Positions 1 to 39,991 of a DNA stretch of 39,991 bases are shown here, piece by piece; within the stretch, counting starts at the first letter, position 1, and each line of letters begins with the position of its first letter. The notes under the pieces were generated by a model. It worked only from the letters and a program-made list of their open reading frames with translations. It was not told where the DNA came from and did not search any database. A program made the position numbers and the translations under genes. Source of the DNA: Actinomycetes bacterium (GTDB taxonomy: Bacteria; Actinomycetota; Thermoleophilia; BMS3ABIN01); the NCBI GenBank assembly GCA_024276735.1, contig JAJRWQ010000016.1, positions 1 to 39,991 on the forward strand, given 5' to 3'.

Positions 1-173
1 CCCGGCATCCGCTGGTCCATGATCACCAGGTCGGGGGCGGAGCGGCCGATCTTTTCCAGCGCCTCTTCGCCGGATTCGGCCTCGCCGATATCGTAGCCGT
101 CACCGGAGAGGGCGCGGGCGATCACGAAGCGCATGTTGGCCTCGTCGTCGACGATGAGAATCGAGCTAGGCAT
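1..173 (-). CDS. Response regulator receiver domain, NtrC-like (partial)
   Basis: Only the first 57 or so codons lie in the window; the gene runs off the left edge. Read on minus from ATG at 173, it begins MPSSILIVDDEANMRF, giving the acidic pair DD of a CheY-like receiver. The phosphoacceptor aspartate follows in VIMDQRMPG. The DxRMPG form is common in NtrC-type regulators. It overlaps the end of the upstream kinase by 8 bp, so the two are a translationally coupled two-component pair, and rpoN lies just before them. That context suggests the missing part carries an AAA+ sigma-54 activation domain and a Fis-type HTH. This is inference, since only the receiver is visible. Confidence 0.85.
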   Translation of the reverse strand, partial: MPSSILIVDDEANMRFVIARALSGDGYDIGEAESGEEALEKIGRSAPDLVIMDQRMP

Positions 174-1722
174 CGGCCTGCACCTCCGGCCGCGGGCTCT
201 CTTCCAGGAGTGGCAGCACCACGGTGAAGGCGGAGCCCTCGCCCTCGCTGCTGCTGACGTTGATGTAACCGTTGTGGGCGTCGACGATGCGGTGGACGAT
301 GGAGAGACCCAGGCCGCTGCCGCCGGCCCTGGTGGTGTAGAAGGGATCGAAGATGCGCCCCAGCTCGTCCTCGGGGATGCCGGTGCCGGTATCGGCGAAG
401 GAGACCTTGAGGAGGCCGCCGTCGGCACGGGCGGAGATGGCGAGGGTGCCCCCGTTCGGCATCGCCTGGATGGCGTTGGAGATCAGGTTGACGAAAACCT
501 GCTTGAGCCGGTCCTCGTCCGCGTGGATCTCGGCCCGGAGACCGTTGAAATCACAGTCGACCTTCACCTGCTGCTGGCGGGCGAACTGCCGCGTAAGCAG
601 GACTACTTCCTCCAGCACCGGCAGCGGGTTCACCCTGCCGAAGCGGTACTCCGACGGCCGCCCGAAATCCAGCAGGGCGTTCACCACGGCGTCCAGGCGG
701 TCGATCTCCTGCAGCATCACCTGGGTGAGCTCCGAGGAGCTGCAGCCATCGGGCAGCTCCTGTTCCATCATCTGCACGCTGGCCCGGATCACCCCCAGGG
801 GATTGCGTACCTCGTGGGCCACGCCCGCCACCAGCTCGCCCAGCCCGGAAAGCTTGTCGGCCCGGTAGAGCTGCTCGGTGAGGTCCCTCACTTCGCTCAG
901 GTCCTCGATGGTGACCACGATTCCCACGGTATGCCCGCGGCTCAGGTGGGGGGTTATCCTGGCGGCGACGGGAATGGATCCGTCGCCGCCCTGGAGGTCG
1001 AACTCCATGGTGGCGCGGGACTGGCCGCCGGCAAGGATGCGGCGGGCGGGGGTGACCAGCGCTTCCTGCCCGGGAAACACCTTCTCCAGGGGGAAGCCGT
1101 TGAGCTCGTCCTCCCCCGAGGACAGCAGCCGGGCGGCGGCGGGGTTGGCGGTGACCACGTTTCCCTGCTGGTCCACGGAGAGCACGCCGCTGCTGACGCT
1201 GTTGAGGATGCTGTCCGTGTAGGCCTTCATGCGGCGCAAGGCGGTTTCGCGCTCCTCGATGTCGCGGTTGAGCCGCAGCACTTCCTGGTAGCGCTGCGTC
1301 TGGCGCCGCTTGGCCTCCACCAGCGCCCCGGTGGTGAAGGCAACCACGTTGTAGAGGATCAGGTCGAAAGAGTTGTCGATGGCCGCGCCCTTGACCAGGC
1401 CGCCCATGGACTTGATCGCGTGCGGGGCGAAGATGGCGGTGATGGTCAGCGAGGTGGCCAGGCCGCCCTTGAGCCCGAAGCGGATGGCCGCGTAGAGGAT
1501 GGGCAGGTAGTAGAGGCGGCGGTAGATGATGTGCAGCGTTTCCTGGGGGATGAACGAGAGGTGCACCGGGCGGAAATGGAAGTAGGTGATCACCGCCGTG
1601 GCTGCTACCACGATGGTCACGTCCCGCAGCGTCGCCAGGGAGATGTCGCCTCTCTGCCGGTGGCTCGCCGGCTGGAGCCGCGAGAGGCCTGCCAGCCGCT
1701 TTACGACACCTTGCGCCGGCAT
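166..1722 (-). CDS. PAS-domain sensor histidine kinase (NtrB/AtoS-like)
   Basis: The protein has 518 residues. The first ~140 residues hold several hydrophobic segments, suggesting a membrane-embedded sensor. A coiled linker leads to a PAS domain at about 165-280. The HisKA phosphoacceptor is H303 in VAHEVRNPLG, followed by the N box (NLISNAIQA, ~412), G1 (DTGTGIP, ~444) and G2 (GGSGLGLS, ~468). All kinase motifs are intact. The chosen ATG at 1722 overlaps the end of rpoN by 22 bp; a longer open frame upstream is only a shadow inside rpoN. It overlaps the following response regulator by 8 bp. The order sigma-54, kinase, regulator suggests that it drives a sigma-54-dependent response. The stimulus is unknown. 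Confidence 0.9.
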   Translation of the reverse strand: MPAQGVVKRLAGLSRLQPASHRQRGDISLATLRDVTIVVAATAVITYFHFRPVHLSFIPQETLHIIYRRLYYLPILYAAIRFGLKGGLATSLTITAIFAPHAIKSMGGLVKGAAIDNSFDLILYNVVAFTTGALVEAKRRQTQRYQEVLRLNRDIEERETALRRMKAYTDSILNSVSSGVLSVDQQGNVVTANPAAARLLSSGEDELNGFPLEKVFPGQEALVTPARRILAGGQSRATMEFDLQGGDGSIPVAARITPHLSRGHTVGIVVTIEDLSEVRDLTEQLYRADKLSGLGELVAGVAHEVRNPLGVIRASVQMMEQELPDGCSSSELTQVMLQEIDRLDAVVNALLDFGRPSEYRFGRVNPLPVLEEVVLLTRQFARQQQVKVDCDFNGLRAEIHADEDRLKQVFVNLISNAIQAMPNGGTLAISARADGGLLKVSFADTGTGIPEDELGRIFDPFYTTRAGGSGLGLSIVHRIVDAHNGYINVSSSEGEGSAFTVVLPLLEESPRPEVQADA

Positions 1723-3047
1723 GACGGCGGCACCCCCATTTCCTCGCGGTACTTGGCCACCGTGCGGCGGGAGATTTCGACGTTCTCCCGGCGCAGCTTC
1801 TCGGCGAGCATCCTGTCGGAGAGGGGCCGGCTGCGGTCTTCCCCTTCGATTAGCTGCCTGAGCAGGTGTTTTACTGCCGTGGCGGCGAGCCTGCCGCCGT
1901 CCGCCGCCGGCGGGCCGGCGTCGAAGAAATACTTGAACTCGAAGACCCCCTGGGGCGTGCTCATGTACTTCTCCCGGGAGGCGCGGCTCACGGTGGAGGC
2001 GCTCACTCCCAGCCGGGAGGCGATATCGTCGAGCTTCAGCGGCCGCAGGCGGCTGCTCCCGTGAACGAGGAAATCCGCCTGGGCGGCGGCGATGGCCTCG
2101 GCCACCCTGACGATGGTCGTCTGCCGCTGCTCCAGGTCCTTTATCAGGCGCCGGGCCCGCTCGCGCTTCTCGCGGAGGTAGGCGAGGGTCTTTTCGTCTG
2201 CCGCTGCCTCGGCCAGCTGCTCGCAGCGCCGGTTCAGCTGCAGCGGTGGCACCAGTTCGCGGTTTGCCAGGGCCTTCCAGCCGTGGCGTGTCCGGCGCAC
2301 GTAGACGTCGGGGATGACCACCGGCGCCGAGGAGCCGCCGTCGAAGCGGGCACCGGGCTCGGGGTCGAGGCTGCAGATCAGGGCGGTGGCGTGCTCCACC
2401 TGGGAGACGTTCAGGGAGAGGCGCCGGGCGATGGTGCAGAGCGAGCCGCGGGCGAGCTCGTGGAGGCACTCGCGGACGATGCGGCCGGGGAGGCCGCAGC
2501 GTTGCTGCGGCGACATCTGGTTGAGCAGGCACTCTCCCAGCTCCCTGGCGGCGATGCCGGGAGGATCCATCTGTTGCACCAGCTCCAAGGCCCTGGTGGC
2601 AACCGGGAGGGCGACTCCCGCCGCCGCGGCTACCGCCTCCAGAGGCTCCCTGAGGTAACCGGCCTCGTCGAGGCTGTCGATGATCACCAGCGCCGCCCGT
2701 TTCTCTTCCCCGGCGGGATCGGCTATCTCCAGCTGCGTGCGCAGGTGATCCGCCAGGGTTTCCCGCCCGGCGATCATCTCGAGCGGGCCGGTGGCGGGGT
2801 CGTCGTGCCGCCGCCGGCTGCGACCGCGGTTGGCGGCGAGCAGGTCGCCCCAGAGCTCGCGCTCCACCGATTCCATCCCGGCCTCCGGCCCGGTTTCCGG
2901 CAGCTCCAGCAGCGGGTTTTCGCACAGCTCCCGCTGCACCAGCTCCATGACTTCCGCCGCGCCGAGCCCCAGGACGTTCAGGCTTTGGAGCAGCCGCGGT
3001 GCCAGCGTGGTCCGCTGGCTCAAAGTGGTAGAAGGTATCAGTTCCAT
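1701..3047 (-). CDS. rpoN: RNA polymerase sigma-54 factor
   Basis: A 448-residue sigma-54, close to family length. Region I at the N-terminus is present, with TLAPRLLQSLNVLGL (~14-28) and CENPLLELPE (~42). The core-binding region occupies ~95-290. A helix-turn-helix follows at about 341-358 (DIASRLGVSASTVSRASR), and the RpoN box at ~427-436 reads RRTVAKYREE, matching the canonical motif that reads the -24 element. Nothing essential appears lost. Sigma-54 directs core polymerase to -24/-12 promoters and requires an AAA+ activator, which fits the kinase and regulator that follow in the same operon. There is no strong Shine-Dalgarno sequence before the ATG. Confidence 0.96.
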   Translation of the reverse strand: MELIPSTTLSQRTTLAPRLLQSLNVLGLGAAEVMELVQRELCENPLLELPETGPEAGMESVERELWGDLLAANRGRSRRRHDDPATGPLEMIAGRETLADHLRTQLEIADPAGEEKRAALVIIDSLDEAGYLREPLEAVAAAAGVALPVATRALELVQQMDPPGIAARELGECLLNQMSPQQRCGLPGRIVRECLHELARGSLCTIARRLSLNVSQVEHATALICSLDPEPGARFDGGSSAPVVIPDVYVRRTRHGWKALANRELVPPLQLNRRCEQLAEAAADEKTLAYLREKRERARRLIKDLEQRQTTIVRVAEAIAAAQADFLVHGSSRLRPLKLDDIASRLGVSASTVSRASREKYMSTPQGVFEFKYFFDAGPPAADGGRLAATAVKHLLRQLIEGEDRSRPLSDRMLAEKLRRENVEISRRTVAKYREEMGVPPSCRRKVS

Positions 3048-3292
3048 GCGATACTACCGTCCCTCTCCGCTGCCGTACCGGCTCCCGGCCGGAATAAAGC
3101 AGCGGCCTTCACGGTGGACCGGTGAAGAAACCTACTTTATCCGGTAGCTTTAGTTAATATTACCTGCTGCCGCCCGATCGATAAATAGCTTCGGTGCCAA
3201 AATGAACACTTCTTAACCTGGCGTTACGCTAAATACACGATATCGCCGGCAGCGGTCGTGGCGGCCGGAACCTCCGCCTGCCCGGCTGTTAC
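3048..3292 (-). promoter_or_regulatory. Intergenic region with probable rpoN promoter
   Basis: This 245-bp gap separates rpoN from the end of the ABC permease gene; both read on minus. It is clearly more AT-rich than its surroundings at 3130-3240. On minus, a TAATAT hexamer lies at 3162-3157 and is the best candidate -10 box for rpoN. No convincing -35 box or gene is seen. Confidence 0.3.
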
Positions 3293-4108
3293 CTAGTAGT
3301 AGGCGAGGCTGCCGTCTTTCTTGGCGCGGCGGACGGCATAGCGGAAGATGACCAGGCTGATGGGGAGGGTGACGATGGAGAAGACGGTCAGCGCCAGCAG
3401 GTCGCGGGCGATGCCGGCAAAGCCGTATCCCTGCAGCAGCGACAGCCTGATGGCGTCCAGGGCGTAGGTGATGGGAAAGAAAAGCGACAGCACCTGCAGC
3501 CAGTGGGGCAGGATGGAAACGGGATAGTAGACTCCTCCCAGCAGCGTGGAAGAGGTGCTGATCAGCCAGGCGAGGGGGTCGCCGCGCTTGAAGATCATGA
3601 TGAAGCTGGCGGAGATGATGCCCAGGCTGCTGAAGGCGATGACGGTGAGCACCAGCGCCGTCAGCGCGGGCAACACGCTGGCGTTGCTGAAGTCGACCCC
3701 GAAGAAGAGGGCGCCCAGCAGCAGGTAGACGCCCACCCTGATGGAGGTGAAGGCGAAGTTCCATTGCGACGAGGACACGATCACCGTGGACAGGCGCGTG
3801 GGCGTCACCAGCATCGCCTCCAGCGTTCCCATCATCTGCTCCCCCCTGATGCTGGTGGAAAAGCTGCCCAGGCCCACGGAGAGGAAGTTGGAAAAGGCGA
3901 TGCCCACCAGCACGAAGGAAAAGTACTCGCCGCCGTAGCGCGAGAGGCTGCTCTGGACGGTGGGGGCATCGCCGATCAGCTTGGCCACGAAGTAGAACAT
4001 CACCACCGAGAAGAAGATGCCGCCGAACTGCAGGAAGAAGGCAAAGCGGTAGCTGATCTCCATCAGGAAATCCTTCTTAAGGAAGGCCAGCGGCTTGCGC
4101 AGGATCAT
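3293..4108 (-). CDS. ABC-2 type transporter permease
   Basis: A 271-residue integral membrane protein with about six hydrophobic segments and the layout of ABC-2 permeases. The cytoplasmic N-terminus (RKPLAFLKKDFLMEISYR) precedes the first span at ~22-42. The loop GTLEAMLVTPTR is typical of the DrrB/NodJ-like branch, as is GGVYYPVSILPHWLQ before the last spans. It would form the export channel of an ABC transporter with the ATPase encoded just upstream; the two genes overlap by 4 bp (ATGA), so translation is coupled. The substrate is not evident; lipid, glycan or drug export are all compatible. Confidence 0.92.
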   Translation of the reverse strand: MILRKPLAFLKKDFLMEISYRFAFFLQFGGIFFSVVMFYFVAKLIGDAPTVQSSLSRYGGEYFSFVLVGIAFSNFLSVGLGSFSTSIRGEQMMGTLEAMLVTPTRLSTVIVSSSQWNFAFTSIRVGVYLLLGALFFGVDFSNASVLPALTALVLTVIAFSSLGIISASFIMIFKRGDPLAWLISTSSTLLGGVYYPVSILPHWLQVLSLFFPITYALDAIRLSLLQGYGFAGIARDLLALTVFSIVTLPISLVIFRYAVRRAKKDGSLAYY

Positions 4109-4890
4109 TGCCGTTCTCCCGTGCTGCTCACCAGGGTGTGGAAGAAGCCTGCCAGTGACTCGTCGCCCGCCAGCTCGCGCACGCCGCCCACGGCCTGCAT
4201 GCGGCCCCGGTACATGATTCCCACCCGGTCACACAGCTCCTCTGCCTCTGCCAGCTGGTGGGTGGCGATGATCACCGTCTTGCCGGCGGCGATCAGGCGG
4301 TCGCGGATGAACTGGTGCAGGTCCCGGCTGGCGAGGGGGTCCAGTCCCTTGGTGGGCTCGTCCATAAAGAAGATCTCCGGGTCGGCCAACAGCCCCCGCG
4401 CCAGCGCCATGCGCTGCTTCATGCCCGTGGAGTATTCCTGGAAGCGCCGGTCGGCGGCCTCGGTCATGCCCACCGTCTCCAGTACCTCGGGGATGCGCTC
4501 CCTGGCCTGCTTCCGGGAAAGGCCGTAGAGGGCGGCGAAGAACTCCAGGTTGCGCCGGCCGCTGAGACGCCAGTAAAAGCTGCGCTCCTCGCTGGAGATG
4601 AGGGCGATGGTCGACTTGACCCTGTCCCCGTTTCGCACCAGGTCATGGCCGCAGATGGTGGCGCTGCCGCTGGTGGGCAGGATGAGGGTGCAGAGCATCT
4701 TGGTGAGGGTGGTCTTGCCGGCGCCGTTGGGCCCCAGGAGGCCGAAGATCTCGCCCCGTTCCACCGAGAGGTTGACCTTGTCCACGGCGGTGAACCTGGT
4801 CTTGTCATAGAAGCGGCGGGGGGAGGAAAGGCCCCTGAGCCTGGTAAACTCCTTGGTGAGATCCCTGGTTTGCAGAACCGTTTCGGCCAT
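4105..4890 (-). CDS. ABC transporter ATP-binding protein
   Basis: A 261-residue nucleotide-binding subunit. It shows Walker A GLLGPNGAGKTT, a Q-loop region (ISSEERSFYWRLSG), the signature YSTGMKQRMALARGLL, Walker B IFFMDEPTKGLDP and the H-loop IATHQ. The frame is open further upstream, but the ATG at 4890 gives the normal N-terminus (MAETVLQTRDLTKEF). On minus a TACAAT box lies exactly 8 nt before this ATG, suggesting a leaderless transcript. It powers the permease encoded downstream. The overall form resembles DrrA/NatA-type exporters. Confidence 0.93.
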   Translation of the reverse strand: MAETVLQTRDLTKEFTRLRGLSSPRRFYDKTRFTAVDKVNLSVERGEIFGLLGPNGAGKTTLTKMLCTLILPTSGSATICGHDLVRNGDRVKSTIALISSEERSFYWRLSGRRNLEFFAALYGLSRKQARERIPEVLETVGMTEAADRRFQEYSTGMKQRMALARGLLADPEIFFMDEPTKGLDPLASRDLHQFIRDRLIAAGKTVIIATHQLAEAEELCDRVGIMYRGRMQAVGGVRELAGDESLAGFFHTLVSSTGERQ

Positions 4891-4909
4891 GTGAGTGTAT
4901 TGTATCACG
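4891..4909. promoter_or_regulatory. Compact bidirectional leaderless promoter
   Basis: The ABC ATPase (minus, ATG at 4890) and the Dus gene (plus, ATG at 4910) are divergent with 19 bp between start codons. Within that gap, TATTGT at 4898-4903 on plus and TACAAT at 4904-4899 on minus overlap almost completely, each a reasonable -10 hexamer. They lie 6 and 8 nt from the two ATGs. Neither start has a Shine-Dalgarno sequence, and any -35 contact would fall inside the opposite gene. The geometry implies leaderless transcription in both directions. This is inferred from spacing only. Confidence 0.5.
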
Positions 4910-5920
4910 ATGAACTCCAGGTCCGACGCCGCCGATATCCGCAGTCCCTTTGCCATCGCCTCGCTGGCGCTGGCCAACCGCCTCGTGCAGGCGCCGATGG
5001 CGGGCGTGGCCACGCGGGCCTTCCGCCTGCAGGCGCGGCGCTTCGGCGTCGGCCTGGTGGTGACGGAGATGATCGGCAGTTACGGCGTATACTACCGGAA
5101 TCCCCGCACGCTGGCGATGCTGGCGGCGGCGCCGGAGGAGCGCCCGCTGCTGGTGCAGCTCTTCGGCGCCCGCCCGGAGGTGATGGCCGCCGCCGCGGCG
5201 CGGGCGGTGGAGGCGGGGGCCGACGCCGTGGACATCAACATGGGCTGCCCGGTGCGGAAGGTGATGAAGACCGGGGCGGGAGCGGCGCTGATGGCCGACG
5301 GGCGGCTGGCGGTGAGGGTCACCGCGGCGGTGGTCGCGGCGGCGGCGCCGGTGCCGGTGACGGTGAAGCTGCGCTCGGGGCCCGCCGCGGAGGTGACCGT
5401 TCACTCCCTGGCGCCGCGGCTGGTGGAGGCAGGGGCTGCCGCCATCTGCATCCACCCGCGGCTGGCGGTGGAGGGACGCAAGGGGCGGGCGGACCACCGG
5501 GTGACGGCGGCGCTGGCGGAGGCGCTGGCGGTGCCGGTGATCGCCAGCGGCGACGTGGACGGCCCGGAGCGGGCGGCATGGCTGCTCTCGGAGTGCGGCG
5601 CCGCGGCGGTGATGGTGGGGCGGGCGTCGCTGGGCAACCCCTGGATCTTCGCCGACATCCTGGCCGGCGAGCGGCCCCGGCGGCGGCCGCTGGTGGAGGT
5701 GCTGGCGGAGATGGAAGTCTTCGATGGAGACCTGTGCGCGGAGATGGGAGAGGAGCGCGCCGGCAGGTTCATGCGCAAGTTCTACGGCTGGTACCTGCGC
5801 CCGTTTCGGCCCGGCAGCGAACTGATGCGGGCGCTGTTTACCGCGGCGGACTTCCAGGAGGCGGCAAGGCTGCTGGTGGAGGCGATGCCGGAGGCAGCGG
5901 GTTACCAGCCGCGGGCGTAG
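4910..5920 (+). CDS. dusB: tRNA-dihydrouridine synthase (DusB-like)
   Basis: A flavoenzyme of the Dus family that reduces uridine to dihydrouridine in the tRNA D-loop. The TIM-barrel start contains the FMN-binding motif QAPMAGVATRAFR. The catalytic cysteine is in VDINMGCPVRKV, followed by VTVKLRSG, a histidine in CIHPRLAVEG and the phosphate-binding IASGDVDG and VMVGRASLGNPW. The C-terminal helical tRNA-binding domain follows. ATG at 4910 gives a 336-residue protein; an in-frame GTG at 4895 would add five residues. Its end overlaps the convergent coiled-coil gene by 19 bp. The Dus assignment is secure; the DusB subtype is less so. Confidence 0.93.
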   Translation: MNSRSDAADIRSPFAIASLALANRLVQAPMAGVATRAFRLQARRFGVGLVVTEMIGSYGVYYRNPRTLAMLAAAPEERPLLVQLFGARPEVMAAAAARAVEAGADAVDINMGCPVRKVMKTGAGAALMADGRLAVRVTAAVVAAAAPVPVTVKLRSGPAAEVTVHSLAPRLVEAGAAAICIHPRLAVEGRKGRADHRVTAALAEALAVPVIASGDVDGPERAAWLLSECGAAAVMVGRASLGNPWIFADILAGERPRRRPLVEVLAEMEVFDGDLCAEMGEERAGRFMRKFYGWYLRPFRPGSELMRALFTAADFQEAARLLVEAMPEAAGYQPRA

Positions 5921-6810
5921 AGACCGGCTGCCTCCGCGTCCAGTCGTTCCTGCTGCTCCTGGAGCTGATCGTAGTCGTTCTTGAGCGGCCGCAGCTCCAG
6001 CCTGAACCAGAGGTCGAGGTAATCGACGCCGACGCTGGTGCTGAGCAGCTGCTGCTCCAGGGCGCTGGCGGCGTTCTCCACGGCGGCCTGGTCGCCGGCG
6101 GCGACGGCGCCCGCCAGCTGGCGGCTGCCTTCCACCATGGCGGCCACCTCGGCGACGTTGTCCGCCATCCGTTTCAGCAGGTCGAACCCCTTTTCTTCGT
6201 AGCCGTCACGCAGGCGCTTCTCGATATCGCGCATGGCGACGCTGATCTCGTCCAGCTCGGCAATGGCGTCGCCGGGGTGGGAGCGGCTGTCGCCCATGGC
6301 GGTCTCGAAGCGGCCCAGCAGGCGGTCCATCTCCTCCATGGAAGAGAAGATCAGCGGCGCCGAGTCGTAGAGCTCCTCCAGCTTCCCCACGGCTTCCCCC
6401 AGGATATCCAGCTGCTCGCGTCTCAGTTGGGCCGACTGGCGTTTTTTCTCCAGGTACCGGCGCTGGTCTTCGGGGAGCAGCGACAGCGATGCCGCCTTGG
6501 CCACGGCTGCTTCGGCCGCGTCGATCTCGGCGGCGGCCGCGTCCAGGTCGGCGGCGGTGGCGCTTACGGCCTCGCGGGAGCGGTCGATGGACTCGAGCGA
6601 GGTGAAACCGCTCACGTCCAGGATCTCGCTGCCGGCGGCGCCCTGCAGCTCGCCGGCGTTTTCCACGTGGCGGTTGGCGGCGGCGAGCAGGGAATCGGCT
6701 CGGTACTGCTGGATGGAAGGAAGCAGCTTCGGCAGGTAGAGCACCAGCAGCGCCGCGAGCAGGATCGCGCCCGCGACCAGGTACTGCCTTGTCCGTGGTG
6801 ACAGGGTCAT
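5902..6810 (-). CDS. Membrane-anchored coiled-coil protein, unknown function
   Basis: A 302-residue protein with one N-terminal hydrophobic segment (~14-32) and a long region rich in Ala, Glu, Asp and Leu predicted as coiled coil or helical bundle (~45-295). The orientation suggests a membrane anchor with the helical part outside. No family is recognised. It is the last gene of a four-gene minus-strand operon and its ATG overlaps the stop of the upstream peptidase gene (ATGA). It could be a partner or substrate-presenting factor for that exported peptidase, but this rests on position alone. Confidence 0.82.
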   Translation of the reverse strand: MTLSPRTRQYLVAGAILLAALLVLYLPKLLPSIQQYRADSLLAAANRHVENAGELQGAAGSEILDVSGFTSLESIDRSREAVSATAADLDAAAAEIDAAEAAVAKAASLSLLPEDQRRYLEKKRQSAQLRREQLDILGEAVGKLEELYDSAPLIFSSMEEMDRLLGRFETAMGDSRSHPGDAIAELDEISVAMRDIEKRLRDGYEEKGFDLLKRMADNVAEVAAMVEGSRQLAGAVAAGDQAAVENAASALEQQLLSTSVGVDYLDLWFRLELRPLKNDYDQLQEQQERLDAEAAGLYARGW

Positions 6811-8069
6811 CGGCTCTCCAGCACGTAGCGGCGCCAACCGTCTTCGAACTCCTGCCAGCCGATGCCCAGCACCGACTGGAAGACCTCCTCCACCAGCTGG
6901 TCCTGGTCCAGCTGGTCGAGCTCGCGCTGCCTGAATTCCCGCAGGAGCGCCATCACCTGCTCGTTGCCGTACTTCTCTTCCAGGTAGGCAACGGCGGTAT
7001 CGGCCACCTCGTATGCCAGCCAGGCCGACTCGTCGTCCAGCAGCACCTCGAAGCCGCCCGGCCGCGAGAGGTCGCGCAGGCTGGGCACGGGGTCGCCACC
7101 GCCGGCGATGATGTTAGCCAGCCGCGGGGAGACCTCGAAGCCGGCCACGTAGTCCGCCAGCCCTTCTTCCAGGAAGGGGGGTGCCCTGGCGCTGCTGACG
7201 CCGAAGAGGGCCACGTGCGTGAGTTCGTGCACGATCATCTTGCGGTTGTAGTCGGGATCGTAGGCGGCGATCTCGGTGAAGGTGCCGGCGTCGAGGATGA
7301 TCTCGCCGCCGCTCGCACCGCCGTAGGAACGCGAGGCGCCGCCCACCCAGTCCTGCCATTCTCCCGGGTAGACGGCGTCGATCTGCTGCTGGTCGTGGTA
7401 GATCCACACCGGCACCTTGGGCAGCTCGACGCCGGGAAGCACCGCGGTCAGCTGCGGCCACGCCTGGTCCACGCGGTCGCGGGCGGTCCTGGCGACCGCG
7501 TCGTCACCATCCAGGAAGAAGACCAGGGAATGCCCGCCCTCGAGGAAGTTGATCCTGCCGAAGTCCTCCAAGTGAACATTGCGCTGGCGTCCCAGCGCCG
7601 CCTCGGTGGCGTCGCCTGCCAGCCGCAGGCCATCGCCGGTGCGCGCGACGTAAAAGGCGGCCCGCTCCGGCTCGGTGTAGGTGCTGAAACTGTTCTCGAG
7701 CGTGTAGGAAACCGAGACCTTGGCCACGGTCTGGCCCCCCGAATCCGACACCGAGTCGAGGCGGAGGCGGTAATCGGCGAAGGGCACCTGCTGGACGCGG
7801 TCGAAGAACCGGGCCTGGGCTGCCTGGAAATCCGCCGCCGCCGGATCGATGGTGGCGAGGAAGGCATCGCGGTCCTTGCCCACCAGGGCGCTGCCGTAGG
7901 CGTCCAGCAGCCGGGTGAGCTCCTCCTCGATTCCCGCCTCGGCGGCTCCCCGGGGCGCCGCCCAGGGAATGTCCCCGGTGCGGCTGCAGCTCGGCGCCGG
8001 CAGCAGCACCGCCAGCAGCACCGCCAGCAAGAGGGCGGAAATGATGGCCAGCCGCGAGGGAATGTTCAT
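6807..8069 (-). CDS. Exported MA-family (gluzincin) metallopeptidase, putative lipoprotein
   Basis: A 420-residue protein with an N-terminal hydrophobic signal ending at a cysteine (~28) that could be lipidated, although the residues before it are a poor lipobox. Residues ~45-165 look like a SnoaL/NTF2-type or similar helper domain. The C-terminal part is a zinc peptidase domain: HELTH at 281-285 and the third-ligand glutamate region EEGLADY at 301-307, the layout of the MA-like clan. The two histidines, catalytic Glu and downstream Glu are all present. It overlaps polX by 4 bp and the coiled-coil gene by 4 bp. Its target is unknown. Confidence 0.85.
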   Translation of the reverse strand: MNIPSRLAIISALLLAVLLAVLLPAPSCSRTGDIPWAAPRGAAEAGIEEELTRLLDAYGSALVGKDRDAFLATIDPAAADFQAAQARFFDRVQQVPFADYRLRLDSVSDSGGQTVAKVSVSYTLENSFSTYTEPERAAFYVARTGDGLRLAGDATEAALGRQRNVHLEDFGRINFLEGGHSLVFFLDGDDAVARTARDRVDQAWPQLTAVLPGVELPKVPVWIYHDQQQIDAVYPGEWQDWVGGASRSYGGASGGEIILDAGTFTEIAAYDPDYNRKMIVHELTHVALFGVSSARAPPFLEEGLADYVAGFEVSPRLANIIAGGGDPVPSLRDLSRPGGFEVLLDDESAWLAYEVADTAVAYLEEKYGNEQVMALLREFRQRELDQLDQDQLVEEVFQSVLGIGWQEFEDGWRRYVLESR

Positions 8070-9802
8070 GCCGGGTTGCCCTGCTTGGGCTTCGACAGTA
8101 CCGCTGCCAGCTCCCCGGCGGTGAGCGTGTTCAGCACGCTTTCGCGCCGGACCCAGCCACGGCGGGCGGTGGCGACGCCGTAATGGAGGCTGCCGGCGTC
8201 CGCGGGCGCATGCGCGTCGCTGTTGATCACCAGCCGGGCGCCTGCCTCCTGGGCGGCGCGGGCGTGGCGGTCGCGGAGGTCCAGCCGCCAGTAATGGGAG
8301 TTGATCTCCAGGGCGGTGCCGGTGTGCGCCGCCAGCTCGATCAGCTCTTCCATGTCCACGTCGTAGGCGCCGCGGCGGCCGATCAGGCGCCCGGTGGGAT
8401 GGCCGATGGCGCGCACGAACGGGTTTTCCGCCGCCGCCCGCAGCCGCGCCATGATGCGATCACGTTCCTGGCCGAAGCCGGAATGAATGGAGGCGGTGAC
8501 GAAGTCGAGCTCTTCGAGGACGTCGTCGGGCATGTCGAGGAAGCCGTCGGCGAGGATATCGACCTCCATGCCGGAGAAGACGTGGAAACCGTCGAGCTCG
8601 TCGTTGAGGGCGGCGATCTCCTCCAGCTGCCGGGAGAGCCGGGCGGGCGTGAGTCCCCGCGCCACCGCCAGCGAACGGGAGTGGTCGGCGACGGCGATGT
8701 ACTCCAGGCCGCGGGCGCGGGCGGCCTGGGCCATCTCGCGGATGCTGCCGCGGCCGTCGCTCCAGTCGCTGTGCAGGTGCAGGTCCCCCCTGATGTCGGA
8801 CTCCTCCACCAGCCGCGGCAGGCGGCCGGCAGCGGCGGCCTCGATCTCGCCGGCGTCCTCCCGCAGCTCCGGGGGAATGTAGTCGAGCCCCAGCAGCTGG
8901 TAGACCTCCTCCTCGGTGCGGCAGCGGTGCTCGCGGCCGTCGGCGTCCTCGACCCCGTATTCACTCACCTTCATACCCTGCGAAAGCGCCCGCTCGCGCA
9001 GGGCGATGTTGTGCTCCCGGGAGCCGGTGAAGTGCTGCAGCAGGTTACCGAAGGCTTCGTCCGGCACCACGCGCAGGTCCACCTGGATGCCGCCGTGGGT
9101 CCTGATGGCGCACTTGGTGGGCCCGGAGGCGACGGTTTCGGCGGCGACGTCGATGGTGGCGAAGTACCCGGTGAGCTCCCCGGGATCGTCGGCGGTGGCG
9201 ATGATGTCCACGTCCTTCACCGTCTCGCGCATGCGGCGGATGCTGCCGGCGATGGTGACATCGTGGGCGCCGGGATGGCGCCGGAGGGCGGCAGCCGCCG
9301 CCGCGGCCGCCGGCAGCGCCTCGCCCAGGGGGATGCGGTCGCCCATGGCGCGCAGGCGCTTGACCGCCCGGATGATGTTGGCAGCGGTCTTCTCACCCAT
9401 TCCCGGCAGCCCGGCGATGCTGCCGTCCCGGGCCGCCTCTTCCAGTTCGTCCAGCGAGGAGATGCCCAGCGCCTCCCAGATCTTGCGCGTGGTCTTGGGG
9501 CCGATCCCCTCCACGCGCTGGAGATCGAGCAGCCCCGGGGGGAAGCGCTGCTCGTAGGCCTCCAGCTCGCCGATGCTGCCCTTTTCCACCATCTCCGTGA
9601 TCTTGGCGGCAATCTTCTCCCCGATGTCGGGCAGCTCGGTGAGGCGCCCCTCGGCAGCCAGCCGTGTCACCGGTTCCCCGCTCTCGACGATACGCCTGGC
9701 CGCCTTGCGGTGCGCGGCGATCTTGTAGAAGTTGGCCCCGTCCAGCTCCATCATGTCGGCGAGGCGCTCCAGCGCTGCTGCTGTTTCCTCGTTAGTGGTC
9801 AT
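8066..9802 (-). CDS. polX: DNA polymerase/3'-5' exonuclease PolX
   Basis: At 578 residues this is full length for bacterial family X polymerases. Helix-hairpin-helix elements occur at LPDIGEKIAAKI, VEGIGPKTTRKI and LPGMGEKTAANI. The nucleotidyltransferase core has GSIRRMRETVKDVDIIA with the two metal-binding aspartates, and a third in GGIQVDLRVV. The C-terminal PHP domain begins at DLHLHSDWSDG and continues through VADHSRS, SIHSGFGQ, IGHPTGR and INSDAHA, supplying the exonuclease/AP-endonuclease site. PolX acts in gap-filling base-excision repair. It is the second gene of a tightly overlapping operon between a glycosyltransferase and an exported peptidase, an odd setting for a repair enzyme. 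Confidence 0.97.
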   Translation of the reverse strand: MTTNEETAAALERLADMMELDGANFYKIAAHRKAARRIVESGEPVTRLAAEGRLTELPDIGEKIAAKITEMVEKGSIGELEAYEQRFPPGLLDLQRVEGIGPKTTRKIWEALGISSLDELEEAARDGSIAGLPGMGEKTAANIIRAVKRLRAMGDRIPLGEALPAAAAAAAALRRHPGAHDVTIAGSIRRMRETVKDVDIIATADDPGELTGYFATIDVAAETVASGPTKCAIRTHGGIQVDLRVVPDEAFGNLLQHFTGSREHNIALRERALSQGMKVSEYGVEDADGREHRCRTEEEVYQLLGLDYIPPELREDAGEIEAAAAGRLPRLVEESDIRGDLHLHSDWSDGRGSIREMAQAARARGLEYIAVADHSRSLAVARGLTPARLSRQLEEIAALNDELDGFHVFSGMEVDILADGFLDMPDDVLEELDFVTASIHSGFGQERDRIMARLRAAAENPFVRAIGHPTGRLIGRRGAYDVDMEELIELAAHTGTALEINSHYWRLDLRDRHARAAQEAGARLVINSDAHAPADAGSLHYGVATARRGWVRRESVLNTLTAGELAAVLSKPKQGNPA

Positions 9803-10907
9803 GGGTGGCGATCACCCGGGCATAGATCCGGCGTGTCTCCTCGGCGGTGCGCCGCCAGCTGAAGCGCGCCGCCCGCGCCACGCCCTTCTCCACCAGGTCG
9901 CGGCGCAGGTCCTCCGATTCCAGCACCAGCTCCAGGGAGGCCGCCATTTCGGCGGCGTTGCGCGGGTCCACCAGCAGGGCGGCGTCGCCGACGACCTCGG
10001 GTATCGAGGTGGAATTGGCGGCGATCACCGGCGTGTGGCAGGCCATTGCCTCCAGCGGCGGCAGCCCGAACCCCTCGTACAGCGAGGGGAACAGCAGCAC
10101 TGCCGCCATGCTGTAGACCGCGGCCATGTCGCGGTCGCCGACGTAGCCGGTGAAGTGCACTCCCTCCATGTCGAGGCCGGCGAAGGCCTGGGGGGGAGCG
10201 ACCCGGCGGTAGTTGGTGCCCGTGACCACCAGGGAGACGTCGCGGCGGCTGCGGCGCAGGTGCTGGAAGGCCCTGATGGCGGTGCCCACGTTCTTGCGCG
10301 GCTCGGTGGAGCCCAGGCAGAGAATGTAGCGTCGCGGCAGGCGGTAGCGCTCGCGCACCCGCTGCCGTTCCCGGTCGTCGGTGACGGGGCGGAAGCGCTC
10401 CGACACCCCGTTGTGGACGACGCTGATCCGGTCGGGATCGATGCCGCTCCAGTCGATGGTGTCTTCCCGGGAGAAGTGCGAGGCGGTGATGACGTGGTCC
10501 GCCTGTCGCACCCGGGAGAGCAGGCGCCGCTCGTAGAGGTAGGCGCGGTGGGGAGTGTAATAGTCACGGGCCATGCGCACGAGAATGATGTCGTGCAGGG
10601 TCATCACCGCCGGGCAGGGCAGCTGCTCCGGCTGGGGCAGGCCCATGTCCCGCGGCGAGTGATAGATGTCGATGCCGCGGTTCAACAGCTCGCCGGGCAG
10701 CCGATACTTCTTGTAGAAGTAGTTGGCAAGGCGCTCCCGGTAGGAGATGTCGTGGTAGGAGGCGCCGGCCATTCTCTGGTTGCGCCCGAAGAGGATCACC
10801 CTGTCTCCTTCGCCGAGGCGCCGGAGGTTCTGCACCAGCTCGTGGGTATAGGTGGCGATGCCGGTACGATGGTAGAAGAGGGGCAGGGCTTCGATGCCGA
10901 TCCTCAC
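9792..10907 (-). CDS. Glycosyltransferase family 4
   Basis: A 371-residue GT-B enzyme. The chosen start is GTG at 10907 because GGGGAGG lies just before it; an open extension upstream lacks a ribosome site. Recognisable parts are VVHNGVSERFRPV, the donor-domain strand YILCLGSTEPRKNV, and the nucleotide-sugar signature FPSLYEGFGLPPLEAMACH with the E-x7-E pair, ending in SIPEVVGDAALLVDP. It probably transfers a hexose or mannose-type sugar from an NDP donor onto a lipid-linked glycan at the membrane's inner face. It is the first gene of the operon containing polX, overlapping it by 11 bp. Confidence 0.92.
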   Translation of the reverse strand: MRIGIEALPLFYHRTGIATYTHELVQNLRRLGEGDRVILFGRNQRMAGASYHDISYRERLANYFYKKYRLPGELLNRGIDIYHSPRDMGLPQPEQLPCPAVMTLHDIILVRMARDYYTPHRAYLYERRLLSRVRQADHVITASHFSREDTIDWSGIDPDRISVVHNGVSERFRPVTDDRERQRVRERYRLPRRYILCLGSTEPRKNVGTAIRAFQHLRRSRRDVSLVVTGTNYRRVAPPQAFAGLDMEGVHFTGYVGDRDMAAVYSMAAVLLFPSLYEGFGLPPLEAMACHTPVIAANSTSIPEVVGDAALLVDPRNAAEMAASLELVLESEDLRRDLVEKGVARAARFSWRRTAEETRRIYARVIATHDH

Positions 10908-11051
10908 CGGTGACCTCCCCGGGAGGCGACGAAAACGGGTGACAGCGTGTCCGGGCGGCGGAAAAAGAGGATTACGCACCCAGCCGGGAAAAGAGTTATT
11001 CTTGAGGGTGTCTTCGCCATTTCGTTCCTTTTCAACAAAGTCGGCATCTCG

Positions 11052-11082
11052 AACCAGGTCCTGGTTACGTAGGTTAACCTAC
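11052..11082. promoter_or_regulatory. Two tandem palindromes before the amidase gene
   Basis: AACCAGG-T-CCTGGTT (11052-11066) is a perfect inverted repeat with a one-base centre. Two bases later GTAGGTTAACCTAC (11069-11082) is a perfect 14-bp palindrome ending five bases before the ATG at 11088. TAACCT (11074-11079) inside it could be a -10 box 8 nt from the ATG, the geometry of a leaderless promoter. A repressor or activator site over this promoter is a reasonable reading. No Shine-Dalgarno sequence is seen. Confidence 0.5.
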
Positions 11083-11087
11083 TTCGC

Positions 11088-14000
11088 ATGGATAACGGAA
11101 GCAGCCCCCTCGACATGACCGGTAACGGGAAAAGCAGGAAGCGCATCGGCCTGGTGGCGGCGACGACGGTGGTGCTCACCGCCTGCCTGGTGCTGCTGCT
11201 GCCCGCGTTCGGCGGCAACGGGGCGCCACCGCGGACGGTGGGCGACGACGTGGTGGTCGCCGGATCGGGCTTCGCCGGCGCCGGCGAGCTCGATAGCGTC
11301 CGCGCCGATGCCAGCGGCCTGTCGCTGGCCCCCGGCAGCCGGCAGGGAACCTTCGTTTCCGCGCCGGTCAAGGCCGACTACGATTTCAACGCCCTGGGCC
11401 TGCACTGGCTGGCCGACGGCGACGGCGCCTCGGTGAAGGCCGCGGTGCGCTTCAGCCGCGACGGCAAGGAGTGGCAGGACTGGATACCGGTGGTGGCCGA
11501 CCCCTACGGCGGCCCCGATCGCCGCGGTGACACCCCTTCGGCGGGAGAGACCATCGGCATGCTCGCCTTCGCCGACCGGGCGCGCTACTTCCAGTACCGC
11601 CTGGAGTTCGATGCCGGTACTTCCGGTGAAGCGCCCCGCATCGAGCGCCTCACCGCCAGCTATATCGATGCCAAGGGATACCATGAGTCTCCGCTCTCGC
11701 CGGCGGCGGTCTGGCGGGGAGTGCAGTGGGCGCTCGAGCCGCCGCAGGCATCGGCGCAGCCGGCGATAATCAGCCGTGCCCAGTGGGGCGCCAACGAGGA
11801 CTACATGACCTGGGAGCCCGAATACGAGATCCCCAGGAAGATCATCGTGCACCACACCGTCACCAGTAACTATGACCCCGATCCGGCGGCGACGGTGAGG
11901 TCGATCTACTACTATCACGCCGTCAGCTTGGGGTGGGGGGACATCGGCTACAACTTCCTGATCGATCGTGACGGCCGCATCTACGAGGGCCGTTACGGCG
12001 GCAATGCCGTGGTGGGAGGCCACGCCTACGGCTGGAACTACGGCTCGGTGGGCGTTGCCATCCTGGGCGATTACTCCTCCAGCGACATGACCGCCGCCAG
12101 CTACTCGGCGCTGGTGTCGCTGGCGCAGTGGAAGTCGAACCTAAACCGCATCGACCCCCGTGGCAACGACAGCATGAACGGCGTCACTCTGCCCAACTAC
12201 CTGGGGCACCGTGACGTGGGCTCCACTTCCTGTCCCGGGAACGGTGTCTACCAGCACCTGCCCTCGCTACGGGCGGACGTGGTCTATTCGCCGGTGCCCA
12301 TCGACGAGCCCATCTACTCCAAGTGGGAGGCGCTTCACGGCGCCCCCGGCGGCGCCGTCAACCTGCAGTACCCGGTAACCGGCGGCGTCGCCCAGGATTT
12401 CGCCTTCGGGCGCATCGTCTGGGACAACGATGCCGGTGCGGGTTACTGGCTGCTGGGCGGTATCCTGGCGCGGTACGACGGCCTGGGGGCCTACGACGGC
12501 TTCCTGGGCATGCCCACCAGCGACGAGTACGATATCGGCGGCGGCCGCGCCAACAATTTCCAGGGCGGCAGGATCTACTGGTCCCCCGACACGGACGTGC
12601 ACGTGGTCTACGGCGGCATCCTGGCCAAGTACGTGGCCGAGGGCGAGGTGGGACGGATCGGCTTCCCCGTCACCGACGAGTACGATGCCCCCGGGGCCGC
12701 CGGTGCGCGGGAGACCGACTTCCAGTACGGGCGCATCTACTGGTCGCAGGATGCCGGCGCCCACATCATGTACGGGGCGATCCTCGGCAAGTACCTGGCC
12801 CTGGGCGGGCCGGGGCTCCTGGGCGTGCCCACCAGCGACGAGTACGACATGCCGGGAGTCGCCGGCGGCCGCCAGACCGACTTCGCCGGCGGGCGTATCT
12901 ACTGGACGGCGGCCACCGACGCCCGTGCCGTCTACGGCAGCATCTACGACAAGTACCTGGACGAGGGGGGTCCCACCGGCGCCTTCGGCCTGCCGGTGTC
13001 GGATGTCTACTCCGCGGGGCCCAACGGCAGCGCCCAGGACTTCCAGGGCGCGGTATTCACCGACCACACCACGGCCGGCGCCCACGTGGTCTACGGCGCC
13101 ATCAAGTCCAAGTACCTGGAGATGGGCGGCCCGGCGGGGGTATTCGGGCCGGCGCTCACCGACGAGCGTGACGCCGACGGCGTCGCCGGCGCCCGCGAGA
13201 GCGATTTCGAGCACGGGCGGGTCTACTGGTCGGCGGCCACCGGCGCCCACGCCGTCTACGGCGCCATCCTGCAGACCTACCTCGCCGGCGGCGGCAGCGC
13301 CACCTACGGCCTGCCGCTGGGCGACGAGTTCTCCATCGAGGGCGTGCCCGACGGGCGGGAGAGCGATTTCCAGCTTGCCCGTATCTACTATCATCCCGCC
13401 ACCGGCGCCCACGAGGTGTACGGTGCCATCTACAGCAAGTGGATGGAGTTCGGCGGGCCGGCCGGCGGCCTGGGCATGCCCATGACCGGCGAGTACGATG
13501 CTCCCGGCGGCGGCCGTGAGAACGACTTCCAGTACGGGCGCGTCTACTGGTCGGCGGCCACCGGCGCCCACGCCGTCTACGGCGCCATCCTGCAGAAGTA
13601 CCTGGAGATCGGGGCCTCCGCCTCCTCGCTGGGCCTGCCCACCAGCGACGAGTACGCCTACGGCGCCGGCAGGCGCAGCGACTTCCAGGGCGGTTATATC
13701 TACTGGGACGCGGCCACCGGCGCCCACGTGGTCGGCAACGGCGCGGTCACGGTGACCGCCGATTCCGCGTACGAGGTAAGCAGCGGCTCCGGGGCGCTGC
13801 TGGGAACCGTCGCCGCCGGCCAGGAGGTCTCGGTGAGCTACAGCGGCGGCGTCTACACGGTGCTGGGCCCGGGGGTGAGCTACAGCGGCGGCGATTACGT
13901 GCGCCTGTCGCCGGCGACGGCGGGCGGCATCATGCAGGTGACCTCGTACCACGACGTTCCCGCCTGGAACCCCAGCCTCGACGACAACCGCTTCCGCGGC

Positions 14001-14621
14001 ACCATCGAGGTGCGTTACTCGCCGGTATCGGACCGCGTCTGGGTGATCAACGAGCTGCCGCTGGAGCTCTACCTGCGGGGAGTGGCGGAGACCAGCTCCG
14101 GCTCGCCGGCGGAGTTCCTGAAGGCGATGAGCGTCGCCGCCCGCGGTTACGCCCTCTACCACGTGAACAACGGCGGCAAGTACTACGAGCACGGTCAGGA
14201 CATCTTCCACCTGAAGAACAGCCGTAACGGCAACGGCGACGACCAGGTCTACAAGGGCTACGGCCTGGAGGCGCGCTTTCCCGATCTCACCGCCGCCGTC
14301 GACGCCACCAGCGGCCAGGTGGTCACCTACGGGGGGGCGCTGGCGATCACCACTTATTTTTCCAACAGCGACGGCCGCACCCGCTCGGCGCAGGAGGCTT
14401 GGGGCGTGGACTACTGGCCCTGGCTGCAGAGCGTGCCCGATCCCGACTGCGAGGGCATGACCCTGAACGGGCACGGGGTGGGACTCAGCGGTTACGGCGC
14501 CCTCAAGCGGGCGGAGCGGGGCGACGGCTACCAGGCGATCCTCACCTACTACTACACCGGCACCGCCGTGCAGGCGATGGACACCAACAAGAACATCCGG
14601 GTGGCCATCTACAGTCCCTGA
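11088..14621 (+). CDS. Secreted PGRP-type amidase with LGFP repeats and SpoIID domain
   Basis: A 1177-residue exported protein. A basic N-terminus and hydrophobic stretch (~18-40) form a signal or anchor. A beta-rich region precedes an N-acetylmuramoyl-L-alanine amidase (amidase_2/PGRP) domain at ~225-400, with zinc ligands H255 (IIVHHTV), H374 (LGHRDVG) and C382 (TSCPG), and IGYNFLID. Nine LGFP repeats of ~52 residues follow (~405-885), each like KYLALGGPGLLGVPTSDEYD plus GRIYWS and AVYGAI. These repeats are known in Gram-positive cell-wall proteins. The C-terminus (~950-1165) is SpoIID/LytB-like: ELPLELYLRGVAETSSG, KAMSVAARGYAL, FSNSDGRT, GHGVGLSGYGA. Both peptide-removing and glycan-acting modules appear intact. 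Confidence 0.95.
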   Translation: MDNGSSPLDMTGNGKSRKRIGLVAATTVVLTACLVLLLPAFGGNGAPPRTVGDDVVVAGSGFAGAGELDSVRADASGLSLAPGSRQGTFVSAPVKADYDFNALGLHWLADGDGASVKAAVRFSRDGKEWQDWIPVVADPYGGPDRRGDTPSAGETIGMLAFADRARYFQYRLEFDAGTSGEAPRIERLTASYIDAKGYHESPLSPAAVWRGVQWALEPPQASAQPAIISRAQWGANEDYMTWEPEYEIPRKIIVHHTVTSNYDPDPAATVRSIYYYHAVSLGWGDIGYNFLIDRDGRIYEGRYGGNAVVGGHAYGWNYGSVGVAILGDYSSSDMTAASYSALVSLAQWKSNLNRIDPRGNDSMNGVTLPNYLGHRDVGSTSCPGNGVYQHLPSLRADVVYSPVPIDEPIYSKWEALHGAPGGAVNLQYPVTGGVAQDFAFGRIVWDNDAGAGYWLLGGILARYDGLGAYDGFLGMPTSDEYDIGGGRANNFQGGRIYWSPDTDVHVVYGGILAKYVAEGEVGRIGFPVTDEYDAPGAAGARETDFQYGRIYWSQDAGAHIMYGAILGKYLALGGPGLLGVPTSDEYDMPGVAGGRQTDFAGGRIYWTAATDARAVYGSIYDKYLDEGGPTGAFGLPVSDVYSAGPNGSAQDFQGAVFTDHTTAGAHVVYGAIKSKYLEMGGPAGVFGPALTDERDADGVAGARESDFEHGRVYWSAATGAHAVYGAILQTYLAGGGSATYGLPLGDEFSIEGVPDGRESDFQLARIYYHPATGAHEVYGAIYSKWMEFGGPAGGLGMPMTGEYDAPGGGRENDFQYGRVYWSAATGAHAVYGAILQKYLEIGASASSLGLPTSDEYAYGAGRRSDFQGGYIYWDAATGAHVVGNGAVTVTADSAYEVSSGSGALLGTVAAGQEVSVSYSGGVYTVLGPGVSYSGGDYVRLSPATAGGIMQVTSYHDVPAWNPSLDDNRFRGTIEVRYSPVSDRVWVINELPLELYLRGVAETSSGSPAEFLKAMSVAARGYALYHVNNGGKYYEHGQDIFHLKNSRNGNGDDQVYKGYGLEARFPDLTAAVDATSGQVVTYGGALAITTYFSNSDGRTRSAQEAWGVDYWPWLQSVPDPDCEGMTLNGHGVGLSGYGALKRAERGDGYQAILTYYYTGTAVQAMDTNKNIRVAIYSP
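12308..13735 (+). repeat. Nine tandem LGFP-coding repeats
   Basis: Units of about 156 bp inside the amidase gene encode roughly 52-residue LGFP repeats. Near-identical DNA recurs, for example the segment coding for YWSAATGAHAVYGAIL occurs at about 13226 and again at 13545. The first unit is the most divergent. Such identity favours repeat-number change by recombination and can confuse short-read assembly. Confidence 0.9.
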
Positions 14622-14679
14622 CCTGTCCCGCGGCAGTGCCAGCCGCCGCCGCTGTTGTTCTTCACCCCTGTTGCCGCTG

Positions 14680-14688
14680 TGGTAGAAT
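14680..14688 (+). promoter_or_regulatory. Candidate extended -10 promoter for the export cluster
   Basis: TGGTAGAAT at 14680-14688 fits an extended -10 element (TGn plus TAGAAT) in the gap between the amidase gene and the Wzm-like permease. No good -35 is seen. It could begin the plus-strand operon that runs to 22613. Confidence 0.35.
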
Positions 14689-14738
14689 TGCACCCGTCCA
14701 TCCGGCAACGGCAACCCTGGAGCTTTCACGACCTGTTG

Positions 14739-15533
14739 ATGTTTTCCAACCTGAAAGAGCTGGGAGAGTACCATGAGCTCCTGCGCACGCTGGTATCAAA
14801 GGATATCAGGGCCCGCTACAAGGGCTCGGTGCTGGGATTCCTCTGGAACTTCGCCATTCCCCTGCTGCAACTGCTGGTCTTCTGGATCCTGTTCGGCATC
14901 ATCGTCCGCGTGCAGCTCGATTCCGACTACCCCTTTGCCATCTTTCTCTTCACCGGGTTGCTGCCCTGGAACTTTCTCGCCAACTCGCTGATGGTGGGGT
15001 CGCTCTGCATCGTCAGCAACGCCAACCTGGTGAAGAAGATCTACTTCCCCCTGCAGATCCTGCCCACCACGGTAGTGATCTCGCAGCTGATCAGCCTGCT
15101 GCTGGGAATGGTGGTGCTGGCGCTGATCGTGCTCGTCTTCGGCGTCGGCTTCAGCACCTACCTGCTGCTGCTGCCGCTGCCGCTGGTGGTGGAGTTCGTC
15201 TTCCTGCTGGGATTGACTTATGCTCTCTCTTGTGCCAACGTTTTTTTCCGCGACGTGGAGCACATCATCGGCATCGTGGTGATGGCCTGGATGTACGTCA
15301 CGCCCATTCTCTATCCCATCAGCTACCTCGACGACAAGCCGGCGTGGGCGCAGGCGGCGATACACCTGAACCCCATGACCGGCGTGATCACCGCCTTCCA
15401 GGACATCATTCTCGATCACCGGCCGCCGGACTGGAAGTGGCTGGGGTACGCGGCGCTGGCGGCGCTGGTGACCTATTTCGTGGGATCATACATCTTCAAC
15501 CGTTACAAGTTCCGTTTCGAGGAGGAGGTGTAA
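14739..15533 (+). CDS. wzm: Wzm-type ABC polysaccharide export permease
   Basis: A 264-residue permease from the ATG at 14739 (frame open from 14655). The N-terminal motif LLRTLVSKDIRARYKGSVLG is characteristic of the Wzm/TagG/KpsM family of O-antigen, teichoic acid and capsule exporters. About six membrane spans follow, with the family features NANLVKKIYFPLQILP and SCANVFFRDVEHI and the late YVTPILYPISYL. It forms the channel through which lipid-linked glycan is moved to the outer face. The ATPase wzt begins 3 bp after its stop. The exact start is uncertain because the Shine-Dalgarno sequence is weak. Confidence 0.93.
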   Translation: MFSNLKELGEYHELLRTLVSKDIRARYKGSVLGFLWNFAIPLLQLLVFWILFGIIVRVQLDSDYPFAIFLFTGLLPWNFLANSLMVGSLCIVSNANLVKKIYFPLQILPTTVVISQLISLLLGMVVLALIVLVFGVGFSTYLLLLPLPLVVEFVFLLGLTYALSCANVFFRDVEHIIGIVVMAWMYVTPILYPISYLDDKPAWAQAAIHLNPMTGVITAFQDIILDHRPPDWKWLGYAALAALVTYFVGSYIFNRYKFRFEEEV

Positions 15534-15536
15534 CCG

Positions 15537-16763
15537 GTGGCGACGCCGGCGATCGCGATCCGGGACGTGGTCAAGCAGTACCGGGTCAAGCACGAAAAGG
15601 GGCGGACGCTCAAGGAGCTCTTCCTGCGGCACCGCATCTACCAGGAAACCATCCGTGCCCTCGACCACGTCGACCTGGAGATTCCCGAGGGCCGCACCAT
15701 GGGCGTCATCGGCAGCAACGGCTCCGGCAAGAGCACCCTGCTGAAGCTGATCGCCCGCACCTCCATGCCCACCAGCGGCAGCGTCGAGGTCAACGGGCGC
15801 GTCTCGGCGCTGCTGGAGCTGGGAGCGGGCTTTCACCCGGACTTCACCGGCCGCGAGAACGTCTACCTGGACGGCGCCATCATGGGGCTGCCGCGGCGGG
15901 TGGTGGCCGAGCGCTTCGACGAGATCGTCCGCTTCGCGGAGATGGAGCAGTTCATCGACGCCCCCGCCAAGACCTACTCCTCGGGGATGTACCTGCGGTT
16001 GGCCTTCTCGGTGGCGGTGAGCATCGATCCCGACATCATCCTCATCGACGAGGTCTTCGCCGTGGGCGACGAGTCGTTCCAGCGCAAGTGCATGGAGCGC
16101 ATGGACGACTTCAAGCGCGAGGGCAAGACCATCGTCTTCGTCTCCCACAGCCTGGACGCGGTGCGCAGCCTCTGCGACGAGGCCGTCTGGCTGGACCGGG
16201 GCAAGGTGATGTGCACCGGCTCCACCACCGAGGTGATCGACCGATACCTGGACTCGGTGAACGAGGAGGAGGAAAAGCGGCTGGCGCGGGAGCAGGGAGT
16301 CTTCCGCGACGAGGGCCGCTGGGGATCCTACCGCGCCGAGATCACCTCGGTATCGCTGGAGGACGGTGAAGGCAATCCCAAGCATATCTTCCGCACCGGC
16401 GACCGGCTGCGGGCGCGCATCGCCTGGAAGGCGAACGTGCCCGTCGATGACCCGGTCTTCGGCATGGCCATCCACCGTGGCGACGGCGTGCTCTGCTTCG
16501 GCACCAATACCTCGGGGTGTGATTACAAGCCGGAGAAGCTCGAGGGAGAGGGGGAGCTCAGTTTCGAGCTGGACTCGCTGGCGCTGCTCCCCGGCAGTTA
16601 TTTCTTCTCTTTCTCCTGCCATAGCCGTGACGACTCGGAGATATACGATTACCACGACCGGCGTTATCCCTTCCGGGTGGTGGACGGCCCCCGGCGCGAG
16701 GTGGGCCTGGTCCACATGGAACACCGCTGGCGGGGATGGGGCCCCGGGACGGGAAAGGCATAG
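15537..16763 (+). CDS. wzt: Wzt-type polysaccharide export ATPase with C-terminal glycan-binding domain
   Basis: A 408-residue protein with a GTG start preceded by GGAGGAGG. The ATPase domain (~1-245) contains VIGSNGSGKSTLLK, the family-specific ALLELGAGFHPDFTGREN, signature YSSGMYLRLAFSVA, Walker B ILIDEVFAVGD and H-loop FVSHS. The C-terminal ~150 residues (from ~255) form a beta-sandwich-like Wzt_C region, which in characterised homologues recognises a modified end of the polysaccharide chain before export. Its presence suggests export of a finished, capped glycan. The gene ends in TAG immediately followed in frame by the GTG of the next gene. Confidence 0.95.
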   Translation: MATPAIAIRDVVKQYRVKHEKGRTLKELFLRHRIYQETIRALDHVDLEIPEGRTMGVIGSNGSGKSTLLKLIARTSMPTSGSVEVNGRVSALLELGAGFHPDFTGRENVYLDGAIMGLPRRVVAERFDEIVRFAEMEQFIDAPAKTYSSGMYLRLAFSVAVSIDPDIILIDEVFAVGDESFQRKCMERMDDFKREGKTIVFVSHSLDAVRSLCDEAVWLDRGKVMCTGSTTEVIDRYLDSVNEEEEKRLAREQGVFRDEGRWGSYRAEITSVSLEDGEGNPKHIFRTGDRLRARIAWKANVPVDDPVFGMAIHRGDGVLCFGTNTSGCDYKPEKLEGEGELSFELDSLALLPGSYFFSFSCHSRDDSEIYDYHDRRYPFRVVDGPRREVGLVHMEHRWRGWGPGTGKA

Positions 16764-18272
16764 GTGGGCGGCGTGCGCAAGCTGGGGATACTGAGTTACC
16801 AGGCGGTGGGCGACGCCATGGCCGGGCCGGCCATCCGTGCCTGGGAACTGGCGCGGGCGCTGTCGGCGGACCTGGAAGTGGTGCTCTTCGCCCCCGAGGA
16901 TCACAGCCGGGGCGATCCCGGGTTCCGCATCGAGGAGTTCGGCGACGGCCCCCTGGAGGAGCGGCTCGAGCGCTGCGACGCCCTGCTGGTCCAGGGCTCC
17001 ACCCTGGAGCGCCGCCCGGACCTGGGTGCCCTGGACTGCTTCCTGGTGATCGACCTCTACGTTCCCCTGATGCTGGAGGCGCTGGTCAAGTATGCCGGTG
17101 CCGCGGAGAAGGAGCAGGAGCAGGTGCAGGGGCACGTGCTGATGGCGACCTGGGACCGGCTGGCGGCGGGGGATTATTTCCTCTGTGCCTCGGAACGGCA
17201 GAAGAATTTCTGGCTGGGCTGGCTGGCGGCGGCGGGCCGCCTCTCGCCGGCCGCCTTCGCGGCGGATCCCACCTTCGACAGCCTGGTGGGCGTGGTGCCG
17301 TTCGGCATCGCCGACGAGCCGCCGGAGAAGAAAAAGGACGTGGTCAAGGGCGTGCTGCCGGGCATCGGCGCCGACGACGAGCTGCTGCTCTGGGGCGGTG
17401 GCATCTACGACTGGCTGGATCCGCTGACGCCGATTCGGGCGATGGCGCTCCTGCGGCAGCGGCGCCCGCGGGCGCGGCTCCTCTTCCTGGGGGCCCGGCA
17501 CCCGGATCCCAAGGTGCCGGCGATGCAGGCGTACACCGAGGCGGAGGAGCTGAGCCGCGAGCTGGGACTGCTGAACGAGAACGTTTTCTTCAACGACAGC
17601 TGGGTTCCCTACGACCAGCGGGGCGACTACCTGTTGGAAGCGGACCTGGGTGTCTGCGCCGGCCGGGCGCACGTGGAGAACCGCTTTGCCTTCCGCACGC
17701 GGATCCTCGATTGCATGTGGGCGCAGCTGCCGGTGGTGACCACCGCCGGCGACTCGCTGAGCGCGCTGGTGGAGCGGCGGCAGCTGGGGCTCACGGTTCC
17801 CGCCGGCGACGCGGAAGCCTTCGCCGCCGCCGTGGAGAGGCTGCTCGACGACGACGGGTTCCGGCGCGATTGCCGCCGGCGGCTCGGGGAGGAAGCCGGG
17901 AATTTTCGCTGGTCCCGGCTGGCAGCGCCGCTGCGGCGGCGGCTGGCCGCGGTGGACGCGCCGGCGGCGCCCGCCGACCACCACGCCCGCCTGGACCGGG
18001 AGAAACTCTGGAACATCGTCCGGGAAAAGGACGCGGCGATCGAGGAGCTGCAGTCGCTGGCGGCGGAGAAGGACGGGCACATCGCCAACCTGCAGGCAAT
18101 GGTGCGGGAGAAGGACGGGCACATCGAGAACCTGCTCCAGGTGACGCGGGAGCTGGAGGAGCGCCTGGAGAGATCCCTGGGCAGGCGCCTGTCGTCGCGC
18201 CTGCGCCGGCTGCGGGGACGTGCGCGGGGGGACGAGCGGCACCAGCAGCACGGGGGTGACGACCGGCGATGA
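16764..18272 (+). CDS. Glycosyltransferase with C-terminal heptad-like coiled coil
   Basis: About 502 residues. The GT-B fold is visible from LGILSYQAVGDAMAGPAIRA at the N-terminus to ADLGVCAGRAHVENRFAFRT and LDCMWAQLPVVTTAGDSLSA near the donor site. It lacks the common EGFG motif and resembles a divergent GT4-like group. From ~410 a coiled coil contains repeats such as REKDGHIENLLQ and AEKDGHIANLQA, ending in a very basic tail. Such tails could attach the enzyme to the membrane or measure chain length. Start is GTG directly after the wzt stop, or GTG at 16773. It overlaps the next gene by 4 bp (ATGA). Confidence 0.85.
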   Translation: MGGVRKLGILSYQAVGDAMAGPAIRAWELARALSADLEVVLFAPEDHSRGDPGFRIEEFGDGPLEERLERCDALLVQGSTLERRPDLGALDCFLVIDLYVPLMLEALVKYAGAAEKEQEQVQGHVLMATWDRLAAGDYFLCASERQKNFWLGWLAAAGRLSPAAFAADPTFDSLVGVVPFGIADEPPEKKKDVVKGVLPGIGADDELLLWGGGIYDWLDPLTPIRAMALLRQRRPRARLLFLGARHPDPKVPAMQAYTEAEELSRELGLLNENVFFNDSWVPYDQRGDYLLEADLGVCAGRAHVENRFAFRTRILDCMWAQLPVVTTAGDSLSALVERRQLGLTVPAGDAEAFAAAVERLLDDDGFRRDCRRRLGEEAGNFRWSRLAAPLRRRLAAVDAPAAPADHHARLDREKLWNIVREKDAAIEELQSLAAEKDGHIANLQAMVREKDGHIENLLQVTRELEERLERSLGRRLSSRLRRLRGRARGDERHQQHGGDDRR

Positions 18273-19360
18273 GGGTCGGCTTCATCACCGAGCGCATGCT
18301 CAGGGGCTTCGGCGTCGACCTGGTGATCGACCGGGTGGCGAAGGGACTGGCCGCCCGCGGGCACGAGGTGACGGTCTATGCCAGTGTCACCGATGAGACC
18401 CTGGGCGACGGGGACTACCGCCTGGAGCTGATTCCCACGCCGGCCCATGCCTTCTTCCCCCGCTACGACGCGTCGGCGCAGCGCCACTTGGAGCAGCTGA
18501 ACCAGGCCGGCAACGATGTCTACCTGGTGGAGACCTTTCCCTTCTTCTCGCTGCTGCCGCGCCTGGCGCCGCCGGCGGTGGCGGTGGACCACGGCGTCTG
18601 TTCCACCGAGGGCTTTCCCGCCAGGCTGCGGGCCAATTTCGCCTACATGCGCTACGCACAGCAGCACGGCTACTTCCGCTTCGCCGACACGGTGGTCACC
18701 GTCTCCGGGTACCTGAAGCGGGAGTTGCCTTCCTTCCTCCAGGGGCGCACCCGGGTGATCTACAACGGGGCCGACCATTACCAGGGCGGCGACGGGAAGG
18801 CGCTGCGCCGCGAGCTGGGCGTGCAGCCGGAGGAAGTGCTGCTGCTCTACGTGGGGCGCCTCAATCCCCGGCACCAGCCTTACAAGGGAACGAGCGAGCT
18901 GGTGCAGGTGTTCAGGGTGCTCCGGCGAACCAGGCCGGAGGTACGATTACTGATGGTGGGGTTCGGCAGTGACGAGGACCGGCGCTGGCTGGAGGGCGAA
19001 GGGGTGCTGGTGATGGCCAACGCTCCCGCCGAGCAGATGCCCTCCATCTTCGCTGCCTGCGACATCTACGTCACTGCCTCCCGCTGGGAAGGGTTCGACC
19101 TGCCGCTGGTGGAGGCCCAGTCCTTCGGCAAGCCGGTGGTGGCGCTCGACATCGGCGCCCATCCCGAGGTGGTGGGACGCAATCGCTCCGGTTTTCTGGT
19201 AGAAAATACCGGTGAACTGGGCGGCGCCATTGCGCTCCTGGCCGCGGACCGCCGCCTGCGGGCGGCGATGGGCGCCGCCGCGCGCGAAAACGCCGCCCGT
19301 TTCACCTGGGCGGCGGCGGTGGCCGCCTACGAGGAATTACTGCAGGAGGTGACGGCATGA
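18269..19360 (+). CDS. Glycosyltransferase family 4
   Basis: A 363-residue GT-B enzyme. The N-terminus (MRVGFITERMLRGFGVDLVI) and the mid-domain VVTVSGYLKRELP give the acceptor half. The donor half has RVIYNGADHY, LLYVGRLNPRHQPYKG, ITVTASRWEGF-like sequence (YVTASRWEGFDLPLVEAQSF) with the E-x7-E pair and AHPEVVGRNRSGFLV. It overlaps both neighbours by 4 bp, so it belongs to the plus-strand export operon. The sugar and linkage are not deducible. Confidence 0.92.
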   Translation: MRVGFITERMLRGFGVDLVIDRVAKGLAARGHEVTVYASVTDETLGDGDYRLELIPTPAHAFFPRYDASAQRHLEQLNQAGNDVYLVETFPFFSLLPRLAPPAVAVDHGVCSTEGFPARLRANFAYMRYAQQHGYFRFADTVVTVSGYLKRELPSFLQGRTRVIYNGADHYQGGDGKALRRELGVQPEEVLLLYVGRLNPRHQPYKGTSELVQVFRVLRRTRPEVRLLMVGFGSDEDRRWLEGEGVLVMANAPAEQMPSIFAACDIYVTASRWEGFDLPLVEAQSFGKPVVALDIGAHPEVVGRNRSGFLVENTGELGGAIALLAADRRLRAAMGAAARENAARFTWAAAVAAYEELLQEVTA

Positions 19361-20583
19361 ACGACGGTAGCGCGGGGCCGGGTGACCGGCCGGCGGTTAC
19401 CACCGTCCTCCTCAACTACAACGCTCCCCCGGAGACGCTGAGGCGTTGCCTCGACTCCCTCGAGCGGCAGACGTATCCCAATCACCACGTCCTCCTGGTG
19501 GACAACGCTTCGGCGGGAGAGATGGTCGCCGGGATCGAGAAGGAACATCGCGGGGTGGAAGTGCTCAAGCTGGACCGCAACTACGGCTTCTCCGGCGGCA
19601 TCAACCGCGGCGTGGCGGCGGCGACGGGAAAATACGTCTTCCTGCTCAACTTCGATACCGTGGTGGAGCCGGAGTGCGTGGCGGCGATGGTGGGGGTGGC
19701 CGAAGAGGACGAGAATATCGCCGGCGTCGCCCCAAAGATCATGCTCGCCAGCCATCCCCACGTCTTCGACAGCATCGGCACCGCCCTGGGCGACGACGCC
19801 GGCGCCTTCAACCAGGGAATCGGCCAGCCCGACATCGGCCAGTACGACGTCAGCGAGCGGGTGTTCGGCAGCTGCTTCGGCGCCACCCTGCTCCGGCGCG
19901 AGGCGTTTGCCGAGGCGGCGGTGGGCCCCCTGGACGAGAGCTACTTCATGTACTTCGAGGATTTCGACTGGTGTTACCGTGCCAACCTGCTGGGATACTC
20001 GTTCCGCACCGCCCCGGCGGCGGTGGTGCACCACGAGCATTCCGCGAGCGTGCGGGACCGCGACTACGAGTACAAGTACCGGCTGATCGAGCGCCACCTG
20101 CTGCGGACGGTGGTGAAGAACTACCAGCGCCGCCAGATGGTGAAGATACCGGTGCGGCGGCTGCGGACGCACCTGGTGAACGGGCTCGACTTCCGTTCCG
20201 GCCGCGCCGCCGTCAGCTGGAAGATCGTCGGCGGCTTCCTGGCCGATTTCCCGCGGCTGCTGCCACGGCGCTGGCAGGTACAGAGGCGCCGGCGCGCCGG
20301 TGACCTGGATATCCTCAAGTTCTCGTACGGCGAGCAACCCCATTTCGACCCCACCACCTACAGCCCCATCTACAACCTCGATACCCTCATCGCCGCCTAC
20401 CGGCGGCTCTACGTCGTCTCTGGTGACGAAAGGGCGCTGGAGATCTGGCGGGCGCTGGAAGGCCTCAACGGCAGCAAGCTCCGCTTCGAGCAGCAGCTGT
20501 TGCGCCAGCGGCTGGAGGAGGTCCTCCGGGGGCAGCCGGAACACGTAATCGAGTTCGCCGCCAGGATCGGCGCCCAGCCCTGA
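19357..20583 (+). CDS. Glycosyltransferase family 2, rhamnosyltransferase-like
   Basis: A 408-residue GT-A enzyme. The fold is shown by TTVLLNYNAPPETLRRCLDS, VLLVDNASAG, the DxD-type site FLLNFDTVVEP and the downstream YFEDFDWCYRA. The layout is like WbbL-type rhamnosyltransferases. A C-terminal extension of ~130 residues contains a helical region near YNLDTLIAAYRRLYV. It shares the unusual block GIGQPDIGQYDVSERVFG with the enzyme encoded at 22649-23893, so the two are paralogues. Start ATG overlaps the previous stop by 4 bp. Confidence 0.92.
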   Translation: MNDGSAGPGDRPAVTTVLLNYNAPPETLRRCLDSLERQTYPNHHVLLVDNASAGEMVAGIEKEHRGVEVLKLDRNYGFSGGINRGVAAATGKYVFLLNFDTVVEPECVAAMVGVAEEDENIAGVAPKIMLASHPHVFDSIGTALGDDAGAFNQGIGQPDIGQYDVSERVFGSCFGATLLRREAFAEAAVGPLDESYFMYFEDFDWCYRANLLGYSFRTAPAAVVHHEHSASVRDRDYEYKYRLIERHLLRTVVKNYQRRQMVKIPVRRLRTHLVNGLDFRSGRAAVSWKIVGGFLADFPRLLPRRWQVQRRRRAGDLDILKFSYGEQPHFDPTTYSPIYNLDTLIAAYRRLYVVSGDERALEIWRALEGLNGSKLRFEQQLLRQRLEEVLRGQPEHVIEFAARIGAQP

Positions 20584-20603
20584 GCCCGGCGCCGCGTGCC
20601 CTG

Positions 20604-22613
20604 ATGGAATCCCGGCAGACAAGGGGGCGGAGGGCAGAGAGACACGGGGACGCGGGCGGGGCGGAAGCGGCCCGCGGCACCGGCCCCCTGATCGCCTTCG
20701 ACCGCCGGGTGATCACCTTCCTGGCCCTGCTCGCCTGCTGTTTCACGCTCTTCGTCGCCCTCGACCTCAACATGTCCTCCATCGGCCGCTGGGACCTGGT
20801 GGTGCCGCCCCCGGGCGGCTGCTACCCGGGGTTGCTCCTGGGAGAGCCGCGGGAGATCCGCAGGGACGAGTGGCTGGTGACGGTGCCGTTCGTCTTCTCG
20901 CAGGCGGAGCACGGCTACCCGCTGGAGAACCGCAGCATCGGTGCCCACGCGGACCCGCTGCTGATCAGCGTTCCCGTGCGCCACTTCTCCGCGCTCTTCC
21001 GGCCGCAGAACTGGGGGTACTTCGTCCTCGGCGTGGAGCGGGGTTTTTCCTTCTACTGGGGGTTCAAGATCTTCGCGCTCACCGCCTCGTTCTTCCTGCT
21101 GCTGCTGATGATCACGCGCAACCGTTTCTGGATCGCCCTCGGCGGCACCGCCTGGCTGCTGTTCTCGAGCTACATCCAGTGGTGGTTCTCCACCACCATC
21201 CCGGAGATGCTCACCGCCTTCAGCGTGCTCGCCATCGCCCTGGCCTACCTCCTGGTCTCGCGGCGGCCGGCGACCATGGCGGCGGCGGCGCTGGTTTCCG
21301 TTTTTTTCGCCGTGGACTTCGTGCTCTTCTTCTACCCGCCCTTCCAGGTTCTCCTGGGCTACCTGCTGCTGGCGGTGCTGGCGGGAATTATCGCCGGTGG
21401 CTACCTGCCCGCCGTCCGGGAAAACCTGGCCCGGCGCCTGGGGTTCATGGCCGGGGCGCTGCTGCTGGTGGTGCTGGCGCTGGCGCTCTTCTACCGCGAC
21501 GCCGCTGCCACCATCGCGGCCATCTCCGCCACCGTCTACCCGGGCAGGCGCGTCGCCGCCGGCGGCACCGTCGGCCTGGTGCGCCTGTTTTCCGGTTTCA
21601 CCCTGGTTCCCTACGGCGAAGGCGGTTTTCCCCCGGCATGGAGCAATGCCAGCGAGGCCAGCGGCTTTGTCTTCCTGTTTCCGGCGGTACTGGCGGCGCT
21701 GGCGGGTGACGTGGTTCGCCGCCGGAGGGTAGGGCCGCTGGTGGCGGCGCTGGCGGCCTTCACGGTGATCGTGGGCGTATGGATACTGTGGGGCCTGCCC
21801 GCCCCGCTGGCGAAACTCACCCTGCTGGACCTGGTGCCGGCCGACCGGGCGATCTTCGGCTTGGGCGTGGGCAACATCATGCTGGTGGTGGCCTACCTGG
21901 GAGCCGGCAGGCCCGCCCGCGCCCGCGACCGCCTCTTCCAGGTACTGCTGGCGATGGTTTCCTTCCTGCTGCTGTTGTCACTGGGGAGCTCGCTGAAGCA
22001 CGCGGCGCCCGACCTGTTCCATCCCTACCTGCTGGTGGCCATGGCACCATTTTTCGCAATCGTTGTCTACCTGCTGCTGCGGCGGCGCAGCACTGCTTTC
22101 TTTGTCCTGCTGCTGGCGGTGAGCGTGGCCTTCACCGCCGGGGTCAACCCCCTCTACCGCGGGGTGGCGGCGCTGCGCGACAAGGAGGAGGCGCGGGTGG
22201 CGGCGTCGCTGGCGGCCGCCGACCCCGGCGCCCGCTGGGTCGCCTACGGCAACAACACCCTGGCTTCTTTCCTGAAGGCCAACGGCCTGGAGGTGGTCAA
22301 CGGTTACCAGTACACCCCCGACCTGGATTTCTTCGCCGCCCTGGATCCCTCCGGGGGTTACGCGGAGATCTACAACCGTTATGCCAACATCTCCTTCCAG
22401 CAGCCGGCGGCCGCGAATACCGGCGAGCGTTTCACCCTCATCTACCGCGACGCTTTCAGCGTCAACATCGACCCCTGTGCCCCGGAGCTGGCGGCGCTGG
22501 GCATCGATTACTTCGCCTTTTCCTACCGGCCGGATCCCGGCACCATCGGCTGCCTGGAGCCGGTGGGGGATTACCGCGGGGACACCATCGGTTTTTACCG
22601 GCGGCGGCAATGA
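20604..22613 (+). CDS. Large polytopic membrane protein, possible GT-C-type enzyme
   Basis: A 669-residue protein with about a dozen hydrophobic segments between ~37 and ~520 and a soluble C-terminal domain of ~150 residues. After the first span comes a large loop with the conserved-looking DLVVPPPGGCYPGLLLGEPR followed by REIRRDEWLVT, then more spans. The layout matches GT-C-fold glycosyltransferases and YfhO-like proteins, which use polyprenyl-phosphate sugars outside the membrane. A catalytic aspartate cannot be assigned with certainty. It closes the plus-strand operon of export and glycosyltransferase genes. A role in decorating the exported glycan is inference. Confidence 0.85.
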   Translation: MESRQTRGRRAERHGDAGGAEAARGTGPLIAFDRRVITFLALLACCFTLFVALDLNMSSIGRWDLVVPPPGGCYPGLLLGEPREIRRDEWLVTVPFVFSQAEHGYPLENRSIGAHADPLLISVPVRHFSALFRPQNWGYFVLGVERGFSFYWGFKIFALTASFFLLLLMITRNRFWIALGGTAWLLFSSYIQWWFSTTIPEMLTAFSVLAIALAYLLVSRRPATMAAAALVSVFFAVDFVLFFYPPFQVLLGYLLLAVLAGIIAGGYLPAVRENLARRLGFMAGALLLVVLALALFYRDAAATIAAISATVYPGRRVAAGGTVGLVRLFSGFTLVPYGEGGFPPAWSNASEASGFVFLFPAVLAALAGDVVRRRRVGPLVAALAAFTVIVGVWILWGLPAPLAKLTLLDLVPADRAIFGLGVGNIMLVVAYLGAGRPARARDRLFQVLLAMVSFLLLLSLGSSLKHAAPDLFHPYLLVAMAPFFAIVVYLLLRRRSTAFFVLLLAVSVAFTAGVNPLYRGVAALRDKEEARVAASLAAADPGARWVAYGNNTLASFLKANGLEVVNGYQYTPDLDFFAALDPSGGYAEIYNRYANISFQQPAAANTGERFTLIYRDAFSVNIDPCAPELAALGIDYFAFSYRPDPGTIGCLEPVGDYRGDTIGFYRRRQ

Positions 22614-22617
22614 GGCG

Positions 22618-22650
22618 CCCGGGTCGCGGGCCCGGGGAGCCGCCGGGCTC
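22618..22650. terminator. GC-rich hairpins between convergent genes
   Basis: Between the membrane protein and the convergent GT2 gene lie a CCCGGG pair (22618-22623 with 22631-22636) and a GAGCC/GGCTC stem (22637-22650). No U tract follows either. They may act as a bidirectional terminator. Confidence 0.3.
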
Positions 22651-23893
22651 AGGCGCGGCCGGGTTTTGCCAGCGACTGCAGCCGCGCGCGCACGCACTCG
22701 GGCTGGGACCGGGCCAGCCGTTCCAGATCGCTATCGATCACGGGCGGCGCTCCCCTTTCGACGTCGGCCAGCAGCCGTTCCAGCCGCTCGAGGAAAGCGC
22801 GGGACGCTGCGTCCTGCCGCCGCGTGAGTAGCCTGCGGTAGGCGGCCACCAGCGATTCCAGGCAGCGGTGGGGCTGGTAGGCCACGGTGTCGAAGTAGGC
22901 ATCCTCGCCGGCGGCAAGGGCGAAGACGTGCCGGTCGCTCACCGTGCGCCGGCGGCGGATCCGCCGCCGCTCGGCGAGCAGCGCCGGCAACGCCGCCAGG
23001 AAGGACCCCAGCACCTGCAGGTTGGCGGCGACGAAGCGGCGGCGAATGAAGGTACGCGCCAGCAGGCGCAGGCAGCGGGAGAGGACGATGCGCCACGCCC
23101 GCAGGGGGCTCTCGAAGGTGCGCACCACGATCTCCAGGGTGTTGAGCTCGATGAGGCGGTACTTGAACTCCAGCGTCTCGTGGCGGGTGATGCCGGAGTG
23201 GAGGTGCAGCACCACCGCCTCCGGAACGGTGACGAAGGTATAGCCGCGACTGCGGGCGCGCATGCACCAGTCGGAGTCCTCGAAGTAGAGGAAGTAGCGC
23301 TCGCAGAGAGGGCCGACGGCGGCGGGCGCGAAGAGGCGGCGCCGGAGCAGGGCGGCGCCGAAGCAGACGCCGAAGACCTCTTCCCTGGCGTCGTACTGGC
23401 CCAGGTCGCACTGGCCGATGCCGCGGTTGAAGCTGGCGCCGTCGGGGGGCATCACCGTGCCGATGGCGTCGATGATCCCCTCGTGGCTGCTGGACATCAT
23501 CTTGGGAGCGACGCCGGCGCAACGTTCGCCGGCCTCGTCCAGGGCACGGGCCATGGCCTCCAGGGCGCCGGGGGTGAGCACGGCGTCGGTGTTGAGCAAC
23601 ATCACCAGGGGGGTGCTCAGCTCCACCAGCCCCCGGTTGACGGCGGCGGCGAAGCCGGCGTTTTCCGGCATGAAGACGACCTCGAGGCCCGGGTAGTCGC
23701 GCTCCATCTCCGCGGCGACACCGTCGCCGGAGGCGTTGTCGACGATCACCGTCGCCGGGATCACGCCGGCGGCGGCGAGCGAATCCAGGCAGCGGCGAAG
23801 CATCTGCCGCGGCGTGCGGTAGTTGACCAGGATGCAGCCGATGGCAGGCTGGTCCTGGGAACGCGCATCGGAACGTGTAGGGTGATCGTTCAT
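22649..23893 (-). CDS. Glycosyltransferase family 2, rhamnosyltransferase-like
   Basis: A 414-residue GT-A enzyme with IGCILVNYRTPRQMLRRCLD, VIVDNASGDG, the donor site MLLNTDAVLTP and YFEDSDWCMRARSRG. It has the same C-terminal helical extension as the plus-strand enzyme at 19357-20583 and shares the block GIGQCDLGQYDAREEVFG. It is transcribed alone, convergent with the operon that contains its paralogue. A TATGAT box at 23934-23929 on minus lies about 35 nt upstream of the ATG at 23893. The sugar donor is not deducible; the family often uses dTDP-rhamnose. Confidence 0.92.
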   Translation of the reverse strand: MNDHPTRSDARSQDQPAIGCILVNYRTPRQMLRRCLDSLAAAGVIPATVIVDNASGDGVAAEMERDYPGLEVVFMPENAGFAAAVNRGLVELSTPLVMLLNTDAVLTPGALEAMARALDEAGERCAGVAPKMMSSSHEGIIDAIGTVMPPDGASFNRGIGQCDLGQYDAREEVFGVCFGAALLRRRLFAPAAVGPLCERYFLYFEDSDWCMRARSRGYTFVTVPEAVVLHLHSGITRHETLEFKYRLIELNTLEIVVRTFESPLRAWRIVLSRCLRLLARTFIRRRFVAANLQVLGSFLAALPALLAERRRIRRRRTVSDRHVFALAAGEDAYFDTVAYQPHRCLESLVAAYRRLLTRRQDAASRAFLERLERLLADVERGAPPVIDSDLERLARSQPECVRARLQSLAKPGRA

Positions 23894-23928
23894 CTTGTCG
23901 GGCGGCCCCGCCTTGCCGGGGCGTTAAG

Positions 23929-23934
23929 ATCATA
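23929..23934 (-). promoter_or_regulatory. -10 box for the minus-strand GT2 gene
   Basis: TATGAT on minus, ~35 nt before the ATG. Between it and the ATG a 6-bp hairpin (GCCCCG 23905-23910 with CGGGGC 23917-23922) would lie at or near the 5' end of the transcript. Confidence 0.4.
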
Positions 23935-24010
23935 CCCCAGCGGTGGAGCGGCTGGGAAGGAGCACCCTGCTTTTTTGGAGAAAAGCATCACTTTCCGCGG
24001 CGCCGATATC

Positions 24011-24016
24011 TATAAT
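24011..24016 (+). promoter_or_regulatory. Consensus -10 box before the subtilase gene
   Basis: A perfect TATAAT lies 20 nt upstream of the subtilase ATG. No good -35 hexamer is seen. Transcription would begin near 24022-24023, where a second out-of-frame ATG lies. Confidence 0.5.
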
Positions 24017-24022
24017 GGGAAC

Positions 24023-24040
24023 ATGGCGGTACGGGAATGA
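24023..24040 (+). CDS. Possible five-codon leader ORF (MAVRE)
   Basis: ATG at 24023, 6 nt after TATAAT, opens a frame of five codons whose TGA overlaps the subtilase ATG as ATGA. If the transcript is leaderless this mini-ORF would be translated first and couple ribosomes to the protease start, which has only a weak GGGA ribosome site. The reading is positional and unproven. Confidence 0.25.
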   Translation: MAVRE

Positions 24041-26871
24041 AAAAGCCGGTGTTGGTCATAATCGCGGTGACGGCGGCCGTGGCCGCCGCGGGCGGCCTGT
24101 GGGCCGCGGGCGCCGCCGGGGCGGATCCTCCCCGGGCCGCCGCCAAGGCGGCGGGGGGAATCGAGCAGATACCGGCAGGGGCCGCCACGGCAGCGAAGCA
24201 GTCGCCGGCGGCGAAGGATGCGAAGCTGAACCCGAGCCTGGAAGCGCTGGCGGCGGCAGCGGGCAGGGGAGACGCCGCCGCCGCGGCGTTCGCGGGAGAG
24301 CACGGAATGGATCTCGCCGGCGGCCGGGTGCGGGTGATCATCGATGCGGCCGGCGACACCGGCGCCGCGTCCGCGGCCGCGGCGGCGGCCGGCGGCACGG
24401 TGGAGGCGGTTCACGGCAACATGGTGCAGGCGCGGGTGCCCACGGGCTCGCTGGCGAAGCTGGCCGGCTCGCCCGCTGTCTCCCGGTTGCGTCCGCCCGC
24501 GAAGGCGATTCCCGCCGTGGTGAGCGAGGGGGTGGCCGACACCGGCGCCGATGCCTGGCAGGCGGTTCCCCAAGCGGGCGCCGGCATCAGGGTGGCGGTG
24601 CTCGACGGCGGCTTCCAGGGTTACCAGTCGCTGGTCGCCACCGGCGAATTGCCCGCCAACGTCACCGCCGTCTCCTTCCGGGCCGACGGTGACATCACCG
24701 GCGGCGGCCAGGCCCACGGCACCGCCTGCGCGGAGATCGTCCACGACATGGCGCCCGAGTCGCGGCTCTACCTGCTGAACTTCGAGACCGAGGTGGAGCT
24801 GGGCAACGCCATCGACTACCTGGTGAGCGAAGGCGTGGACGTGGTCTCCGCCTCGTGGACCTGGCCCGCGGATTTTCCCGGTGACGGCACCGGTGACATC
24901 AATGACATGGTTTCGAGCGCCGCCGCCGCCGGGGTGCTCTGGGTGAACGCCGCCGGCAACGCGGCGCAGAACCACTGGAGCGGCAGCTTCAGCGACGCCG
25001 ACAGCGACGGCTGGAACGAGTTCTCGGGGAGCGACGAGGGCAACGGCTTCTACGTCGCCGGCGGCAACGATATCTACGTCTTCCTTGCCTGGAACGACTG
25101 GCCGTTGTCCGACCAGGATTACGACCTCTACCTCTTCCGGAACAGTGACCCGGTGAACCCGGTGGCCTGGTCCACCGGTCCCCAGAACGGTAGCCAAAAG
25201 CCTTCCGAGTCCCTCTACTACCACGTGCCGCCGGGTGGCGACGATACCTACTACGTGGCGATCAAGAACGAGGGCGCCGCCGGCGACGCCAGCTTCGAGC
25301 TGTTTGCCTACTACCAGCCGCTGGAGTACCAGACCGCCGCCGGCAGCATCGCCGGGCAGCCGGCGGACAACGCCGACGTGCTCACGGTGGGAGCCGTGAA
25401 CGTGGGCACCGGGAACCTTGCCTACTACAGCTCCCAGGGGCCCACGCTCGACGGCAGGACCAAGCCCGACATCGCCGCGCCCACCGGGGTCTCCACCGTC
25501 ACTTACGGGAACATGGGCTTTGCCGGCACCTCGGCCTCCACGCCCCACGTCGCCGGCGCCGCGGCGCTGGTGGAGGGCGCCCATCCCGACTATTCCTGGT
25601 CCACTGCCCGCGCCTTCCTGGAGAACGGCGCCGTGGACCTGGGCGACCCCGGCAAGGACAACCTCTACGGCAGCGGCAAGCTGGCCATGGGGACGGCGCC
25701 GCCGGCGGGGAGCTCGCTGCTCTTCGGCTGGTACGACGAGGTGACCCCGGGAATGCGCGACTGGGTGCTCCTGGCGAACGTATCCGCCGCCGCCGACATC
25801 GGCCAGCTGCGGCTGGGAGGCTCCCTGGAGGACGCGTGGCGACTGCCGGTGCTAGCCGGGGAGACACCGGAGCTGCCGGGGACGATAGGCGGCCCCGTGG
25901 AGGTGCGCGCGTCCGGGAGCACGCCGCTCCTGGCCAGCCAGCGCGTCGTCTACAACGGGGCCTTCACCGAGCTGCCGGCGGTGCCCCGGGACCGGCTGGA
26001 CTCGGCTTATTACTTCACCTGGTACGACCAGGCGACCGCGGGCATGCAGGACTGGATCCTGGTGGCCAACGAGGATACGCAGGCGGCCACGGTGGAGATC
26101 TACATCGGCGATCTCTCCACGCCGCGGGGCACGTACGCGCTGGCGCCCGGCGAGGTGATCGCGCCCACCTTCCCCGGCGTGCAGGCGGGCCCGGTGTACG
26201 TGCGCTCCACCGGCGGGCAGCTGCTGCTGGTGAGCCAGCGGGTGCTGTACCAGGGTTTCTTCAGCGAGGTGACCGGGATGCCCGCCGGCTCCCTGGTGAG
26301 CGAGTACCGTTTCAACTGGTACGACAGCCAGAGCCCCGGGTACCGGACCTGGATCCTCGCCGCCAACCCCGGGACCAGCGCCGCGGACGTGGAGATAACC
26401 ATCGCCGGCGGCCCCGCCCGCCACCTGCAGGTGGATCCCGGCAGCGTGGGCGTGGTGCTCTACCAGGGCGAGATGGGCGGGCCGGTGACGGTGAAGTCCT
26501 CCGGCGGCAACCTGGTGGTGAGCGAGCGGACGCTGGCGGGCGATTCCTTCGAGGAACTCCAGGGGGCGGACCCGGCTGCGCTGGCGTCTTCCGCCTGGTT
26601 CAGCTGGTACGATTTCTCCACCCCGGGGATGGTCACCTGGCTGCTGGTGTCCAACCAGGGTACCGCCGGCACCGACGTCAGCGTCTACTCGGGGGGACAG
26701 CAGGTGGGCGGCTCTTTCACGCTGGCCCCGGGAGAGGTGGCGGCGCGCACCTACGCGGGGGTGATCGGCGGCCCGCTGAAGGTGGTCTCCACCGGCCAGC
26801 CGCTGCTGGCCAGCGAACGCACCGTCTACGGCATCTCCTTCAACGAGATCGACGGCACGGTGATACCCTAG
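24037..26871 (+). CDS. Secreted subtilisin-like serine protease with four C-terminal repeats
   Basis: A 944-residue S8 family protease. An N-terminal signal (MKKPVLVIIAVTAAVAAAGG) is followed by an Ala-rich prodomain to ~175. The catalytic triad is D190 (VAVLDGGFQGY), H227 (GQAHGTACAEIV) and S499 (FAGTSASTPHVAGAA), with the oxyanion asparagine in NAAGNAAQNHW. An insert of ~110 residues between Asn and Ser (SDQDYDLYLFRN) resembles a pre-peptidase or jelly-roll domain. The C-terminus has four repeats of ~95 residues, each starting like FGWYDEVTPGMRDWVLLAN and ending near LLASQR or VVSER. These are probably beta-sandwiches for wall or glycan binding. The family is certain; the substrate is unknown. 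Confidence 0.95.
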   Translation: MKKPVLVIIAVTAAVAAAGGLWAAGAAGADPPRAAAKAAGGIEQIPAGAATAAKQSPAAKDAKLNPSLEALAAAAGRGDAAAAAFAGEHGMDLAGGRVRVIIDAAGDTGAASAAAAAAGGTVEAVHGNMVQARVPTGSLAKLAGSPAVSRLRPPAKAIPAVVSEGVADTGADAWQAVPQAGAGIRVAVLDGGFQGYQSLVATGELPANVTAVSFRADGDITGGGQAHGTACAEIVHDMAPESRLYLLNFETEVELGNAIDYLVSEGVDVVSASWTWPADFPGDGTGDINDMVSSAAAAGVLWVNAAGNAAQNHWSGSFSDADSDGWNEFSGSDEGNGFYVAGGNDIYVFLAWNDWPLSDQDYDLYLFRNSDPVNPVAWSTGPQNGSQKPSESLYYHVPPGGDDTYYVAIKNEGAAGDASFELFAYYQPLEYQTAAGSIAGQPADNADVLTVGAVNVGTGNLAYYSSQGPTLDGRTKPDIAAPTGVSTVTYGNMGFAGTSASTPHVAGAAALVEGAHPDYSWSTARAFLENGAVDLGDPGKDNLYGSGKLAMGTAPPAGSSLLFGWYDEVTPGMRDWVLLANVSAAADIGQLRLGGSLEDAWRLPVLAGETPELPGTIGGPVEVRASGSTPLLASQRVVYNGAFTELPAVPRDRLDSAYYFTWYDQATAGMQDWILVANEDTQAATVEIYIGDLSTPRGTYALAPGEVIAPTFPGVQAGPVYVRSTGGQLLLVSQRVLYQGFFSEVTGMPAGSLVSEYRFNWYDSQSPGYRTWILAANPGTSAADVEITIAGGPARHLQVDPGSVGVVLYQGEMGGPVTVKSSGGNLVVSERTLAGDSFEELQGADPAALASSAWFSWYDFSTPGMVTWLLVSNQGTAGTDVSVYSGGQQVGGSFTLAPGEVAARTYAGVIGGPLKVVSTGQPLLASERTVYGISFNEIDGTVIP
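25725..26868 (+). repeat. Four WYD repeats in the subtilase C-terminus
   Basis: Four protein repeats of about 95 residues begin FGWYDEVTPGM, FTWYDQATAGM, FNWYDSQSPGY and FSWYDFSTPGM, each followed by W.L.AN and later by GPV.V.S.G..LL.S.R. I do not recognise a named family. Divergence at the DNA level suggests that the duplication is old. Confidence 0.8.
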
Positions 26872-26880
26872 GCCGCGGGC

Positions 26881-26904
26881 GCCGGCGCTGCTAGAGCAGC
26901 CGGC
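26881..26904. terminator. Hairpin between convergent subtilase and GT2 genes
   Basis: GCCG-GC-GCTGC, loop TAGA, GCAGC-CGGC forms a 9-bp stem with a 2-nt bulge and contains the stop codon of the minus-strand GT2 gene. No U tract. Possible shared terminator. Confidence 0.35.
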
Positions 26905-27937
26905 GGGCCAGCCGCCAGTAGGCGTGGGAAACCGGGTTGGCCAGGCGCGCCAGCGGGGATTCCCGGAAGCCGGGAAACTCCATGCGGTCGGTCCAGTTCG
27001 CGGCGATGCTGCGGTCGGGAACGCGGCGTGTCGCCTGCACGCGCCGGCGCTTGGCGGCGATGCGGCGGCGCTGGCGCCAGAGGTCGCGGTAGCCGGCCAG
27101 CTTGCGCGGCCCCCAGCCGCTGGCGAAGGCATATCCCACCATGGCCAGCTCGGCGCCCAGGAAGGCGGGCGCCAGCACCACCAGGCTGCGGGGGGCGTAG
27201 TTCTTGATGCTCACCAGCAGGCGGTTTCGTTCCAGGTAGTAGAACTTCTCGCGGTTGCGGTCGAAGTGGTAGTGGTGGTGGATGCGCGAACGCGGCGCCA
27301 GCACCACCCGCCAGCCGGCCAGCCGCGCCCGCCAGCTGAGGTCCAGGTCCTCCTGGTAGAGGAAGAGGTCTTCGTCCATCAGCCCCACCTCTTCCAGCAT
27401 GCGCCGGCGGGCGAGCACGGCGGTGCCGCTGGCGAAGGGGATTTCCCGCACCCCTCCCGGGACGCCGCGGTCTTCCTCCAGGTAGCGGCCGCAGTAACCG
27501 AAGGCGAGGTAATGGGACTCGTTGCCGGCGGTGTTGATGACGTTGGGGCGGCTTGCCAGCAGGATCAGTGACTGGCAGAGGCCGATGCACGGGTCGGTGT
27601 CGGCGGCCGCCACCAGCTCCTCCAGCCAGTCCGGCTCCGCCCGGGTGTCGCTGTTCACGAGCACCAGGTACTCGGCGCCCTGCTCCAGCCCGCGGCGCAG
27701 GCCGGTGTTGCAGCCGCCGGCGAAACCGGTGTTGACAGGGTTGCGCACCAGGTCCACCTGGGGGAAGCGCCGCTCCACCATCTCCGCGGAACCGTCGCTG
27801 GAGGCGTTGTCCACCACGATCACCCGACGGTCGCGGTAGCCCTGCGCCAGCAGCGACGACAGGCACTCTTCCAGGTAGCGGGCGCCGTTGTAGTTGGGCA
27901 CGATGACGGCTACGCGCGGCGTGGTCCCGATGCTCAT
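26891..27937 (-). CDS. Glycosyltransferase family 2
   Basis: A 348-residue GT-A enzyme. The ATG at 27937 is preceded by AGAGGAG, so the longer open frame upstream is rejected. Motifs are VAVIVPNYNGARYLEECLSS, VIVVDNASSDGS, the donor site LVLVNSDTRAEP and FLYQEDLDLSWRARLAGW. A C-terminal region with a hydrophobic stretch (LVVLAPAFLGAELAMVGYAF) may contact the membrane, followed by a basic tail. It is the last gene of a five-gene minus-strand operon. The acceptor is probably a lipid-linked glycan. Confidence 0.92.
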   Translation of the reverse strand: MSIGTTPRVAVIVPNYNGARYLEECLSSLLAQGYRDRRVIVVDNASSDGSAEMVERRFPQVDLVRNPVNTGFAGGCNTGLRRGLEQGAEYLVLVNSDTRAEPDWLEELVAAADTDPCIGLCQSLILLASRPNVINTAGNESHYLAFGYCGRYLEEDRGVPGGVREIPFASGTAVLARRRMLEEVGLMDEDLFLYQEDLDLSWRARLAGWRVVLAPRSRIHHHYHFDRNREKFYYLERNRLLVSIKNYAPRSLVVLAPAFLGAELAMVGYAFASGWGPRKLAGYRDLWRQRRRIAAKRRRVQATRRVPDRSIAANWTDRMEFPGFRESPLARLANPVSHAYWRLARRLL

Positions 27938-27948
27938 CGCTACTCCTC

Positions 27949-28668
27949 TCAGCGCCGTGGTGACGCCACCAGCAGCACGTCTCTTTGCAGGTACATCCAG
28001 CCGCGGTAGAGGAGATCCCGGCGCCCGCGGTCGCGGGTGGCGGCCAGGGCGCCGCGCAGGAAGAGGGGGCGGGAGGCCACCCGGGCGAGCATGCGGCCGG
28101 CGCCGGTATAGTGGCCGTGCAGGTGGTGGGCGGCGATCACTTCCAGCCCGGCGTCGGTCATCGCCTGGGCCACCCGCCGTTCCGTGGTGGGATAGCAATG
28201 GGTATAGTCACAGTTCCAGAACTCGCTGCCGAGGGCGGCGGCGTCGGGGAACAGGGCCGCCACCACGCCGTCTTCGCTGATGACGGCGGCGCACTGCTCC
28301 AGCAGCTGGTGTACCTCGCGGCTGCTGGGAAGGTGTTCCAGCAGGTGGGCGCTGTAAACCAGCCCGTAGCCGTTCCCCAGCTCCTCCGGCAGCGGCGGCA
28401 CCAGGGCGGCGGTGACCTCCAGCCCCCGGGAACGAAGCCGTGAACACTGCTCCTCGCTGGCCTCCACTCCCCGGTAGGCGTGGCCGCGTTCGCGGCAGAG
28501 CCGGGCGAAGAAGCCCTTGCCCACGCCCAGTTCCAGCACCGCCGCCCCGGGCGGCAGGTGCGGCTGGAGGTACGAGTACACCAGCTCGTTCTTGGCGCGG
28601 ATGCGCTCGGTGCTGCCCTCGATCTCGTTGCCCTCGAAGTAATAGCTGTAGTAGTTCTTCCGGCTCAT
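27949..28668 (-). CDS. SAM-dependent class I methyltransferase
   Basis: A 239-residue enzyme from the ATG at 28668, chosen for the GGGAG five bases upstream. The SAM-binding motif I is AVLELGVGKGFFARL and the end of strand 2 gives YRGVEASEEQC. LVYSAHLLEHLPSSREV marks motif III of the UbiE/type-11 class. The cluster context (two GT2 genes on either side) suggests methylation of a sugar or glycan terminus. Wzt proteins with a C-terminal domain, like the one in this window, can recognise such caps, so this could be the capping enzyme; that link is inference. Confidence 0.88.
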   Translation of the reverse strand: MSRKNYYSYYFEGNEIEGSTERIRAKNELVYSYLQPHLPPGAAVLELGVGKGFFARLCRERGHAYRGVEASEEQCSRLRSRGLEVTAALVPPLPEELGNGYGLVYSAHLLEHLPSSREVHQLLEQCAAVISEDGVVAALFPDAAALGSEFWNCDYTHCYPTTERRVAQAMTDAGLEVIAAHHLHGHYTGAGRMLARVASRPLFLRGALAATRDRGRRDLLYRGWMYLQRDVLLVASPRR

Positions 28669-28708
28669 TCCCACTCCCGTGACGTCAGCCCGCCCGCGGG
28701 CCCGGCGC

Positions 28709-29419
28709 TCATGGCTGCGGCGCCCGGCGGCGCGAGTAGCCCACCAGCAGCGCCAGCAGCACCTTTACCATGTAGTAGGCGGAGCGAAAGAGGTTGATGG
28801 AAGAGCGGCCGCCGCTGCGGGTGCGCATCTCCACCGGCACCTCGCGCACCGCCAGGCGCGCCAGGTGCACCTGCAGCAGCGCTTCCACCTCGGGATAGTC
28901 GCGGGGATAGTCGCGGGCGAAGATCTCGATCAGCTGCCGGTCGATGGCGCGAAAGCCGGAGGTGGCGTCGGTGAACTTCTGGCCCAGCATCAGCGACAGC
29001 ACCCGGGAGAAGAGCGCCGTGCCCGCCTTGCGGGAGAGCGCTCCCCGGTAGTTGCCCTGCTCCCGGTAGCGGGAGCCTACCGCCATGTTGCATTCCCCCG
29101 CCAGCAGCGGCTCCAGCAGCGCCGGGATGAAGGCGGCGTCGTGCTGGCCGTCGCCGTCGACCTGGATGGCGACGTCGTAGCCGCCGCGGGCGGCGAAGAT
29201 GAAGCCGGTCTGCATGGCGCTGCCGATGCCCAGGTTGAAGGGCAGCTGCAACAGCTCCACGCCGGCTTCCAGGGCGATGGCGGCGGTATCGTCGGTGGAG
29301 CCGTCGTCCACCACCACGATGTCGGCATCGCAGTGCCGGCGGACGTCCGCCACCACCGCGGCCAAACTGTGGGCCTCGTTGTGCGCCGGGATGATCACCA
29401 GGATCCTAGGGGTGCCCAC
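28709..29419 (-). CDS. DPM/DPG-type polyprenyl-phosphate glycosyltransferase (GT2)
   Basis: A 236-residue GT2. Start GTG at 29419 is preceded by GGGAGGG and overlaps the previous gene by 14 bp. Motifs are RILVIIPAHNEAHSLAAVV, DIVVVDDGSTDDT, NLGIGSAMQTGF, the catalytic site VAIQVDGDGQHD and DATSGFRAIDRQLI. These match dolichol-phosphate mannose or undecaprenyl-phosphate sugar synthases. There is no long C-terminal membrane domain, only a moderately hydrophobic end. It would load a sugar on a polyprenyl phosphate for use outside by GT-C enzymes, fitting the neighbouring membrane proteins. Confidence 0.93.
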   Translation of the reverse strand: MGTPRILVIIPAHNEAHSLAAVVADVRRHCDADIVVVDDGSTDDTAAIALEAGVELLQLPFNLGIGSAMQTGFIFAARGGYDVAIQVDGDGQHDAAFIPALLEPLLAGECNMAVGSRYREQGNYRGALSRKAGTALFSRVLSLMLGQKFTDATSGFRAIDRQLIEIFARDYPRDYPEVEALLQVHLARLAVREVPVEMRTRSGGRSSINLFRSAYYMVKVLLALLVGYSRRRAPQP

Positions 29420-30440
29420 GCTCGCCCTCCCCTGCGGCCGAAGGGTCGCCGCCGGGCATCGGCGCCGCCCCCTCCAGCATGTAGAAGACACCGCCGGCGA
29501 GGCTGACCACCGTCATCACCAGCAGGCTGAGGATGGACATGGAGAACGCCGCCGCCGCCGGCACGCCCACGCGGCTGAAGAGCAGCACCCAGGCGCCCTC
29601 GCGCACGCCGAGGCCGTTGAGGGAGACGGGGATCATGCTCACTGCCAGTACCACGGGGATGAAGATGAAGTAGTAAACGGGGGCCGTCTCGATGCCCAGC
29701 GACAGCGCCAGCACCCACACGGTGACGATCTGCAGCCCCTGGTATGCCAGCGAGACCAGCAGCAGCGCCGCCAGCATGCGCTTGTGATCACGGAAGGAAT
29801 GTAGCGAATAGTAGAAGCTCTTCAGGTGCCTGCGGGTGCCGAAGGGATCGAAGTGCGCCGGCAACAGCCTGCCCAGCCGGCGCGCCACCCGGTCGTTCGC
29901 CGCCACCAGCACCAGCAGCAGGAAGCAGCCGATCATCGCCGGCACCACGATCGCCACCGTGGTTCCCAGCAGCCGCAGCTCCAGCAGCGCCGGCGGCAGG
30001 GCGATCAGCAGCAGGGCGAAGATGGAGCCGGCCCGGTCCAGCGCCACCGAGCCGGCGGCATCGGCGCCGTGGCCGGTCTCCCGCGCCAGCTTGAAAGCCT
30101 TGATCACGTCGCCGCCGAAGTTGGTGGGCAGGAAGTTGTTGAAGAAGAGGCCGATGTAGAAGATCCTGGTCAGGCGGAAGAACGAGACCCGGTCTCCCTG
30201 GGCGTCGATGACCAGGCGCCACTTGTAGATGCTCACCAGGTTCGCCACCAGGAATACCAGGGTGCCCAGGAGCAGCAGCCCCGGCCGCACGTGGGCCAGG
30301 GTGGAGGCCAGCTGGCCGCGGTCCAGGCGCGAGAGCAGCACCGCCAGCAGCAGGAAGCTGACGGCGAAGCGGAACGCCCGCGAGCCGAGCAGCCGCGAGA
30401 GGCGTCCCCGGTGGCCGTCGCCTTCAGCTGGCGCCATCAT
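29406..30440 (-). CDS. LPG-synthase-type (UPF0104) integral membrane protein, putative flippase
   Basis: A 344-residue protein with about eight hydrophobic segments. It has the family marks IYKWRLVIDAQG, IGLFFNNFLPTNFGGDVIKA and SMIPVSLNGLGVREGAW of the lysylphosphatidylglycerol-synthase transmembrane family. Related proteins occur in glycan clusters next to DPM-type transferases and are thought to move lipid-linked substrates across the membrane. There is no soluble aminoacyl-transfer domain, so lysyl-PG synthesis is not expected. It overlaps the DUF2304 gene by 17 bp and the GT2 gene by 14 bp. Confidence 0.9.
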   Translation of the reverse strand: MMAPAEGDGHRGRLSRLLGSRAFRFAVSFLLLAVLLSRLDRGQLASTLAHVRPGLLLLGTLVFLVANLVSIYKWRLVIDAQGDRVSFFRLTRIFYIGLFFNNFLPTNFGGDVIKAFKLARETGHGADAAGSVALDRAGSIFALLLIALPPALLELRLLGTTVAIVVPAMIGCFLLLVLVAANDRVARRLGRLLPAHFDPFGTRRHLKSFYYSLHSFRDHKRMLAALLLVSLAYQGLQIVTVWVLALSLGIETAPVYYFIFIPVVLAVSMIPVSLNGLGVREGAWVLLFSRVGVPAAAAFSMSILSLLVMTVVSLAGGVFYMLEGAAPMPGGDPSAAGEGERGHP

Positions 30441-30810
30441 CGGCGTCGCCCTCCCGGCGAGCGACCTGCTGCCGGCACTTGCGCAGCTCGTGCTCGGTGA
30501 GCGCCAGCCGCTGGGCCAGCATCTTGCTCTGGTCCGTGAGCCGGGACACCAGCAGCGAGAAATGAAGCGCCATGGCGAACAGGAAGGCCAGCGCCATCAG
30601 GAAGAGGGCGTTGGAGGGCAGGGCGATTCCCAGCAGCGAGGCCAGCCACTCCAGCAGCGGGCTCCAGGCGGCGAGGGCGACGATGACGGCGATGGTGGCG
30701 AACCACAGCAGCGAGTACTGTGCCTTGAGTTTCTTCTTGCGGATCAGCTGCAGGAGGGCCAGTATCATCAGCGCGGCGAAGACCAGGGCGATGATCTGGA
30801 TGCGGCTCAT
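30424..30810 (-). CDS. DUF2304-like small membrane protein
   Basis: A 128-residue protein with about three membrane spans (~4-22, ~33-50, ~65-90) and a charged C-terminal coiled region (TEHELRKCRQQVARRE). The motif LQLIRKKKLKAQYSLLWFA between the first spans is typical of DUF2304, a family commonly encoded next to GT2 enzymes in polysaccharide clusters. The ATG at 30810 is preceded by GGGAGGAG. It is the first gene of the minus-strand operon. No biochemical role is known to me; it may be a GT2 partner. Confidence 0.85.
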   Translation of the reverse strand: MSRIQIIALVFAALMILALLQLIRKKKLKAQYSLLWFATIAVIVALAAWSPLLEWLASLLGIALPSNALFLMALAFLFAMALHFSLLVSRLTDQSKMLAQRLALTEHELRKCRQQVARREGDADDGAS

Positions 30811-30907
30811 CGTGTCTCCTCCCGTGGTGTAGTGGACGCCTCAGATTTCGCCGCCGGGCTCCCGCCACCTCCAGCAGGTGTTAGTAAGCCGCGGCAAAAT
30901 GTGAGAG

Positions 30908-30913
30908 TATATT
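30908..30913 (+). promoter_or_regulatory. Candidate -10 box of the UDP-sugar decarboxylase gene
   Basis: TATATT in an AT-rich pocket of the divergent gap. It would give a leader of about 65 nt ahead of the TTG start at 30986. Confidence 0.4.
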
Positions 30914-30985
30914 TTACAGCAAGGCAGGGGGGCCGTGGAAACGCCGCGGCGCCGCCGGCGCCTGCAACCGGGAGAGGAGGAACTC

Positions 30986-31957
30986 TTGACGGCAGAGCGG
31001 CCAAAGGTTTCAGTGGTGACGGGTGCGGCCGGCTTCATCGGCTCCCACCTGTGTGATTACCTGCTGGGGAAGGGACACCGGGTCATCGGCCTGGACAACC
31101 TCAACACCGGTACCCTGAGGAACCTGGAGCACATCGACAGCCCCGGCTTCGAGTACCGGAACGTGGACATCACCGAGTTCATCGACATCCCCGGCGAGGT
31201 GGATTTCGTCTTTCACCTGGCGAGCCCGGCGAGCCCCATCGACTACCTGCAGATGGCGCTGCACACGCTGAAGGTGGGTGCCGTGGGCACCCGCAACGCC
31301 ATCGGCCTCGCCAAGTGGAAGCGGGCGCGCTTCCTGCTCACCTCCACCTCCGAGGTCTACGGCGACCCGGAGGTGCACCCCCAGAAGGAAGATTACTGGG
31401 GCCACGTCAATCCCATCGGGCCCCGCAGCGTCTACGACGAGGCCAAGCGGTACGCCGAGACCACCACCATGGCCTACCGGCGCGAGCAGGGCGTAGACAC
31501 CCGCATCGTGCGCATTTTCAATACCTACGGGCCGCGCATGCGCCCCTACGACGGCCGCGCAGTGCCCACCTTCATCCGCCAGGCGCTGGGCGACAAGCAC
31601 CTCACCGTGTTCGGCGACGGCAGCCAGACGCGCAGTTTCTGCTACGTCTCCGACCTGGTGGAGGGCATCTACCGGGTGATGATGAGCGACTACTTCCTGC
31701 CCATCAACCTGGGCAACCCGGCGGAATACACCATCAAGCAGCTGGCGGAGATGATCATCGAGCTCACCGGCAGCAAGAGCGAGATCGTCTACCAGGCGCT
31801 GCCCACCGACGACCCCAAGCGGCGCCGCCCCGACATCTCGCTGGCCAAGGAGATCATCGACTGGGAGCCGCGGGTGCCGGTGGAGGAAGGGTTGAAGCAG
31901 ACCATCGACTGGTTCCGCCGCTTTCTCGCCGAGGAGAAGCTTTCGCCGTCCAAGTGA
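30986..31957 (+). CDS. UDP-glucuronate decarboxylase-like SDR enzyme
   Basis: A 323-residue extended short-chain dehydrogenase. The TTG start is chosen because GGAGAGGAGG lies five bases before it; the frame is open 17 codons further upstream but that part is Arg-rich and unlikely. Motifs are the NAD-binding [24 protein letters not shown], the catalytic [20 protein letters not shown] (YxxxK), FNTYGPRM, and [13 protein letters not shown]. These closely follow UDP-xylose synthase (Uxs), which converts UDP-glucuronate to UDP-xylose. dTDP-glucose dehydratase lacks some of them. It would supply a pentose donor to the neighbouring glycosyltransferases. Confidence 0.92.
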
Positions 31958-31981
31958 GCCCGGTTCCGGCCGCGGCGTAAC

Positions 31982-32032
31982 GTCCCTGCCTGCCGGCTCC
32001 CGCCCGGCAGCTGCCACCGCGGGACTTTTTTT
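31982..32032 (+). terminator. Rho-independent terminator after the decarboxylase gene
   Basis: GTCCC (31982-31986) pairs with GGGAC (32021-32025), enclosing a second stem CTGCCGG (31990-31996) with CCGGCAG (32004-32010). A run of seven T follows directly. This is the clearest U-tract terminator in the window. Confidence 0.65.
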
Positions 32033-32033
32033 G

Positions 32034-32039
32034 TAAAAT
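32034..32039 (+). promoter_or_regulatory. Candidate -10 box of tRNA-Gly
   Basis: TAAAAT about 25 nt before the mature tRNA 5' end. The -35 region partly coincides with the preceding terminator and is not recognisable. Confidence 0.35.
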
Positions 32040-32064
32040 TGGTGCCGACCGGTCTTCTGCACGG

Positions 32065-32140
32065 GCGGATGTAGCGTAGTTGGTAACGCGTCGGCTTCCC
32101 AAGCCGAAGATCGCGGGTTCGAGTCCCGTCATCCGCTCCA
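32065..32140 (+). tRNA. tRNA-Gly (anticodon CCC)
   Basis: A 76-nt tRNA. The acceptor stem GCGGATG pairs perfectly with CATCCGC, followed by T and an encoded CCA. The anticodon stem TCGGC/GCCGA encloses TTCCCAA, giving CCC, which reads GGG. The T arm has the GGTTCGAGTCC pattern. It is the only RNA gene seen, and a lower-GC, decayed element follows it, as is common at tRNA integration sites. Confidence 0.95.
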
Positions 32141-32186
32141 ATAAACTCCTACTGATAGTGGGATTTCTAGCAGCTTTACTTCCCCT

Positions 32187-32210
32187 GAGAAAAAAGGCCT
32201 TTTCTCTTTC
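32187..32210. terminator. A/T-flanked hairpin after tRNA-Gly
   Basis: GAGAAAAAAGGCCTTTTCTC around the palindrome AAAAGGCCTTTT, followed by TTTC. It is a plausible factor-independent terminator for the tRNA transcript and could work in both directions. Confidence 0.5.
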
Positions 32211-32254
32211 ACAACATAATTCACAACATGCAAGGCCAAAATCAGGGGGTTTTC

Positions 32255-32434
32255 ATGAGGATTCCGAAGGAAGTAAAGACTGCTATCGAGGGCTGGCCGG
32301 GGCGCTGGAGAGCGCTGAGGATCACCGAGGCGGGGTTACAGGTCAGGTATTACCGGAAGGGGGAGGCCGTTGCCGTTCACACCAGAAGCGGACCCGGCGA
32401 TTACTACTACTTGTGGGACGTTACCAGGCAGTAG
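32255..32434 (+). CDS. N-terminal part of a degenerate SWIM-like protein
   Basis: A 59-residue ORF starting MRIPKEVKTAIEGWPGRWRA; the ATG at 32255 has AGGGGG five bases upstream, whereas the in-frame ATG at 32228 has none. It ends at TAG in DVTRQ-stop. The frame continues without interruption into a segment reading TWKRAGELWKHALAV. Aligned with the SWIM zinc-finger pattern (CxC...CKHxLAV), the TAG falls at the first cysteine, Leu at the second and Trp at the third; only the final His remains. I read this as the front of a SWIM-like protein whose zinc ligands are lost. Base composition is lower in GC than the flanks. Confidence 0.5.
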   Translation: MRIPKEVKTAIEGWPGRWRALRITEAGLQVRYYRKGEAVAVHTRSGPGDYYYLWDVTRQ

Positions 32435-32665
32435 CGGCTGAAGACGTGGAAGAGGGCGGGAGAGTTATGGAAGCACGCCCTGGCGGTCATCGATCGCGGG
32501 CCGGACCGGTTCGGGCTGGTGCGCTTAAGCGACTAGCATAGCAGCCGGGGCGGACAGAAGGCCTCGAGGCGCTACCAGGGTCGCAGGAGAGAGGCAGGCA
32601 TCGGCGTCAATGAATCCTGGAAGAAAAACGAAGAGGCGTTAGGCTGGTTCAACCTCTTAACGTGT

Positions 32666-33067
32666 ATGCTTGAATGGTTGAAAGAGGGGCGGGCAGGCCC
32701 GCTATGGGATCTGTACGGAAACCCCCGATGCACTAGGGAAGGGGAAATATGGCTCTACCCAAGGGGCAGCGGAGAAGACTTCCCCTTTTTTCCTTTTTTC
32801 GGTATACGTTCGATGACGAAGAGCTATCTGTCTTCTGAAGCTATGGCCTCCGAATTCGGGCATCATGTAATCCCCACAAACGAACGTGAGTTATTTCAAA
32901 ACGCCTGGCGGACAGTAACAGGAGAGGTGCAAAAGCTCCTGAATAAAATCTCGATAGCCTCGGTGACAATCGGCGAATATGACACTCGCGGCATGACGTG
33001 GCTTTTCCACGCCAAAGGGGCTTTTGAGGCCGCCTTCCTTCGTATTTCCAGGAGTTTACAGGAGTAG
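32666..33067 (+). CDS. Hypothetical protein in tRNA-Gly-linked element
   Basis: A 133-residue ORF beginning MLEWLKEGRAGPLWDLYGN and ending ISRSLQE. No family is recognised. It is soluble, with aromatic-rich stretches (EGEIWLYPRGS, PFFPFFGIRS) and a probable helical region (FQNAWRTVTGEVQKLLNKIS). No Shine-Dalgarno sequence precedes the ATG and the coding-like frame extends upstream to a TAG at 32534, so the true start may lie further left or be lost. GC content and codon use are markedly lower than in the flanking genes, consistent with transfer. It is followed after 5 bp by a small zinc-finger ORF. Confidence 0.55.
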   Translation: MLEWLKEGRAGPLWDLYGNPRCTREGEIWLYPRGSGEDFPFFPFFGIRSMTKSYLSSEAMASEFGHHVIPTNERELFQNAWRTVTGEVQKLLNKISIASVTIGEYDTRGMTWLFHAKGAFEAAFLRISRSLQE

Positions 33068-33072
33068 ATTTC

Positions 33073-33201
33073 ATGACTTGTGCCAAAGAGGGCTGCGAAT
33101 CGGTTTTCCCACGTGGGCGCAGAGGGAAAAAGTATTGCAGCCCTCGATGTAGAATGGCGGCAGAAAAAGCACGGCAGCGAAAACGCAAATCAGGTTCTTA
33201 A
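33073..33201 (+). CDS. Small zinc-finger-like protein (42 aa)
   Basis: A 42-codon ORF, ATG at 33073 with AGGAG eight bases upstream (inside the end of the previous ORF) and TAA at 33199. It contains two Cys pairs, CAKEGC and YCSPRC, separated by a basic linker, and a basic Arg/Lys-rich tail ending RQRKRKSGS. The C-x4-C ... C-x3-C layout suggests a treble-clef or CGNR-like zinc finger that binds nucleic acid. Small proteins of this type are common in mobile elements and phages. It is too short for firm assignment, but the clean ribosome site supports translation. Confidence 0.6.
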   Translation: MTCAKEGCESVFPRGRRGKKYCSPRCRMAAEKARQRKRKSGS

Positions 33202-33220
33202 CTCCACCACGGCGGCACCC

Positions 33221-33465
33221 CTATTCAGCGTAAAAGTACGGCTCCAGTTCTTCTTCCGGTACGTAGCGGGAGACCTGCCTGATAATGGCCTTGAGCGTGC
33301 CCCGGTCCAGCTCCTTGTGCAGGGGGATGACCAGCACCTGGCGTGAACCGCCCGAATGACGGACAAGCTTCACGTGACTGCCCTTCTGTGAGGCATGCGT
33401 AAAGCCGAAGCGGCCAAGGATGGATATTCCTGCTTGCCCGACAGCCGCTTTAACTTACCCGGCAT
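33221..33465 (-). pseudogene. hicA: hicA mRNA interferase, frameshifted
   Basis: ATG at 33465 starts MPGKLKRLSGKQ, the normal HicA N-terminus, then the frame goes wrong and stops early. After a -1 shift near 33426-33430 the remaining frame reads ISILGRFGFTHASQKGSHVK, LVRHSGGSRQVLVIPLHKEL and RGTLKAIIRQVSRYVPEEEL to TAG at 33221. That includes the catalytic-type histidine in GSHVK. One missing base in the codon after GKQ explains it. The gene overlaps the end of hicB by 11 bp. Intact HicA is a dsRBD-fold RNase that cuts mRNA. Either the toxin is inactivated, or this is a base-call error. Confidence 0.85.
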
Positions 33466-33685
33466 GGGCAAGCGGTTCCACTTCGAAGGTAACGATAAGC
33501 GAGGGGTTGGGCTCCAGGTCCAGCGCCGCCAGGTCTTCCCCCTCCAGGTAAAGGGCTACCGCTTCCTGGAGATTGGTTATCGTTTCGTCCAGCGTGCCGC
33601 CCTGGGTAACAACGGACAACCCGGCGCATTCCGCCACGTATCCCGATTCCCCCGGATAAACAAATGCTTTGATGGTTCGCTGCAT
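33455..33685 (-). CDS. hicB: HicB-type antitoxin
   Basis: A 76-residue protein of the short HicB class. The RNase-H-like fold is seen in FVYPGESGYVAECAGLSVVT, the turn TQGGTLDETITNLQEAVALY and the acidic end of that helix. It has no C-terminal HTH or ribbon-helix-helix domain, so DNA binding would need another factor or the complex. It is transcribed ahead of hicA with overlapping ends, the order common for the short class. A perfect GGTTAA-TC-TTAACC repeat lies one base before its ATG. With hicA broken it may be an orphan antitoxin. Confidence 0.9.
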   Translation of the reverse strand: MQRTIKAFVYPGESGYVAECAGLSVVTQGGTLDETITNLQEAVALYLEGEDLAALDLEPNPSLIVTFEVEPLAHAG

Positions 33686-33686
33686 G

Positions 33687-33700
33687 GGTTAATCTTAACC
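33687..33700. promoter_or_regulatory. Inverted repeat before hicB
   Basis: GGTTAA-TC-TTAACC, one base upstream of the hicB ATG and covering the stop codon of the recombinase remnant. The position suits an operator for toxin-antitoxin autoregulation or a site that masks the ribosome-binding region. Confidence 0.4.
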
Positions 33701-33823
33701 TTTCTGCTCCAGCTTTACCACGTTCTCAGCCTCCACTTCCGCCACCAGCGCCCCCGCCAGCTCCGCTGCTGCCCTCAGGGCGTCATCGCGGATATGGGCG
33801 TAGCGGTTCGTCACCGGATGGCC
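33695..33823 (-). pseudogene. Tyrosine recombinase (integrase) C-terminal remnant
   Basis: On minus, about 42 codons ending at TAA 33695 read GHPVTNRYAHIRDDALRAAA, then ELAGALVAEVEAENVVKLEQ. The RYAHIRDDALRAAA block is the hallmark end of phage-type tyrosine recombinases, the Tyr (codon 33802-33800) being the nucleophile. Upstream of GHPV the frame loses similarity (Pro/Arg-rich), so the catalytic Arg/His boxes are gone. The remnant lies just upstream of hicB and ~1.7 kb from tRNA-Gly, marking the inserted origin of this interval. It is too short for routine ORF calling. Confidence 0.8.
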
Positions 33824-33877
33824 GCGCCTCCAGGCAGGAAGGCGGGGGCCGGCGTTGAACGCAGAAGGCGGCGCCGC

Positions 33878-33897
33878 GGCAGCCGCTGGCGGCTGCC
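33878..33897. repeat. Perfect 8-bp hairpin before membrane protein gene
   Basis: GGCAGCCG, loop CTGG, CGGCTGCC, 25 bp upstream of the ATG at 33922, near the right boundary of the decayed element. No T run on the 3' side in either direction. Role unknown. Confidence 0.45.
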
Positions 33898-33921
33898 GGA
33901 AAAACCGGCCCGTACCGAACC

Positions 33922-34704
33922 ATGTCGTCTCTTCACGACCAGGAAACCAGGGTCCTGCGCCCGCAGGCGCAGGCGTCCCCGGCCGGCGGCGGCCGGCGGG
34001 CGGACTTCAAGTGGCTGGCAGGCGTGCTGCTGGTGCCGGCGCTGGTTTTCCTGCTTGCTTCCCTGGCGTTCTACCGGCAGACGCAGCCGGCGCCGGCAAG
34101 AGCGGTGATCACCGAGATGTCGCTGCCGTTTCTTTCCGATCCCCGGGCGGCGGCAACGCTGGAGCGGCTGGCGCCCGACATGCTGGCGTTCCTGGAGAGC
34201 CCCGCCTTCGCCACCGCCGTTTACGAAGATCCTTCCAGGTTACAGCGCCTGGCCGGGGACCTGCCGGACCTGCCGGGGGACGAAGGGCGGGAGCTGGACG
34301 CGGCCCTCACCGTGGCGACCAGGGGGGTGGCGCTCACCAGCAGCGGTGCTCACGAGAGGGCGGCCAGGGCCGTCCTCTTCTCGGCGGCGGCGGTGCTGCT
34401 GCTGACGGCGGCGATGGCGGCGGCGGGCCGCCGGCTGGGCCGGCTGGCCGGGCCCGGAACCTGCTTGCTGGTAGCCTCCCTGTTCTTGTTGCTGCCGGCG
34501 CTGTTCCTGCGTTCCCGGCTGCTGGACGGCCTGTTGTCCAGCGTCGGCGAGGAAGCGGGCGGCATGGTGGCGGCGGTGGCGCGACCGCTGCTGGAGGCCT
34601 TCATCGAGGCAGCAGTATCGGTCTCCGGGCTGGCCCTGCTGCTGGCATTGCTGCTGCTGGCGGGCGCGGCCCTGGGGGCACTGGTCGCCAGGCTGCGCGC
34701 CTGA
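33922..34704 (+). CDS. Hypothetical membrane protein, four predicted spans
   Basis: A 260-residue protein. Hydrophobic segments are at ~31-50 (WLAGVLLVPALVFLLASLAF), ~150-165 (VLFSAAAVLLLTAAMAA), ~178-195 (LLVASLFLLLPALFL) and ~233-255. Between the first and second is an extracytoplasmic loop of ~95 residues rich in Leu, Ala and Asp. The C-terminal ~30 residues are Leu/Ala-rich. No family is recognised. The alternative plus-strand frame from 33855 is Gly/Arg-biased and rejected as a shadow. It ends 15 bp from the convergent WecG/TagA-type gene. Confidence 0.7.
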   Translation: MSSLHDQETRVLRPQAQASPAGGGRRADFKWLAGVLLVPALVFLLASLAFYRQTQPAPARAVITEMSLPFLSDPRAAATLERLAPDMLAFLESPAFATAVYEDPSRLQRLAGDLPDLPGDEGRELDAALTVATRGVALTSSGAHERAARAVLFSAAAVLLLTAAMAAAGRRLGRLAGPGTCLLVASLFLLLPALFLRSRLLDGLLSSVGEEAGGMVAAVARPLLEAFIEAAVSVSGLALLLALLLLAGAALGALVARLRA

Positions 34705-34719
34705 CCGCCGGCCGGCCCT

Positions 34720-35481
34720 TCAGCGGCGGCGCCGTGCCCTGGCCCGGGAAAGCAGCACGGCCAGGCCGAAGCGTGGCAGCGCCACCATGCGCCGGGCCCG
34801 GTGCGGCTCCAGCCAGAGACGGAACAGCCACTCCAGGCCGGCGCGGCGCATGGCGCGCGGCGCCCGTGGCACCTGCCCGGAGATGAAATCGAAGGCGCCG
34901 CCGACGCCGATGGCCACGCGCACGTGCTGCAGGCGGCGGCGGTTGCGGTCGATCCAGAAGTCCTGCTTGGGGCAGCCGTAGGCCACCGCCAGCAGGCGGG
35001 CTCCCGAGCGGTTGATCTCCCCGACGATGGCGTCGTCCAGCGCCGGGTCGGGATCGCGGTCGCTGGTGCCGGCGACCTCCAGGTCCGGCCGCCGCCGTTG
35101 CAGCCGGGCCGCTGTCTCCTCGGCGACACCGTGGCGGCCGCCCAGCAGGAATACCGGCATCCGCTTCTCGGCGCAGACGTCGCAGATGCGCGGCAGCAGG
35201 TCGGTGCCGGTGATGCGGCCCGGCAGCGGTTCGCCCAGCAGCCGCGAGGCCCAGACGATGCCCATGCCGTCGGGCACCGCCAGCTCGGCGGCGTTGATGA
35301 TCCACCGCAGCTCCGGGTCCCTGCCGGCGCGCATCACGTACTCGGGGTTGAGCGTGACCACCTGCTTGCAGCCGTCGCCGTCGAGCAGGGACGATATGCG
35401 GCGGAGCACTGCTTCCTCGTCGTACCGGTCCACCCCGACGCCCAGGATGTCGAGCCGCTGCGGTTCAGCTGGCGCCGGCAT
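34720..35481 (-). CDS. WecG/TagA/CpsF family glycosyltransferase (GT26)
   Basis: A 253-residue enzyme. Family features are DILGVGVDRYDEEAVLRRI, VVTLNPEYVMRAGRDPELR, the catalytic-type AELAVPDGMGIVWASRLLG, RITGTDLLPRI, FLLGGRHGVAEE, VAYGCPKQDFWI and IGVGGAFDFISGQVPRAPR with the following AGLEWLFRLWLEP. The family adds ManNAc or ManNAcA-type sugars to a polyprenyl-diphosphate-GlcNAc. It is used in teichoic acid or capsule linkage-unit synthesis. The end is very basic and could bind the membrane. It overlaps the upstream GT4 gene by 17 bp. Confidence 0.95.
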   Translation of the reverse strand: MPAPAEPQRLDILGVGVDRYDEEAVLRRISSLLDGDGCKQVVTLNPEYVMRAGRDPELRWIINAAELAVPDGMGIVWASRLLGEPLPGRITGTDLLPRICDVCAEKRMPVFLLGGRHGVAEETAARLQRRRPDLEVAGTSDRDPDPALDDAIVGEINRSGARLLAVAYGCPKQDFWIDRNRRRLQHVRVAIGVGGAFDFISGQVPRAPRAMRRAGLEWLFRLWLEPHRARRMVALPRFGLAVLLSRARARRRR

Positions 35482-36586
35482 GATGCGCGAGCACCTCCCG
35501 GTAGATGTCGATGATCCGGGCGTTCGCCGATCGCTGGTCGAAATCGGCCGCGCGCCGCCGTGCTGCCTCGCCCAGGCGCCGGTAGCGGTCCCCGTCGGCC
35601 GCCAGCGCCTCGCCGATGACCGCGGCGGCGGCGCGGGCGTCGGCGAAGTCGGCGAGAAATCCGTTGACCCCGTGCTCTATCAGTGATGACGTTGCCGGAA
35701 TGCGCTGCACCACCGGCACCACGCCGGCGGCCATGGCCTCGACGGTCGCGAGGCCGAAGGCCTCGTACTCGGAGGCGCTCACGAAAAGGTACGCCCGCCC
35801 CAGCGCCGCCAGCAGGTCCGCTGCCGGCAGCTCGCCGGAAAAGACGACCGCGGCGGCGATTCCCAGCGCTGCCGCCTGCGCCTCCAGCTCCGGGCCGATG
35901 CCTCCCCAGTCCGGCCCCACGATCTCCAGGACGGCGTCCGGGTGGTCGGCGCGCACCTGGGCAAAGGCTTCCAGCAGGCGGTCCAGGCGCTTGTTGGTGG
36001 AAAGCCGTCCCACGTAGAGCAGCCGCCCCCGTTGCGGCCGCCGCCTGCAGCCGGCAAACCGTTGCCAGTCGATACCGTTTTCCACCAGGCTGACGTTGCC
36101 CGTGATGCGGGTGAATATCTCCGCGTCGGTGCTGCTGACGGCGATCACCCGGTCGACGCCGCGGATGGTGTTGCGGGTGACGCAATGGAAGTAAGCATGC
36201 TTCAGTGCCGGCATCCAGCGGGTGTGAAAGAAGCCCCCGTGGGTGGAGAGCACCAGCGGCACCCCGTGCTGCCGCCGGAGCCCGCCCAGCAGGTCGAGAA
36301 AGAAGTCGGTGCCGTGAACGTGCACCAGGTCGTAGCGGGGAAGCAGCTGCATGACGGCGGGCGCCCAGAAGAAGCGGGCGTTTCCCCGGTAGGGCACCCT
36401 GATCACGTCGATGCCCGCCTCGCGGGAATAGGGCGGCAGCCGCTCGCCGCTGCCGAAAAGGTGGTCCAGGGTGAGCACGTCGGCGCCGTGGCCACGGTCC
36501 GCCAGGTGCCGGCAGAGGCCGGCGACGTGGGTTTCCATGCCGCCGGTGCCGGGTAGGAACTGGCGTACTACCTGCAGTGTCTTCAT
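35465..36586 (-). CDS. Glycosyltransferase family 4
   Basis: A 373-residue GT-B enzyme. The N-terminal half shows LQVVRQFLPGTGGMETHVAG, LVHVHGTDFFLDLL and VLSTHGGFFHTRW. The donor half shows SLVENGIDWQRF, LLYVGRLSTNKRLDRLLEAF, and the E-x7-E region VSASEYEAFGLATVEAMAAG followed by HGVNGFLADF. The THGGFFHT motif resembles mannosyl- and rhamnosyl-transferases of EPS clusters. It is the first gene of the pair with the GT26 enzyme; the order suggests sequential action on one lipid-linked intermediate. Confidence 0.93.
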   Translation of the reverse strand: MKTLQVVRQFLPGTGGMETHVAGLCRHLADRGHGADVLTLDHLFGSGERLPPYSREAGIDVIRVPYRGNARFFWAPAVMQLLPRYDLVHVHGTDFFLDLLGGLRRQHGVPLVLSTHGGFFHTRWMPALKHAYFHCVTRNTIRGVDRVIAVSSTDAEIFTRITGNVSLVENGIDWQRFAGCRRRPQRGRLLYVGRLSTNKRLDRLLEAFAQVRADHPDAVLEIVGPDWGGIGPELEAQAAALGIAAAVVFSGELPAADLLAALGRAYLFVSASEYEAFGLATVEAMAAGVVPVVQRIPATSSLIEHGVNGFLADFADARAAAAVIGEALAADGDRYRRLGEAARRRAADFDQRSANARIIDIYREVLAHHAGAS

Positions 36587-36710
36587 CGGCGAAGTGATTG
36601 CGTGAGCCCGGGTGCCGTTTCGTGTTCCGGCCGGCGGCGTGGCCTTGATGCCGGCGCCCGTGCATTATAGGATGTTTCGCCGGCAACGGCTAGAGAGAGG
36701 AGAAACCGGC

Positions 36711-37583
36711 ATGAAAAGGTACCTGTACATGGTGATGGTGATTGCCGTGGCGGCGGGCCTGGGGTTGGCCCTGGGCGGCTGCGGCGGCGGAGGCGGCGGC
36801 GATCCCGCGGCGGCGATGGACGAAGCCTTCAGCAAGAGTTCCGACATCAAGAGCCTGCACGCGGAATTCGACATGCAGATGGAGATCAACGCCGAGGCGG
36901 AGGACGTCGACCCGGAGGTGGCAAAGATGCTGCCCCTGGAGCTCAAGGTCTCCGGCAACGGTGACTTCGACAACAACGATCCGCAGGACCCCCAGATGAA
37001 GATGACGCTCTCGGTGAGCGGCCTGGATGGTGTCGCCAAGAGCCTGGCAGAGTCTGCCGCCGGCCCGGCCGCGGCCTTCATCGACCCCTCGATGCTGACC
37101 GACTACCTGAGCGGGATCGAAATGGTGCAGACCGGCGGCAAGATGTACGTGAAGCTCGCCGGTGACTGGTACGACCTGGGCAGCGCCCAGCAGGCGGAGT
37201 CGTATGGCGGCGACGTCAACTGCATGCGTGATGCGGCGGCGGTAAAGCTGGTGCCCTCCCAGGTCTTCTCCGATATCGAGGAGGTTTCCCAGGAGGAAAT
37301 CGACGGCGTGAGCACCCGCCACTACAAGGCCAAGGTGAACACGGCCAACCTGGTAAACGCGCTGACGGAGATGTCCTCCCAGTGCGGGCAGGCGGATACC
37401 ACGGGGCAGCTGGAGAGCGGCACCGCCTCCGTGGAGGATTCCGTGAAGGCGGCCGACGTCGAGGCCTGGATCGATGACGACGGTTACCTGCGGCGGCTGA
37501 AGGTGGACATGGAGCTGGACACCTCCTCGCTCACCGTCATGGCGGAATCGCTGGGCACCACCACCACGCAGTCTCCGGGCTAG
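36711..37583 (+). CDS. Lipoprotein, LppX/LprAFG-like, ending at an in-frame TAG
   Basis: A 290-residue ORF; ATG 36711 has GAGAGGAG eight bases upstream. The signal peptide ends in a good lipobox (LALGGC, Cys ~24) followed by a Gly linker. Then comes a beta-rich domain, from KSSDIKSLHAEFDMQM to WIDDDGYLRRLKVDMELDTS, resembling LppX/LprAFG and DUF6612 lipoproteins that carry lipids or bind envelope ligands. It stops at TAG 37581, directly followed in frame by ATG and 73 codons that look like the missing last strands (MTVNQSKFNETVDISAP). The protein is therefore probably cut short, or extended by readthrough. A TATAGG box lies at 36666. Confidence 0.85.
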   Translation: MKRYLYMVMVIAVAAGLGLALGGCGGGGGGDPAAAMDEAFSKSSDIKSLHAEFDMQMEINAEAEDVDPEVAKMLPLELKVSGNGDFDNNDPQDPQMKMTLSVSGLDGVAKSLAESAAGPAAAFIDPSMLTDYLSGIEMVQTGGKMYVKLAGDWYDLGSAQQAESYGGDVNCMRDAAAVKLVPSQVFSDIEEVSQEEIDGVSTRHYKAKVNTANLVNALTEMSSQCGQADTTGQLESGTASVEDSVKAADVEAWIDDDGYLRRLKVDMELDTSSLTVMAESLGTTTTQSPG

Positions 37584-37805
37584 ATGACGGTGAAGATCAC
37601 CATGACCGTCAACCAGTCGAAGTTCAACGAGACGGTGGACATCAGCGCTCCCCAGAACGCGGCCCCCATCACCGACCTCTTCTCCGGCATGGGAGGTGCC
37701 TTCGGCGGCCTGGATGAGCTCCAGGGCATCGAGGGACTGGAGGAGCTCGAGGATATCGGTGGCGCCGTGGGCACGGCTACCACCATGAGCGGGCTCTCGA
37801 CCTAG
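37584..37805 (+). CDS. Detached C-terminal piece of the preceding lipoprotein
   Basis: A 73-codon frame beginning with ATG immediately after the TAG, in the same frame. It reads VKITMTVNQSKFNETVDISA, then a Gly/Leu/Glu-rich tail (GLDELQGIEGLEELEDIGG) and ends at TAG 37803. Strand pairs of this type followed by VDIxAP close the fold of LppX-like lipoproteins, so it is most simply the rest of the upstream gene. It has no signal peptide and no Shine-Dalgarno sequence. Expression would need readthrough or re-initiation at TAGATG. Confidence 0.6.
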   Translation: MTVKITMTVNQSKFNETVDISAPQNAAPITDLFSGMGGAFGGLDELQGIEGLEELEDIGGAVGTATTMSGLST

Positions 37806-37849
37806 GCCCACCGGCTGACACCGGCCGCAGGGCCGGTCCTGGCTACCAA

Positions 37850-37875
37850 ACGGGGCGCCCCGCGGGGCGCCCCGT
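37850..37875. terminator. 26-bp perfect palindrome after lipoprotein gene
   Basis: ACGGGGCGCCCC-GC-GGGGCGCCCCGT is perfectly self-complementary, preceded by a smaller CCGGCC/GGCCGG hairpin (37821-37836). No U tract follows directly. Position after 37805 and before the next promoter suits a terminator. Confidence 0.55.
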
Positions 37876-38003
37876 CCGTATCCTTGGTCGGCCCCCGGCC
37901 GCCGCCCGCCTTTTTACTTCCTTTTTACGAAAACCTGATCTCCGCCTGACGGCGCTGCCGGAAAATACTCCTGCAGGCAACGTCTGGAGAGGAGGTGCAG
38001 GCA

Positions 38004-38633
38004 ATGAAAAAGAGCTACAAGGTCTTGGCGGCGGCGCTGGTGTTGCTGGTGGCCCTGGCGGCAGGCACCGGCCTGGCGCTGGCCGAGGGTGACGGCGCCC
38101 CCGCCGCCGGGCAGCAGGCGCTCGGCCCCGGAGGGCCCGGCGGGCCGGGAGGACCGGGAGGACCGGGAGGCGGGCCGGGACGGCACGGCCGCCTGGCCGG
38201 GGGCGAGGTGGTGAGCGTCGAGGACGGCGTGATCACCTTCAAGAACCCGGCGGGCGAGGAAAGGCAGGTGCGCGTCGATGACGCCACGGTGTACCGTCGC
38301 CAGGGAGGCGAGGCCTCGCTGGAGGACGTGCAGCCCGGCGTCAAGATAGGCGTGGTCCTGGCCGGCAAGCCCGCGGAAGGGGAGACGCCGCTGGCCAAGG
38401 TGGTCATCGTCGACTTCCAGGGCCGCGGGCACCAGCGTCCCGTGATCGGCGAGGTGACCGCCGTCGACGGGGACCAGGTGACGGTGAATACGCCCGGCGG
38501 CGAGCGCAGCTTCACGATCCCGGCGATCGAGACGGGATCGCGGCTGGGAGTAGTGGCCGGCGAGGACGGCACGGCGAAGGTGCTGATCTTCGACCCGCCC
38601 CAGCGGCAGGCGCCACCCGACGAGGGCGAATGA
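38004..38633 (+). CDS. Secreted DUF5666-like protein with Gly-Pro repeat
   Basis: A 209-residue exported protein. ATG 38004 has GGAGG eight bases upstream. A signal peptide (MKKSYKVLAAALVLLVALAA) ends near ALA-EG. A flexible GPGGPGGPGG repeat lies at ~42-58. Two beta-rich units follow: GEVVSVEDGVITFKNPAGEE ~68 and GEVTAVDGDQVTVNTPGGER ~151, each of the DUF5666 type (short strands, Gly turns, then GVKIGVVLAG). The family is found in secreted proteins and has no known reaction. It precedes a two-component system, separated by a strong hairpin. Confidence 0.85.
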   Translation: MKKSYKVLAAALVLLVALAAGTGLALAEGDGAPAAGQQALGPGGPGGPGGPGGPGGGPGRHGRLAGGEVVSVEDGVITFKNPAGEERQVRVDDATVYRRQGGEASLEDVQPGVKIGVVLAGKPAEGETPLAKVVIVDFQGRGHQRPVIGEVTAVDGDQVTVNTPGGERSFTIPAIETGSRLGVVAGEDGTAKVLIFDPPQRQAPPDEGE

Positions 38634-38668
38634 GCCCCGGTGACGCGCGAAGGTGAAGACGATGCAAC

Positions 38669-38706
38669 CGGCGGCCCCGGCGCCCACACGGGCGCCGGGG
38701 CCGCCG
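38669..38706 (+). terminator. 17-bp perfect stem-loop after DUF5666-like gene
   Basis: A 17-bp stem, entirely G and C, with loop ACAC (38686-38689), starts 36 bp after the stop codon. No U tract follows. Such hairpins act as terminators in some high-GC bacteria. Confidence 0.6.
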
Positions 38707-38758
38707 TCACCCGGCCGGGCCGCCCCTGCCGCGGCGCGGGGAGGCGGGAGCGATACGG

Positions 38759-38764
38759 TATAAT
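38759..38764 (+). promoter_or_regulatory. Consensus -10 box for leaderless response regulator
   Basis: A perfect TATAAT ending 8 nt before the ATG at 38773. Transcription would begin at or within a few bases of that ATG. No Shine-Dalgarno sequence precedes it. No -35 hexamer is visible in the GC-rich sequence upstream. Confidence 0.6.
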
Positions 38765-38772
38765 GGCGGCGA

Positions 38773-39477
38773 ATGGCGGCGGCGACAAGCATGGAGACGT
38801 CGATGGCGGCAAGGTCGATCGTGCTGGTGGAAGACGAGGACAGCATCGCCTCCTTCGTGGCCATGTACCTGGAGAAGGAGGGCTTCACCGTGCAGGTGGC
38901 GGCGGACGGCGAGACGGGCCTGGACCTGGTGCGCAGCCAGCGCCCCCAGCTGGTGATCCTGGACGTGATGCTGCCCGACATCGACGGCTTCGAGGTATGC
39001 CGGCGCCTGCGGCGCGAATCGGACGTGCCGGTGATCATGCTCACCGCCCGCGATGCTCCCACGGACAAGGTGGTGGGGCTGGAGATCGGTGCCGACGACT
39101 ACGTCACCAAGCCCTTCGATCCCCGCGAGCTGGTGGCGCGGGTGCGCTCGGTGCTGAGGCGGTATGCGCGCGATGACCGGGACCGGGAACGCCCCCTGCA
39201 GGTGGGCGGGGTAGCCCTCGACCCGGGAAGCCGCGAGGTGGAGGCCGCCGGCGATCCCGTGCGCCTGACGGCAAAGGAATTCGACCTGCTCCACTACCTG
39301 ATGCTGAACGCCGGCCTGGCGCTCAGCCGTAACCAGCTGCTGGAGGAGGTCTGGGGTTTCCAGTTCGCCGGGGATACCCGCACCGTGGACGTCCACGTCA
39401 ACCAGCTGCGCAAGAAGCTCGGCGGCGCGGTGACCATCGAGACGGTGCGGGGCGTAGGCTACAAGCTGCGGCGGTGA
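38773..39477 (+). CDS. OmpR/PhoB-family response regulator
   Basis: A 234-residue regulator. The receiver (~15-130) has VLVEDEDSI, phosphoacceptor Asp in VILDVMLPDIDG, the conserved Thr in IMLTARD and Lys in DDYVTKPFDPREL. The C-terminal winged helix (~145-234) has LTAKEFDLLHYLMLNAG, LLEEVWGF, RTVDVHVNQLRKKLG and VRGVGYKLRR, all typical of OmpR/PhoB. ATG 38773 is chosen because TATAAT lies 8 nt upstream, giving a leaderless message; ATGs at 38791 and 38803 are alternatives nearer the domain edge. The partner kinase starts 28 bp downstream. Confidence 0.96.
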   Translation: MAAATSMETSMAARSIVLVEDEDSIASFVAMYLEKEGFTVQVAADGETGLDLVRSQRPQLVILDVMLPDIDGFEVCRRLRRESDVPVIMLTARDAPTDKVVGLEIGADDYVTKPFDPRELVARVRSVLRRYARDDRDRERPLQVGGVALDPGSREVEAAGDPVRLTAKEFDLLHYLMLNAGLALSRNQLLEEVWGFQFAGDTRTVDVHVNQLRKKLGGAVTIETVRGVGYKLRR

Positions 39478-39505
39478 ACGGGGCGCCGGACACCGCCTGC
39501 CGGTC

Positions 39506-39991
39506 ATGAGCGCCGGGCGAAAAGGGGAGCCGCCGCCGCGGCCGCCGCGCTCGCTCAAGGGGCGGCTGATTCTCTACTTTTCCGTCACCATTGTCTTCTC
39601 GCTGCTGGTTTCGGGGTTGCTGGCGGTGGGCCTGGTGCAGCGCTACCTGCGGCAGCGGACCGTCGCCGAGCTGGCGGCGCTCTCGGAGTCGATCGCCGCC
39701 CGCGTGGGGGACGAGGGGTTGCCGCTCAGGCGCTACGTCCAGGACCTCGAGCATGACCGGGGAGTCAAGGTTTTCGTGGTGCCGCGGAACCGGGGGGCCG
39801 CCCTGGAGGACCTGCGGCCGCCGGGGGCGGGGCCGCGGGTCGATGTTTCAGCCCAGCTGGAGTTCATCGACTGGGACGCCCTCGACCGGGGGGAGACCCA
39901 GGTGCTGGTGACCGACCTTCCCGGGGTGGACCGGGAGGCGGTGGCCGCCGCCCACGGTTTCGAAGTCGGGGGCGAGCCCGCCGGCGCCGTC
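39506..39991 (+). CDS. Sensor histidine kinase, N-terminal part (partial)
   Basis: Only 162 codons are present; the gene leaves the window at the right edge. After a Pro/Arg-rich N-terminus (SLKGRLILYF) there is one membrane span at ~20-42 (SVTIVFSLLVSGLLAVGLV), then an external region of ~115 residues that begins to show a mixed alpha/beta sensor layout (VKVFVVPRN, VLVTDLPGVD). HAMP and kinase domains would follow. Gene order immediately after an OmpR-type regulator makes a two-component pair nearly certain. The ligand is unknown. Confidence 0.85.
   Translation, partial: MSAGRKGEPPPRPPRSLKGRLILYFSVTIVFSLLVSGLLAVGLVQRYLRQRTVAELAALSESIAARVGDEGLPLRRYVQDLEHDRGVKVFVVPRNRGAALEDLRPPGAGPRVDVSAQLEFIDWDALDRGETQVLVTDLPGVDREAVAAAHGFEVGGEPAGAV

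Follow-up and report, generated by a model that had tools for sequence, protein, structure and literature searches.

PICI-type phage satellites that code for capsid or terminase proteins are among the closest known parallels to the locus considered here, and the parallel is with intact relatives of this locus from the same bacterial family: these are small, integrated at tRNA genes and equipped with an integrase, an HTH_17 excisionase-like gene, a primase and one or two head or packaging genes, a likeness that is known from the genes alone. The locus itself lies in the window, by which we mean the whole stretch of 39,991 nucleotides that was analysed (contig JAJRWQ010000016.1 of assembly GCA_024276735.1, Actinomycetes bacterium), and the copy found there, unlike the satellites, keeps an integrase stub only and has zero packaging or capsid genes.

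With the tRNA-integrated elements of its own family the window copy shares the C-terminus of the integrase and its orientation towards the tRNA, the type of integration site (tRNA-Gly(CCC) is common to it and the element of genome G007), the 12-nt repeat pairs and, in the interval between integrase and tRNA, a HicB/UPF0150-like gene (genome G018). It differs from them in being without most of the integrase, the attR and the genes for replication and packaging, and in having a tRNA-proximal gene that comes from another family.

Our interest centres on positions 32255-33067 of the forward strand, an interrupted frame that a preliminary description of this DNA had read either as a decayed SWIM-like gene or as a case of amber readthrough. 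We consider it very probable that the stretch is a decayed gene within the relic of a tyrosine-recombinase element integrated at tRNA-Gly(CCC). On this reading a candidate for amber recoding, or for a special decay of a SWIM site, is removed, and the oddity of the frame would reflect ordinary pseudogene decay in an element remnant.

The element remnant beside tRNA-Gly(CCC)

The ATG at 32255 that opens the frame follows tRNA-Gly(CCC) at a distance of 114 bp, and a GC-poor island extends from 32141 to about 33.75 kb (GC 0.50-0.61, vs. about 0.65-0.75 on both sides). Two internal stops divide the frame into three pieces, of which the first two are treated here as gene A and the third as gene B. 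The features of the region are the following.

32065..32140, forward strand: tRNA-Gly(CCC), the integration site, left complete (ARAGORN; Rfam RF00005, 75.6 bits)
32205..32231, forward strand: repeat pair, TTCACAACAT AA TTCACAACAT, with 12-nt spacing, beside the tRNA; putative arm-type integrase sites
32255..32536, forward strand: pseudogene A, tRNA-proximal element gene of 93 codons, interrupted in frame by TAG at 32432-32434 and ended by TAG at 32534
32537..33067, forward strand: gene B (piece 3), a probable ORF of its own next to gene A; homologue search empty
33073..33201, forward strand: gene C, a 42-aa zinc-finger ORF resembling CGNR/treble-clef fingers, with AGGAG before its ATG
33221..33465, reverse strand: hicA-like toxin gene (HicA_toxin, E 1.2e-6, profile positions 26-56 only), with a frameshift near codon 12
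33455..33685, reverse strand: hicB-like antitoxin gene of 76 codons, with weak HicB-like/UPF0150 matches; gene order hicB-hicA
33695..33826, reverse strand: tyrosine recombinase tail (element integrase), the last 43 codons, with an RYAH motif and containing RYAHIRDDALRAAAELAG

The copies of TTCACAACAT, at 32208-32229, match at 10 of 12 positions at a spacing of 12, and a second repeat pair was not found on the right side of the window element. Gene C matched Pfam PF11706 with an E value of 0.0005, under the curated cut-off, and its start overlaps the TGA (33074-33076) that would follow piece 3. In their order and in the HicA profile match the next two genes are like HicAB toxin-antitoxin modules, from which they differ in that hicA is frameshifted, its beginning and its remainder lying in different frames. 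The hicBA pair spans 33221-33685, and the one frameshift that splits hicA might be an assembly error.

The 43 codons of the integrase tail gave zero matches in Pfam and in tblastn searches against phages and plasmids. Within the same bacterial family, however, integrases that are intact or nearly so have C-termini with 50-73% identity to them, and two of these integrases match Pfam PF00589 (Phage_integrase) with E values of 2e-28 and 1.9e-26; the homology is read from these 43 codons, over which seven sequences agree. Beyond the tail, a membrane-protein gene at 33922 marks the return of GC-rich chromosomal sequence. An attR, which would repeat the 3' end of the tRNA in direct orientation on the far side, is absent in the window, and for this reason we speak of a relic and not of a complete element.

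The history that we propose begins with the integration of a tyrosine-recombinase element, for which the 3' end of tRNA-Gly(CCC) would have served as the site; what remains of it would reach from 32141 to about 33830, a length of about 1.7 kb. Its presumed mobility would have depended on an integrase acting on the tRNA end and on the repeat pairs at both ends of the element, and its integration would have left a short duplication of the tRNA 3' part at the far side. If the repeats are the arm sites of the integrase, the right pair may have been lost together with attR, probably in a deletion that also took most of the integrase. With the integrase mostly deleted and attR gone, this copy could no longer leave. 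After the deletion the remaining genes would have drifted, with neutral decay as the likely source of the TAG: gene A, the first after the tRNA, would have gained its in-frame TAG at 32432 and hicA its frameshift, and piece 3 would probably be a second gene whose start was lost. The decay proposed in the preliminary description is supported by the state of the neighbours (frameshifted hicA, an integrase of 43 codons, the lost attR) and by the finding that the homologue of the gene is itself a fragment, located at another tRNA.

The interrupted frame and its homologues

Inspection of the frame agreed with the description that it is open from the ATG at 32255 to 33067 except for TAG at 32432, at 32534 and at the end (33065); there are no other stops. 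Dinucleotide shuffles of the stretch gave a mean of 10.8 stops per frame and three or fewer stops in 0.2% of cases (n=3000), from which we take it that the frame codes for protein or once did; the remaining five frames of the same stretch contain 8 to 15 stops each. TAG accounts for 38% of the stops in the shuffles, and TAG at three of three stops has a p of ~0.055 (0.14 for the two internal TAGs), so that its exclusive use is weak evidence to which we attach little weight.

Codon-position GC is coding-like in piece 1 (GC3 0.76, GC2 0.51) and in piece 2 (GC3 0.88, GC2 0.48), the latter having, as had been noticed, a coding appearance and an absence of start codons at its beginning. Past the second TAG the first 20 codons are not coding-like (GC2 0.70), and piece 3, with a composition different from that of pieces 1 and 2, is weakly so (GC3 0.56). 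Because codon-position GC differs between the pieces, the single gene of 270 codons implied by the preliminary description is not established, and one gene from its first two parts with another from the third fits the data better. By composition, pieces 1 and 2 probably form a single gene (93 codons, one internal TAG), with piece 3 as a probable neighbour distinct from it (gene B), which has no start codon before the in-frame ATG at 32666 and a ribosome-site-like AGGAGAGAGG at about 32584.

Among the genomes and public collections searched, a homologue of gene A was found in genome G004 (bacterium BMS3Abin01) only, with 51% identity across 51 codons and a conserved start. The differences are distributed over the three codon positions as 21/14/33, the mark of an old protein-coding gene. 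The homologue is placed about 137 bp past tRNA-Leu(GAG), and the location of both copies directly behind a tRNA indicates that the gene belongs to such elements. In the G004 copy the similarity ends after about codon 51 and the gene itself is truncated after about 55 codons, and both known copies of gene A, to judge from their sequences, are broken. Directly behind the G004 copy (L004, 1662-1912) are frames that by eye resemble the C-terminus of an IS3-type transposase.

A translated search for uninterrupted relatives, proposed earlier as a check, came back with none, the sole match being the G004 fragment; the translation with TAG read as X, and also piece 3 alone, had zero homologues among phages, plasmids, viral contigs and genome contigs. 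An alignment search with the N-terminal part recovered G004 as the single relative, and the weak HMM matches that accompanied it were rejected as chance. Chance was likewise taken to explain two further candidate relatives, L002, which lies in the rpsL region, and L007, which runs antisense to ordinary genes; both were rejected. Comparison of gene A by hhalign with the tRNA-proximal genes of intact elements did not detect relatedness (probability 0.2%). As an intact homologue of gene A is missing and the gene matches no known family, its original length and the joining of pieces 1 and 2 are read from composition, and we can commit only to the view that gene A, before its decay, would have been cargo carried by the element next to the tRNA, in the slot where intact relatives hold a small variable gene.

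The likeness to SWIM zinc-finger proteins (PF04434) fared less well. A KHALAV stretch in the window resembles the end of the SWIM motif, and it is correct that a stop, a Leu and a Trp occupy the three Cys positions of CxCx(n)CxH, the His alone being present; unlike SWIM proteins, however, the frame is without a profile match and without all three cysteines. The Pfam SWIM match is absent even at E 10, and a profile built from the SWIM regions of the class did no better on the segment than on its shuffles (588 of 1405 scored shuffles were equal or better, a comparison of low power for a segment that has no cysteines). In its own genome there was no SWIM match at E<=1, none of the SWIM proteins collected from the class is like the N-terminal part of gene A, and nothing useful was found in the literature on SWIM together with satellites. 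With the SWIM assignment unsupported, a decay that has a metal site as its focus cannot be claimed.

Rival readings of the stops

Pieces 1 and 3 might be normal small element genes that end at their own TAG codons (68 or 59 aa for piece 1, and 133 aa for piece 3 from the ATG at 32666), with piece 2 open by chance and the TAGs in place without any decay. Piece 1 does have its own start, which is conserved in G004, the G004 fragment loses its similarity after about codon 51 and soon ends, and the ATG at 32666 is available to piece 3. We nevertheless regard this reading as unlikely, given that piece 2 lies in the same frame with a strongly coding-like GC3 of 0.88, that the IS3-type transposase-like frames (by eye) behind the G004 copy make truncation the explanation of its early end, and that the adjoining hicA and integrase are broken. 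Errors of sequencing or assembly come to mind for a draft of 120 contigs that is 89.6% complete, and a single-base error at a TAG or in hicA, where the difference could be one indel, is possible. That the gene is intact in the cell, all its TAGs being errors of the draft contig, is nonetheless quite improbable: the integrase truncation and the loss of attR are not point errors, two separate nearby errors both giving TAG would be unlikely, and the other long ORFs of the contig are open.

Readthrough of TAG by a suppressor tRNA, pyrrolysine or a recoding system carried by the element would yield a protein of 270 aa or longer. In favour of it, TAG is the only stop used in the frame (p ~0.055), and translation continued past 33065 would end at the TGA 33074-33076, with which the start codon of gene C overlaps. 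Against this, a CUA anticodon was present in none of the 33 tRNAs found (the genome is 89.6% complete, and PylT can evade the tRNA model), the best PylS score in the same genome was 15.1 bits vs. a cut-off of 178, and both the element and hicA are damaged, the one truncated and the other frameshifted. TAG terminates 6 of the 25 long ORFs of the window (mechanically chosen) and 5 of the 24 genes of intact related elements, and is therefore an ordinary stop here. The amber option of the preliminary description is accordingly unlikely, and in the general form just given we hold it to be very improbable. Its most specific version, in which a suppressor tRNA outside the assembly would make 32255-33076 one protein with three readthrough residues and an end at the TGA overlapping the start of gene C, seems to us more improbable still. 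Decay within an element relic is the reading that we retain.

Intact relatives and their insertion sites

Elements of 3-9 kb, integrated at tRNA genes and sharing the same integrase and paired repeats by the tRNA, are intact in genomes G007, G018, G009, G005 and G002 of the same bacterial family. In G007 the element is located at tRNA-Gly(CCC). About 6.2 kb downstream an attR repeats 45 bp of the 3' end of the tRNA exactly, and the integrase gene, which stands at the end away from the tRNA, has the orientation seen in the window, towards the tRNA. The G018 element, at tRNA-Leu(GAG), has a 45-bp copy about 3 kb away; its distance from the tRNA to the integrase stop (1.6 kb) is near the value for the window, and a HicB/UPF0150-like ORF lies within that interval, as in the window. 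The G009 element is found at tRNA-Val with a 40-bp copy, and that of G005 (L113, 1160-10727) between an epimerase gene and tRNA-Gly(CCC), where it encodes an HK97-type capsid protein and a terminase small subunit. The arrangement in G005 is a different one, since its direct repeat (42 nt) duplicates the 5' part of the tRNA, where G007, G018 and G009 have copies of the 3' end. A terminase large subunit is encoded by the G002 element. With capsid, terminase, primase and HTH_17 excisionase-like genes among them, the intact relatives would be classed as satellite-like by gene content, and the family shows clear attL/attR and element-specific paired repeats. Close relatives of the integrase were not found among viral contigs by the search method used.

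The epimerase gene and tRNA-Gly(CCC) adjoin in most of the family members searched. At the empty-like sites of G013 and G009 a homologue of the membrane gene at 33922 in the window closely follows the tRNA, and by eye the end sequence of the element after the tRNA is also present in G003, G006, G010 and G012. As a side result, tRNA-Gly(CCC) thus appears to be a recurrent insertion site for small satellite-like elements in the poorly studied family of bacterium BMS3Abin01, on which the literature yielded nothing useful.

A tRNA-proximal protein (SDHEHQGPQNTRWSEI) is conserved in three intact elements (L118 1650-2117, L112 6086-6418 and L114 11607-11179); it had no convincing Pfam match, nor were close relatives of it found among viral contigs. 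Pairs of 12-nt-spaced repeats stand beside the tRNA in L112, L114, L118, L113, L086 and the window (32205-32231), with matches of 10-11 of 12 in G004, G018, G007 and G009. Such element-specific repeats would suit integrases with diverged arm-site specificity. The repeat motif varies between elements (CACAACA, CCCAGCA, CCCCACA, TTACCACA) and is shared within one element, being found again at the far end in G007, G009 and G018 (loci L112, L118 and L114).

Follow-up and report, generated by a model that had tools for sequence, protein, structure and literature searches.

An in-frame TAG in a conserved actinobacterial lipoprotein gene, one of 17 stray stops in its assembly, as a probable sequence-level artefact

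In an uncultured Thermoleophilia-type actinobacterium, the gene for an LppX/LprAFG-like lipoprotein is interrupted by a TAG codon that we consider, with a probability of about two in three, to be a sequence-level artefact of the assembly. Nor is this gene singled out, as the assembly holds many such stops: 17 in-frame stops inside genes (13 TAG, 3 TAA and 1 TGA) were recovered across the 531 kb that we sampled, and no convincing in-gene stop in 595 kb and 800 kb sampled from two relatives (hereafter G004 and G005). We infer that the cause is technical. In the course of events that we favour, a single base change would have turned codon 291 into TAG, immediately ahead of the final strand in a half-barrel presumed to bind lipid; such errors would most likely stem from a damaged template or from an assembly built on thin read coverage. 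In the living cell the gene is probably intact, and the split in the lipoprotein is most likely no real feature of the biology.

A lipoprotein gene divided by an in-frame TAG

The gene lies on the forward strand of the window, by which we mean the whole 39,991-nucleotide stretch that was analysed (on the contig that we number C83). It opens with an ATG at 36711, meets the in-frame TAG at 37581–37583, continues directly with a same-frame ATG at 37584 and closes at a normal terminal TAG (37803–37805) whose position agrees with the ends of homologues; the two pieces comprise 290 and 73 amino acids, and readthrough would give 364 residues. The first-pass annotation had these coordinates, lengths and motifs right, as checked on the sequence and its translation, and the ribosome site and lipobox that it claimed are both present by inspection. 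A purine-rich ribosome-binding site can be read directly at about 36694–36703, and the translation begins with a signal peptide and LGGC lipobox (36711–36782) ending at the lipidated Cys24, which, together with Gly23, is invariant across 9 aligned sequences. The first 290 codons (36711–37580), open in the nearest relatives, give a narrow pass against PF07161 (LppX_LprAFG; 25.1 bits versus a cut-off of 24) over residues 131–236, within the N-terminal piece only.

Downstream of the TAG, the last 73 codons (37584–37802), in which MTVNQSKFNETVDISAP is located, align continuously with relatives and carry the final beta strand of the same domain followed by a low-complexity tail. GC content at the third codon position is 0.89 in this second piece and 0.90 upstream, and the codon log-odds per codon are 0.52 and 0.53, respectively. 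Judged by codon usage and alignment, the second piece is coding-like and part of one gene, and a chance juxtaposition of two open reading frames (ORFs) is excluded. That the TAG splits one frame running from 36711 to 37805, with the downstream piece belonging to the same domain, was likewise borne out by relatives that encode both pieces uninterrupted.

A profile search of the 19 genomes of the taxonomic family, our own included, found the gene family in 18, with 28 near-full-length members in all, and a premature stop occurs in only two of these members: the present copy and one paralogue in genome G002, where it falls elsewhere in the gene. We aligned the TAG column with 22 same-family relatives from 17 other genomes; the residue there is Ile in 9, Leu in 8, Ser in 3, Pro in 1 and Thr in 1, and none of the 22 has a stop. 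The two nearest relatives, one of which shares the gene order, both have Ser encoded by TCG. All but one of the 22 are open over the sequence present (L020 being a contig-edge fragment), the exception being L028, with its own upstream TAG. This last sequence (G002:C11:27748-28836) is a lipoprotein paralogue from another genus of the family, and its in-frame TAG lies within a Thr-rich linker; a contig title in its bin, G002, gives a coverage of about 4.

These alignments bear on the three options that the first-pass annotation had left side by side, namely a nonsense change, re-initiation and readthrough. The nonsense change gained support, as homologues encode both pieces in a single frame and run through both, where ending near the QSPG motif had been named as the contrary outcome. 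Its suggested origin from GAG found no support, the column never being Glu among the 22 relatives and being TCG in the nearest two; the other two options fared poorly on evidence given below.

In a model of the read-through protein, of moderate confidence overall (pLDDT 64.7) and with pLDDT blocks of 81–88 over residues 291–320, a strand is predicted at residues 292–303, directly after the TAG at residue 291, so that the stop would delete the last strand of the domain. The top nine Foldseek matches of this model are all LppX, LprG or LprF, led by 2byo (LppX, E 1.6e-9), 3mh9 (LprG) and 4qa8 (LprF). With these mycobacterial lipid carriers the protein has in common a lipobox, the PF07161 match and a predicted half-barrel fold, and by analogy it may bind a lipid; on the other hand, identity is low (14–18%), TM-scores are modest (0.35–0.37 by query), and our protein is longer, has a Gly/Ser/Thr-rich tail and is interrupted by the TAG. 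The gene is in itself an ordinary, conserved, exported LppX/LprAFG-like lipoprotein gene, and as a finding it is ordinary too.

The surroundings of the gene are conserved as well. Among named relatives, Bacterium BMS3Abin01 and metagenome-assembled genomes titled Thermoleophilia or Actinomycetes are nearest, and BMS3Abin01 has the same order of two opposite-strand genes, the lipoprotein (there a 365-amino-acid uninterrupted ORF), a Gly-rich secreted protein and a response regulator. In the window these neighbours are a gene on the reverse strand that we take to be WecG/TagA-like (34720–35481), a reverse-strand glycosyltransferase with family 4/group 1 domains assigned by Pfam and synteny (35465–36586), a small secreted Gly-rich protein on the forward strand (37995–38633; synteny and a weak DUF5666 match below cut-off) and a forward-strand response regulator with a Trans_reg_C domain (38773–39477; Pfam and synteny). 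Further upstream, window positions 32001–34000 are lower in GC (0.55–0.61) and adjoin a tRNA-Gly(ccc) at 32065, as in an integrated element.

Stray stops across the assembly

The assembly spans 1.61 Mb in 120 contigs and is 89.6% complete. Its 17 stops were found by a codon-model scan combined with comparison against relatives, and a relative's residue stands opposite each. The scan, run with a minimum segment of 75 bases (90 in the control scan), returned 31 candidates, of which 15 were kept, 2 were set apart as probable selenocysteine sites and 14 were dropped as gene boundaries or unresolved. Homology comparison yielded 29 stop columns (9 kept and 20 dropped on visual inspection as lying off-frame, in leaders or at gene ends) and added two breaks, L128:14429 and L131:6906. 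Among 11 later rows from this genome, 7 were kept, representing six places, and L143:3335, L122:1417, L124:1507 and L133:9000 were dropped, as was L157:3147 for having no relatives. Both added breaks lie close to gene ends, as does L130:14976, where 10 to 24 residues separate the stop column from the end of the gene in the three relatives checked. In G004 and G005 the codon scan covered the whole sample and the homology comparison part of it; the scan candidates there (19 and 17, respectively) were judged by eye, and not singly tested, to be gene boundaries, and 7 control stop columns inspected by eye were dropped as leaders or off-frame.

By remarking on how the lipoprotein gene differs from its surroundings, the first-pass annotation had missed the main point, which is that such stops recur across the assembly. 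Extrapolating from the 17 found in one third of it, about fifty may lie in the whole, and any other split gene from this genome calls for comparison with relatives before it is described as unusual. The interrupted genes include a NAD synthase with a CN-hydrolase domain, broken at the Glu of FPELALTGYP; the beta subunit of phenylalanyl-tRNA synthetase (PheRS), with the stop inside the FDX-ACB domain; a transpeptidase-domain penicillin-binding protein (PBP); a trypsin-like protease, presumably of the HtrA type; and the C-terminal end of threonyl-tRNA synthetase. An artefact would be expected to appear as an excess in one assembly, to lack a convincing case in relatives and to span unrelated and essential-type genes, and this is the pattern observed.

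Were the stops instead real nonsense mutations in a strain under biased G-to-T mutation pressure, the lipoprotein would be truncated and its fold lost. This is the main rival, and we consider it unlikely. It accords with the state of the second piece, which has kept its coding character and gained no other stop or shift, as expected if the mutation were recent, and with the sequence context of the changes described below. Against it, truncation of NAD synthase, PheRS beta, the PBP and the like should harm or kill the cell, lethality being the general expectation for such genes, and the stops are not accompanied by frameshift-like pairs, of which we found none in this genome over the 137 and 195 kb compared and one in G005, in a comparison whose codon model for this genome was poorly trained; decay of whole genes was rejected on the same result. 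The 17 stops also include two pairs within 250 bp, a degree of clustering reached in only 37 of 5000 random placements, although at 2000 bp it is not notable (310 of 5000). Error is thus favoured over real mutation because genes of lethal type are hit, frameshifts are absent, a single assembly is affected and stops occur in close pairs.

A deficiency in repair would offer this rival a cause, and MutY is over its curated cut-off in 0 of the 19 family genomes. We rejected its loss as the explanation, as it is not specific to our genome: G004 and G005 likewise lack a match over the cut-off, yet contain no such stops. Fpg/MutM, by contrast, is over its cut-off in 16 of the 19, our genome included, which further counts against real mutation.

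Kind of base change

At the 17 stops, relatives have Glu in 12 cases and Ser in 2 (L157:9878 and 37581 itself); the remaining three have Asp, Leu and Trp. A single relative was seen at four of the 17 (L131:6671, L131:6906, L145 and L155). All six distinct places displayed for L157:9878 have Ser, L136:4894 has Gln in the nearest relative and Glu in the next three, and L124:17018 has Glu in G004 and Ser in G005. Glu becomes a stop by a G-to-T change in the dinucleotide GA, and Ser becomes TAG, as at 37581, by a C-to-A change in TC; most of the stops fit the former or, as at 37581, the latter, and three (with Asp, Leu and Trp in relatives) do not fit the simple change.

Glu would be expected at 32% of TAG and TAA breaks if all substitutions were equal and at 63% under G:C-to-T:A changes alone; it was seen at 12 of 16, and the chance of at least 12 is 6e-4 under uniform substitution and 0.23 under G:C-to-T:A alone. 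Tyr is found at none of the 16, for which the chance is 0.02 under G:C-to-T:A alone, where TAC to TAA would be expected; a GA context would explain its absence. That context recurs in aligned codons at large, in a split by neighbouring base that was chosen after an excess of Asp-to-Tyr changes had been seen: before A, G-to-T changes outnumber the reverse by 24 to 7, compared with 292:500 before other 3′ bases (Fisher p 8e-6, from two reference comparisons that overlap in sites, the counts not being independent). In the control pair the corresponding ratios were 6:6 and 265:263. With the five Glu-to-stop columns removed, sense codons still show 19:7 (p 2.5e-4), which speaks against recoding of TAG alone; the process seems to act on the letters of the DNA rather than on the meaning of TAG.

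Other signals are slighter. Asp-to-Tyr changes number 13 against 1 in reverse (p 0.002 against even odds), or 13 of 3661 reference Asp compared with 4 of 3029 in the control pair; the control counts of 3 and 1 are too small for a contrast with 13 and 1 (p 0.41), and taken alone the Asp-to-Tyr figure is weak evidence. Phe of relatives stands opposite TTA in 4 of 16 such codons of our genome and 2 of 56 in controls (p 0.02), and Ser-to-Tyr at 18 against 12 is only suggestive. After T, C-to-A changes are not in excess overall (18 versus 23), and the counts therefore fail to show the symmetry between strands that an artefact should produce. Nor do Gly-to-Val, Gly-to-Cys, Ala-to-Asp or Arg-to-Leu changes show an excess, which argues against a plain oxidised-guanine pattern. 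A three-way missense test, underpowered and run with the same badly trained codon model, gave no excess of G:C-to-T:A changes (21 of 142 versus 17 of 129 and 33 of 185).

Damage artefacts of the G:C-to-T:A kind are known as a class, and the titles and abstract openings of the relevant papers agree; among titles on assembly artefacts, nothing was on point. Our changes resemble artefacts of oxidative damage or low coverage, so far as those sources go, in running in the G:C-to-T:A direction with no indels seen; they differ in that the excess is confined to G before A.

Decoding of the interrupted frames

Translation might restart on the ATG that abuts the TAG and yield two proteins, TAGATG being a type of junction generally able to couple translation. 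We regard this as scarcely credible. Uninterrupted relatives keep the Met (as in ESMSI and ETMTL), which makes it an ordinary internal codon; no Shine–Dalgarno-like stretch precedes the ATG at 37584 by inspection; and a re-initiated 73-amino-acid piece, having no signal peptide, would remain cytoplasmic and be separated from the strands that it pairs with. ATG, GTG or TTG, moreover, directly follows none of the 16 other stops.

Readthrough, the remaining option of the first-pass annotation, found no more favour: relatives have no stop at the TAG column, no stable stem-loop or recoding element follows the TAG (RNA fold z −0.74), and TAG is a normal terminator in this genome. Among ORFs that could be compared in our sample, 49 of 56 ending in TAG, 21 of 24 in TAA and 115 of 124 in TGA terminate at the homologous place, and a profile search of the genome found release factor RF1 (contig C106, 500.9 bits). 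With RF1 kept and TAG ending genes where homologues end, TAG is, on this genomic evidence, not reassigned. Pyrrolysine insertion was rejected on the finding that PylS is over its cut-off in 0 of the 19 family genomes, ours being about 90% complete. The stops are like those of pyrrolysine (TAG) or selenocysteine (TGA) recoding in falling in frame within conserved genes, in a genome that has SelB; unlike in pyrrolysine recoding, relatives have sense codons at the TAG sites and PylS is missing above the cut-off. Across the 60 genomes searched, PylS is over its curated cut-off in 10, all from other families of the class (f3 and f5).

The stops could be tolerable if TAG and TAA were partly read, giving full-length protein, by a suppressor tRNA such as a tRNA-Glu whose anticodon is UUA or CUA. 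In its full form this account, which we find very improbable, supposes a lineage with a natural Glu-inserting ochre or amber suppressor together with an unusual GA-to-TA mutation pressure supplying the stops; TAG and TAA would then be ambiguous, tolerated inside essential genes yet still ending most genes, an arrangement to which we give as little credence. The alignment of 12 of the 16 TAG and TAA sites with Glu speaks for it, and a tRNA-Glu gene is absent among the 33 tRNAs found, leaving none open to inspection. Several observations oppose it: position 37581 has Ser in the nearest relatives and Glu in none, L157:9878 is Ser throughout, RF1 is present, genes ending in TAG or TAA mostly stop where their homologues do, and a suppressor would not account for the similar change at sense codons. 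Among the 33 tRNAs neither a CTA nor a TTA anticodon occurs, and the sample of our genome likewise gave none with CTA; a CTA-anticodon suppressor was accordingly not found, though tRNA-Glu, Lys, Asp and Asn are all missing from the set. These four absences are probably assembly gaps. Real stops would be a sign that nonsense codons are naturally suppressed in a free-living bacterium; a sequence-level artefact remains the reading that we prefer.

Two TGA sites of our genome, set apart from the 17 stops, resemble selenocysteine codons, and SelB, present here, is over its cut-off in 18 of the 19 family genomes. The first (L127:14017, contig C56) is an in-frame TGA, conserved in relatives, within a PCYCGC-family protein, the part before it matching PF13798 at 55.5 bits against a cut-off of 25. 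Its pattern in our genome is TGA-x-x-Cys, which recurs in one of the six loci of relatives (L257, L260, L255, L264, L253 and L250), the other five having UxxU with TGA twice; we found no literature joining PCYCGC with a selenoprotein. The second (L130:8577, contig C78) is an in-frame TGA in a thioredoxin-like stretch, FFRDT-TGA-PVC, and probably encodes selenocysteine.
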